Origin: Tetrahymena thermophila SB210
Lineage: Eukaryota; Ciliophora; Oligohymenophorea; Hymenostomatida; Tetrahymenidae
Length of the DNA stretch: 64,000 nt
Direction of reading: 5' to 3'
Assembly: GCF_000189635.1 (NCBI RefSeq)
Contig: NW_002476317.1
Span: forward strand, 310,001 to 374,000
Of this stretch, positions 1 through 64,000 are shown piece by piece. The translations under genes were made by a program, and so were the position numbers. Numbering within the stretch: the stretch's first letter is position 1; each line of letters begins with the position of its first letter. The notes under the pieces were generated by a model. It saw only the letters and a program-made list of their open reading frames with translations. It had not been told where the DNA came from and searched no databases.

Positions 1-1350
1 AAAAGATCACCGAATTAGATCCAGAACAAAGATAAGAATATGAAAATCTGCTCTAAGAAAACAGATAATTAAATAATGATATTAATCTTTAAAGAAATGA
101 GTTAGAAGAAATCAATATAAAGCTCTAATAAACTGAATCTAGATTAAATATTGATTCTTAAAAATTGAAGGGTAAATATCTTAAGGAATAAATTATAGAG
201 CTCGAAAGAAAAAGAGAAGATTTAGAGCTTTAACTCAATGAAGTAAATAAATAAAAAATTATTTATTTTTTATTCACACTTTTTTACAAGGCTAATTTAA
301 GTTTCCCTGAAGCCAGAGATAAGTTAAAGGCTAGAGTTGCAGAAGATAATGCTTTACTAGCTCAAACTGAAAAGAGAACCAAAGAAATTTAGAAAAACAT
401 TGACAATTACGAAAAGAGAATTAGAGAAATCAATGCTGAATTAAATGGAGGAGCCGAAAGAGAAGCTTAGAAATAGAAATATGAAATTATTTACTAAAAG
501 GACAAAGAAATGAATGATTTTATTTAGAATTACTAACAATTTAGAGAAAGAGAAATTGAGCAAATCAATTCTATTGAATAAAATATTATTACTCTACTTG
601 AAAATTCATCTAAAATTCTTTCATTAACTGGTAACCTACCCAGTTAAGCTGATTATACTTAAATAATTGGAAACTTTAAGTTTTAAGTAAAAATTAAAAA
701 ATAATGAATAAAAAATGGAAAATTTATTAAATTAACTTAGGAAGGAATGAAAGAAAATTCAGAAAACACTCTTGTTATGATTGAAAAACAAGTTGAAACC
801 CTCAAAGAAAGTCTGAAATAATTAGAAACTCTTGAAGAAAAATTAGCCTAAGTAATTCAAATTAGCTTATTTTTCAAATGAAATATTTAAATATTTATAA
901 TTAAAATAAAGAAAAAAGAAAAGCAAGTTAAGCTTTTAGAGTAATGGAATACTGATATTGATACCAAATATAATAGAATAGATCAATTCAAGAGAGAATT
1001 TGAATAAAAAGAAAAGAGACTTCTTAAAGATAGAGAAGAATTAAATGGATTTAAAAATTAAATTTCAGAACAAGTAATTTTTTTATTTTTGTTTTTTTAT
1101 TAAAATTCTTGTAAATAAAAAGCTTAAAAACGTTACATATGACTACAACTTGAAAGAAAAGAAGCTTAATATGCATGAATCTTATCCTAGTTATACTGAG
1201 GCAGAGAAAAAGTTCTCAAATTGTGAGAATCAAGTAAATAATCTTAGAAATTTCATTATTACCAAAACTAAAGATATGGACTACGAAAATATCAAAGAAG
1301 AATGCAAAAAATTAGTTGATGATATTAACAGAGCAATATTAAAAAATTGA
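1..1350 (+). CDS. IFT74: Intraflagellar transport protein IFT74, 3' part
   Basis: Core subunit of the IFT-B complex, which pairs with IFT81 and carries tubulin and other cargo along cilia. The gene enters from the left edge, so the N-terminal part is missing. Five exons are visible: up to 242, 291-686, 741-851, 912-1073 and 1123-1350. Introns are 48-60 bp, GT..AG and in phase, and there are many in-frame TAA/TAG (Gln). The roughly 379 visible codons encode almost continuous coiled coil. The C-terminus matches IFT74: a conserved block resembling the human ATKSQESDY segment appears here as ITKTKDMDY, followed by ENIKEECKKL. The start EQRQEYENLL and the block EARDKLKARVAEDN also match family positions. 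The stop is TGA at 1348-1350. The identification is by recalled homology, not a search, but similarity runs over the whole C-terminal half. Confidence 0.88.
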
Positions 1351-2099
1351 TTGTTTTTAATTAATATTTATCTTTAATTTCTATTCATAATTAACTTCAA
1401 AAGGTCTAAAGATATATTCTATGTATGCACTTATAACTAAACTAAATAGATATTTGTATTAATTTATTTTTTTTTAAAATCTTTAACTTTAGATTAATTT
1501 CAATTTAATTTTATCATATTTACATCTTGTTTGTCTATTATTTTATATGGAGATTAATCTAAAACTAAAGGATTTCTATTATTTAACTATTAGATGCTGA
1601 TTATTTTTTAAGTAAATATTTGATATATTTAACACTAAAGACTTAATTCAAAATGAAAAATTAATTATCTTTCTTTATAGCATTTTTATGTAAAATCCTT
1701 AAATAAAATATTTTAAATTTATATTTAATACATACCAAAATTATGAGTTTAAGATTAATTGATTATATGATGATTTACACATTACTATAAAATTGCTTTT
1801 AAAATTAAAAATTAAAAAACATCTTTAATGCAAAGAAATCATAATAATATATTTGTATCCCTAAATGATATTACATTTATATCAAAAAATTAGATTTTTT
1901 TATTCGAAAAATACTTTAGAATAAATAGTTGAAATATAAATTGAATTACTTATATTACACAAAAAAATAATTAATTTAGTGATATTTAATATTTAATTAA
2001 GTTTTCAAAAAATAAATATAGTCTATAATAGAAATTTAAAAATAATTCTCAAGAGAAGCTTTCGATTGAAAGATAAAAAAGAACTTTAGCTTTGCTAAA
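1351..2099. other. AT-rich intergenic spacer
   Basis: Spacer between the IFT74 stop and the next start. It holds A/T runs only; no open frame, RNA fold or repeat stood out. It should contain the IFT74 3' end and the promoter of the next gene, but no motif can be named. Confidence 0.6.
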
Positions 2100-2954
2100 A
2101 TGCAGAAAACTTTTGAGAAGTAAGTTAATTAGACGAGTAATATAACCGTCTTAGAGGAGAGTCCAGAATGGAAAAAGACAAAAATAGATCGCATGAATAA
2201 ATATCAAATTATAAGAAATAATTTCATAACATTACTTATCTTTAACTTTATAGATTTATCTGGCTTTAGCTTCGCTTGTTTATTTTACCAGTGGTTTAAA
2301 ATAGAATACTACTCATAGTTTATGTGGGTTAATTTTCTCTACATAAAATATAAAGGATAAATCACCTTTGTGCATGAAAACTATGATGAAGTTTATAAAA
2401 ACTTTTGTAGTAATTACTATAAAATTGATTATACAGATTGTACAAAAAGCTTTAAAGTACTAAAAAATATTGGGATAGCAGCTTTTTCTTTTGTTGTTAT
2501 TGGGTTGATTCTTCATATATTAGAAATTATCCGTCTGATTTATATCTTAAGAGGAAAAAGAAATAGAATATGCTTGAAGGCATATTTCCTTCATCCTTTA
2601 ATTCTGGTTTCTCTTTCTTTACCTATTCTTCTCTATTTATTTATAATTATGTTTCTTGCAACTAACCAACAAAATGGTTAGTTCTCCTTTGGACCTTCAT
2701 TTTATGTTGCTAGTGCCTTTTTTGTTTTCTACATAGTAGTTTTGATTTATTACAAATAACAAAAAAAGAGACTCGAAGTTCATGAAACTATGGATAAATT
2801 AATTATTGAGCTCAACAAAAATATAGACTAGACTCAAAACTCTGATGTTATAAGTTCAAAAAAAATATAAACCATGTATGAAAATACCAATAGCGTGAAT
2901 ATCACAGATATGGAAAAACCTGAAAAAGAAGGTTCAGCAACATTCGTGCTATGA
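2100..2954 (+). CDS. Four-helix membrane protein, unknown function
   Basis: Single exon of 284 residues under the ciliate code. An in-frame TGA at 2067-2069 lies upstream, so ATG 2100 is the first usable start. A polar N-terminus of about 40 residues is followed by four hydrophobic segments: around residues 42-65, 120-145, 160-185 and 200-215. Between the first two is a loop with two cysteines (NFCSNYYKIDYTDC), so it probably lies outside the cytoplasm and may form a disulphide. The tail of about 65 residues is charged and cytoplasmic-looking. The plan resembles tetraspanin or claudin-type proteins, but no signature motif (for example CCG) is present, so no family is claimed. The next gene has a similar size and orientation. 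Confidence 0.75.
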
Positions 2955-3340
2955 TATTATTTATAGTTTAGTCTATTATATTAAAATATTTATTAAAAAG
3001 GTATTCTCAAAAAATAATGATATAAATATTAATAAATAAGTAAATATAAACTTTAGCCAATTAGATAAAACATCAATCTAAAATAAATTTTCTCAAAAAC
3101 TAAATTAAATTCACATAAACCAACAAAAAAATTAAATAGAATAGAAAAAACAACAAAATATTATTTGATTATTCATTTAATTTAAATATTATAATATGAT
3201 TTCATATTTTTTCAGTATGATTGATATAGTTTCAAAAGGCTTTAATTTTATTTTTAGCTGCTTTATGTTTATTGTTATTTCAATGAAATTATTTACTTCA
3301 ATTAGCTAATTTTTTTTACCTTTATATTCTAAGATTATGA
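2955..3340. other. AT-rich intergenic spacer
   Basis: Short spacer between two small membrane-protein genes on the same strand. A 42-codon frame starting near 3217 runs up to the next gene but overlaps its start in another frame and has no supporting features. Confidence 0.5.
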
Positions 3341-4165
3341 ATGAATGAGTGTATGATTGAAGGATATATGTTTGAAAATATATTTTTTTCTTTTTTAATA
3401 ATGATTTTGATTGGTATTTAGTTAATGATGTGGTACTTGTTTATGTGTATTTGTATATTTGTTTGTTTGTTTGGTTTTTATAGCAATAGACAAGCAAACA
3501 CTCAAATAAATTACAATATCTCTGATATATTCAGATAATATTATGATTTTACTTTACAGATATTGGATTACAATATTAATTTACTAAAAAAAAAAGAAGA
3601 AAAATACAATTTACGATTATTTACATTTTTCTACTATTTTGCTAAAGAAAGTAAAAATTAAAATAAAATGATTATTTAGATTATTGGTTCTGTGTTTACT
3701 GCTCTACTTGGGGGAGTCTCTCTGTTTGGTCTATTATTTGAAGTAGCAGTATATGGAATTTATATTGGAATATTAGCTTTATTTATGATTATGGTGCTAA
3801 AAAAATTCTCTTAAATGACTAAAGATCTGTAATACCTAAAGGAACAACAATATACTAAACAAGATGTACAAGTTTACAGATAGTTGTTTAACTAAGAGAG
3901 GAACATTATCTATCTTTTGATATTTTTTTTTTCTGCAACCTATACTTTTTTTAGCTTCTTCTCAATGCTACCTTGGATAGAAAATAATGTTCTTTTACCA
4001 ATAATATTTTCATTTGTAATGGTAAATATGAAGAAGCATGTTTAATCTTACTCATATCGTGACTAATGTGTACCTATTTGCTAAGGCATTGTATTCTTTA
4101 TCATGTATCACTTTATCGGAGCATCATTCAAAACTTTAGTGTACTTGAAAGATATTGTGGTTTGA
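3341..4165 (+). CDS. Membrane protein with signal-anchor N-terminus, unknown
   Basis: Single exon of 274 residues. An in-frame TGA at 3338-3340 immediately precedes the first ATG (3341); ATG codons at 3353, 3368, 3401 and 3425 are alternative starts. The N-terminus is strongly hydrophobic and cysteine-rich (MWYLFMCICIFVCLFG), like a signal peptide or first membrane helix. A polar segment of about 60 residues follows. Two close hydrophobic helices come next (MIIQIIGSVFTALLGG and EVAVYGIYIGILALFMI), then a coiled, polar middle part, then two or three more helices near the C-terminus (LLIFFFSATYTFFSFF, LPIIFSFVMV, GIVFFIMYHFIG). No family was recognised. It stands in tandem with another small membrane protein, but I could not align the two. 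Confidence 0.7.
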
Positions 4166-5062
4166 GTAAAAAATTAATAAATAAATAAACAAATAAATGG
4201 TCAGAAAGTTTTCATGTAATTAAAATCATAACTATCTTAATTAGATAATTAATAAAGTTAATTAGTTCTATTTTGATTTTTTTTTTTTTTAAATGTTCAA
4301 AAGAAGTTTTTACAACTAAATTAATTATTATTAATAAATTAATTAAGTTTTTACATCAAATTCTTTTTTTTATCAAAATATTTTTAATTGGATATGTATA
4401 TTATTTATTTATTCATACCTATATAAATTAATTCGTTCATGATTTCTTTTATCAGTTCAGATAAAAAACTTTAGGGCTAAGTCAAGTTATTTTGTGATTT
4501 GACTTTTGCAAACCTCTTTTTTATATAAATTTATACGAGAAAGTAAATGTTATTTATTTTTAATGTATAGACACTGAAAAAAATATTTTACATTTGTAAG
4601 AATAAAGCTTTAAAATGCACAAATTTAAAATAAAATTGCACTTTTTCCTCAAATGATTTTCCTTTATGATTTAAAATATATTTTTGTGTTTAGGGATTTA
4701 TATTAAAGTAAGCGATAAATTTGCAAAAAATTAATGGTGAATTTTTATCTCTTATATGACACACATATAATTTCATTTTAATCCTCCAAAGAAATAAAGC
4801 TATTTTACTCATCTATACAGTTTTGCATGAATAAAAAGAGTTATGGATACACAAACTCATCTGAAAGTTAATTTTAAAAAGAAATAATAAAGAAATCTCG
4901 CTAATTAATAATTAGAACTATAAAAAACCAATTTAACAATTTCAAGTAAATTATCTACATTAAAGAAGAAGATCACATAAAGAAGTAGATAATAGCCTAG
5001 CTTTTAAGCATTAATCACAATAGCATTTAAGCAATAGGCAAGAGTGTATTCTATTAGTTTAA
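4166..5062. other. AT-rich intergenic spacer
   Basis: About 0.9 kb of A/T-rich DNA upstream of the large surface-protein gene. No coding frame, RNA gene or repeat was seen. Confidence 0.55.
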
Positions 5063-8000
5063 ATGAATTGCTCTAGCATTATTTTCCTTTCATTAATCTT
5101 CATTTTCATAAGCAATTCCTCTGAACAAAGAATTATTAAATCATAATGGACAAATGGATATTCCACATACTCAACTTAATTTGATTTAAAGTCAGGTTCT
5201 GCTTCTATATAATTTTATGTTTGGATTTTACCATAAGTAGGAAACACGCTTACAAATAAAATGGAAATAGCACGAATTTCTAGCACTCCATATTTAAATA
5301 CTGCGAATGAATTAGCTTCTAAGATTCTTTTAATTTCAGTCAACACAAGTAATAATAGCTTCTTCTATTAGTTAATTATATAAATACTTCATCCAATATC
5401 ACTAACATTAAAAAAAATGCATCTTTTAATTTACATATTTAATAAAGAAGATTTTTACTATATGCATAAATTAGTTAGTGTATTAATATTTTTATTTTTT
5501 AATTAGGCACTCAGCAAATGCTGATTGAATCTTTTGCTCAAGTATTTACTCTAGAATTAAAGGGATTATACCAAAGCCCTAAATATTATTATTAAGATTG
5601 GTTAAAAATCTCGATTACCTTATCTAAAACATCAATAGCTGTAATAAGCGGTCAAAAAACTACAACTATAAATATATCAGATATAAGTAGCATTTAATAG
5701 TTTTATTTTTAAATGGGATTAGAATTCGAACTAAGTGTTTTACCTTTAAATGGATATTATTTCTTTGATGACAGTGTTATTACTCTTCCAAATGTAATAG
5801 CATCGCCTCCATCTACAACAGATTTTACAAATTAAGGATTTTCTAATCAAATTTCATACATGTAAAGTTTAGGAAACTAAAAAATTAAGACATTTGAAAG
5901 CAGCTAAAAATAATTACGACCAAGCGGTCCAATGAATGATTAAATTATATTTTAGTACTCAATAAAACTTGGATTATAAATTACTGGCAATTTTCTTACT
6001 CAAAAGTAAATTTTTAGAATGACTATGGATCCATCTCTTAATGATGAGAGAAACCTAGGATACTGTGTCATTTGTATATATATTTAATAAAACACTGTAT
6101 TATTTACTACATACTAATTTGAAAATGGTATCTTTAGCTAAAAAAAACTATAAGTATAAATATAAAATATTGATCCATCCAAAATATACTAATATGTAGT
6201 CCAATATGACGGAACTAATTTCTCAATTTTTGATGATTAAAAGGGATTAGTATAGTAAATCTAAATATTTTAAACACCATTAATGGGGTTCACTGTTATA
6301 AGTGGTGGAAATTTTTTATCTAACGGGCTTTATTCTGGAATATTAAATCAGGTAATGGTAAATTATGGATAGCAGTAATTAGTATAACAAGATATATCAT
6401 AATTTTTGACTTGCTCTAATAAATATTGTGCTGTATGTTCCCTAGATTCAAAAACATGTATTTCATGTATTATTTCTGATGCTGATCCTAATAAAAATAC
6501 AAATTCTTGCGATTGTAATGCAAGTTATTTTCTAGATATCAATAGTAAATGTTCTAAATGCTTTAGCACATGTGCAAGCTGTAATGGTCCTTCACCAAAC
6601 TAATGTACTTAATGTATTAATACAAGAGAACTTCTACCTGGATAATAATCAGGGACATGCGTTTGTTCTTCTAGTATATAAATTTTTTATTTTGAAATAT
6701 TGCTCATAATTGGATAAAATTAAAATTTACATTTCTAACTTTTTCAATAAATTTTACCTATTTTTTATATAATTTTATTAAATAACAAATTATATTTAAT
6801 AGAATATTTTGACGACAACTTCAATTCAATATGCTAACCATGCTACAAAGATTGCTTGACTTGCAACGGATATGGAAGCTCGAATTGTTAAACTTGCGGA
6901 AAAGGAAGAGCTGTTAATTAAAATGGTGAGTGTATATGCCAAAGTAACTATTTTAAATAAGGTGATGATTGCATCCAATGCAATAAATTATGTCAAACTT
7001 GTAATGCAGCTACAACTTGCTAGACTTGTGGTGAAAATTAAACTTTAGATCCATAAACACAGCTATGCAAATGCAAAATAGGGTTTTATCCGTAATATAA
7101 TTAATTAATTTTAATTTAAAATTTTCATTGTAAAATTTAAAATTATTTTTTCAAGGGTTTAAGAAGGAGATTTTACTAAATGCTATGCATGCACAGAATT
7201 CTGTGATTATTGCTAAGGACCCGAATAAACTAAATGCACTTAATGCAATAATAAGTTTAATCTTTTTTACGATAAAGGTTCAACAAGTGTAGGCTCCTGT
7301 GTATATAAAAAATACATACCAACTTAAAAGTTCAATTCTAGTTTCAATTTTTAGAGTGAATAAGCAATTTAATACTGTGTTCTGGTTATGATTATTGTTG
7401 ACTTTTTAGCCAATATTTATTCAAATAGATATACCTTTTCTAGAGTATTTCGCATGCAGCAATTTTTATTGAAAATATTTTATTTAAAATTGATAGATAC
7501 TGATTTTGTGCAATCTAATTATATTTTATTAAATGCGCTTAGCTTTTTTAATGGAATCACTAATGTTTTTTATTATATAAATCCTTTTGGATCTATTCCA
7601 ACACTTCCTAAAGCTTAAGATAGAGTTAAGATAAAATTAGAATAAGTTTCTTCTGAAATTTTAAACTCTTGTGGTGGAGTGCTATTTGTAGCAATTATTC
7701 TGTTTATTATTACTCTCATCATGACATTAATAGTAAAGTGTAGAACTAAAGTTGAAAATAGGCTTGAAAGTGTATCAGTTTTTAGCAATCCTAATGATAA
7801 TTCAATGCGTATCGAGCAGCCGATTGTAAGTTCGAGAAATTAAAATGAAAATGATAACCATGATACAATAAAACATACAGACTTTATATCTAAACTAAAC
7901 TACTATATACAAAATATTTATTGGCATTTCAATGATTATGCAATAAATATCTTTTGTTTTGGATGTATTTTACATTTAGCAGGACCTCCTTAAGAGCAAT

Positions 8001-9715
8001 AGTAAGCTCGTGCTGACAATTTTATTTGCTATTTTATTTTAATTTATATATTTTTTGTATATTTGCTACTTAGGAGCTGGCTTATCCTTAAACCAAAATA
8101 AAAAGATGATCTATTGAAAGATAAGGAATAAGCAATTAAAGTTGATAAAATACTTTAAAAAAGAGATAGAAGAGTTAATAGATATTCATCCCCATTGATT
8201 GAATAAGAACACTAAAATAATGAAAATTCTGACTTTAATGATGTTCTAGCAGGTTAGCATTAAAATTAAGAAAGTGCCAGTTCCAGTGAATAACACTAGA
8301 GTAACGGACAAGCACATAGAAGTAATAGTGTTAGTTCTCAAACTGACAGTGAAAGTAGTTAAAAAGAGCCTGTTATATTGCCAAACTATAAAAAATGGCA
8401 TGAAAAACTTATACTCCACGATTCAGTATGCTTAAATGGAATTTTTGAGTGCCTCCACATGGAATATATACCTATGTAGAAAGGATGCAAGTTTTACTTT
8501 TGGATTTATGTCTTAAATTACTTTAGTGTTTCTGCTTCAATTATTGGACCTATAGATAATTCTACGAGCCAGTATGTTAGTTTGGCCATAGTTTAATTTG
8601 TTTTCATAATTTTCAGTCTTTTTAGACCTTATCAAGATACTTTGGAATCTTTGAAAAATATAATAGATAATGTTATTTATTTTATAGTAGTTGTATTACA
8701 GTGTGTATAAAGCTGGCTTGTTTCAAATAACTCTGCTGATTTTATACTTTATCCAAGCAAAGAAACTCTCATAAACTCATACTCCTGGGCTTCCTTTTCA
8801 CTTCTCTTAATAGTTTTGATATCTTTTATGGGTTTATCTATAGCTTAAATATTTACAAAAAAAAAATATTTAGTTCTTTTAGAAGAACAAATTTAAAATG
8901 AGAATAGGATTAAATAATAATAATTAGAACAAGAACAAAACGAAATTAACTTAAGTGTGACTGATTAAGACTAAATTTAAAAGGAAAATGATAATGAATA
9001 ATTTCTTATAGACTCATAATTAGCCAACTAATTTAGAGAAATACGTTAGCAGCAAGGAATCTTTTAAAATCACTAAATTGAAATGTAAAATTTCAATAAT
9101 GGAAGTTCTTTACTAGTTACTGATACAATCAGTAGAAGAAGGGCTACATAAGTAAATGAAAACACTTTAAATACTAATATAGACCAACAAAATGTAGGGA
9201 TGTTCGATTATAGTAGTAGATATATTCAAAGTGCAAATAGGCATAGAAATAGATAATAAACAGGATAAAACTTTAATACGCTAAGAGTTGATGCAGATTA
9301 TTTCACCGGAGGCTTTGCGACTGATTAAAATTATGGATAACTTTAGCTTGTAAGCTAAGAATTCAATACTTAACTTGAAAATGATATAAGGTTTAATAAT
9401 CCTTTGCTTCATTAATAAGAAAGGCACTCTTAATAATATTTTACAAACATTTAAAATGTGCAAAGCCTTTAATTATTACCAAATCTAGAGACAAATAGTG
9501 GTAATCCTGAAGATAGCGATAACAGTAATAAATAACCATTTAGTTCTGATTCTGACAGCATTGGAAGAAGCCAGTTAAATGAAGATTTGATTCTACTACA
9601 TAAATCAGATAAAAATTCTGATTCTCAAATAAATTAATAACAATTATTTCATTAAGTGAATAGTCCTAGTGAGTAATTTAATATAAATTAATAGGAGTAT
9701 TAAGAAAAGAAATGA
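5063..9715 (+). CDS. Cysteine-rich furin-like-repeat surface protein with about seven TM helices
   Basis: Four exons, about 1,474 residues. Introns: a very short one within 5478-5514 (boundaries uncertain: 5478-5506 or 5480-5514, both keep the frame), then 6674-6802 and 7092-7155. The N-terminus is a clear signal peptide (MNCSSIIFLSLIFIFI). Residues of about 40-430 form a large non-repetitive ectodomain. Residues of about 436-680 carry dense CxxC and CxxCxxC repeats (for example YCAVCSLDSKTCISC, CATCNG-type units), like furin/EGF-type domains. Seven or so hydrophobic helices follow, the first near residue 795 (VLFVAIILFIITLIMTLIV). The last about 280 residues are Q/N/S-rich and probably cytoplasmic. 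Ciliates have large families of such proteins, often labelled as growth-factor-receptor-like; ligand and role are unknown. TGA stop at 9713-9715. Confidence 0.85.
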
Positions 9716-10120
9716 AATGCTCTGATAAAAATCATATTTCTTGAGAGTTAATTGATATACTGAGGGAACTTTTTTCAATATATAATAAAAAAGATTTGAT
9801 TTTTTATATTAAAATTATTTATAATAAAATATTAAAATTTTCCAAATATATTTGTTTTAGTTTATAAATTTTCAAAATAAAATGTTTTCATCAATTTAAA
9901 GTACTATTTTTACTCTGGAGATTTTAAAACGCAATTTCGTTATTTAATACATTTTTTTATCTTTATTTATTTAATAATACTGATGCGTATGTGTGATTTT
10001 TGAATGAAAGATATTTATTTAATAAATAAGATATAAATTACAAAATAGCCTTTTAAAAAATAGCAAATATAGCCAACAAAAATTACTTAAAGTAGTTAAA
10101 GCATTTTGAAAAGTGTTAAA
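9716..10120. other. AT-rich intergenic spacer
   Basis: Spacer of about 0.4 kb between the surface-protein stop and the small coiled-coil gene. Nothing beyond A/T-rich sequence was seen. Confidence 0.5.
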
Positions 10121-10542
10121 ATGGAAGGTAAGTTTATTTTTCGTTTAGTTTGATTCACACCTAAATTTGATAAAACTATATAATTCATAGAGTAGATAAA
10201 ACCAATTTTTGAAGGAATGCTAAATTTCAACTTGATGTTCACAGATGATATTTTTTCATCACAAGATAAGCTGAAAGAAGTCTTAGATGATATCAATAAC
10301 AGTAAAGCATAAAATTTTAGAAAAAAATAAATACTATTTTACATTTGCAATAAAAAGAATTAGTTAGATTATAAGAGTCAGGTGATTTGGATAGAGATAA
10401 AGAAATTAATGAATACATTGAGAAGATATCACTTCATAAAAAGAGATTGGAAACCTTGAATAAAAGCTTGATGAATATATAAACAAGGGTTGATAAAATA
10501 GAATAAAGATATATTTTGTATAAAAAAAATAATAAAATTTGA
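10121..10542 (+). CDS. 82-residue coiled-coil protein, weakly snapin/BLOC-1-like
   Basis: Three exons: 10121-10127 (only seven bases), 10245-10301 and 10358-10542, with introns of 117 and 56 bp. All phases fit and give 82 residues ending in TGA. The protein is a single amphipathic coiled coil; its C-terminal half (DRDKEINEYIEKISLHKKRL then TLNKSLMNIQTRVDKI) has the spacing of the snapin C-terminal helix (DLDPYVKKL...NNILQNAQERL). Snapin is a subunit of BLOC-1/BORC, which acts in lysosome-related organelle positioning. The similarity is weak and from memory; another short coiled-coil adaptor remains possible. The gene model rests on phase consistency and a run of coding-like codons in exon 3. 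Confidence 0.5.
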
Positions 10543-11046
10543 GCGATCAGTTAATATTTTTAAATCTTAAACAAAAAATATTTTATTGATGTAGTTTTTC
10601 TTTCTTTTTTGTGAGAGTATTAATCATTTTAATATCTGTGCTATTGAATGATTACATAATCTATTAAATGATAAAAACTAAATATTTAGAATATTAAAAT
10701 TTTTCACAAGTTAACTAAAGTTCAATAATTTACCATCTTTTAAATAAATATTAAAAAGATGTATTTTATATTTTAAAATAAACATACCAAATACGAAAAA
10801 TAAATATTTTATACTTTGTTAAGGTATTATTTCTATTTACCATCTATTAGAAATATTAAAACGATGCAAAAATAAGGATAACATGTTAATACAAGATAAA
10901 TATTAAGCTGTATAATGGGTTAGTTAATATGAGCAATTTTTTACATTATACAAAGTTGCTTTCATAGTTATAAAGTTAGTCCTCAATTTTTTTTAGGCAC
11001 CTTTGATTTTTTTCATAGTTTCTGAAAAATAAATTAAGTAATTATT
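10543..11046. other. Convergent intergenic spacer
   Basis: A/T-rich DNA between two converging genes, so it should hold both 3' ends. No repeat, hairpin or coding frame was noted. Confidence 0.5.
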
Positions 11047-11860
11047 TCAAACATTGAACTTATCGAAACCATTAATATATCTTGATAAAGTAACTTATTT
11101 GTAATCTTTAACATTTTTATTTGAACTGTTGTACATATAAGCATATCTGTGTCTAAAAGGAGCCCTTTTATTTAAAAAAATATTAAACTTGAAACAAAAA
11201 AGTAATCATAATTTTACCAAATATCGGTTTGATGGAATCTCTTTTGCATTTTTTAAGCATATTCTTCTCCGTGAACAGATAAAAGTTCGTTATAGAGCAT
11301 ATCGTTTCTTTCTCTTAAAGCTAAGTGTCTAAATTATTATTTTGAAAGTAAAATATAACATCATTATTAAAATTTCATTATTATTTCTAAATTAAATGTT
11401 AAAATAGTTTTTTATATCTCAATTTTATAAAATTTCATAGTTAATTTTAAATGATTGGTTGATATCTTTCTCATAAAACATTTAAAATAGTAATATCTTT
11501 GAATGGATTTCCTTCATTTCTTCTAATAAACAAGAATTTTCATCAAATTATATCCCTCAATTTTTTGCTTTATTGTTTATAAACTAACTAAATAATCTTC
11601 CCATTCATTTAATTGATAATCTTTTTTTTGTATTTTGCTAACCAAAATTCACTTAATAACTTTTTAATCATATTTGCAACAATAATATATTAATATTCAA
11701 AGCAATACCTAACATCATTCATAGATTACATAAAAGGAGCAGCCTTTCTTTATAATCCCTTTAATTCTATATCTCTACGCCTATGGTTTTTTACAAAATA
11801 ATAATCAGATTTTGCAATTAATTTTATATTTAAAAAATAATTAGATTCAATATCAAGCAT
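11047..11860 (-). CDS. Unidentified coiled-coil protein of about 180 residues, frame irregular in exon 2
   Basis: Minus-strand gene reconstructed from exons 11709-11860, about 11480-11637, 11218-11328 and 11047-11164. Exons 1, 3 and 4 are coding-like and phase-consistent: NDMLYNELLSVHGEEYAQKM from exon 3 and RHRYAYMYNSSNKN from exon 4, with TGA at 11047-11049. Exon 2 starts in one frame (KKDYQLNEWEDYL) and ends best in another (CLLEEMKEIHSK), one base apart. Either a base is missing near 11541-11556 in this sequence, or a 35-bp intron with a poor donor (GTTTAT) is removed there. The protein is polar, helical and without a recognised domain. Its start lies about 110 bp downstream of the stop of the next minus-strand gene. 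Confidence 0.5.
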
Positions 11861-11968
11861 TTATTGATTGATAAAAAATGAAATTTATTGAATTAATTCA
11901 TAATTTTGAAAAAAAATATTTCATGCTCAAATCTTTTAGCTTTAAAATAAACTAAAATCTATTTATTA

Positions 11969-13071
11969 TCATATTATTTATAAGATCAAAGCAATTTACT
12001 TCATGAATTTCTTAATTTCAATAATTTTGCCAACACCCCACATTTAGAGAAGGAGTGAAGCAGCAAGTAAAAGCTTAGCCTTACGTCCAGGAATTCTTCT
12101 ACGATCAGGGAATAACTTGGAGCGCTTATCTTCGAGGTCATGAATGGCCTTGTGGAAAGGAGAATGAGCCATATCAGCTCTTCTCAAGACTTAAGTAGCT
12201 ATAAAATCTGGTCTAAAGAATTGCATTTCTTTTCTAAAGTGATTGATTCTCTTTTGATTTCCTATCTTTTAAGTATCTATTAATGAATTATTCTTATATT
12301 CAGAATCATTTAAGAGATATATTTTTATTTTATTTTTCTTAATTTAATTTTTCTTTCTTTATTATTCCCTTTGAATTTTTTGATAGTATCATTCATTCCA
12401 TACTTTTTCAATATAAAAATACATAATTAATACAATACTGATGGAAATAAATATTTCATGCAAGGTTGTCTGTCTTATTCATTTAAGGCATCATATTAAT
12501 TATTTTCATGCATACATGCATGAATAACAGTAATTACTCTTAATTCACATAAAAAATTAAAATTAAAGATAGGTTAATTTATAAATTATTTTAAAATTAT
12601 TCAAATATGCTCATTATTTTACGGTTACTATGGACTAAATTATTTTATGTATATCTTACAAAACCTCAGTCCTAAGTTTCTTTTTGTATGTTTCTAATCT
12701 ATTTCATGATAATTCTAAAGAGAATACTTTTCCCATAAACAAGAAAGGTATTTAGCTTCAAACTTACATTTCATTTTTTATTCCCAATCTAAAACAAAAC
12801 ATTCATTTTTTTATTAATCTTGATCCCACAAAGCCGAAAATTGTGCTCTCCATGCTTTCTCCTTGGTTTTAAGATCTTTATAATCTTTACTCCTAAACAT
12901 TTTTCTTTGACTCACTTTAATTTCTAACATTTTTTTCTTTTCTAAAGCTTCTTCAGCCTTTCTCCATTTTATAGAATGTAATGAATTGTCTAATCTAAAC
13001 CTTCTATACCCTCCTATTTATCTTTATTAAAATATTTTAAAAAATAAACTAAAATTTAAGCTTACAGGCAT
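11969..13071 (-). CDS. Basic 187-residue protein, possibly mitochondrial, unknown
   Basis: Two exons, 12768-13071 and 11969-12228, separated by a 539-bp intron with a clean GTAAGT donor. Phase fits and gives 187 residues. The N-terminus (MPVSLNFSLFFKIFQQRQ) has the hydrophobic/arginine pattern of a mitochondrial presequence. The middle is helical and lysine/glutamate-rich. The C-terminal exon is the best conserved-looking part: LRRADMAHSPFHKAIHDLED followed by RSKLFPDRRRIPGRK and a hydrophobic segment (KLLLAASLLLQMWGVGKII) that could span a membrane. No family was recognised; a ciliate-specific subunit of a mitochondrial complex would fit, but this is inference only. Codons in exon 2 include GCC, CTC, CGC and TCC, richer in C than the surroundings, as in well-expressed Tetrahymena genes. 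Confidence 0.6.
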
Positions 13072-14010
13072 GAAATTAATATAAGCCAATATATAACTTA
13101 GGCAATTAATACATTCAAGACAAATAAAAATTGGAAATCTTAATTTAAATAAATTTCATTCTAATTTATTTTTTTCATTCCAAAAAGTGATAAATTAATT
13201 AATTTTTTTAATTAATCAATTATTAATTTACAATTTATTTTTTAATTAAATAATTATTTATTTATTTACTGTTTATTTTTAAATTAATCAAATAATTTTT
13301 TTTGAGATTAAAAATAAGATTTTTAATACTTAATTAATTTAGCAAATTTAATTTTTAAATAAAAATATAATAGAAATCTTTTTAAATAATAAGTTTAAAT
13401 AGTTAAAAAATTATTTATTTTTATATTTATTAGGATTAATTCAAGTTTCTTTAAATTCATTTTATTAAAAAGTTTAATTATTAATTTATAAAATAAAAAT
13501 AATTATGTTAATTTCAAAGATTTTAATGAATTAGTTGATTTCATTCTTTAAAGTTTAGAGTAACTTTAATTAATGCTCATTTTTGAATTTTTATTGTTGA
13601 TTAATTTTTATGCTTTATGATTTCTTTTTATAAATTGAATTCTAGATTTTAAAGATCTTAGATTGTTTTATGTTTTTGTTATAAAATTTGAAATAATATT
13701 CTATAAGTTTTAACATGATTATTTTAAATTATGTATTAGATTTGCAATTGATGTCATTAACTGCTCCTCATTAATAAAAAGATTCTATTATCTCAAAAAG
13801 ATTCTTTTTAAAGTAAGAATATTAAGTGTTTTAAGAAAAGAGAAATGATGTAAGAAGTGATTTCTTTCGTATATCTAATTAGAAATCAACACTTTATCTA
13901 ATTTAAAACTAACATATCTGATTCATCAAAACCAATTAATTATTCAAGATAATTAAACATTATTAAAATAGTAAAAACGTAATAAAAAACTCAGCATTAT
14001 AATAATAAAC
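13072..14010. other. AT-rich spacer between divergent genes
   Basis: About 0.94 kb between two divergent starts. It is almost pure A/T with many TTAATTAA-type strings near 13180-13280. It must contain both promoters, but no element can be named. Confidence 0.55.
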
Positions 14011-15188
14011 ATGAGTTTCAATAACACATAGCTAATTCTTAAGCAAAAGCCAGGCAGTGACTTCCCTTAAAATGTGAATATTTTTGAAATTAAGAAGTCA
14101 GAAGTTCCAGAATTAAAAGATGGATAGTTTTTGATTAAAGTATATTTTCTCTCTATTGATCCAATTATGAGAGTTTGGATGACAGGAGCACCAACTTATC
14201 TACCTACTCTTAAACCAGGCTAAGTTATGCATAGTTATGGTGTAGGCGAAGTAGTACAAACTAAAAACGATTCTTGGAGAGTGGGTGATAAATGTGTTAC
14301 AAATTCTGGGATTTAAGATTACTGCTTAATGGATGAGTAGAGATAAATGTTTTGCTTCAAAATTCCACATAAAACACCATTAGATAAATTGGCTTTTTAT
14401 CTTCCACTTTTAAATAATTGGTTTGTTGCCTATCAAGGTATAGTAGTGGATGGAAAAACTAAAAAGGGAGAAACTGTTGTCGTATCAAGTGCTGCAGGAG
14501 CTACCGGAATAGTGTGTGTACAATTGGCAAAATTAGCAGGTAAACAAATAAAAATTATTTACATACTAACATTTATTATTGCAGTTAAGAATAAAAAAAT
14601 TGAGATATGGCATCATATAAACTTATTTATTACAATATATTAGGTGCAAGAGTTGTGGCTATTGCTGGTGGAGAAAAAAAGTGTAGATTTTTAAAAGAAT
14701 AATTAGGAGCAGATGAAACAATTGATTACAAAGATACTAATTCAACATTCTTTTAGAAGTTAAAAAAAGCTTGTCCCAAAGGAGTCGATGTCTACTTTGA
14801 TAACGTTGGTGATGAAATGCTTGATGATGTCCTGAAAATAATGAATTTGCATGGAAGAATTTCCTTATGTGGTGCTACAAGCAATTACTCAGACCATAAA
14901 AATAGAAAAGGAATATCCAATTATTAAGTAACAATTAGTAGGAGAATATTTATCAAAGGTGTTTTAGCATCAGAAATAGGACCTATTGCAGATAAAGTAG
15001 TTCCTGAAATGCTTCAACATGTAAATTCTGGAGCAATGAAATCTATTGAAGTTTATTTTAATGGTGTAGAATCTGTTCCTCAAGCTATGCAATACTGCTT
15101 CTTAGGATAAAATGTAGGAAAAGTAATGATTAAGCTTTAAGCTGCCTCTAGCATCAGCTCATCAACAAGCACTGTACCCAAGCTTTGA
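14011..15188 (+). CDS. NADP-dependent MDR oxidoreductase, prostaglandin reductase/alkenal reductase type
   Basis: Zinc-free medium-chain dehydrogenase/reductase. Relatives (PTGR1/LTB4DH and plant double-bond reductases) use NADPH to reduce the C=C bond of enones and reactive aldehydes. Two exons, 14011-14539 and 14644-15188, with a 104-bp phase-1 intron that falls right after the Rossmann helix; 357 residues, about the family length. Visible signatures: SIDPIMRVWM near residue 48 (the family's DPYMR-type motif), KPGQVM, the nucleotide-binding loop AAGATGIVCVQLAKLAGARV around residue 161, and YFDNVGDEM at the family's DNVGG position, here with Asp for the second Gly. The catalytic-zinc cysteines of alcohol dehydrogenases are absent. 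The C-terminal SSISSSTST-like tail extends slightly past the domain. The exact substrate cannot be told from sequence. Confidence 0.88.
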
Positions 15189-15322
15189 AGCATGCAGATA
15201 TTAAAATTTTTAAATATAAATTAAATAAAGTTTTTTAATAAAATTTAAAATATTTCAGTAAAACAAAATATTTGTTTAAATGTTAATTAATACTTTAAAA
15301 AGATAATTTCAATTTTAAATCA

Positions 15323-16027
15323 ATCAATATCTTCTAGAGTTATTCTATATATTTTTTTTACTTTAATAGGATAATTTGTAGTTGAGATTTTTCATTTAAA
15401 AAAATATAATTTTAAAAAACGAAGGAAACTATAAATAAAAATGTGTAAGTTAGGTAATAGATTTTATGCTATTTTATCTGTTATAGATAATATTATAAAG
15501 TTATTTATTTATAAATATGATATTAGTTAATTAACAAAAATTGTATAGATGCAATTATACACAATAGTATTTCAAAGTAAAAGGGTGCTATTTAAAGAGA
15601 CAAATAAAATTCATTGAAAATAAGCCAAATAAATTACATAGACATCAAATAACAAAATCAATATCTTCTAGAGTTATTCTAATATATTTTTTTTATTTTT
15701 ATTAGGACAATTAATTTGTTGAGATTTTTCATTTAAAAAAATATAATTTTAAAATACATAGGAAACTATTTTAATAAAAATGAGTAAGTTAGATAATAAA
15801 TAGATTTTATACTATTTTATCTATTATAGATAATATTATATAGTTATTTATATATTTATTTATGAATATGATATTGGTTGATTAACGAAAATTGTATAGA
15901 TGCAATTAATTATACACAATAGTATTTAAAAGTAAAAGGGGGCTATTGAAAGAAACAAACAAAATTCATTCAAAATAACATATCCTAAAAAAATAAGCCA
16001 AATTAAATAGACATCAAATAACAAATT
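15323..16027. repeat. Tandem duplication of an intergenic segment, two copies
   Basis: Two adjacent copies of the same non-coding segment: 15323-15656 (about 334 bp) and 15657-16027 (about 371 bp). Each begins ATCAATATCTTCTAGAGTTA and ends near GACATCAAATAACAAA. In between both contain the blocks GTTGAGATTTTTCATTTAAA, TTGTATAGATGCAATTA and AGTAAAAGG. The copies differ by scattered substitutions and small insertions, so the duplication is not recent. No coding frame or terminal inverted repeat was seen. The second copy ends about 120 bp before the eIF5 start, so it forms most of the eIF5 upstream region. Confidence 0.85.
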
Positions 16028-16145
16028 ATTTAAAATTAAGATTATAAATAACAAATAAATAAGACTTTTATGTATTTTTTGGAAAAAGAAAAATAGCGAA
16101 ACAGGATTATATAAAAAGACTAGTAAGTGATAACAATATAAAAAA

Positions 16146-18107
16146 ATGGACAAAAACTTTTTGAACATCCCTTCATATATTGAAGATCCCTCCTATCGGT
16201 AAATAAAATATATTATCCAATACTAGCTAAAATGATATTGCTCTTCAAAACAATTAAAAGAAACTAATTTTACCTGTTTTTTAAACGGATTGTTTCAATT
16301 TTATCCTCAAATGAATAAATTATATTCATTATTTAGATGATAAAGTGTATGGAAGAAATATGAAGAGAAAGCACTTAGATTAGCAAAATTAAATAAATAA
16401 TTTTAATATTAAATAAACAAGTTACAAGATGCCTAAAATGATCTTAAAGATCGAAGGTAAAGGAAATGGTATCAAGACTAACATTGTTAATATGTAAGAA
16501 GTCTCTAAAGCTCTTAGAGTTCCCACTGAATGTAATAAATCAATAAAATGCTTTTATTATCACATTTTACAATAAAAATAATTTTGAATCAAATCATCAA
16601 ATTAAAAAGTCATAAAATCGCTCTAAAAAACATAAATATGAGGATAAGTTTTTGTACTGCAATCTACCAAACAAACTCAACAACAATATTTATTCCTGAT
16701 CCAAAATTTTGATTAAAAATGGAGATTTAATAAATAATTTCTAATTTATAAAAGATCCTTTGAAGTTTATGGGTTTCGAATTGGGTTCTCAAATTATTTA
16801 CAAAGAAAAGGGTAACGATGTTACTACTATCATTAATGGTGCTTTCAAGGTAATTACTCTTATTATTGTTTTTTTTCTTTTTATAGTTATCTACCTACCT
16901 TGATAGCTATTTTTTTTAAACTCCTAGTCAAGTATATAATTTGTCTATAAGATATTTCTCAAAAATTAAGAAAATCATACACAAAAAAATAATTAAATAG
17001 CTAATCTTATGAATATATTTATTTATTTAGTTATTAGAAAATCGTATCATGCACAATTATCTAAAGCCTAATTTATTTGATTGAAAAAAATTATTATCAT
17101 ATTTAAAACCTTATTCTAAAAAATAAACAGGAAGATATATTGTAAAAGCAATTAGATAAATTCATTTAAAAGTATGTTTTATGTCCTAAGTGCACATATC
17201 CTGAATTTGTATTGAGAGTTCGTTAAGGTTTGGTTAGTGGTAAGTGTGATTCTTGTGGTGAACGTGCTAAATGCGATAATGCTCACAAGTTTGCTGCCTA
17301 TATTGTAAAGAATCCCCCAAAAACCAAAGGTATTAACAAGGAAGAAGAAGACGATAAAAAAGATAAAAAAGTTGCTGCAACTGTTCCTTCCACAACTGTT
17401 ACTAAGCCAGTTAAAGAAGAAAAAGATGTCAATTTGAATATTAAAAAACTTGAAGCTTCTGATTTGACTCTTGTTAGTGAAGAACTTGCCAAAAAAATTT
17501 AGCTTCTTACTGAAAGTATTAACAGTTAAAAGCAAGAAAATGGTGAATTCACTGAAACTGATATTTCTCAAACTAACATTGTTAAGGAAATTAAAGATAT
17601 GAACATATAAAAAGGACTTGAAAGCTAAGTTGCTCACATTCTTTTCTAGTCTTTATTTAGCGTTAATATTGCTCATGAAGTATAAAATAATGCCGAAGTT
17701 CTCAGTAAGACTTTTTCTAAGCTTAAAATTCCTAATCCCGAACTTGAAACTATAATGAACATCAGTTATCTCTTATTTAAAACTTACAATGAAAAGCAAG
17801 ATTTCACTCCTTACGTTCCTACAATTTTAAAGTACTTTTATGATGCAGATTTGCTATCTGAAGATTTCTTAAAAAATTATGCCGAATCTAAAATTAATTT
17901 GTCTGAACATTACTTATACGATGCTGAGCGTATAAAGAAGTTTGCTGAAGCTGCTTAACCTTTCTTAGATTGGATTCTGTATTTATTTTATTTTTGCTTA
18001 CTTATTATATATTTAACAAATGAATTTAAAAAAGAAATGCTGAAGAAGATGAAGACGAAGAAGGTGAAGAAGAAGAAGGAGAAGAAAAAAAAGAAGAAAG
18101 CCAATGA
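16146..18107 (+). CDS. EIF5: Translation initiation factor eIF5
   Basis: GTPase-activating protein for eIF2 in start-codon selection. Five exons: 16146-16198, 16422-16531, 16755-16849, 17131-17978 and 18035-18107; introns 223, 223, 281 and 56 bp; 392 residues (human 431). The first 53-base exon supplies the N-terminal arm, and the splice re-creates PSYRYKMP, the family's FYRYKMP motif with the catalytic Arg (here R18). The conserved KIEGKGNGIKTNIVNM follows. A C4 zinc ribbon has C104, C107, C125 and C128. A lysine/acid-rich linker leads to the C-terminal W2 HEAT domain (about residues 225-375), which binds eIF2-beta and eIF1, ending in FLDWIL and an acidic tail encoded by the last exon. Starting at the in-exon ATG 16429 would lose the arginine finger, so 16146 is preferred. 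Confidence 0.95.
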
Positions 18108-19163
18108 ACTATATTTAATAAATGAATTTAATTAATAATAAAGTTTTAAAGTTTTTTTTGTCAATGTTTTAAAATTTTATATTATTGAAGTTTCATTTTA
18201 AATTACTTTATTTAAAACAAATAATTTTATATTTTTCAATGATAATAAATATATATCATAAAGAATAATAAAATAACACTTCTCTTAAGAAGAAATTTAA
18301 TATAATTATTCTTGAAAATATTATCAGCAACTTTTATTGAGGTAAAATCATATTTGTTGATTGGATTTAAAGTACTACAATATATTATTTTTTTTAAGTA
18401 AAGCTTTTTTGCTAATTCAGTAAGCTTAAGTAAAAATTTTATTTCTCAAAAATAATTATTGAAAAAAAACATTTCTTAACATGTTTCTAAATTTTCTTTA
18501 TTTAATTTTATTGATTAAATAAATGAGAATATATATATGAATAAATAAATATCTATTTATTCAATTTAGAAGATTGTTAGTATTTTATTGATAAATGTTG
18601 TGTAAATAGATATTAATTTGAATTAACAAATAAATTATAATGCTTGAAATCAATCAACAGATATAAATAAATAAATATCTAAAATTAATTTGTTAATTTA
18701 TAATCCATAGTAACATATAAAAATATAAAAATAAAAAATTTTTTCATTTAATTTATTATTGGTTATTTTAATATATTAGTTTAAAATAAATATTTTAGTA
18801 TTTTATACTCTAAATAATGAATAAAATATTACTAGTGTAATAATGTTAAAGACATAAATCAGTATGTATTTTTAACTTTATAATCAGATAATTTTTGGTA
18901 AAAAATAAATAGCTTAAGTAAAATGATAACCAAAAAATAAGAAAAAACTATAAATAGAAGTTATCAAAAGATGGTTGGATATTCAAATCCACATAAAACA
19001 GAAGGAGATTGGTTTTTTTTTTTGAATGATTTTAAGATATTAAAATACGTTTAGAATTTAAATAGTATTAAATCAGAAGATACATACACATTTAACTGAA
19101 ATGAGCATTGAGTACTGTATATTTATAAATTATATTGTGATTTTTAAATATGAACAAAGTAAA
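18108..19163. other. Convergent AT-rich spacer with one doubtful 58-codon frame
   Basis: About 1 kb between converging eIF5 and eS4. Mostly A/T tracts. A frame at 18923-19099 (58 codons, containing KMVGYSNPHKTEGDW) looks somewhat coding but has no homologue I recognise and abuts an 11-base T run; it could be a small gene or a fragment. Not called as a gene. Confidence 0.4.
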
Positions 19164-21333
19164 TCAGTAAGAGAACTTTCTCTTTCTTTCTTCAAGAATA
19201 GTTTCTCTAACACCATCACCGGAAGGAAGTTCGATCCAGGACTTCTTACCTTGACCTAAGACGAAGATGTTACCTAATCTGGTAGCGAAAGCGTTACCCT
19301 TAGCATCCTTAACGTGGCAAATATCGAAGGAACCTTGATGCTTTTCGATGTGTTAGATGATACCGACTCTACCGATGTTGTTACCTTATTGAATGTAGCA
19401 AACATTACCGGATTCTAAGTGAGCGAAGTTTTCAATCTTGTTGTTAACGAGATCGTATTTAAGGGTATCACCGATCTTGATTTCGGGGTTAGGGAATCTG
19501 ATGGTTCTAGAGTCGTGGGTAACGATGTAAGGGATTTGGTTGGGACCAATAGCCTTAGCAGTGACCTTCAAGAGCTTGTACTATTGAATATAAAAATAGA
19601 ATTTAGCACATTTGGATTACAAAAATAAATGTTGAAAATAGCTAAATTGCTTGAAATGCTAATTAGAGAGATTTATTTATTCATAAATTCAGTTATTTAT
19701 TTTGCTAATCTGTTTTTGTTTTAAGATTTATTTCTAAATTATAAGTTGGGGATGAGTGCATACATAATTTCATGTATATAACAAGCAATAAATTTAGCTT
19801 TTTTTAGATTGTTATTTTTACCTTAGCTTCTTCCTTGCTGAGGGACTTGAGGACGAATCTACCCTTGGTGTCGTAGAGGATTCTGAAAGATTAGTCAGTC
19901 TTTTCAATTCTGACGACATCCATAAGACCAGTGGGGTAACCCTTGTCTCTTCTGACCTTACCGTCAACAAAGACGTTTTATTCCTTATCGTTGAGGATAA
20001 GGGTGACATCTCTACCGTTCAAAGCGTAGTTAAGTCTTTCCCTAAGTAGTTACATCAAAAAAAATTAAATAATTAATTTCCATTTTTATTATTTGAATAA
20101 AATAAATTCTTCATTTGCTTGCTTGTTGTAATAGTCAAAATATTTAAGCATTCAAGGAATCTAAATTTATTAAAATGATAAATATCTTTAGCCTCAATTA
20201 ATTTATTAATTAATAAATTAATAATTCATTGATTTATTTATTTATTAAGTTTTAGATATGTATGTATGTGTAAGTTTGCATTTATTGTTAAGGCAGACAT
20301 GAGATGGTAGAAATAAGCAATTATTAGAAATAGTATCTAGTTATAATTCTAATGAGAGATTGCTAGTTTTTTTAACGTTTTCTAATGAAAGTTTAGAAAA
20401 TTTATTAGCTTTTGCAATTGTTTATCCATTTTTTCAAATTATTATTTTCCTATTTTTCTTTTTATTAGCTTAATAAATATGCTTTGCTACACCTTATGAA
20501 TATTTTCTTTTTTTTAATTACTCTCTCACTAAATCACTCACTTACTTATTTACTAAATTTGATCATTCCTAACATTAACAAATCTTCACAACTTATGATG
20601 ATACTATTATGATATAGCCTCATTCTTTTACTCTCTAATTTTAAGAGACTCTAAGAGGCCAAGCAAGCAGAGCAATTGCCATCAATTTAAGTACATTGAA
20701 TTCAAATTTAAGATCAATTTAATTGATTTTACATCAAACAATTTAATGAAATTGCTGCTAGCTAATTAAGCTAATCTAGGCTAATAAGGCTAAAATAATT
20801 TATTAACAATTGCTCCTAATTCTACCTCTATTAAATCTTAAAAGCAATAAATCTATATAAATCAATTTTAAGTTGTAACTTTATTCATTTTGCTTTAAAT
20901 TTTTCCTTGGGCTCTAAGTATTTGACGATTACAAAAACGAGAAGAATCAAAAATTATGTTTATTTTTTATATTCTTACTTGAGTAAGACAGAGAGAGGGA
21001 GAGATTCTCTAAGCTTGTGAGGACCTTGGGAAGGTCTGGTAGCCTATTTTTTAAAATAAATAAATTTAAGTTTAGGAATTGTAGTAATAAAGTCATTTTT
21101 TCTAAGACGAAATGCAAAAAATGTAATTACCCAGATACCACCCAACTTGTTGAGCATCCAAGACTTGGGAGCGTTGATTCTCTTTAAGTGTTTTTTAGGA
21201 CCACGAGCCTTTTTATAAATTTCAAAAGAAAAAAAATGAGGGACTGTAATAGAAATTAATTTGTATATTAAGCATAAAATATATGCAATATCTTATGCTG
21301 TTTTAAGTTGTAAATTATTCAAAGGATTACCAT
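19164..21333 (-). CDS. RPS4: 40S ribosomal protein eS4 (RPS4), with an apparent 2-base deficit
   Basis: Structural protein of the small ribosomal subunit. Five exons: 21331-21333 (the ATG alone), 21131-21208, 20981-21043, 19822-20041 and 19164-19580; introns 122, 87, 939 and 241 bp. The product would be about 260 residues (human 263). Family blocks are plain: [98 protein letters not shown]. Codon choice is C-rich at third positions, as in highly expressed ciliate genes. The end of exon 3 is two bases short of what the next exon's frame needs; the missing bases fall in a CT run at about 20991-21004. See findings. The 939-bp intron is long for this genome. Confidence 0.93.
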
Positions 21334-22559
21334 TTTTGTTTTCTTCTTTTTATTTGGTGTTTATTAATTTTTAATATCTTTCCTTTATTAATTTAACTTT
21401 TATCCCCACTCTAAAATTCTTTTCTTCTTCTTTATTAGGCCTAATTTCATACATCCCTCTTCTATACACTAATTTTAAACTCCTTTAATTATTTTGATAT
21501 TTTAACTAAATTTCTTTCGTATTTTTCTTTTCTTGCCTTTCATTTTTAATTAATTGCTCTTTTTTGTGTCCTTTCCTTTTTTTCATTTTATTAACCTATA
21601 TTGTCTCCTGTCTTTCATTCATTTTATTATTTGTATTTCTCCTCAATTTTTTAACTTCTTTTCTCATGTAAAAGCCCTTAAATCTCATATTTATTGATAT
21701 TTCTAACATTTTTTTACACATTTTATTTATATTTGTAAAATTTTAATTTTAATCTATTATACTAAAAGCATTTAAAAAGTATTTATCAAATTTAATTAAA
21801 TTTAAATATAATTTATTTTTATTCAGTTGATTCATTTTTTTATTCATTTAAAATATATCCAGCATCCCATTATTTTTTATTTCAAGTATTTATTTATTTA
21901 TTTATCTTTCTGATAAACAATATATTTATATTAAATGCTTGATATATAGATAGACTTATAATGTTAACATGTTTTTCTCAAACCATATCATAAATTTAAC
22001 TGAAATAAAATTCAACTAAAATAAAATAGTATTAAAAACTGAATTCATATATTTTAAAAATTATTTTTTTATTTTAAATAATAAAATATTAGCTAAATAA
22101 AAAACGATTAATTATATTATTTTAGTGAATTAGATGAGAAAAGAATTTATTTATTTATTATTGTGTTTTAAACAAAATAATAAAATAATTACTATTCAAA
22201 TTAATATAAATTTTAAATTAAAAATGCTTGATAAATAAAGATGATAGCATTATTTTCTAAATGACAAAATTTTAACTTTTATTACATAAAATATTATAAA
22301 AATTGAATTAATTTATTGGATTAAAATAATATTTAAAATAATCCATTACTTTTAACTAAAAAAAATAAATAAGACAAAAATGACTCTTTAAGTAAATAAC
22401 TAGAGAAAAAAGTTTATTTATTAATAATGTTTATAACACAAAAATAAAATAAATACTATACGAATTAATATAACTTTTTAGAGTAAAATAATCAAACAAA
22501 ATCCCAAAAACTTTTAATATAAAATATTGTAATAAATTCTATTTAGATATTCTTTCTTT
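21334..22559. other. AT-rich intergenic spacer
   Basis: About 1.2 kb with pyrimidine-rich DNA near 21380-21680 followed by nearly pure A/T. The pyrimidine tract lies just upstream of eS4, as is common for ribosomal-protein promoters, but no defined element was identified. Confidence 0.5.
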
Positions 22560-23897
22560 TCAGTAGAAAAATACTTATTTAGATGGGAAACGAGAATATT
22601 CATTCTTTTAAGGTGGAACATATCTATGTCTTTCATATCTATTTAGAAGAGTTCCCATTTAGAATATTGATTGATTTTTTAATTAATTGTCATTATATCC
22701 ATTCGCTAGATAATTTGTTTGTTTTTAATTTTGGTTATCAAAATTTGATGGTGAATATCTCCTGTTATAAAAAATTTTTTAAGTTAAAAAAAATATTTTT
22801 AATTAATATCAATTTCTTTAATGTATAAATCATGCTTTAATTTCTTATTTTTTAATACTTTTTCAAAATAATAATTTTGATTAATTTTTTACTAAAATTA
22901 TTTTTGTGGTCCATTCAAATTATTTTCACTTCTGATGTTTTAATTATAAACAGGACTGTTAATCCTATTTAACATATCTTAGCTTCCTAATCTAGGTTTA
23001 CTATTTAAAAAATAAAAAAATAAATCAATTTATACTGAAAATATTGGTTAAAAATGTGCTTACTTTTCATACATCATAGAGCTAGATATGTTTCCTTGAG
23101 ATTAGTTTCTTGGCATGATTGAGCTTTAATTATTTATAATTTAGTTTCCTGCATTGCGATAAACATTTATTTTGTTTTCACTATTTCCAGAATATCTGTT
23201 TGGATTATAATTCATTCCATTTACTTACTGGTAAGGAGAATTATTTGATACATCCATTGAGTACCTTCTATTAAATAATTTAATTCAGTATTTTATAATT
23301 TTATTACTACAACGTAAAATTATAAATTTGAATAACAAAGTAAAAATAAAGTTTTACGCTTGTTATCCAATATTAGGAGAGTTTTTTATGGTTGTGCTAA
23401 GTTAGTCAACTTATTGTTTTAGCTGATTCTGAATAAAATTATTATAAATAAAATTAAACAAAATAGTATATCTCATTTATTTTAATAAATTAATTAATTA
23501 ATTGTATTGCTTACATAGTCATTCTTGAGTTATTATAATTCATTTCCTCGATACTATTATTGCAGTTTGTTAGTTGCCCCTTAAGAAAACATGTAATTTT
23601 GATCTCTTTATATATAAAAAGTTAAAATATTTACTAAAAAATGCATTCCTTTATAAAATTATTTTTTACCCTTATCTAAGCCTTTCCATAAGTTCTTTGC
23701 GTTCAATAAACTTATTTCTTGCTCCTATTAAAATAAATTAATAGCTAATTCATGTTAAGAAGATTTAATTACTGAAAATAAGAAATTTTGTTTAATTTGA
23801 ATAATTAAAATGAATGCTCACCTTCTATATCTTTAGTCTTTAAGCTAAAATCGTGAGGAGGAGTATTAGGAAAGATGTTAAGTCTTTATTGCATCAT
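22560..23897 (-). CDS. Asn/Gln-rich protein with short N-terminal coiled coil, unknown
   Basis: Seven small exons: 23822-23897, 23670-23724, 23515-23605, 23358-23428, 23064-23267, 22893-23000 and 22560-22761. All donor/acceptor phases agree and give 268 residues ending in TGA. Residues of about 25-45 (ARNKFIERKELMERLRQ) and 62-82 (ELQQLKNDYNQLKQQVDQL) are likely coiled coil. The rest is low-complexity N/S/Q/Y-rich and probably disordered, with repeated RYS motifs (RYSMDVSNN, RYSGNSEN, RYSPSNFD). It ends in RHRYVPPQKNEYSRFPSK. No domain recognised. The consistency of seven exons makes the gene real even though the function is unknown; a cytoskeletal or RNA-granule role would be guesswork. Upstream exons cannot be excluded (coding-like frames near 24040-24420). 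Confidence 0.7.
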
Positions 23898-24816
23898 TTT
23901 TATGAGTTTTCTTACCTTTAAAGTATGTTAAGTTAATTTTTTGAAGTTATAATAATTTATATGAATACCAGAAATTTTTGCTAATTATTTATAATAATCT
24001 AATTTGTTAATAAAGATTAATAATATCTATAATTGATTTATGAAAGAATGAATGAATAAATCAATCAATCAATAACAAATTTTATTAAAATTTTTTAGTA
24101 AATCTTTAAGCACACAAGATAAATTTCTCTTGAATTTTAAATAAATGCAAGCAATTTATTCGCAATACTTCTAAAATATAAATAAATATAAACATAAACT
24201 CAAAATTAATTTTTTACCAATCACTCTTTTTGGAAAGATTTAGTAACTTAAATTAAAATACTGAATTTTATCTTAACATTATTTTGATAATTTTCTTTTA
24301 ATATCTATCTTTCATACCGACATGCATTACTCATTTGAGTTTTAGAATTTTGTGGTGAATAATATACAATTAATATTGCTCCTAAAAATATAATTTGCTA
24401 AATTAAAAAATACACATTTTTTTACAGTTTGCTCAAAGAATTTTTAAGAAATTAATTAAAAAATAATTTTAAATATTAAAAATAATTATCAAAAATTTTA
24501 TTTTTTAAAGTAATATTTGGAATTTAAAATAAATTATATAACAAAAATTAAATAATAAATTTATGATAAATTTTCTAATTTTCATTAAGGTATTATAAAT
24601 TTTGCATTTTGACTTTACTTTTGTGAGGTAAAACAAATTACCTATTGAGAAATTTCTTAGTATTATCGCGACATAGCATACTGCTTTTTAAAAGATATTA
24701 ATTAAGGAAAGGTGATGGAACAAAAATCTCAAATTTAATTAAAAAAACTACTAAATTTTAGTAATAGAAAAAAATACTAAAGAGAAAAAAATTGTAGAAC
24801 ATAACATAAATTTGAA
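23898..24816. other. Spacer with weak minus-strand coding-like segments
   Basis: Mostly A/T-rich. On the minus strand two joinable open segments near 24305-24380 and 24040-24180 read YYSPQNSKTQMSNACR and NKLLAFIQNSREIYLV with a plausible splice between them. No ATG could be found in frame, so no gene is called; they may be a 5' extension of the neighbouring minus-strand gene or chance. Confidence 0.3.
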
Positions 24817-25854
24817 ATGTAGAACATTTAATACCTAAAGACATTTTATCCAAAAGCTACAGTTCTTAAAAAAATTCCAATAGTTCAGTTTTAAAAAGAA
24901 GAGAGAGTTTATATTAGAAATGATGAGGAATTGAGAGATAAAATTATTGGAATGAGAAAAAGGTAATAGTAATCTAGTGTAGATGTTGTTACTGATTTTG
25001 ATGGGACTATAAGCTCTTTTTATGATGATCAAAGAAGAAATGTTTCTGCTTCTTTTGGGATATTTAGGGAGTCTAAATATGTTTCAGCAGAGCTTTGCAA
25101 AAAGGCTAATTCTTTATTTGAATATTACCACTAGTTTGAGACTTCTAAGTAATACCCTTTTGAGGTTAAAAAAAAAATGATGGATGAATGGCTGGCTGAA
25201 TCTATGAAATTAATTCTCCAAAATAACATAGACAGTGAATGGCTTTAGAATATTATCAATGATAATGTTTTTGCTTTGCGTTATGGATTCGATACTTTTT
25301 TAAAGTACAGCTATTCTAAAAATCTTAATTTTATTGTAATTTCCGGAGGAATCCAAGATGTTATATTCTACATGATGAACTAAATCATGAATTTAAGCAA
25401 CTATAAAAATTTCAATCTGATTGCTAACAAAGTATTTTATGACTAAAATGGTAAAGTCATTGGCTCTAGCGATTAGTTAGTACACTCACACAATAAAGAA
25501 ATATTGCTCAATCGAGCTGACTACCCATAATTACACTCAAGCTGTATCTTATTAGGTGATATGCCTCACGACAGCTTTATGACATAATACGCTTCCTACA
25601 CTAATCAAATAAAAATAGGATTTGCAAAAAATGAATCTGATATAGCTAATTATAAAAAACGTTATGATATAGTTCTTCATAATCAAGGCAGTTTTGTAAG
25701 TATTGAGTATTTAATGAGAAAAATAATGGATTCTTAAGAACCTATTCCTGAAGATCTTCATAGTAAAATGAAACTTGTTGGACCTTAACTCTCTAAAATC
25801 ATAGAGGATTTAGAAGCAAAAGAAAAAAATATTAATGTTTCTTTCTCCACATGA
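24817..25854 (+). CDS. Cytosolic pyrimidine 5'-nucleotidase (UMPH-1 / NT5C3 family)
   Basis: HAD-superfamily phosphatase that dephosphorylates pyrimidine monophosphates (UMP, CMP) in nucleotide salvage and turnover. Single exon of 345 residues; an in-frame TGA lies upstream and ATG 24817 is the first start. HAD motif I is DFDGTIS with nucleophile D60 and acid/base D62 (the family usually has DFDMTLS). Motif II is FIVISGGIQD, motif III the lysine in SHNKE, and motif IV LLGDMPHDSFM with the Mg-binding aspartates. The cap-domain stretch EVKKKMMDEWLAES corresponds to the family's EEKYPYMVEWYTKS. The order, spacing and length match NT5C3; the N-terminal about 50 residues are an extra polar leader. 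No intron is needed. Confidence 0.88.
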
Positions 25855-26337
25855 TGCATCTAATTTTAGAAGCTGATCAATTTAGCTATTAAACTCTTTA
25901 ATTAAGTAGAAATATTTTTAAAAGTCGATTTCAATATTTTATCAAATTTATAAAAATAATTGAATAAGGCAATAAAAAAATTACTTAAGCATATATAAAA
26001 TAGATTATTAATACAATTAAAAGGTATAGAAACATATATTTAATATTTATAAAATGCAAATTCAAGTTATTTTAAGCTTATATTTATTTTACTTTGTTTT
26101 AAGTTAAAATTTAAATTTATATTTTTAATAAATCAATAAAGAAAGATAATTGAATTAAGTTCATTAAGTGATTTCATTTAATATTTTCAAGCTATACTTT
26201 AAATAAGTTGAGTTTGATGAAATGATAATTATCATAAAAACAAAAAAATATTTTAAAATTGGTCATTATTGTCTTTCAGTTTATTCTTTTAAAAGATCAA
26301 ATGAGTATTAATTAATTTTTTTTGCATTTTAATTAGC
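25855..26337. other. Convergent AT-rich spacer
   Basis: About 0.48 kb between two converging stops; A/T-rich, with no repeat or coding signal seen. Confidence 0.5.
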
Positions 26338-28068
26338 TCAAATTTACACTTCTTTCAATTTTTACTAATATCTATGATAAAGTATGTCGATAATTAATTT
26401 TTCTTCATCCTTGAGCTGCAAAATGCAGTTTATTTATTCTAAAACCTATTTAGCTTGATTAAATACAAATTAAAAAAACTTATTTATATAAGCTTCATAA
26501 GATGGATCTTTTTAATCTAAGCACTAAATGTAACTAGTAACTAAATTTTTCATAGTCTAAAAAAGTTTAACCATAAAACTTTCATTCTTAATACTTTCTG
26601 AAAGGTTTTCTTAGTTTTCTAGTAAGCTAGATATTTTTGTTTCTGCTACTTTTTAAACATCATTTATGTTATTTTTAATAAGATTTTAAATTAAATCAAA
26701 TTCTTGATCTGAAGTTGAACTTGCTGTCTAAATTTTTTTGGATAAAATCAAATAATTACTCAGAAATTATTTAATATTTATTAATTTACCTTATTCATTT
26801 CCTATAAGGGATCTTATTTGCTTGCTTATACTGGCTCTACCTATTAGTTCTCTTCAATTTTTTCTTCAATAACTAAAATGTTTTCTTAATTTTGAACTTC
26901 TTTTATCTTCATATTATTCTAATCTGATTAAAGCTACTCAATTTATTTATTTTCTTCTTCTTTTACTTCTAGTAATTCTAAATTACATTCCTCTTATTTA
27001 GGTTCTTCCTTTACTTCATCATCTACAATAACTATTTAATTACCTTTATTATTTACATTTTATTCAACAACTTCTTCAATTTTTTCTACTCGTTCTTCTT
27101 TCATTTAATCTTAACTATTTTCTAATTTGATTTCATTTCTTTTTTCTATACTTTCTTATATTTCTTATTACTATGACATAGAATGATTTTTTTAATCAGT
27201 TCTCAAAATACTTTGCTATTCAGCTTTATGATTACTTTCTTCTTCAACCTAATTATTATTTTCCTCTTCAATTAAATTATTTTTTTCTTCTTCTTTTTCA
27301 GCCTTATTATTATTTTCATCTTCAGTTTTATTATTATTTTCTTCTTTAGCTTTATTATTATTTTCTTCTTTAGCTTTACTCACATTTTCTAAATCCATTT
27401 AATTTTTATTTTCTTCATTTTTTTTGGCACAAATTTCTTCCTAATTATTTTCTGTAATAATTTCATTTTACTTCTTCTATTTTTCTTTATTAGAATTTTC
27501 CTCCTAACTCTTTAAATAAGGATAATTATTTACAATTTCAAAATACTTTTTTTTCCTATCATTTAAGACATCCCACTCAGCTTCTTCTATCAATTTTTTC
27601 TTTATTATTTTAAATAAAATTTACAAAAATATTTTTTGTTAAAAATAAATTCCTTACTTTCTTTTTTGGTTCTTCGTTTCTTGGAGGGTTTTATAAATAG
27701 TTATTTGCAAATTCTGAAAGTTTGTCAATTATAACTAATCCTTTTGGATTAAATTGAGAGTTCTTAGCAGTATTTTATTTTACCTATGTAGTTCCCACTT
27801 CTATATGAATTAAATTATTTTAATTTTTTATTCCTTGTTATGATGCTGCGCTACTAGGCCTTCCTTTGTGAGGGACAGCAAATTATGGATCTTTTTATTT
27901 TTTATTGTATGGCCTTTTTGTAATTTGTTTGGCTATTTATAAGGAGGCTGCAGAATCTTTTCTTCTTTTTGTTTTCTTTGTTACTCCTCTTGATGAGATT
28001 TCTGAAACATTTTTTCTTTTATAAGGTCTTTTGGGCTTTATTTATCCCCTTTACAATCTTTAATCCAT
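26338..28068 (-). CDS. Lysine/glutamate/asparagine-rich protein with internal 8-residue repeats
   Basis: Three exons, 27658-28068, 26790-27599 and 26338-26727, with introns of 58 and 62 bp, all phase 0; 536 residues. The N-terminal about 65 residues are strongly basic (KRPYKRKNVSE, TKKTKRRKD) and look like a nuclear localisation region. A short block at the start of exon 2 (EEAEWDVLNDRKKKYFE) is faintly like the end of an HMG box, but too short to call. The centre is acidic low complexity with tandem KAKEENNN units. The last exon encodes a helical domain of about 130 residues (ENLSESIKNESFMVKLFQT then YIQCLDQKDPSYEAYINKFF) that looks folded and may be the functional part. No family recognised. 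The start lies 101 bp from the divergent gene at 28170. Confidence 0.72.
27250..27385 (-). repeat. Coding minisatellite, 24-bp units (KAKEENNN)
   Basis: Inside exon 2 of the acidic protein. On the coding strand, units read KAKEENNN, KAKEENNN, KTEDENNN, then degenerate KAEKEEEKNN and EEENNN. At DNA level the units share AAAGCTAAAGAAGAAAATAA. The first two copies are identical in protein, so the array is probably length-variable between strains. Confidence 0.75.
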
Positions 28069-28169
28069 TTTAATTTCTTTTCAATTTGAAATTTACTTAT
28101 CTTATAATTAATTAAATATTATAATTTAATATATGATATTTATATCTTACTGTTTAATTAGTGTTAAAT

Positions 28170-28463
28170 ATGTTTGAAGCAAAGTAGATTAATTACTCTA
28201 AGAATGTAAAACAAACTTTGAGATTTTAAAATAAATTATTTTTATTTATTTGAAAACTTAATAATGAATGATAATTATTTTAATTATAGAGCAATGATGA
28301 AGATTAGAAGAACGAATATGTAAAAAGAATACTTAATTAGAAAGAGATAACAAATATTAATATAAATACTGACTGAAAGGTAATATTTAAAGAATTTTAA
28401 GAAGTATTAGATTGTTATTAATATCAGTATGCAAAGGAGATGATCTGTGTTTAATAAAAGTGA
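28170..28463 (+). CDS. Very small unknown gene with in-frame TGA
   Basis: Exon 1 28170-28205 starts ATG and reads MFEAKQINYSKN; an 84-bp intron (GTAAAA..TTATAG) is followed in phase 0 by exon 2 from 28290. Exon 2 reads NDEDQKNEYVKRILNQKE and reaches TGA at 28374-28376, giving a 40-residue product. The same frame continues after that TGA for 28 coding-like codons (KVIFKEFQEVLDCYQYQY) to TGA at 28461-28463. Possibilities: normal termination with chance similarity downstream, readthrough, selenocysteine, or a changed TGG. No family recognised. The gene is divergent from the acidic-protein gene, sharing a 101-bp promoter region. Confidence 0.45.
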
Positions 28464-28688
28464 TGATTGATTGATTAATTACTATTTTTTGATTAATTAT
28501 TCCTTTGCTTTTTGCAAATTATATTCATTCTTTTAGCTATCCTTTCTTCCTTTCTTTCACTTCATTAATTATTACATCTTAACATCAAAAATAATTAGCA
28601 ATTAAATGGGATATAATTTTAGATTATTTTGAAAAATTATTATTTATTTTTTAATTTTAATAATAATGGAAATGCGTTTCCAGCCATC

Positions 28689-31350
28689 TCACATTCTATC
28701 TCTTCTTCTAGGAGCACATCTGATAATGCTATCAACTCTAAGAATAAGTTCAGCAGCTTCTGAAGCAGATAATAAAGCCTATTCCTTAACTCTTAAACAT
28801 TCCTTTAGATTTTAAAATAAATAATTTAGATAAATATTAATTTTTTAAATAAAAATTTTTACAGTAACACCGAGCTTTTCCATATCAGCAACTTCACCGT
28901 TCATCATATCAAGACCAGCGGAAGTAGAACCTTCAGCGATTTCGACCTTCAAAGCTTAAACTAATTCAGGAGCATCATAACCACCATTATCAGCTATAAT
29001 AGTAGGTAATTATCTTAAAGCTCTAGCATATGCTTCAATGGCGAGTGCCTAAATTATAAAATAAAAGTTATTGAAATACAAAATCACTTGGAAACAAAAG
29101 TATTTTAATAAGCAGAATTATATTATTAAAATATATAAAAATAAAAAAATTTATTACTTATTTGCCCTTAACAGATTAAGTAAGCTTTTCAACAGCAAGA
29201 GCCATTTGGATTTCAGAGTTACCACCACCATAGACAACCTTAGAGTTCTTAACTGTAGTAATAAGAACACAAAGTGCATCGTGGAGAGATCTATCAGCTT
29301 CGTCAATAATGTGAGTAGAAGCACCTCTCAAGACAATAGTGCAAGCTTCACCCTTTTCACATCCAGAGAATTGAATGAACTTGTCTTCACCAATAATAAT
29401 TTCTTCAATAAGTTTGCATCTACCCATAATCTTTTCAGCTCTTTCAGGATTATCGAAAGTAGAGAGAATTTCAGCACCGGTAGCAGCGGAAAGTCTTTCA
29501 ATACCATCGAAATCAGCGTGTTCAATAACCATCAAACCTTTATCAGCTAACATTTATTCAGGATAGTTATAAATCAATTATCTGTTAATGAAGACAGTGG
29601 GTTCGTAAGCAAGAATCTTTTCGACCTTAGCCTTCATTTTTTCCTTTTCAGCAGTTTCAATTTCAGCAATTTTATCCATGCTTTCTACTTTAACCTTGGT
29701 ACCGTAAATCTTAATCTTGTCGTAATCCATAGGAGTGTTAGCAACCATAATCCTTTTGAGATTAAGTTAAATAAATAAATAAGTTATTTTTTTAATAATA
29801 ATTTTATTGATTAGAATTTGAATAAATTCAAGATAAAGCTATATATCCTTTGTTGAATATATGTAAGAATGAATGAATGAATAAATAAAATAATTACTTT
29901 GCATTTTCAAGTCTCTTGGGGCAACCGACAGTAATGGACTTTTCTAAAATAAGACCGTCAGCAAGGTAAGAATCTCTGATAGAACCACCAGACTTTTTAA
30001 TGATTTAGATTTGATCAAGATTACCAGAACCTCTTAATCTGAGAACAGCTTCGACAGCTAATCTAGCAAAGTGTTCCTTGTCTTAAGTCAAAAGCTTGGA
30101 AGAAAGAGTAGTTCTTGCAATGTTAAGTAAATCTTCTCTGAACTTTTCTTCATTCTTGGAGTTATCTCTAGCAATTAAATTAAGAGTGTGTTGAGCACAG
30201 TCTCTAGCCTTTCTCCAACCATTGATGATGTGTTAAGGGTGAATCTTTTGGTTAACCAATTTTTCACCTTCTCTTAATAATTCACCAGCTAAGACAGCAA
30301 CAGTAGTGGTACCATCACCAACTTCTTCGTCTTAAGTCTTAGAAATTTCTAATTATTATCAATAAATTTTTTAGATACCATTTATTTATTTTTATTAGAA
30401 TTAAATTTTTTTAAAACTATGCTAAAATGCAAACAAAGAAAGATATTCATTATGTGCTTGTTTTATTTTCAGTATGGTAGTTAAGGAAGTATAGTGTAGT
30501 GCTCAAAGATAAGTTATCTCAACCAATTTATATAATGTGTTGAATATAGGTGTTTAGAATAATTTCTTTATGATATTCTCAATTATATTGTTAGATTTTT
30601 GAAAACTAACTTTAAAACATTTCACTAATTCTTCACTTATCATACTGGAAAATAAACTTAAAACTTTTAAATAGATAATCCTATTTTCTGATGCGTGCTA
30701 CTTTAATCCTTAAAATTTTATTTTTAATCGCCTTTGCAATGTTAATGCATTTATTTAATAACTCGCTAAACAAACTTGATTAAGGCATGTTTATAAACTG
30801 AAAAGCAAATTAGCTATAGACTTTCTGTTGCAATAAAAATATGTAAATTACCAATTAAAATCTTAGCAGCGGGATTATCAATATACATAGATCTCAAAAT
30901 GGTAGCACCATCATTAGTGACAGTGATAGTGTCAGCCTTAGGACCAGCGCCAGTAGGTCTAAGAATTTTATCCTATTAGAGTAATAAAAAAAAATTAGAA
31001 TCAAACTAGCTTAAATCGAAAAGCATTAATTCATTACCATACCCTTAGGACCTAAAGTGGTTTTAACTAAATCTGCAACAGCAATAGCTCCGACAAAAGA
31101 TGACTAGATTTAAAATTTATTAAAGTTAATTTTTGAAGTAGAATGTAAATTAACATAATTAATTAATTGATAAGGATAAAAGCAAAAATAAAAATTACAA
31201 GTCTAGCCATTTCACCCTTTTCTTCAGAGGCCTCGTTCCTAAGAACTTGAGGCAAGACATTCTGTTAATTTAATTATAAAAAATATAGTTAGTTAGCTTT
31301 TACTTATTGTGAATTTTTGAAAATCTTACACCAACCATATCCATGCTCAT
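28689..31350 (-). CDS. CCT2: Chaperonin CCT subunit beta (TCP-1 beta)
   Basis: Subunit of the cytosolic TRiC/CCT ring that folds actin, tubulin and other proteins with ATP. Eight exons: 31330-31350, 31199-31261, 31038-31103, 30852-30972, 29898-30348, 29158-29752, 28863-29048 and 28689-28802; introns 60-503 bp, all in phase; 538 residues (human 535). Signatures: [12 protein letters not shown] near residue 40, [10 protein letters not shown], the ATPase motif EVGDGTTTV with D102, [34 protein letters not shown] and [15 protein letters not shown]. The beta assignment, against other CCT subunits, rests on the [23 protein letters not shown] and [10 protein letters not shown] blocks, which match human CCT2. 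C-rich codon third positions suggest strong expression. Confidence 0.95.
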
Positions 31351-32488
31351 TTCTGTGTATTTTTGCTATTTATAATTTAATTGTTTTTAATTTGAGATAT
31401 TTTTTTGTTTTTTTTAATTTTTTATGTCAAAAAGATGTATATAATTTTTATTATATATATTTTTCTTTAAACAAATATTTATTTTTATTTTTTTAATTTA
31501 ATTTATTTGATTTTTTATTGTTTTAAAAATATAACAAAAAAACAAACAAATTAGTATCCAAAATTTGAATTTTTTCTTTAAATGTTTATATTTATATGTT
31601 TATTTAATATATAAATATCTATACATTAAAAAATATATAATAACCTTTTCTTTTTGTATCTTATTCAATTCTTATTATAAATCATCTTGCCTTCACTTGT
31701 CTCTTTATTTCATAATTTATTTATTTATTTCATTCATTCTTTCTTTCTATCTTTTTTTTGTTTATTTATTTGCTTGATTGTTTGTTTTTTATCCATATCT
31801 TCTCTTGGTAAAAAGATATCCCTGCTCTTTCCTTTATTTTTGTGATCAATACTTTCTTTCTAAATTTATTAGAATTCTTCCCGCACTTTAAATTCAATAA
31901 ATTGAAAGAAAGAATATTTTTGAAGATTTAAAAAAAACAAAATGAAAAAAATAAATATATAAATTATTAATAAATATTCCAATTTTTATTTTTAAAATTT
32001 AACAATCAAATTATTCAAACATTTTTACCAAATTTCATTAAATCTTCTTCAAATTAATTAAAATAATTCGTTTGTATAATCAAAGGAGTTTTTTTCATAT
32101 GAAATACAAACCATATTTCAGATACTTTCAAAATAATTTAAATAAAATTGCTTTTTTAAAATATTTTAAAATTTTATTTTTAAAATTAATAATAAAAAAA
32201 AATCTTTTGATATGAATTGGATTAATAAATTAAATTTATTTCATTTAATGATATTTAATATTAATTTTCATTAAATCATTCATATATAAAATAATTATCA
32301 AAAATTTATTATTTAAAACTCTTTTTGTAATTAATAAAAACTCAGTTTATATTATACATGTAAAATAACTTAAATTAATTATTAAATTTTTTATATTATT
32401 ATAAAAGGCGAAAATTTATTTAATAAAATATTTTGTTTTTTGTTTTTAAATTTAAACTATTTTTTTTAAAAATAATTTTCTTTTCAAA
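31351..32488. other. AT-rich intergenic spacer
   Basis: About 1.1 kb upstream of CCT2. T-rich tracts near 31360-31560 and A/T-only DNA beyond. No gene, RNA or repeat seen. Confidence 0.55.
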
Positions 32489-35400
32489 TCATTTTTTTTT
32501 TCTTTAATTTTTATCAGTTTTAATTTAAGATTTCTGTTCACTTTTCATTTCGCTTACATAATCCTCAATACTAAAACCATTTAGTATTGATTACTGATTT
32601 AAATTATCATCACCAAAACCAGTTTCTGTAATTTAGATTTCATGATTTTGTTAGTTACTCTTTTTCTTTCTACGAAAAGCATTTAAGTTTCTATTAAAGT
32701 ACATATGCTAAAGAAAGCTGTTATCAGATTCTTTACTCTATTTTTGTATTGGTTATGGAGATTGATGAACTAAGCTTTTGCTTATTTCATGAAGCTACTA
32801 TTAATTTTAGTTTTACATTGTATTCATAGTTTTTGAGATATTAATTACAATATTACTGAATTCATTTTGTTAACTATTCTATATTTATTCATCATTTGGA
32901 ATACTATAATCTTGATTTTAATTCATCATATAATTTTCTGAAGTATTAAGGGAGTAATAAACCTAATCCCTTACATTACTTGATAAATCCAATCGAGAAA
33001 CTTAAATTGCTCTTCTTGGAGACTACTTATTTGTGTTTTAACTAACTCCACTTTAATTTCTTAGTCTTAATATTTTTTTATTAAAATTATATTCTTATTA
33101 ATTACTTTAAATTGGAATTGATATATTTCCATCTTTACTAAAATATAGTTGACCATAATCGTAATGTTAAGAATTAGCAGACTAACTTACTTATTAATTA
33201 TTTTCATGGTTTTAATATTAATCAGCTTATGAATTAGAAAAATTGTATTATTATCTTTATTGAGCTGCTATTTGATTTTATTAAAAGTATTGCTATTTCT
33301 ACTATTATGGCTAAAGTTATAGAAATTATATTAATTTTTAGCTATTCCTTTCATTCATTTAAATTTTATTTGGCTTTTCTTCATCATTAAGGATATTTAT
33401 CTAACTTACTTGGCTTTTATTTTATTACAAATTTTGATTTGGAAATAGATTTGGCGATGATATTTGCAAATTTTGAAGTTTTTTATTTTTTTATTTTTCC
33501 AATAGTCTATGTATGTTCAATTCACTTACGTTTTTTGCATCTAATACACTAGCTGTTGATAATTCTTAAACTAATCCGTTACTTGCAGATACATCTTCAA
33601 TATGAGTATCATTAAACTCATCTGAATAAAGATTATTCTAATTTATTTATGAATAATTGTTTTAGGAAGTATTTAGCTATTCTGTGTATAATCTATTGTT
33701 ATTCATCTGATTTTTGGCAAATAATCTGTAAAATCTTTCAGCATTATTACAGAATTTCTACTTTTAAAATTTAATTTATGTATTCTAATGAACACTTTTG
33801 CTTTTTTATTTCTTAGCTTTCTGAGGATCTACATCTGTGTCCAATTTTCTAATTTATAAATTTAGCTCCAATTTATCAACCGAATCTCTTCTATTTGAAT
33901 CTTTATTAAAAATAAAAAGAGATCAATTTATTATTTAATAAAATTTATTGAAATACTTCTCAATTAATTTATTTCAAATAATTATTAAAGAAGTTTTTAT
34001 ACAAAAAATTTAGAATTAAAATAATCTAAGTTATAAATTAATTAATTAATTAATTTATTTATTACCAAATATTTCTCCTACTTTTTCTGAAATGCTATTT
34101 TATTTAATATCAGGTAGCTTATCAGTAGGAAAAATGATTCCATTGCTTTCATTTTAAATTAACTTAGTATATGGAAGTTTTTAAGGAGTTAATGAAGATT
34201 TTTGAGCAATTATTGTTTTATTTTTTTGATTTCTAAGAAAGAGTTAGTATTTTTTGGCCAATTATGTCTTTTGAATTGTTATTTAGCAATTTGGTAATTA
34301 AGGAGAAGGATCCTTTTTTATAAGAGTATCATTTTAATATTCTTCTAAGATTTTAAGATGCAAAGGCAGAAAATCCTTCGAATCTTATTTTTATTTTTAA
34401 ATAAACTGTTCTTTTAATTCATAATCTAAAGTGTTAGAATCCTCTCTCTAACTAAGAGATTACTTTTGTGTCTTATTTCTATAATTTTAAATCTGATTTT
34501 TAAGTTAATTATTACTCTCAACTCCTTGACCTGCTTGAGGCTTCTTTATGAATTAATCTGAAAAATTTTCAAATTGAGTTTTTGTTTTAGAAAAAACCTT
34601 TTAAAGCTGCCTTTTATTTTCATTTTCTTAGTAATAACTAGGAATGACCTATTCAAATTATATTGCAACTTTAGTTTGATTTGATTAATGTGTTTTTGCT
34701 TTGTTAAAATCTGTAATGTTTTACAATTAAGCTATTTGATTTTATGTTGGGTTATTATTACTTACATCACATGATATAGAACTTTCATGAGTGTTTAGCT
34801 TTTTTGATGAAATATTGTTGATATTATTGTTATTATGAGGTACATTAATTTTTTAAGTGTCATTGAATTCCTTTTTTCTACAAAAAACTCTTTAATTATC
34901 ATTGCTTTCTAAATTTTTTGTCATAGTTTTTATATTTGATGAAGGAAGTATTACATTCTTTTCTCTATGACTCTTAAATGAAATTTCTTCTTAAATAGTA
35001 TTGCCTTTTGGTAAAATCGATAAATCAATACTTTAGTTTAAAGCCTTTATTTAATTAAGATTATCCTTTTCAGATAGCTTTATTCCATGGGGTTTATTTT
35101 AGAATTATTAATTTAAGTTGCCTTACAATCCCTAGCGAATAAGAACTCGCTTCATTTCATTTTTATTCATTTTGTTTGGTACTGAAGGAGAATAGCTTGA
35201 TGCATCATCTTTCTATTATCTGTATTCCTAAGCAGATATATTCTTTTAAAACTATCTAGTTTCAAATATATTAATCAGTTTTTTGTTCATCTACTATGGA
35301 CTCTGATCTATGATTAATTAGTTTCCTACTCCTACATTGTAAAGTGGATTTGTAATTTTATTTATTTTTATATCAAAGTTTCCAATATTATTTTCTCTCA

Positions 35401-36082
35401 ATGGTGAATGAGATTTTTGTAAGCTTCTTGACTGACTTTAATGCTACTAATTAAGGGTTATTGGAGATAAGTTTCTAAATTACGCTTTAATAGACTATGA
35501 TTCTTCTCCCCCAATACCTTTTTTAATTTCAAGCATCTATCTTATCTTCTAGAGATCTTATGCTATAACTCAAAGAAGAAAGAAAGATTAATGAAGCTAT
35601 TGCAAGTGAAATCCCTATTAAAGTCAATAATAATTATTGAAATTTTGTAAAGTTATTGATAATATTCTTCTAAAACTTTAATTATTAATTTGTTCTTTAA
35701 ATTATTACCGTTCCTTAGCTGTTTACTTATATAAAAGTTATGTACCCTAAGGTTGCAAACAAAAATATCTAAGCTTTATAATTCTTTATAATATCAATTA
35801 TGATTAAGCTAATAAATGAGTAAAAAAGATTTAGTATAATTAAATAGCTATTTTTTAAAAAAATTAATGGCTTATCAATAAAGCCCTGATTATAGATAAA
35901 TTTAATAAGAATTTCTGTTTTCAATAAAATTACTATCAAAAATATTGGCTATTTTTAATAAATTTTAGTTATATAACAATTATGTTTAAGAAATAAATTA
36001 GCCAAATAAATACATAATAATTTAATGCAGTAAATTTTATAAAATACCCTACTATAAAAATTATTTAAAAAAATAATTTCAT
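32489..36082 (-). CDS. Multi-pass membrane protein with very long Gln/Asn-rich tail
   Basis: Four exons, 36014-36082, 35570-35948, 34066-35517 and 32489-33900; introns 65, 52 and 165 bp; total phase fits, 1,103 residues. The first about 150 residues hold four or five hydrophobic helices (LFFQIIFIVGYFIKF, IFLIVILLKTEILIKF, YLIILNLFYSFISLIII, IFLFATLGYITFI, LLLTLIGISLAIASLIFL). The remaining about 950 residues are hydrophilic and rich in Q, N, K and S, mostly disordered. The second junction is uncertain: it needs a GTTATA donor, and without that splice the membrane part would stop at a TGA near 35534 while a new ATG frame begins almost on top of it. So this could be two overlapping genes, though one spliced gene is simpler. 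No channel or transporter motif recognised. Confidence 0.65.
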
Positions 36083-36309
36083 GCAAAATGGTAAGTAAAA
36101 ATATTAGGGGGTAGCTTTATCTTAATTTATTTAGAAAGTTAACTTATTTTATTATTATTTTTATATTTTATTTATAAATAATTTAGCATTAAATAGTTTT
36201 GCTATTTTTAATTTAAAAAATTTAATAGAGTAAAATTAGATTTATTTTAAAAATATTTTATATTAAATTTATATTAATTTTTATGTAATACTCTAAATAA
36301 ATTTATGAA

Positions 36310-39300
36310 TCAGACAAAAATATTATGTTTCTTTAGGTAATTTATTTGGTCTTCTTTTTTCTCACCAACGTTTTTTAATTTCCAACTATTTAAGCTTACT
36401 AATTTATAAGGTTTGTTTTATTCTTATTGGTTATTACTATTTAACTTTTCTATCAACTTTTCGAAGAATCTTTTCCTTAGTTAGCCTTATCCTGATAATG
36501 TTTATTAATCATAATTTACAAATTGATCTTATTCTAGTAAGACAATTGTTTTAGTTTCTGGAATGTAAATATCAGCAGTTAACAAATATTCTTCAAATAG
36601 ATAATCTTGCTTGCATTCAAAATCTTTCTCTTACTTTACTAAATCTTAAATGAGCTACTTATTGGTGGTTTGCTAATTATTCTTATTTTAGTTATTTATA
36701 ATTTATAAAAGGTTTTAAGAAGCTTCAATAATCTTTTCTTTTGGCTAAGTCAATTTTTCAAAAATATCTGGTTGATAAAGCACACAATGAGAGACAATAT
36801 CTAAAATAAAAGATATGCTACTAAACTATAAATTATGCTTTTCTGAAGTCACTTAGCTGAATTACTCATTTAGAAGTTGTAAAAAGCATTCTTTGTTTTA
36901 ATTCTACAAATCATAAAATATCATAACCCAAATCATTTTATATTGATAATAAATTTTATAATGACCATACAACTTAAAGCATTTATCTATAACTGAAATA
37001 TATTATCCTTTATCATCATTAAACTCTTCGTCTGATGATGAAGAATAGGCTTAGGATTTATCTAATAGAATAGAATCTTTGTTTTAATGAACATATCCTA
37101 ATAAAGCAAAGTTCCAAAGCATATCTTAGAAAGAGGAACGGTAGTGAAGCATATTCTGATCAAAATGCTAATAAATAAGCGATAAAACTTAAGGATGATG
37201 CAATTTAACATTAGCAATATGCTTAAGTATTTCTTATAAATTTGAAATCTTAAAACGATTAAAAAGGTTGAGAATATCTTGTAAAAGTTTGTTATATACT
37301 TGGGGTTAGCTATAAAATTTCTTAAAAGTTGAAAAGAAAATCATAAACTCTGTGACCACATAAGGTAATTTTCCAGCATCTTTGGAGATGTAAAAGTATT
37401 CAATTTACCTAAAATACTTATTTAGAAGTGATTTTTTATCACTCTCTTCCATTTCTTCATTAGGTTGGTTTCCATCATTTAAATTGTTTTAAATTTATTA
37501 TTATTTGAAGAAACGCAGCATCTTCATCCCTTCCAAGTAGCTGACGAAACCTTAAACACTTAGTGAGTTAAGAGACTTAGTGAATAAATCAAGTAAAAAT
37601 TGTTAATTTAGGATATCTAAATTTATAATTTATTTTGTTTGTAAAATAGCCAAGAGTAAGATAGAACTTAACGTTTAATTTGTTTAATTCTATAGTTAAA
37701 TATTTTATAACTTCTCTAAGAGTTTTTGAGATAAAAATTATATTTCATCTTTTTAGATTGTCATAATTTATTTTTCATAAATCCAAGCAGTAGTCTCTAA
37801 ATATTTCAGTAAATATACCAATCCAAAGTTTTAATTGGATTCTTCAAATTATTGATCAAGTAATTACTTTATGCTAATTATCTTTTTATTCAATTCATTT
37901 AATTAACCTAGCTCACTTAGTTCTGTGTCATATTAAATTAAGAATTGAGAAACTTCAGTAAGTTAGAATTATTTGTCTGCTAAAATATCTTCTGTAGTAG
38001 TTTACTCCAATAGTTTCATAATGGCTTCCACAAAAAAGCAAGAAGGTATCTTTTTAAATTTTTAAATTATTAAAATGTTATAAATAAAATTTTTTAAAGT
38101 TTTTAAAATACAAAAAAATATTCAATAAAATATATCTGCCAATATTTTGTTTTAATATATTAAGCTAAATATATTTTTCAATCTGGTAAAATAATTTTGT
38201 TAATCAGATTCTTATTAATAAAAGCAATCAAAATTAATGATAATGGTAAAAAATTGTTAGAAAAAGTAAACAATTTGCTACCTTAGAGAGTTCGAATACT
38301 CTTTGTGATTTAATGAGCATAGAGAAACTAACTTTTTGCTCCTTTATATTGAGAGCTTTTAAATCTATTTATTCAAATACTTTCTGAAGTAAAGGATGAG
38401 GAGTACCTTTCTTGTTGATAATACTAAGGTAAGGAGTGTTTAGTATTGCTTTAACTTTTAACTAAAATAACTCGTTTTTGTCAAATTTACTATAGTAGCA
38501 CATTTTCAAAATAAGATCAAGCTTCAAGTATATTTTGTTTTGGTCTTAAATATATTTACTGATAATCCATGATAATAACTCTTTGTCGTTTAAATCTTAA
38601 GCTTTACTCATGATAAAATTTTACCACTGATCATCAAAGATATTCCAGTTGCAAACATTAAGTAAACTATAAGACTTCTAGTTATTATTGAGCTAATCAT
38701 AAATTTGACTGTAAACCTCATAAAATTGCTTATTAATTATCCTAAATGGCTCTGATTTTTGAGCTACATAATTTTTACCTATATTAATTAGAAAAGATTT
38801 AAACAATCAAATATAATGAAGAAGGGAAATATTTACCATAAGTATCTAAGTAATATAAAAATAAGGCGACTGATTCATAATTTTTAATTTGATTGCAAAT
38901 ATTTTATGTTAATTTCTCAACAGAAGCTTTATACTATAAATGGTCATTTGGGTTACTCTTAATTTCGTAGTTGAATATAAAAATTAATTCAAGGTTTTTC
39001 TAAAAGTTCTAATCGACATCTATGTTAAAAGTTCCAGAAAGCTATTTTCTTAAATATGAGCAGTCGTACTTTAACTTGAGCATGTATTACAAAATTTTAG
39101 TTAACATGGTAAATCCTAATTATTTTTAATTTCTTAGAATGTTGTCAATAAGCTCAAGTATTTAGTCGTCATTATGATCCACGTCGAACATAAAAGTGAG
39201 AACTTCTAAACATAAGCTTGGGGTGATATCTTTTTTCAACCTGAGCTATTTTATGATTCTTTTAATAAAAGTATTGTGATTGAATATTTATTATTTATAT

Positions 39301-40629
39301 AAATTCAAAATATATTTTACAAATTATAAGCTTATTGGATTTGTGTTTTTGATAGTTTAAATCCTTCTCTCAGCTAGGAGGTATAGTTTAAAAATTACAT
39401 TATTTATCTTGTATTCATTTATTAGTTTTATAGATATATTGTCATTTACTTAAGTACATTTTGAAGGAGCAAATTGTCTAAAGTGTGAGGAGCCCTATTT
39501 ATTTAATAATTTAAGATAAAATATGCTTTAAGTCAAGAGAAATTACTTTGTGTAGGCCTAGATAATGTACATTCCATTTCTAATTGTAAAATTTTAATCT
39601 ATTTTTTTCATAATTTCATCTTTTATTACTTAGAGTGCTTATGGATTTCTGAAGTGGCTGGTGTTAAATTACAACTGTAATTATGCAATAAGCATGAATA
39701 TATTACATAATCTATCTAAATCAAATTATTCAATCAACGGGATACTTTTTACTGAAAGTTGGTAGAAAAAGTCAGAGTGCTTTTTTTTACAAAACTGCTC
39801 AGTTGACTTAAATATGTTGTAAATTGTTTAGTTAGTAAAATAAGGTAACTAGTTTGGGTCATGTAATTTAATTTTTAACTGCTCTATCCAATATTCTTAA
39901 CAAATATCAAGATTCACTAAGTCCAAATGAGCCTAACTTATTAATTTGGGATTGATATTGTTATTTTTTCTTTCACAGCTTTGTTACAAAAGCTAATCAA
40001 TTTATTTTGCTAGTTTCTTGGTTAAGTTTTCATTTAAGTGTCCTATTAATAATATAAAGAATGATTTAGTGTATTTTAATAACAAAAATAAAAAAATTCA
40101 ATGAGCTAACTTGTTAATTATACAAATAAATTTGAACCTTTATAAAATAAAAATAAATTGAATTACCATTTTAATAACATTTTCTAATCAAAGTTAAAAC
40201 CTCAACCTGCGTGTAAGGAGGCATTTTTTCTATATTACTCTCAATATATTAAATTAACTTCTAGAAAATATGATTCTTTTATAACGTTTTAGGATCTTCT
40301 GAATAAAACCTTGTTTACATTTCTCTCGCAATGAAATAAAAGTTGAATGGAGTGATTTAATCTTAAATTTATAAATAAATTTCTAAAAGATTTTTCATTG
40401 AATAGGCGTTTTATACTTATCTTGAAATATTTCCTTCAATTTTAGATGACTTATTTAGATTTTCACTTCCAATCATATCAATTTTTGAAAATGCAAATAG
40501 TGGATTGAAGGTAAAGCTCCTAGAGCTAAATGGCTAAAGAGTAGGCTTATACCTAAGCTATAACTAAGTTGATTTAGCTAAATTTTTAATTGAATGCATG
40601 CTAGTATAATAAAAATGAATTTTATTCAT
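36310..40629 (-). CDS. RAP-domain protein, probable mitochondrial RNA factor
   Basis: Four exons, 40167-40629, 38837-40042, 38282-38778 and 36310-38049, with introns 124, 58 and 232 bp; 1,301 residues, all phases consistent. The C-terminus is a RAP domain: ADIYIPETKTIVLLEQDQF, then GQGQLRKRFFEKLIEKL, YKLVSLNSWKLK and YLKK, matching the family pattern of a beta strand, LKRRxL helix, a final Trp-containing strand and a YL end. RAP proteins (FASTK family in animals, many in plastid- or mitochondrion-bearing protists) bind organellar RNA and act in its processing or in ribosome assembly. The long middle is helical and probably forms repeats, although no regular repeat was resolved by eye. The N-terminus (MNKIHFYYTSMHSIKNLAKS, then arginines and serines) fits mitochondrial import. 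The specific RNA target is unknown. Confidence 0.8.
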
Positions 40630-42726
40630 TTTGCTAAGCTATATATTTCTTTAATTTAGTGATATCTAAAATAATTTAAATGCAAAGATTTAGTAGAAGA
40701 ATCTAAAAATTTCTTAATAAAGCTGAAGCTGATTTCTACAGATGATAAATTAGTGGCATATGAAAGAATAAATATACTTTTTAATTTAAGCTTTTCTAGA
40801 AATATTTAAATATAATAGATTATAGTATTAAAATCAATTAATTTTTAATTTTAAATTAAATTTGCATTTTATTAAAATAAATTATTTAAAATAAAATTAA
40901 AATAGAAATAAATAATTTTAATAAATTTAAATACTAATTAGCAATAATTGCGTGAGTGGAAATTCGTCTTAAATTAAGAGCAAAAATTTAAATACATATT
41001 GTCTTCTGATTTAATCAATCTATTTTTTTTTGATTGAAAATAATTAAAATTTAAATTTCTTAATTTGGTAAGTTATGTGCTATCTGTTTATGATTAAATC
41101 TTTCTATTTATTTGTTTGGGAAAATAAATTAAACAAGGTTGGCTGGGTAGTAAATTTTTATATGTAATTTTTATCTAATCATTAAAAAATTCATTGGTGT
41201 AACTTAAATGAAGAATATATCAACTAATTATCTAACTAAATGTTAACATCATTAACAAGAGCGCATTTATTTATATTCAAAAATATACACTTGATTTCTA
41301 TTAAAAAGTTTAAAAAATAGTATTTAAGATCCTTTTCAAAAGATTTAATAGCTAGTATTAGATAAAAAAGTTATTAAAAACATCATTTTATTTTATTTTG
41401 AATATGGTTTGATGATTGATTCAAGCACATTTACACATTTTAATAAGCAATCTTACAACTTTAAATTTATTGCAATAATATTAAATTTAATCATTTAAAT
41501 ATTTTTTTAAAAGCAAAATTTATTTTGATAAATGAATGGTTGGCTAGTTTATAAACTAATAATTTATTTTAGCGAAGTCATTTTTTAGTTGAAAAAAAAG
41601 ATAATTTACTTAATATGCTCCATTTCAGACCTATTTCCAGGTCGAAATTCAAAGAATATAATTTTATTTTTATGATTTTAGGGAATGTAACAACGCTTAT
41701 TGCTAAGCAAAATAGAATACTTTAATAGCTATTTGTGTTTTTTAATTATTTATCACTAAGTAGTTTGGTTTTGAGACTGTAATTTAAATAATAAGAAATT
41801 TTTGAAAAGAAATTAGTGTTTAGTTTAGAAGAGAAGAAAAGAATTATAGAAATCTTTGAAAGAACAAACTTTTATATAGAGTCAATCTAATAAATTGAGT
41901 TGCTTAATATTAAAAAAAACTAATGTAATAAACAAAATTAAAAGAAGAAGTTGTTCCTATAGAAAAATTTAATTAAAAATTTAGGTAATGTTATTTGATT
42001 AGGTATAAGTAAATAGAAAGATTGTTTTAAGGAAATGTAAAAGTCATCCAAAATGAATAAATAATTCTTATAGTAAAATAAAAGAAAATCATGGTTGATA
42101 AAATAAAAATTTTGAGTATTATCAATTTATAGATTAATAAATAAATAGATTAAAATATTAATTGAAATCAAGTATATCAAATATAATAGCCAAAAGGCAT
42201 TTTCGGTTTAAGTAATAGTTATAAGATATTAACATATAAATTAAAAAATCTTTGATTCATTCATTCATTATCATCGTAATCTTTTTCTGAATTCCTATAA
42301 TTATATTATTTAAGGAAATTAAGGAAGTAACAAAAGTAAAAGAGCTTAGAATAATCATTAAATCAAAAAAAGAATCTTTAATATTTTTAAAAATAAGAAA
42401 GAAAGAAAAATAATTAATTAAATCATAAAATAAACAAATAAACAAGCTCTTTCCTATAACTAAAGCTGAAAATCTCACACATAAAACAAAACTTTCAGTG
42501 TTAAATATTCTTAGATTCAAGATTTCTTTTTCGAAAAATACCTCCTTCGTTTTACATCTTACCTTATTTAAAACTAATAAAATTATATTAAATCTTGAAA
42601 TCGTGAAATTTGTTTTTTAAAAGTTGTTACTTAATCAATAAGGAGACCATATTTATTTATAATTAATACAAACAAAGCAAACAATATTTTCTAATAAAAA
42701 GTATAAATAAATAAAAATAAATTCAA
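40630..42726. other. AT-rich intergenic spacer
   Basis: About 2.1 kb. A minus-strand hydrophobic frame near 42257-42560 lacks an ATG and consists mainly of TTT/ATT-type codons, so it is not called. Otherwise A/T-rich with nothing identifiable. It must hold the promoters of both flanking divergent genes. Confidence 0.5.
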
Positions 42727-45349
42727 ATGTCTAAAATACCTGTGTAATTATTAGATAGATTAGAATTAAATATAAAATTTGCTATCGATGATATTTAAAA
42801 GGAAAAGAGGTAATACATCAACAAACACATATAGAACTCATTAAACAATTACTTCTTAGAAAATTACTGTGTCCTTGACCTTAAAAAAAAGTTTGAAATA
42901 TACAGTGGCCGCTAAATAAAAAATTTGATTTAAGAAAAATACTCTTTTGCAAGTCAATTTAATAGTTTAAATCTAAATTTCGCAACAGATTAACATTCAA
43001 GTCTTAAAAAATATTATATTTTATTGCTAGGCTTTCTTGAGGAGCATGTAGCCAATGGAACTTTAGAAATTTACAGGGAAGCTATGCTAAAAATACTTAA
43101 TGAAGAAACTCCATCTTATTCAGAGTCTGAAATTTCTATTGACCATTCTTAAGAGTGGATTTCGCCTTTCATATTTTATAATAATGACTCAGATAAAATT
43201 AATAAGTGGGTATAGTTGCAGTGGAAAAAGCTGATCGCGTTATTTGTTTTGCATCATTCTTATTACCCTAAAATCGAAGCTATCTACTAAATATGGTTTG
43301 ACATATTTCAAAATAGAATTGTAGATGCATCAACATAGAAAAAAAAGAAGCCTGAAAATAATCGCCCATACAAGTACTAAGGTTTGCCTTATGTATCTAA
43401 TAGCGATTTTTATTCTTCTTAGCCTTTGGTTGTTCCAAAAAACGATGAAATATCACAGGCTTAATAAAAGAAATTAAAATTATTTAAATCCCAGAAACTC
43501 CGTTCTCAGGATTAGGAAAATGGAACCTAACAGGAGAATAAAGAATAAAAAGAGTCAGAGTAAATGCTAAAGCAAACGAAATACAGGATAACACTAATCA
43601 ACTAAAAAACTTAGCAAGCTTTAGGCGAATTAGATAATTCAAGTATGGGAGAAAACAATGATATGAAGCGTGCAAAGAAGGAGTAAAGCTTCAGAAAGGA
43701 ATATGGTATATTTAATTATAAATCTAATATTAATTTATTGATTGATTGACTAGATAGAGTAAATTCTGTCTATAAAGCAAAAAAGAATTATAGTACTATC
43801 AAATAAAAATATGTAAATAAATAAATAAAACCCTATCTATACTCTTATTAGATTTTTAAATAAGCGATCAATCACTTTTTCTAACAAATTTCAAAATAAA
43901 TTCCACAAACTAGATTAAAAGATCTACAGCTTAATTTTCTGACAACATTAATTCACTTTATTTTCGATCTAATTTAATATTTTCTTTTAATTAATATAAT
44001 AGAAACATAGAATATTTCTGATAGTTAAGTTATAGAAAAAAAGCCATACAAAAAGCTTAAATAGGATTCAGACTTGCCTTTAAAAGCTGCAGATAGTAGC
44101 AATAATTCATTAAACAGCATGGTTAGCATATAACTAATACAAAACAATAATAATCCACAAGCTATGAAGAGTGCTTGCTAATAAAAAGATTCAAAAGATT
44201 ATAGAAACATTTAAGTTATTTGCTAATAATCCATTATAAAAGAAGACAATGATATACATTTAAGCTCATAAAATTTTAAACAATCTAAAAAAGTATAAAC
44301 CAATACACTATCTAAAGACTATTTCCCACAGCAGGCTCAGTCAGCTTTTTCAAAATACAATAAAAAAGTTCCATTTAGCAATCAATAATAAGGTAAATTT
44401 TTTTGTCATAAATTATAATTGCTCAATAAATATTAGTCTTTCTAACATCAGTAATAGATTTAATTTATCTTTAATCGTATATTAAAATGCAAACAAATAA
44501 ATCTATAAATTTATATTTTTTTCTTCTCAGTATCAACAGTCATAATATTTTGAGTAAAATTAATAAATTTATTAGTGGTTAATAAAATAAAAGCTAAATT
44601 TCATCAACTTTTTCTTTGAAATTTTTGCTATTTGACTCTTTTTCATCCTCAATTTTATTAAGATTGAAAGATTCTACTCTCTCACTAAATATAAATTTCT
44701 ATCTTTGAATTTGCGTTTGTTAATAAATATTCTTTTAAAAACATAAGCTAAACAAATCATTGATTCAAATACTAGCGAAGAAAAAATCGTAATCAAAAAA
44801 GAATCGAATCAAGTGAAATAAGAAACTAATAATTCTCTCTCCCCAAAAGCTGTTATTTCAATAATATCACCAAACAACTTACAAGATTCCTAAAACACAA
44901 CTAATTAAGATATTCCATCCAAATAATTTATCAAAAACGAAGATTATGATTCAAGTAATTGCTTACAAGAAAAATAAAATGAGTAGAGTACTTGTGATCA
45001 CAGTCAAAATATCCTCTAAAGTCCAATTAGTTAAGCACCACAGATTACATTTAGCACTATTCCTGTTAATAGCTTTTAGTACTAAGTAGGTAGTATTATA
45101 AATCCTTAACCAACAGCAGCACTTCATTATTCTTAATAGCCACTTCAAGTGATGTTTTAATAATTCCTTCCACATTAATAAATTAATTAATTTATCCACC
45201 CTAATCAAATATCATCCAGTCAATAAGTAATTCCATTAATCAATGTAAATAATATTCCTATTGTTCATGTTCCAATTAATTACATCAGCATGATATAGCC
45301 TAACTGTGCTCCTACTACAGCCGCTTTCGTAAATATCTAAAAATTTTGA
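42727..45349 (+). CDS. Paralogue A of an unrecognised family: conserved N-domain plus Q-rich tail
   Basis: Three exons, 42727-43705, 44003-44392 and 44748-45349, introns 297 and 355 bp; 656 residues with consistent phases. The first about 220 residues form a conserved, helical, folded-looking domain shared with the gene at 56119: QYINKHIQNSLNNYFLENY, KKKFEIYSGRQIKNLI, LLLGFLEEH, then WVQLQWKKLIALFVLHHSYY and AIYQIWFDIFQNRI followed by KKKK. The rest is low complexity, rich in Q, N, S, K and P. The last exon is proline/isoleucine-richer (SPISQAPQITFSTIPVN). No domain recognised. Q-rich tails with a small N-terminal domain are common in transcription or RNA-granule proteins, but that is only an analogy. 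An alternative cassette exon could lie in the second intron near 44530-44554. Confidence 0.75.
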
Positions 45350-47600
45350 AATATTAGCACAAAGAGTTGCTTACATACCCTTCAAAAATTTAAATTTATG
45401 TGGAATATTTTAATAATTAATAAATCTGTAAATTAAAACATAAATACTATTTCTAATTGCAAGCATGAATACAAAGCAATTTGAACTAAAAAATAAATCT
45501 ATAGTAATTAATTATAATAGTTTTAATGCAAATGTCTTTATAATTAATAAAAATTTTAATATTAAAAAATAAAAATTATTTAAAATTAATAACAATTATA
45601 ATAACAATTTAAACATATATTAAATATAATAATACTAAATAATCACAACTACTTATTTAATTTATAAAAGTTTAAATATATATTTCCTAGTATGTTTTTA
45701 TCCTTTTTATTTCTTAGATTCTATAATCAATTATATTATATTCTTTATTACTGATTGTTTTATACTTATAAATTATTACATCCACCTTCATTTATAAAAA
45801 AAAGCAGTTAATCTAATTTTAACTTAGGCCTTTTCAGATTAATTATTTATTTATTTATTTATTTATTTTTCTTCTAATATTGTTATACTTTCCTTTTATT
45901 ATTGCTAAAATTTATATGAAAATTATTCAGTAGTTTACTTAAATAAAATAAAGTTAGATTTTCAATAAAAATTTTATACATTCTGTAACAAAAGTAACTA
46001 AATTTTTCAGTACCATAAATCATTCTTGTTAATTTAGAAATATATTAAAATTGAAAAATTAAAAGGTTGATATAAGAATATAGAAGAAGTCTAATTTCTT
46101 CTAAAATAATTTTGGTATTCCATTTAATTTTTAATTTTTATTGGCTGTAATAAAAACACTCAAATAAAATATTTTCTTTTGTTAAAAAAAGATATCTTAT
46201 TTATTTTATCAAAAAAAAAAAAAGATGAAATAATAGTAAATATTATAGAAAATCACGCTAGTTTTTTTAAAAAATAATAAATCATTATTTTTATTTATGT
46301 TGATGTTAATATAATTGTATGTTTATATACTACTAATTATCATAAAGTATAAATATAAATATTTAAAACCATATTTTTGAGAAAGAAACAATAAGTTTCT
46401 AATTGTGAAAAAATTTAATTTAAAAATCAGATTTGATAAAAAGTTTATCATTTATGGTTTAATGAAATGATTTAATAATATTAATTTTTATAATTATTAA
46501 AAACTATATTAAAATTAATTTCAAGTAAATTAAAAAGTTATTTAGATTATTACTTAATTTATCACAAGAAAAAATTTATTGAAAAAAGAAAATGCATTAA
46601 AAAAAATAATTAAATTTAATGGTAAAATAATAGCAATTAATTGGCTATTTATAATATATATTTATAATTTTGAATAAATTAATATTAATAACATTTATTT
46701 TAGATATAATTTTTAAGATGTTCAGTTTTGTTGAAAAACTATAAATTACTTTTAGAAAAAGAAAAATAGCCTCACAAATATAATCTAAAAGTAAATTGAT
46801 TTTTTAAAATTTGTAAAATAGTAATGAAAATAAGCATTTAATTTTTAAAACTTAGCAAAAAATAATAAATTATTGATATTCTTTTGTAATTATTTATTAC
46901 TATTAATTTAAGTCTGCAATCAAATAAAAAAAATATTTATTTTAGAAAGCTAATGAATAAAGTATAAATTAATATTTAAACACATAAAAATATGAAAAAA
47001 TACAATAGAAAAATATATTAGTATCTTTCTCTATTTTAAATTTTAGTTTTTTTCTTGTTCCATAAAAATTTATTAGCATTCAATAAACTATAAATTTATT
47101 TATTTATTTTAGATTATTATTTAAACAAATGTTAATCACACAAAAATAATAATAAAAAATGTATATTTTATATTAAGCAATTTTTATTTTTATATTATTT
47201 ATTTAGAATCATTTAATAGAAACATCATAAAAAATTATTAAAAAGTAAAAACTTTAAATATATTTTACCTCAAATTTTAATCTTGTAGATAAAACTTACT
47301 AAATTTTTGATTTAACCTTTTTATTCAACTAGTTTAATACTTAATAGAAATTATTTTTAATAGTAAACTTTATATTACTAAGCATTAAAATTTAAGCTTC
47401 AGAAAACAGTGATGTGAATAGATTTTTCAAATAAAATAGAATTTAAGGATCAAAAAATTAAAAAATGATAAAAATAAATTAATGGATTTTCATATTTTAA
47501 ATTTTAATAAAATAATTAATTAAATCAATAATAATTTTCTATAATTTATTTCCATCACTATTAAAAATTACTTTTTTACATTTATAGTAATTTTATCTCG
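45350..47600. other. Very AT-rich gene-poor DNA
   Basis: Nearly pure A/T sequence with long TTTATTTATTTA runs (for example 45848-45870). No coding frame, RNA structure or repeat family was recognised. Confidence 0.55.
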
Positions 47601-50350
47601 GGTCATCATGTTAAAAGGCAATGAGAGCAGTTATTTTGAGAGTTTTATCAAAAAAGAGTGCATTTTCAAACTAATTTGGGCTAAACTTGAAAATAAATTT
47701 CATAAAAAATATATTTCTTCCTTGAAATAATTTTTAAGGATACTAATTCATTTGAAATTAATTCCTTTTCAGCTATAAAATAGATTATTGTTATTAGTTA
47801 AAACAAAAAATATATAGCTACGCAATCACTACATATATTAATGATGTTAATAAAATATTATTTAATTTTTGTATTTTATTAAGTATATGTTGAAATATTA
47901 TTCTTGATATTATATCATCCATTTTCTCTAATGAAAATGCAATTCAACTGATTATGTTCAACTGAATCAATTAAGAGTTAGAAATTCAATGCTAATTGAG
48001 ATTAATTTTCTCCAAAGTTGATTTAATTTAGAAGTTAACTCTAATAGCTTGGTATAAGAAGAGTGCATTAAGATTTTTTAGTATCAAGTAGTTGGTATCT
48101 AAAAAAGGGTTAATATTGAAGAGATAACAGCCTACAATTGAGCTTGTAAATTGACATTTAAGTTGAAGTTTGATAAGATATGAGTGAAGATTAAAATAAT
48201 AAAATAACTAAATTTAAACATTCAATTAACTTACTTATTTAATATAAGAAAGAGGAACTAATTGTAAGCAAGATCATCACGTGAAGTTTGTCTTTAGGAC
48301 TTCTAGCATGAAAAAATAATCAAGATTACCTTAATAAAATAATGAAAGATAGAGATGAGAAGAATTAAAGAGAGGATATTATTCATCAGCTTTAGACTGT
48401 TTAAAAGCTTTTAGTGAGTTCTTATCTTGTTCATTATAATAAGAGAGTTATAAGTAAACAAAAACTTATAGTTTAGGGTCAATTCATGAACTTCCCTTAG
48501 AAAGAAGGCAATATATATTTATATTAACTAATACAAAAAGGCTAATTGAGGGATTTATTTAACAAATAGGAAAGGGTCATATTAAAAGTTCTTTCTTCTT
48601 TCAAAGGACAAGGTTGGATTACCTTATATGGCTTGTATAAAGGGTAAGGTCAAAGATGGGTACCAATATAATAAGAGTTGACTGATTAGGGTATGTCTCT
48701 CCTCTTAATGTATTACGTTATACATGAGAAAATAGGGAAAGAGATTAAAGTTCAGATATGTAGGTGGAAAATATGTTCGAGATTAATTCTTAATTAATTA
48801 ACCTTATGGGTTGAGTTAATTAAAGATTTAATATTGGGCATATTAAAGGGTATTAACATAAAGAAATAGTTTTTAATTGGAATCAGGCTTGGAACCAAAC
48901 CTTACCACATGGACTGTTAGGGTAAAAATCTGCAAAATACCCTTATTGTTATAGTCTTAGATAAGGTCTTGAATGGCCTTTATCTTAGTAAAGATGCTCT
49001 TAGGTATACTAATCCTACTAAAATTTTAAGGCTATAGGTAAACATTGAATAAAGTGCTAAGAATGTTGGGTGGGTTCATTACGAGATTGGGACAAGCTTA
49101 TATCAAGTTTTTGATCAGTTTTCTTTAAATTTTAAAGACCTTAAGAGTAATGGTTGAATAATTCATTAATGTATCAATAAGTGATATCATTCTAATGGGA
49201 GCTTATATGTTAAGAACCTTCATCTTCCTATAGATAGGTTAGGGTTTATAAATAAAATAGATAAATTAAATTTATGTTATAGTAGAATCTTATTTAACTC
49301 ATTCAAAAAACTATTGAATTTCTGTTTAATTCTTCATAATTATTAGTTTTTAAAGTGTATTTGGTCATAACTTACCTATAATTCAAGATCATTTTTATTA
49401 ATATTTTATTAAACAGCAGATGGTAAATTCTGCTAAATAAATTATTTTTTTGGAATCCTTGGTCAAATATATTATTAAATTTTAATTTAATAAAAAAATT
49501 AATAAATAATCAAATAATTTTTTCATTTAAAAAAGATGATCATTGAAGCATGTCTTGATGAAACGACTAGAAATAGTAGATTAAATGTACATTATATAGA
49601 ATGTAATTTGAAGTTTAATTTAATGTATCAAAAATAACACTTAAAAAAATAAAAATGAGGGCTCTAGCTAAAATTTAGATAAACTGATGTAATAATTTTT
49701 AAAAAGTGAATAAATATAAAAGATTGATCAAAATATCGCAAGAAATTAATTCCCATACGAATTAGAAACATATGATACCGTTTACATGTTTCAATATTCT
49801 ATTTATTTTTATGTATCTATAATAGTCAGATATACTTTGAAATTACTTATGTCCCTAGGTTAGAGTCAATATGAGTTATAGCCTAAAAAGGAGAAAATTT
49901 TATTCAAGCAGACAATTGTTAAGAAAGGTACAAGCCAATATTAGGATAATTTGAAGGTTAACAAATATTTATTTAAGGAAAATATTACTGCACTTCATGA
50001 GGGTAAAAAGTTTTACAGATTACCAACTAGAATCATAGATGTATTTTATTTATGATATCTTTTAGAGTCTAAGACTCGTACTCGAGGCAATATATTTAGT
50101 ATTAAGAATACATATTTACTATGTTACCATAGAGTTTATAGCTGTAAAGACTTGAAGACAGAAGTCTTAAGGTTTAGTTATAAGCATAATTCTATACATT
50201 CGGGAATGTGGCTTCAATAAAATAAGCTCCAAAGCTTTTATAGAAAAGGTTGACAGTTTACTATATCCTGATTTTATCTAATGCGCTTTCATTAGTGTTA
50301 TCTAGTCTCTGAATTAAATCCTTAATGAATAAAGCCATTCTAAACCAGAC
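47600..50350 (+). pseudogene. Decayed coding island of unknown identity
   Basis: A GC-richer island inside the emptiest part of the window. Plus-strand segments read like protein: for example ESSYFESFIKKECIFKLIWA near 47.6 kb, VQEECIKIFQYQVVGIQKRV near 48.0 kb, a frame of 271 codons from 48342 (WITLYGLYKGQGQRWVPIQQ), and ENITALHEGKKFYRLPTRII near 50.0 kb. The segments lie in different frames without convincing splice sites. An overlapping minus-strand frame of 333 codons (48222-49223) also exists, but its codons have few G-starting codons and it is probably the shadow. The island looks like an old gene or element copy that is broken in several places, or less likely a gene with many unseen introns. 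No family could be assigned and no terminal repeats were found. Confidence 0.45.
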
Positions 50351-53300
50351 ATTTAAACATTAAATTAAATTTCACAACCATATCATATTAAAATATATTA
50401 TATTTTTTACTTAATAAGATATTTACTTTTGAATTTCATACTCCTGAATAAAATGTGAGCATTAACTACCTTTTTTTGTTTTTGAAAGCCCTGTATAGAT
50501 TGATTTTTGAATAATTAATGCATGTAACTCCAAAATTTACTACTATTTAAAATTAATATTAGAATGAATTATTTTTCAAAATAATTAGTAAAAAATTTTT
50601 ATGATTTATAACAAACAAAAAACGGCTTGTTAACTTTTTATGTGATATTAAAAAACTTTAAATTTAGAATAATTAAAAGAAGAAAATTTCATTTATTAGA
50701 ATCTACAACTAATAATATATTAATTTTAAAAACTTAACAAGCTCAAACCTCGTTTAAATTTAATATTAATTAAATTTCAAATAAATTTATAGTTCTTCGG
50801 AAATTTTGTTTTTTATTGAAATTAAAATTGTATATATTCATTAAAAAAACATAAATTTAATTTTGATTACAGATGAGGCATAATTTTTAACAAAACAAAA
50901 TACTTTGGACAATTTTATTTAAATCTTATAATTTAATTTAAAGCCTTAATTGTTTTTAATAAAAAATATTTGTAGCTATACAAAATTCAATATATAAAAA
51001 GATATAATTAGTTATTAATAGTGAATTTAATTATTTAAAAAGCTTAGAGCTTTAGAAAAATAACCTATATTTTGCAAACTGTGCAAAGCGTATAAATATA
51101 AAGTAAATATAAATTGTTTTTCGGCTTCAAAAATGGAGTCAAAAAATAAATTTGTTAATATATTACAAAATAAAAAATAAATTAAATTTAATTAATATAG
51201 AGCAGGAAATAAATAATTTTTGAAAATATTTGCAATATGTTTTATTTAATTCTTTTTACTTTTGTTAATTTTATGATTAATTTATTCATAAATTATACTG
51301 TTTTTTTTCTTTTCTATAACATACATTTAAATATAATTTAAATTTAAAAACTGAAAGTAAGACTTTTCTTAAAATAAACTTAAATTCAATGTTATCAAAT
51401 CTTAATTTAGATTTTATGCTAAAAAAAATATTTTATTTTTTAAATAGCATTTAAAATAATTGGATAATATAAATTATCATTTTAATTAACAGTTAGTCAA
51501 ATATTGAAATTGAGTAGGAATTTTTTAAATATTAAAGTTATTAGATCTTAAAAACAAATTAAAAAATATTTAAATAATCTTTAATTTTTTTTGAAAATAT
51601 TTAAAAATTTTCTTATCAAAACAGTTTTTAATATGAAACTGTTTTTTTAATTTTAATAAAAATTAAACTGAATAATATGTTTGTTCATATTTAATAGTAT
51701 TATCAAGAATACTAAAAAATATACTAAAATATTATTTATTGCATTTTTTTGGTTTTTATGAATGATTATTTATAAAATTTAAGACATAAAACTTATTTTC
51801 TTTCTTCAACTACAGGTGGTTGGCACATTTATGAAAAATAAATTCAATTGTCTTATCAAAAAATTTATTGATTTACAATTTTATTTGTATATTTAAATAA
51901 TTCTATATTGTTAAATTCTCCCAAATGATAATCTTTTTTATTCTAAAATACTTTTTAGAACATTTTTGACACCAATCAAATGAGTAATTATTATCAATTT
52001 GAGCTTAGCTCATATCCCATAAAAAAGTAATACTGCTCTTTATAGCTAAATTCTAAATAAATAATTATTTTTATTTTCGATTAGGAAGTATATTTTATTT
52101 TTTATGAGTAAAAATTTAAATAAATTATCAAAAAAGAAAAATTTTCAAATGGAAAAGATAAAATTTTAGTTATTACTGCATTTTTAAATAATTAAATAAA
52201 ATTTTAGAAATCAAAATTCAAAAGAAATTTTCTTAATCTTTTCATTACATAATTTTAGATTAATAAAAAAGCAAATAAATTTAAATAAGAATTAGATTAT
52301 AAATGTCACTATTAAAATAATTCTATTTACTTATTAATTAAGGCTAGAAAAGGTCTTTTTTTACAGTTAGGTCAACACATAAACTTTTAAAAGACATGAA
52401 TTTATATGCATATTTAGTATTAAATTTTCATCATTTTTTGTATTTATAACTATCTTTACAATTTACACTTTATTTATGGATTACTCTTGAAAAGAAGAGG
52501 GAAGAAAATGATTTGGTATGGTATTAGAAGATTTTTAAATAATTTCCTTTGCTAGTGTAAGAGAGAAATTAGTTGTGAAAAAACAATCAAATAAAATAAA
52601 CTATTTGTTAAAATTTAAGTGCGATATTCTCTTCGTCAACAACAATAACAATAGAGAAAATAAAAATAATTAATTAAATTCAGTTTTCAAATTGAACCAA
52701 TCAAATTCTTAATCTATCTATTTAATCTTTCATGTATTAATATTATTCTAGGGGAAAACTTCTCCTGATCTTTTAGAAAACTACATAATAATTGTATTAA
52801 AGCGTTTTATACATTTTTAAATATACTTTTAAATGAAAGTCTTATTATTTTATAGGTGTCTTATGTTACATTTGATAATAAAATTTACTTTATTCATTTT
52901 ACAAAATTAATGATAACATTTTGTTAGTTATTTATTTAAATTCAGTTATTTAACTCCAATAAACTGAATGGGTGACTGCTAAATTTTGTCTTTTTATGCT
53001 TTTTCTTTCATTTTTGAATAGTCTAGGGTTGTTTTATCTAAAAATGACCATTATTTTTTTGAAAAATTTACATTTACAATTATTTATCGATTAAACTAAA
53101 ATGATCATAGACAAATAGTTTTTTTTTTGAAAGTGCCTTAAATAAAAAGCCATTTTAAACTATATAGTATGCAAAAAAAACTGTATAAAATAATCTATAA
53201 ATAGTTTGATCCAGTGAAACAATTAACTTTTCAGAATTAAAATTCACCTTCATGAAAGATCATTTTTTAAAAAATTTAAATTTAAAATCACAATCAGTAA

Positions 53301-54948
53301 AAAAAAAAGACGTGAAACTGATGCTTAGATCAATAATCCATGAATATAAATAGCGCTAGCAGTAATCTCAATTATGTAATCTAATATGAACGCACAATTA
53401 CTATGTATAGAATACTTTAAAAATTATTTTCGATGTGAATTAAATGAATAACTAATTTAAAAGAAAATTTCAAACAATATATTTAAATAATTTTTAAGAT
53501 AATAAAAGAAGAGGTCTATCTGGTATTATTGAATAGATAAGAAAAACCTATGATTTTTATTTCAAAAAATAAAAGTAAGAATTTAAATAAACTTATAAAA
53601 AAATTTGAATTATTGTTTACAAGAATTTATTATATTAAAATAAATAAGTAAAAGATTGTTTCCCTTTTTGTATTGCTTTTTATTTTTATTATCTATCTAA
53701 AGAAATCAATAAACTGTAAACTAATTTACAATCAAAACATGGGGCAGCATTATTTTTATTTTTGATATTATAAGCTTAATTCATGAATTATTTGCTAAAT
53801 AATTTATATCACTAGCTATATTTATGAAATGAAGGGATAAAGGCCATCAAAACTCCATAATTTAATTGTAAGCTTTTTTATGGGTATTAGTCAAACTTAC
53901 TCAACAATTAATTACTTTTCATCCATACATACATATTTCAAAAAACGTCCAAAAAAGTAATAAAAAAACTTTAACAAAATATGTGAAAGCATTTCTTAGA
54001 AAACAGAGGTTTTTGTAATGTATTTAAACCCAGCAACAAGATTTTTAATCCATATTAAATATAAAATTATATAAAAATCGAGCAAGTCTAAAATATAACT
54101 AATTGAGGTTAATATTTAATTATTCACCTTAAAAAACACATTTTCGTTAACATTTAGAGCTTATGGTAAAAAAATGTTAATAAAAAATGAACCTATTGTT
54201 ATAATAAAGTCACTGATTGTGTTTTAACAAAAAAAATTGAAAATTTTAATGTAAATTTTTAATTTTCTTCACTCGGAATGTAATTGCTCACGTTTAAAAT
54301 TTCTGAAATAAGATGAATTACGAAGGAGATTAAGTATTAATTAAAATTGATCTATTTCCCTTTAATGATTAACTTTTATTATTCTGTTCTATATTGTGAA
54401 AAGCATAGAAGCTAATTTTCTTAAAAAATAAATAAATTTAAATGAAATTTTACCAAAAAACACTAATTTTGTTTTTAATTGAAATTATTAAGATCGAAAT
54501 ATAAATATGGTAATAACTTAAATAAAGACTTTTAAAATGTGTTAAATTTTTTAAGTGTGATTTGCTCATTGATACAATAATATATATTTTTACATAAAAG
54601 ATACATCTGATAATTAATTTTATCATTAATTTATGATATTAAGCAATATAGATTTTAAAACACTTTTTGCCAAAAATTCAGGTTGATACTATACAAAATA
54701 TACCTTGCAATTCAATTCTCAAAAATTGACAAGAAATTCAATCTTGTTGTTGATTTGGAAAAGTTAAAAAACTATATATATTTGTTTTGTTGGAGGTTTA
54801 TTTAATTACTCAGGAGTTGAAAAATCAGTTAATTGAATAGAAATGCTCAATAATTAAACTTCGTAGCAAAATACAAATACACATAAAATGATAAAACAGC
54901 AGTTTTTTAATGAAAATTAACATTTTTTTATAAAATATTTAAAGCACT
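50351..54948. other. Very AT-rich gene-poor DNA
   Basis: About 4.6 kb with no coding-like frame, RNA gene or recognisable repeat. Composition is extreme A/T with long homopolymer runs. Confidence 0.5.
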
Positions 54949-55353
54949 ATGAGATAATATGAAACAATAGCGGTGAATTAATAAGCTTCAGAATTCGATG
55001 GTTGTTTATTTGAAAAAGAAGTTAGAAATATTATTAGACGCTTAATCGAGGAAGGGGTAAGTAGATGTAAAAATTATATATTTGCTTATATGATGAATAT
55101 TGAGATGTAAATAAAACTTAATTAAAAATAAGATAGATAGGAAACTAAAAGAAATATTATCTTGTCATTCTAATTACTTTTATTTTTCTTTTTCATTTTT
55201 GATTTAAATTAATTTTATTAACATTAGAAATAGACTCTATTGGTAAAATCTAATAACCTAAAATAGATTGATTGTATCTTTTCCATATTAAAGAAATTTA
55301 TCAGGAAGACTGACTCTTTGGTTTTATATTAAGATGATTCTGCTTTTTGCTGA
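54949..55353 (+). CDS. 77-residue protein of unknown function
   Basis: Two exons, 54949-55056 and 55228-55353, with a 171-bp intron that has a clean GTAAGT donor and a CATTAG acceptor, phase 0. The product begins MRQYETIAVNQQASEFDG, continues CLFEKEVRNIIRRLIEEG and ends in exon 2 with LKKFIRKTDSLVLYQDDSAF and Cys. It is a balanced, soluble-looking sequence with alternating helix and strand character, unlike the biased composition of the surroundings, which supports a real gene. No family was recognised. It lies about 770 bp upstream of paralogue B on the same strand. Confidence 0.55.
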
Positions 55354-56118
55354 AGAGTGTAAATTTGTATATTTTAGTAAATTTTTACTTTCAAATAAAT
55401 ATTCATTCGGTACTGGGTTTTAAAACTCATTAACTTAATCACAAAATTTTATTTGTTATTTGATTACGCTTACAAAATAAATTAAATGATTACCCTTCTT
55501 ATTCCTTTCAAAGGATTGATAATCTTGACGCTAATTTTGTAATTGAAATATATTCAAAACAAATAACATTAATAATTATTAAGTAAAAAAAAATAATACT
55601 AAACATTAAAATTATATCGCAAATATTGGAAATCACAGGGTAATCCTGAATTAATAAAACAATCAATAAATCGATCAAACAAATAAACAAAAAACAAATA
55701 AAAAAACAATTAATTGAAAGAAAACAAAACAAAAATCAAACCTAATTAACTAAATTTCTATCCTCAGCTTATATCAATCTAAAGCAAGCAAGCAATCAAA
55801 CAAATAAATAAATATTAAGACATAGATAGATAAGATATTTTGATAAAAAAACTCAAATACATTTACAGTAATACAAACAGATAAACAACATAAAGAGATA
55901 TATTGTAAGAAGATAAATTTCGTAATTAATAATTAAATAAAAAATACATTTCAATCATTTTTTATTGAAACAAAAAAAATAAGAAAAGTATTAATTTGTT
56001 TACTATTTTAGAATAACATAAAACCTAATTTATTAGAATCTTTAACGCACTTAAATCTAAAGAAAACAAAATAAAAAAAAATCTATTTATCCCTACTAAG
56101 ATATCCTTTTCATAGCAG
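55354..56118. other. Spacer upstream of paralogue B
   Basis: About 0.77 kb, A-rich on the plus strand, with CAAATAAACAAA-type runs between 55670 and 55830. Probably 5' UTR and promoter of the gene at 56119; no named element. Confidence 0.5.
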
Positions 56119-58308
56119 ATGTTATAGTCAACTGTTGATGAAATTAAGAATAATCTTTTGTACGTGTTGGATGAGGTCGTACATTCACGTCAATATCTCA
56201 ATAAACACTTCTAAAATTCCATGAATAACTATTTCCTTGAAAATTATGCCACTCTCCCTTGCTTAAAGAAGAGATTTGATACCTAAAGTGGCCGTCAAGT
56301 CAGAAAAGAAATTTTTGAGAAGTACAATTAAATCTAAGAAACTGAAGGTAAAGTCGATGGTAATCTTAAGTGTTTTTTAATAATGCGCGGATTTATTGAA
56401 GAGCATAAAATCAACAATTCTTTGAATGATTATCGCTAGTCTCTTATGTACCTTGTTAGTGCTACTGGTTTAGACGCTAGTATAAAACACGGATCTGCTG
56501 AGTGGATCTCTTTGCAATGGCGTCGTTTATTCGCACTGATGGTTTTACATCATACATACTACCCAGAAGTATAAGGCGTTTACGAACTTTGGTATCATGT
56601 TTTTGATGAGCGCTTAATCGCTCGTGAACGTCAAAAAAAGAAGAAAGAAGAAGTCGTTTATAAGAAAGGAAAGTCTCCTTATATTATTTCTAGCAAACAA
56701 GAAGAAGACGAAGAGTCTACTTCTCCTTTAATAAAAGAAGCAGGAATAATCTCAGCTGCTGCAACAAGAAGCAAAGAGGGATCTCTATCTAGTATAGCAA
56801 CAAATGATGAATAGCTTACACAAAGCACAATAAATTCACCTAAAACTCCTCGCTCACTTATAAATATAGGCAATAAGAGAGATTCGAAGAGAGTTCAACA
56901 ATCTAAAAAGAGTCAAGTTAAGGTAGAATAGCAATCAGGAAGTGAACATGGAGAGGATGAAGAACCTGCTATTTCTAAGAAGAGATTTACTTAGGAGACA
57001 ATTATTCTTATGAAAGATCGCAGTAATTCAGATATAGAGCTTAAGTAGAGCAATTCCACTACTGTCTTAATAAAAAGCTCTTCTGAAATTTTAAATTAAA
57101 ATTTGGGAAATGAGTAAACGTAAGCTTATGAATAGAATAGTCAAAATGTTGAATTGAATTAATAAAAAAATCATCAATAGGATATTTAAGTATTTACTGG
57201 ATAATAAATATAGCAATAATCATAAATTGCTAACAATAACTTAATCTAAGCAACTTTCAATAGTGAAATGCCAAATAAGATGAATTCCTAACATAGTGAT
57301 AATCAAGTCAATTTTGAAAATAAATAATAATCAAATGATTACATAAACTCCTATGCAAATTAAAACTAGGAAAGTGTTCTTCATTAATAATACTATGACA
57401 ATTAAATTTAATAGAATTATCCACAATAAATAAGCTGTTCATAATAATACACTTCGAATCATCACTTACAAAACTAAATAGATTCGAACCAGCCTTAATA
57501 GGTGAAGGAATTCGATTAACTCGCATAACCTTCAAGTTCTTACTTAATTGAAAGGTAATAGAGCTGCAATGGATATTTTGGAGAAGAAACGTATACTCCT
57601 TATAATCAAGCTTATTACAACACATATGGGTAATTTAAAAATAACCTAAGCTCAGAATTTCATCAAAATGATTACTATTTAAACTGTAACCAGGAAAACT
57701 ATGCAAATTATTAATTTGAAGCATACAATAATGAAGAATTAAATAAACTTAAATTTGATTCTCAAGCACATCATTATACTAGCTAAAATTTAGACAGATA
57801 AAGGAGTAACTAAATGCAATTCAAGTGTGATCCTAATATTCAACACCATCAGTCATAATAGTAGTAGTATTAATAATATGATAATAATCGTTGCATTTCT
57901 AATAATTATATTAACGCACCTGTCAATTATCAAATATAATAATAAATATAGTAATAATAAACAAATACTCCCCACATTAGAGCAAAATAAAATTTCTAAT
58001 AATCTTAACAAAGCTACCCACTTCAAAACTGTAATCAAGTAAATTTTGATTATCCTCCATAAGACTCATCTTATTCTTCTTATTTAGATCATTAATCTGA
58101 TAACTAATACAGCTCATCTACTCCTAGCTCAATCAGCTAATCTGCTTCTTATTCTAACTCTCCAACATATCACAATGAGTAATAACAACAGCTTTATCAG
58201 TATAATTATTTCAACTAAAAGTATACTAACTATGATTAATACGATTAAAACTAACTCTAACATTAAAACTATCAATACTAACACCAATAACTTTACGATC
58301 AATTTTGA
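56119..58308 (+). CDS. Paralogue B of the same unrecognised family: conserved N-domain plus long Q-rich tail
   Basis: Single exon of 729 residues. Residues of about 20-180 are the conserved domain shared with the gene at 42727: QYLNKHFQNSMNNYFLENY, LKKRFDTQSGRQVRKEI, IMRGFIEEH, WISLQWRRLFALMVLHHTYY, VYELWYHVFDERL, then KKKK. The domain differs from paralogue A at many sites, but the spacing is almost the same. Codons here are richer in C and G (CGT, CTC, GCT) than in the tail. The tail from about residue 200 begins acidic and serine-rich and becomes extremely Q/N/Y-rich, with glutamine runs written mostly as TAA and TAG. Unlike paralogue A it has no introns, so one copy may have gained or lost introns since duplication. 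Function unknown. Confidence 0.8.
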
Positions 58309-61300
58309 TTCGAAAAAAAAATAAAAAATCACATATAAAAAAGGCTCAACTAAATATTAATTAAGATTATCTTTTTATCTATCTATCTATCAATTAATCA
58401 ACGAACCAATTTACTTTTTCTAAAGGCTGCTTTCACAATTAAAAGTGCACAAATAAACAAATAAACAAACAAAGCTGCTGCTTTTAAAAGGAAAGGCGGG
58501 CAATTAATAATTTTTATTTATTTTTAAATAACAATCTTTTATCTTTACTACTTTTAAAAAATCTGTATAGTAATTAAAAACACATTAACCAAATACGTAA
58601 AACAATAGTATAAATATTATTAGTATTATATGTAAATTAATCATAAAAAATTTTAACTCCAAAATCATATATATTTTTGCTTCTTATTCTATTTATCTTG
58701 TATAGCTTGAATTCAATTGTAACTCTAATTTTCATAGACTCTGTATTTTTCACTTAATATTATGTTTGATAAGAAATATTTTTGGCCAAAAAAAGGTACT
58801 TGAAAATTTGTAAGTATAAATTTTTTTCAAATTTTTCTTAATGAGTTTGTCTTTTTATTTATTGATTTTTTGATTTAAATTATTTTTCATTTAAACAAAA
58901 TAAAGAAATTAGATGAAAATAATATTAACTAAATAATAACTGTAAGATTTAGTTAGGAAAGTAGCTTTTATATGCAAATTAGAGTTAATACAAATTAAGA
59001 GTTTCATATTAAATTTGCTTCAGTTTAATTTATTATTTCATTTTTATTAGAAATTAATAATCTTTATAAAACTTTTTTCATGATATTTTTTTTTTACTTT
59101 GTAATCTAAATAGCAATGTAAATACAATTTTTTAAGTAAAAAATTCGGCTTCTTTCTAACGTTTGTTACAAGATACTTGTTGTTGATATCCTTTTTCAAA
59201 TAATATATTGACTACCTACACAATTACTATAGAGCAAAAATTAATTAAATTATAACTATTTTATAATTTTATCGAAATAAAGAAATCATTCAAGTAAAAG
59301 TAAGAGAACTCAATAACTAAAAAATTTAAATTTTTTGATTATTCAAGCACATTTTTTTGAAGCAAATATATCCTTTCGTATTTTAAATAGTTCTTTGGAC
59401 TAACTATGTTAGCAAAGATTTTAGTAAGTGTATTTTTTAGTAACAAAAAGGAAGAGTAGAATTGGGGACAAAAATAGTTAGCTTAGTATTATAATTTTTT
59501 AACGACCTGTATAGAGCTAGGAAAAAGTGTAACATTTGTCTCAAATACATTTGAAAATTTTGAAATTTCTATTTTTAACTCAAGTTACTTTGTTTGCGAG
59601 ATAAGGGTTAATATTTGAGATAAGATCAAAATAAGTATTACTCGAATTCTTTTACATTAATTGACATCAAAAAATCAGGTGAATAATTATATGTTAAATA
59701 ATTTACTTTGTTTAATAGACCAAAATTTACACAGCGCAAATCAAATTCAATCACAAATAACGTTTTAATAAAAAAGAATACTTTATTAAAATAATCAAAT
59801 TTATTTTATGATTGTGAACAGCTCTAATTTGATTTAAAACAAATGTTATCTTATTTCTCAAGAAAAAATATATTGTAAAAAAGGTAAAGCATAGTTAAAT
59901 TTATTAATTTTAATATCAATTTTTGGGTCTTTCTTATTAGTTTTTGATTATAATTAAAAGAAAATTAGGTAAAACAATAGTATAAGAAACAATCTTTTCC
60001 CCTTTTGATTCACTTAAGTATTTTACATATATAAAATAAACGAAATTAATTCTTTTTAATATAAGAATATTCTCAGAATTTAGTCTTTTAAAATTCTTAG
60101 AAATTCTATATTACACATCAATAAAAATATGGGTTAAAACTTCATGCTTTTCATTAAATGATAATAAATCAGTAATCCTTAACTTTTTTTACATCTATCT
60201 AAAAAAGTTAGTAAAGCTAGCTTTGGCATAATATAGATTATTTTCTATCGAAATAGTCATATTTCTAGAAAATAATAATTGTAATTTTGTAATAATTAAT
60301 TTATTTTCTAATTAATAGAATACTACCTACCTACCACGCAAATCAACAAATCATTCATAAAAAAAAATAAATATTTTTAGATAATCAATTAAATATTCAG
60401 ATTGTGATTAAAAAATTTATATTTTTCGAGGTTACAAGAAATATCAAAATTAAACAAAGTTTTTTAAAGTATGAATGTGATCTAATTTTATACCTTTTCT
60501 AATCTTTGTATCTTTAGAAAGAAACTAAACAAAATTAAGTTCAAATAGTTTTTTTAATGCAAACGTTATGCTGATTGCCATCAGCAAATTTGATTTGCTT
60601 TTATTTCTTCACTTTTCACGGTAATTTAGATTAATAATTGTATTATACTTTTTAAGTTGATATTAAAATCCAATAAAAGACAAAATAATATAGAAAATAG
60701 TATCATTTTTATTATTTTTCAATATAGTTATTAAATAATGTCTTCTTTTAAACAAGGATTACTTACACTTTTGAATTATATGTTTGTGGATAATATTTTA
60801 AGTTATTAAAGATATTTTTTCATATACAAATTTGTATTTTTGTGAAGTTTGATTGAATTATAACTTACCTTACATCAAATTCACTCACATAATATTTTTT
60901 TTTAGATGCTAATAATGTTAAAAGATTCGATTTCAATTTACTTACCTGTTTACAAAATTTAAAAATGTTTTTTATGATTAGTTTTTTAAAACTTTTTTTT
61001 CTTATTCTAACTCATGTTTTACACTGCTCAAAATTATTGTATTACTCCCTGCTAACAATAATTAAAATTTATTTAGTTTAGTCAATAAAAAAAATAATAA
61101 TTTCTATATAGCTAGAAAACTCACTGATTAAGCATATATCATAGCAAAATAAATAAATAATTTGCAGAATATCCTAATTTTATTTATTTTTTTAAAAATA
61201 GGTTAAAAATACTCTTTTAAATTTCAATTTATAACAATATTCCTAATAATAATTGCTTAAAAATATAATAGCTTGATTCAGCTAAAACGCCGATTAAACA

Positions 61301-62501
61301 AAAAAGTTTTATGACTCTACTGTAATAATGCAAAGATAAAAAATTGGGTTATTTGTATTAAAATTATAAAAGGTGTAATATTCGATATCAAAAAGTTTTT
61401 AGGTAAATTTAAAATATAATGATAAATAAAATCATACACCTATCTATCTATCCGATTATCTATCTATTAATCAATCAAAAAAAAACAAAAAAAGATTGGT
61501 AATATATATCTGGCTTTGTATTTCTTCTTTTTTTCCCCGCATTAGAAATTTTGATTACTTTACTACTTTGATTTATCTTAAAAACAAAAAATATAAGTAA
61601 TAATCATTTCGTAATTTATTAGAATTAGTTATAAATTAATGGCTATCACATTAAAAATATCTCTTTTGCTAATAGATCTTCATATATTTTCAAATATTAT
61701 TTATTTTATTTTTTTCAGTGTAAACTTAAGACCTTTAATCATTTTCTATTTTTTGTGCGATGAAAGGTCTTATTTCTAGATTCTAACTCCTGACTCAGTA
61801 AATATTTAATTATAAATACATCTACTTCAGAAAATAATAGAATTCAAAAGCAGCTTGTAAATAATATAACAATAAAACTATTTCTACTATTACTAAAGTT
61901 TTAAAACTTATAAACGAGAAGTTAGTTAAGAAGAGAGATTAAAAACAACAAACATAACTACAAATTATAAAATTTCTTCTAGAAAAAAAAATTGAGTATC
62001 AAAAAAAATAATGTTAGAAAATATTAAACTGTTTTGAGAAAAGCAAATAAAAATTGAAAATTTTTCTTAATTTATTTATCTTTAATTAAATTTAAGTATT
62101 TGCTTATCTTATTTTGCTTTCATCATAATACTTTTAAGATATAATATGCAGCATGTCATTTTTATAAATAAATATATCCAAATTGTAATTTTAGTTGTGA
62201 AGATTAAATAAATTATGGGTTAAAAAATAATAAAAATTAAAATGTAATCTTTGTCTATAATCAATAACTTCATATTTCATTTTATTTTATTAATATAATC
62301 TAATTTTTTGCTTATCAGACATGCTTAATTTACTTAGTTTTTTACATCTTAATGAACTGAAATTAATTAATTTTTGTAAATTTTGCTTGCTCATCTTTAT
62401 TAGAATACAAACAATCTTTAAAACTAAATAGGAGTGCAAAAATACTCTTTGATTAATGAATTTTGGATTTTAATCAAATAAGGCGATCCTACATAATCGC
62501 A
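58309..62501. other. AT-rich gene-poor DNA
   Basis: About 4.2 kb without convincing coding sequence. It contains a TCTA microsatellite near 58374-58393, a related CTAT run near 61440-61470 and two adjacent short perfect hairpins at 60570-60598. No other structure was seen. Confidence 0.5.
60570..60598 (+). other. Pair of adjacent short hairpins before a T-rich run
   Basis: GCTGAT (60570-60575) pairs perfectly with ATCAGC (60580-60585), and GCAAAT (60584-60589) with ATTTGC (60593-60598), followed by TTTTATTT. The two stems overlap by two bases. Such a fold could end a small pol III or other non-coding transcript, but no promoter boxes were identified, so this may be chance. Confidence 0.25.
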
Positions 62502-63932
62502 ATGAATAAGCAAACGCAAAACCTAACTAAAATAAAGCTAAAAGTTCTTCACTGCTATCTAGCTAGGTGTAAGTTGCTCCTAAAATAAGGGGCAGTGTAC
62601 AAAGTTAGATTAAGCATGGCTAATAAACTAAAAATCTACACTAGTAGAGCGATATTGAATATAGTAAGAAAAAAGAAGAATAAGTGAATAATATTTTAAA
62701 ATACTTCAAATAAATTGATAACCATGATATATTGTAATTAAAATTGAATTTTTATTTAAAATACATGTATGCTTTTTTTTTTTGAGTTTAATTATTGATA
62801 GATATTTAATGCATTTGAGAATAACTAAGCTCTAATTATTAATAATATAACATTTAACTCTAATTTAGTTTTTTAACTCAAACGAAGAATGAAGGAAGAG
62901 ATATGAAATTATTGTAATTCTAGGATATCAGATCTGAATTGAGTCAACTAAATAGCAAAAATGTCATACAGATAGGGCTTAATATCGAGTAAATGAAGTT
63001 ACTAATATTTTATCTCACAAAAGTAATAGTAAATAAAGAGGAGATTAAGTTACATAAATTAATTATTTTAGTGCGATAGACACTACATGATAAGAAATTA
63101 AGAGTGAACGAACTCCTCTCCTTTAAATTTCTAACTTTCTATTTCACTCTTTTTTAATAAATTAAGTAATTAAATAACTAAGAAGATTTTTAATAAATAA
63201 AAAATAGTATACTTACCTCAAATCAATTATCTTAATCAATATTTTCCTTTTTCAATCTCTTTCAAGCGGTTTCTGGATTTTATTTAAAATCAAGGTAAGA
63301 TTAATAATAAATTCTTTTAGCCTCATTTATTTCTTTACATTTTGCTTTTAAAAAAGTTGATATCTTTTTTAAATTTCTTACACTGATTTAAAATAAAACG
63401 GGTAGGCAGCATTGTTCTATTAATAATGCTCTTAATCTATTTTGACTAACAAATGTCATATTTTTTATTGAACTCATTTAGTCTGACAATATATTTATTT
63501 ATCAATACTCATCATTCATTATCCTGCAAATATTTCCTCGTCATACAATAATTTTAATGCTTTACTAACATTACTCACTTTTATTTTCTCTAAATTAGAG
63601 CGAAATTAACTTTAGCAAATGCCGAGTACCTGAGTGCTTTGGCCAAAGAAATCGTCACAAGGACACCACTTCTTTTAACTCTGAATATTTATCTTAAGTA
63701 ATTTCTTCATATTGATTGATTCTGATTTTATAGATTCATTAAGATTTTAATTGTATTTTCTATTTTCATATTTTTCTATGTTCCAACATTAATTGTCTCT
63801 TTCATCTTTGTTACTTTTACTGAAATACGTAAAATCCGTAAAGCAAATTTGACATTTTCTACTATAATTTTCAAACCCACAAAGTTACATCTGTTTATGC
63901 GTTCCATCTTTTAGAGATTTCTAAAAATATGA
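62502..63932 (+). CDS. Membrane protein with basic N-terminus, unknown; C-terminus may extend
   Basis: Model: exons 62502-62663, 62888-63294, 63599-63697 and 63734-63932, introns 224, 304 and 36 bp, all in phase, 288 residues. Exon 1 is basic (KIKLKVLHCYLARCKLLLK) and GC-richer than its surroundings. Exon 2 is helical (RSELSQLNSKNVIQIGLNIE, KLHKLIILVRQTLHDKKLRV) and ends AVSGFYLKSR. Exon 3 reads ANAEYLSALAKEIVTRTPLL, and exon 4 has two membrane helices (IKILIVFSIFIFFYVPTLIV). An alternative acceptor at 63409 would keep the frame and add about 63 hydrophobic residues; the acceptor after TTTTCTCTAAATTAG is preferred. The TGA at 63930 may be true or spliced out, because an open frame continues to the window edge. 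No family recognised. Confidence 0.5.
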
Positions 63933-64000
63933 TGTCTTACATTCGTAATTTAAGAACTTCTAATTAACACGATTTTCAAAAAGAAAATTTTTTTTAATGA

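What the first reader, a model, noticed from the sequence alone, without database searches (positions are those of the whole stretch)
42727..58308. Unrecognised protein family: two diverged paralogues with a shared N-terminal domain and Q-rich tails
The genes at 42727 and 56119 share a domain of roughly 160-200 residues with near-identical spacing of motifs: NKH-x-QNS-x-NNYFLENY, SGRQ, FLEEH/FIEEH, LQW-x2-L-x-AL-x-VLHH-x-YYP, IW/LW and a KKKK end. The tails are unrelated low complexity. I know of no named domain with this pattern. One copy has three exons, the other none. The best-conserved pieces, LQW..VLHH.YYP and NNYFLENY, look like a buried helical core. Sequence evidence for the domain is strong; any role (for example in transcription or RNA granules) is speculation.
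Basis: partly seen in the sequence, partly recalled or inferred. Interest (0 to 1): 0.75.

Follow-up and report, generated by a model that had tools for sequence, protein, structure and literature searches.

The report
Undescribed Tetrahymena protein domain family
Two neighbouring genes of a Tetrahymena-type ciliate belong to an undescribed family of about 42 gene copies that share a probably helical domain, usually followed by a basic stretch and a glutamine/asparagine-rich tail, an architecture that suggests nuclear gene regulators.

Summary
The genes at 42727 and 56119 share an N-terminal domain of about 165 residues (129 bits, 36% identity over 194 columns; z = 48 against shuffles). Their tails are alike only in composition. 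They are not a lone pair: searches of the window's own genome, a Tetrahymena-type macronuclear genome, find about 42 copies: 24 dispersed (one provisional) and 18 plus a fragment within 134 kb of contig C59. A reversed query finds none. No Pfam, PDB-sequence or Foldseek match stands out, but the fold tests are weak (two-sequence models, pLDDT 61.6 and 55.1). New here: an NLS-like basic stretch after the domain in 21 of 30, purifying selection on the domain (omega 0.16-0.23 in five C59 pairs) with looser tails (0.31-0.63 in six), and a tail motif NxI[FI][ED][ED] in 10 of 30. Best reading: nuclear regulators whose domain binds DNA or dimerises and whose tails recruit partners. Function is inferred; localisation and binding are untested.

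The parts
42727..43705 (+). Gene A exon 1: shared domain (residues 9-199), KKKK stretch and start of the tail
   Evidence: profile hit at 42745-43365, 140 bits
42751..43323 (+). Shared domain of gene A, with a 17-residue in-frame insertion (PFIFYNNDSDKINKWVQ) absent from the 12 other members of alignment A1
43339..43350 (+). KKKK of gene A (residues 205-208)
44036..44392 (+). Gene A probable exon 2 (low-complexity tail); the acceptor could also end at 44002 or 44029
   Evidence: Splice-consistent frames only; no RNA evidence
44748..45349 (+). Gene A probable exon 3, ending at TGA (Q/S/N-rich tail)
   Evidence: tail composition
56119..58308 (+). Gene B: single open frame, 729 residues and TGA
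56134..56619 (+). Shared domain of gene B (residues 6-167)
   Evidence: two-row AlphaFold2 model all-helical, pLDDT 61.6
56623..56673 (+). Basic stretch after the domain (residues 169-185, RERQKKKKEEVVYKKGK), NLS-like
56674..58305 (+). Gene B low-complexity tail (from residue 181: Q 19%, N 12%, S 12%)

Best explanation
Genes A and B are sister members of a large family of nuclear regulatory proteins in a Tetrahymena-type ciliate. Each has a compact, probably all-helical domain of about 165 residues whose best-conserved helix carries polar residues (N28-K29-x-x-Q32-[ND]33-x-x-x-N37-Y38). A lysine-rich stretch follows in most members, probably a nuclear localisation signal that may also contact nucleic acid. 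A long, faster-changing Q/N-rich tail comes last. The mechanism I think most likely: the helical domain binds DNA or dimerises on it, the basic stretch brings the protein to the nucleus, and the tail recruits coactivators or condenses at target genes. Paralogues diversify by duplication, with the domain constrained and the tail freer. Shown by computation: family, domain limits, conservation, basic stretch, selection contrast, local duplication. Inferred: helical fold (weak models), nuclear location, DNA binding, activation.
For: Family of about 42 copies with a conserved core. Of 30 members examined, 21 carry an NLS-like run in the 30 residues after the domain, against 8.4% of 5000 random tail windows; mean charge +4.8 against -1.0. 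Q+N is about 20-42% of the tail in 29 of 30; L037 has almost no tail in its open frame, and gene A was counted with exon 1 only. Domain omega is 0.16-0.23 in the five C59 pairs where it can be computed, tail 0.31-0.63 in six pairs. Both AlphaFold2 models show helices only. Precedent: Q-rich subunits of Tetrahymena SWI/SNF are suggested by their authors to act in co-activation (PMC5844071, passages seen).
Against: No match to any DNA-binding family over a Pfam cut-off, no PDB sequence relative and no fold match. Nothing tests nuclear location or binding. Q/N-rich tails are common in Tetrahymena proteins (recalled), so they are weak evidence. In 9 of 30 no NLS-like run was found, and in four (L017, L029, L036, L041) the stretch after the domain has net charge 0 or -1. 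The domain itself is not markedly basic (net -3 to +2) in 11 of 30 members, A and B among them. The domain/tail contrast is small in one pair (L032/L059: 0.23 against 0.31).
Confidence: 0.42

Rival explanations
1. Chromatin or transcription cofactor: the helical domain is a protein-protein adaptor (scaffold, or docking on polymerase or remodeller parts) and the proteins do not touch DNA themselves.
For: Helices only in both weak models, 11 of 30 members not basic in the domain, Q-rich cofactor precedent in Tetrahymena SWI/SNF (PMC5844071, passages).
Against: About 42 paralogues with divergent tails suit a family of specific regulators better than stoichiometric subunits (inference); no credible match to an adaptor domain in Pfam.
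Confidence: 0.28
2. RNA-granule or other cytoplasmic condensate proteins: the helical domain oligomerises or binds RNA and the Q/N tail drives condensation.
For: Q/N-rich tail composition.
Against: Basic stretch after the domain, NLS-like in 21 of 30; no RNA-binding family matched over a cut-off.
Confidence: 0.15
3. Fast-turnover family of conflict or recognition type (self/non-self, mobile-element derived), in which clustered copies arise and decay without one regulatory role.
For: Cluster of 18 copies plus a fragment on C59; three of those 19 matches contain a TGA. Species-specific genes of Tetrahymena are reported to show a high incidence of tandem duplication (PMC6564038, passages).
Against: Domain under purifying selection in C59 pairs (omega 0.16-0.23); 24 dispersed copies, many of them divergent; no confirmed relative in viral contigs and no PHROG hit for A exon 1 or B.
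Confidence: 0.1

Closest known systems
Lineage-expanded transcription-factor families (ApiAP2 of apicomplexans, KRAB zinc fingers; both recalled)
   Same: Many paralogues, one conserved domain, divergent low-complexity regions, dispersed and clustered copies (recalled for the known families)
   Different: No AP2 or zinc-finger model was among the Pfam matches here except one single-member, E 0.11 hit to a zinc knuckle; DNA binding is not shown
Q-rich SWI/SNF-associated Saf2-4 of Tetrahymena thermophila (PMC5844071, passages)
   Same: Ciliate proteins with glutamine-rich regions; suggested co-activation role
   Different: Reported to lack conserved domains outside the Q-rich regions; the genes here have a clear domain. 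Sequences not compared.
Homeodomain recognition helix (WFQN; recalled lead)
   Same: The local string K[WH]FQ[ND] in part of the family resembles WFQN
   Different: The string lies in the second predicted helix of a 165-residue domain; no homeodomain hit in the Pfam scans

Membership tests
Any Pfam-A family | Score over the curated cut-off | tested here: not met
   P0001 (gene A exon 1) and P0002: one family at E 0.36. 13 and 25 domain sequences: each listed family hit by only one member, best E 0.0068 and 0.0012; cut-offs are not shown in those tables. 10 of the 28 other whole open frames: one sub-threshold hit, DNA_pol3_chi, E 0.0015, 19.1 bits against a cut-off of 25.4. Profile consensus: best E 0.036, below its cut-off.
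Homeodomain | 60-residue three-helix domain with WFxN in helix 3 (recalled definition) | tested here: not met
   No homeodomain model among matches; position of the string differs
Any protein of solved structure | Sequence-profile match to a PDB chain | tested here: not met
   Single sequences: none. Profiles: best E 0.52 (13 rows) and 0.12 (25 rows)
Any known fold | Structural match with a confident model | tested here: inconclusive
   Best Foldseek E 0.25 in PDB and 0.74 in BFVD, from a model of pLDDT 61.6; the model is too weak to exclude a known fold
Transcription factor | Nuclear localisation | not testable with these tools
   Only NLS-like runs, 21 of 30
Transcription factor | Sequence-specific DNA binding | not testable with these tools
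   None

The most novel reading that the evidence does not exclude
A ciliate-specific DNA-binding domain, unrelated in sequence to known ones, that founds one of the largest transcription-factor families of Tetrahymena, with a recently expanded chromosomal cluster sharing a tail motif (NNxIF[ED][ED]) that docks a common partner.
Probability: 0.22. Interest if true: 0.75.

Novelty: new variant of a known kind. Interest (0 to 1): 0.5.

Why it matters
If the domain binds DNA, it would supply a large set of candidate regulators for a model ciliate. It also gives a defined domain, an alignment and a list of paralogues with which a standing question, how a lineage builds its own regulator families, can be tested by tagging and knockout. 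If not, it is still a sizeable family without a Pfam entry in the copy searched.

Tried and rejected
Known domain: Pfam, NCBIfam, PHROGs and PDB sequence searches gave nothing credible (NCBIfam and PHROGs were given only P0001 and P0002). Known fold: Foldseek against PDB and BFVD gave only noise-level matches; the models rest on two sequences, and only the better of the two was searched. Relatives in prokaryote genomes and viral contigs: 38 and 53 pattern matches, none confirmed; these scans back-translate peptides and may miss genes with reassigned stops. Other ciliates could not be searched with the tools used. Chance: a reversed domain (checked letter by letter) finds nothing in the same genome at E up to 1, though the tool warns that an empty answer alone shows nothing; the shuffled domain never approached the real score. 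Hidden third copy in the window: none above noise. Gene A's 17-residue insertion as an unspliced intron: no splice choice that I tried by eye kept the frame (my reading, no script). Homeodomain, LisH and polymerase-CTD-binding resemblances were leads from memory; none appeared among Pfam matches. Literature: seven searches; listed were 20 of 200, 6 of 6, 15 of 15, 12 of 57, 10 of 10, 5 of 5 and 15 of 25 papers. No listed title or abstract opening describes this family. The TTHERM names of these genes are not known to me, so this is weak evidence that it is unpublished.

Full report
What was checked. The window lies in a 101-Mb, 445-contig genome with one ciliate telomerase RNA over the Rfam cut-off and CCCCAA arrays (overlapping matches to a 22-base pattern: 4512 forward, 4052 reverse; the capped list shows the start of contig C4 and, on the other strand, C4 near 465.6 kb; the tool's reversed control is the same pattern and so says nothing). 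Reading TAA and TAG as Q opens long frames. I take it as a Tetrahymena-type macronuclear genome; the species was not determined.

The observation. Genes A and B share a domain at E 4e-37, 48 standard deviations above shuffles. The tails do not align beyond composition. Gene A's three exons are plausible but not unique.

The family. A query with gene B's domain gave 14 places in 13 distinct genes, the weakest at E 3.2e-5, with a threshold of 10. Five further queries and one with a C288 copy extended this. By my tally over these calls there are 24 dispersed copies (C214 two, C115, C336 two, C122 two, C123, C130, C78, C418, C318, C424, C184 two, C162, C38, C288 two, C114 two, C442, C13, C65). C65 rests on E 1.1e-4 in one call, and C114:821k is the most divergent (long branch; E 0.0015, profile E 3.4e-17). 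On C59 between 133 and 267 kb there are 18 copies and one fragment; 16 of those 19 matches have no TGA and three have one. Weak matches on C338 (E 0.007) and C179 (E 0.9) were not counted. The reversed domain found nothing at E up to 1. Counts are lower bounds, as the tool says.

Alignment. Thirty copies for which DNA was held were aligned; the other 12 were seen only as matches. Conserved in at least 24 of 30, in gene B numbering: I9 (25), N28 (29), K29 (30), Q32 (27), N37 (24), Y38 (28), E41 (27), K84 (26), Y at 85 (26), L109 (28), K at 135 (25), L143 (24), W158 (30). Position 33 is D in 20, N in 7 and A in 3; position 39 is F in 21. The tree puts A and B together with 100/99 support. C288's two copies (100/99) and the eight C59 copies held (99/97) also group, while the neighbours on C336 do not and those on C122 are unresolved. 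Twelve of 27 inner branches are well supported, 11 are drawn open and several rows are long, so deeper order is open. Local duplication is thus one of the ways in which the family grew.

Anatomy. In the 30 residues after the domain 21 of 30 members have an NLS-like run, against 8.4% of random tail windows. Tails are Q/N-rich (29 of 30) and net negative in 22 of 30. A short tail motif, N-x-I-[FI]-[ED]-[ED], in 8 of its 10 members of the form INNxIF[ED][ED], occurs in 10 of 30 members: all eight C59 copies held, L005 and L008. Shuffled proteins give a mean of 0.19 members and a maximum of 3 in 200 rounds; relatedness of the C59 copies inflates the count. A DNA form of it (AAYAAYNNNATHTTYGARGA) occurs 26 times in the genome; 10 are on C59 between 133 and 259 kb, one is in L008 and 15 are elsewhere. 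The reversed control pattern occurs 12 times. Neither A nor B carries the motif.

Selection. For six C59 pairs, domain omega is 0.16-0.23 in the five where it can be computed (synonymous sites saturated in L026/L027); tail omega is 0.31-0.63 in all six. dS is about 0.8 or more in all but the closest pair, so only L035/L057 (0.16 domain, 0.42 tail) is firm, and in L032/L059 the contrast is small (0.23 against 0.31). These pairs are all from C59; omega was not computed for A and B.

Fold. Two AlphaFold2 jobs, each with two rows, gave models with helices only, pLDDT 61.6 and 55.1, pTM 0.55 and 0.54. The other four models of each run were at 46.0 or below, and the two models disagree in their helix limits. 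The helical nature is likely, the topology is not known.

Interpretation. The combination of constrained helical domain, basic stretch and freer Q/N tail, spread over many paralogues, is what a family of nuclear regulators would look like. The conserved polar residues N28, K29, Q32, N37 on one predicted helix would suit contacts to nucleic acid, but would also suit a protein interface. I put 0.42 on DNA-contacting regulators, 0.28 on cofactors, 0.15 on cytoplasmic condensate proteins and 0.1 on a fast-turnover recognition family.

Novelty. No Pfam family, solved-structure sequence or listed paper covers it, within the stated limits: no general eukaryote protein database, InterPro or ciliate database could be searched. 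A large lineage-specific family of this general design is a known kind of thing; the domain is an unrecognised one. The papers seen in passages are PMC6564038 and PMC5844071; all others only as search listings.

Noticed in passing
G000 C59:133-267 kb (outside the window): Cluster of 18 copies and one fragment of the domain, 18 of the 19 matches on the - strand; three of the 19 contain an in-frame TGA, so decay beside expansion is possible.
   Followed up: partly
G000 C59:246659-246678: A copy of the tail-motif DNA pattern whose nearest domain match is about 2.4 kb away, perhaps a truncated family gene.
   Followed up: no
L005, L008, L026, L027, L032, L033, L035, L042, L057, L059 tails: Short conserved tail motif NxI[FI][ED][ED], a candidate docking or activation motif.
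   Followed up: partly
window 42727-43705: Gene A has a 17-residue in-frame insertion (PFIFYNNDSDKINKWVQ); the flanking EWIS and its KWVQ look like a diverged repeat.
   Followed up: no
window 16642-18312, 24649-25851, 13861-14832: Ordinary neighbours: eIF5-like (PF01873, PF02020), pyrimidine 5'-nucleotidase (PF05822), oxidoreductase N-domain (PF16884) (the 17 other open frames scanned gave no hit at E 0.001).
   Followed up: no
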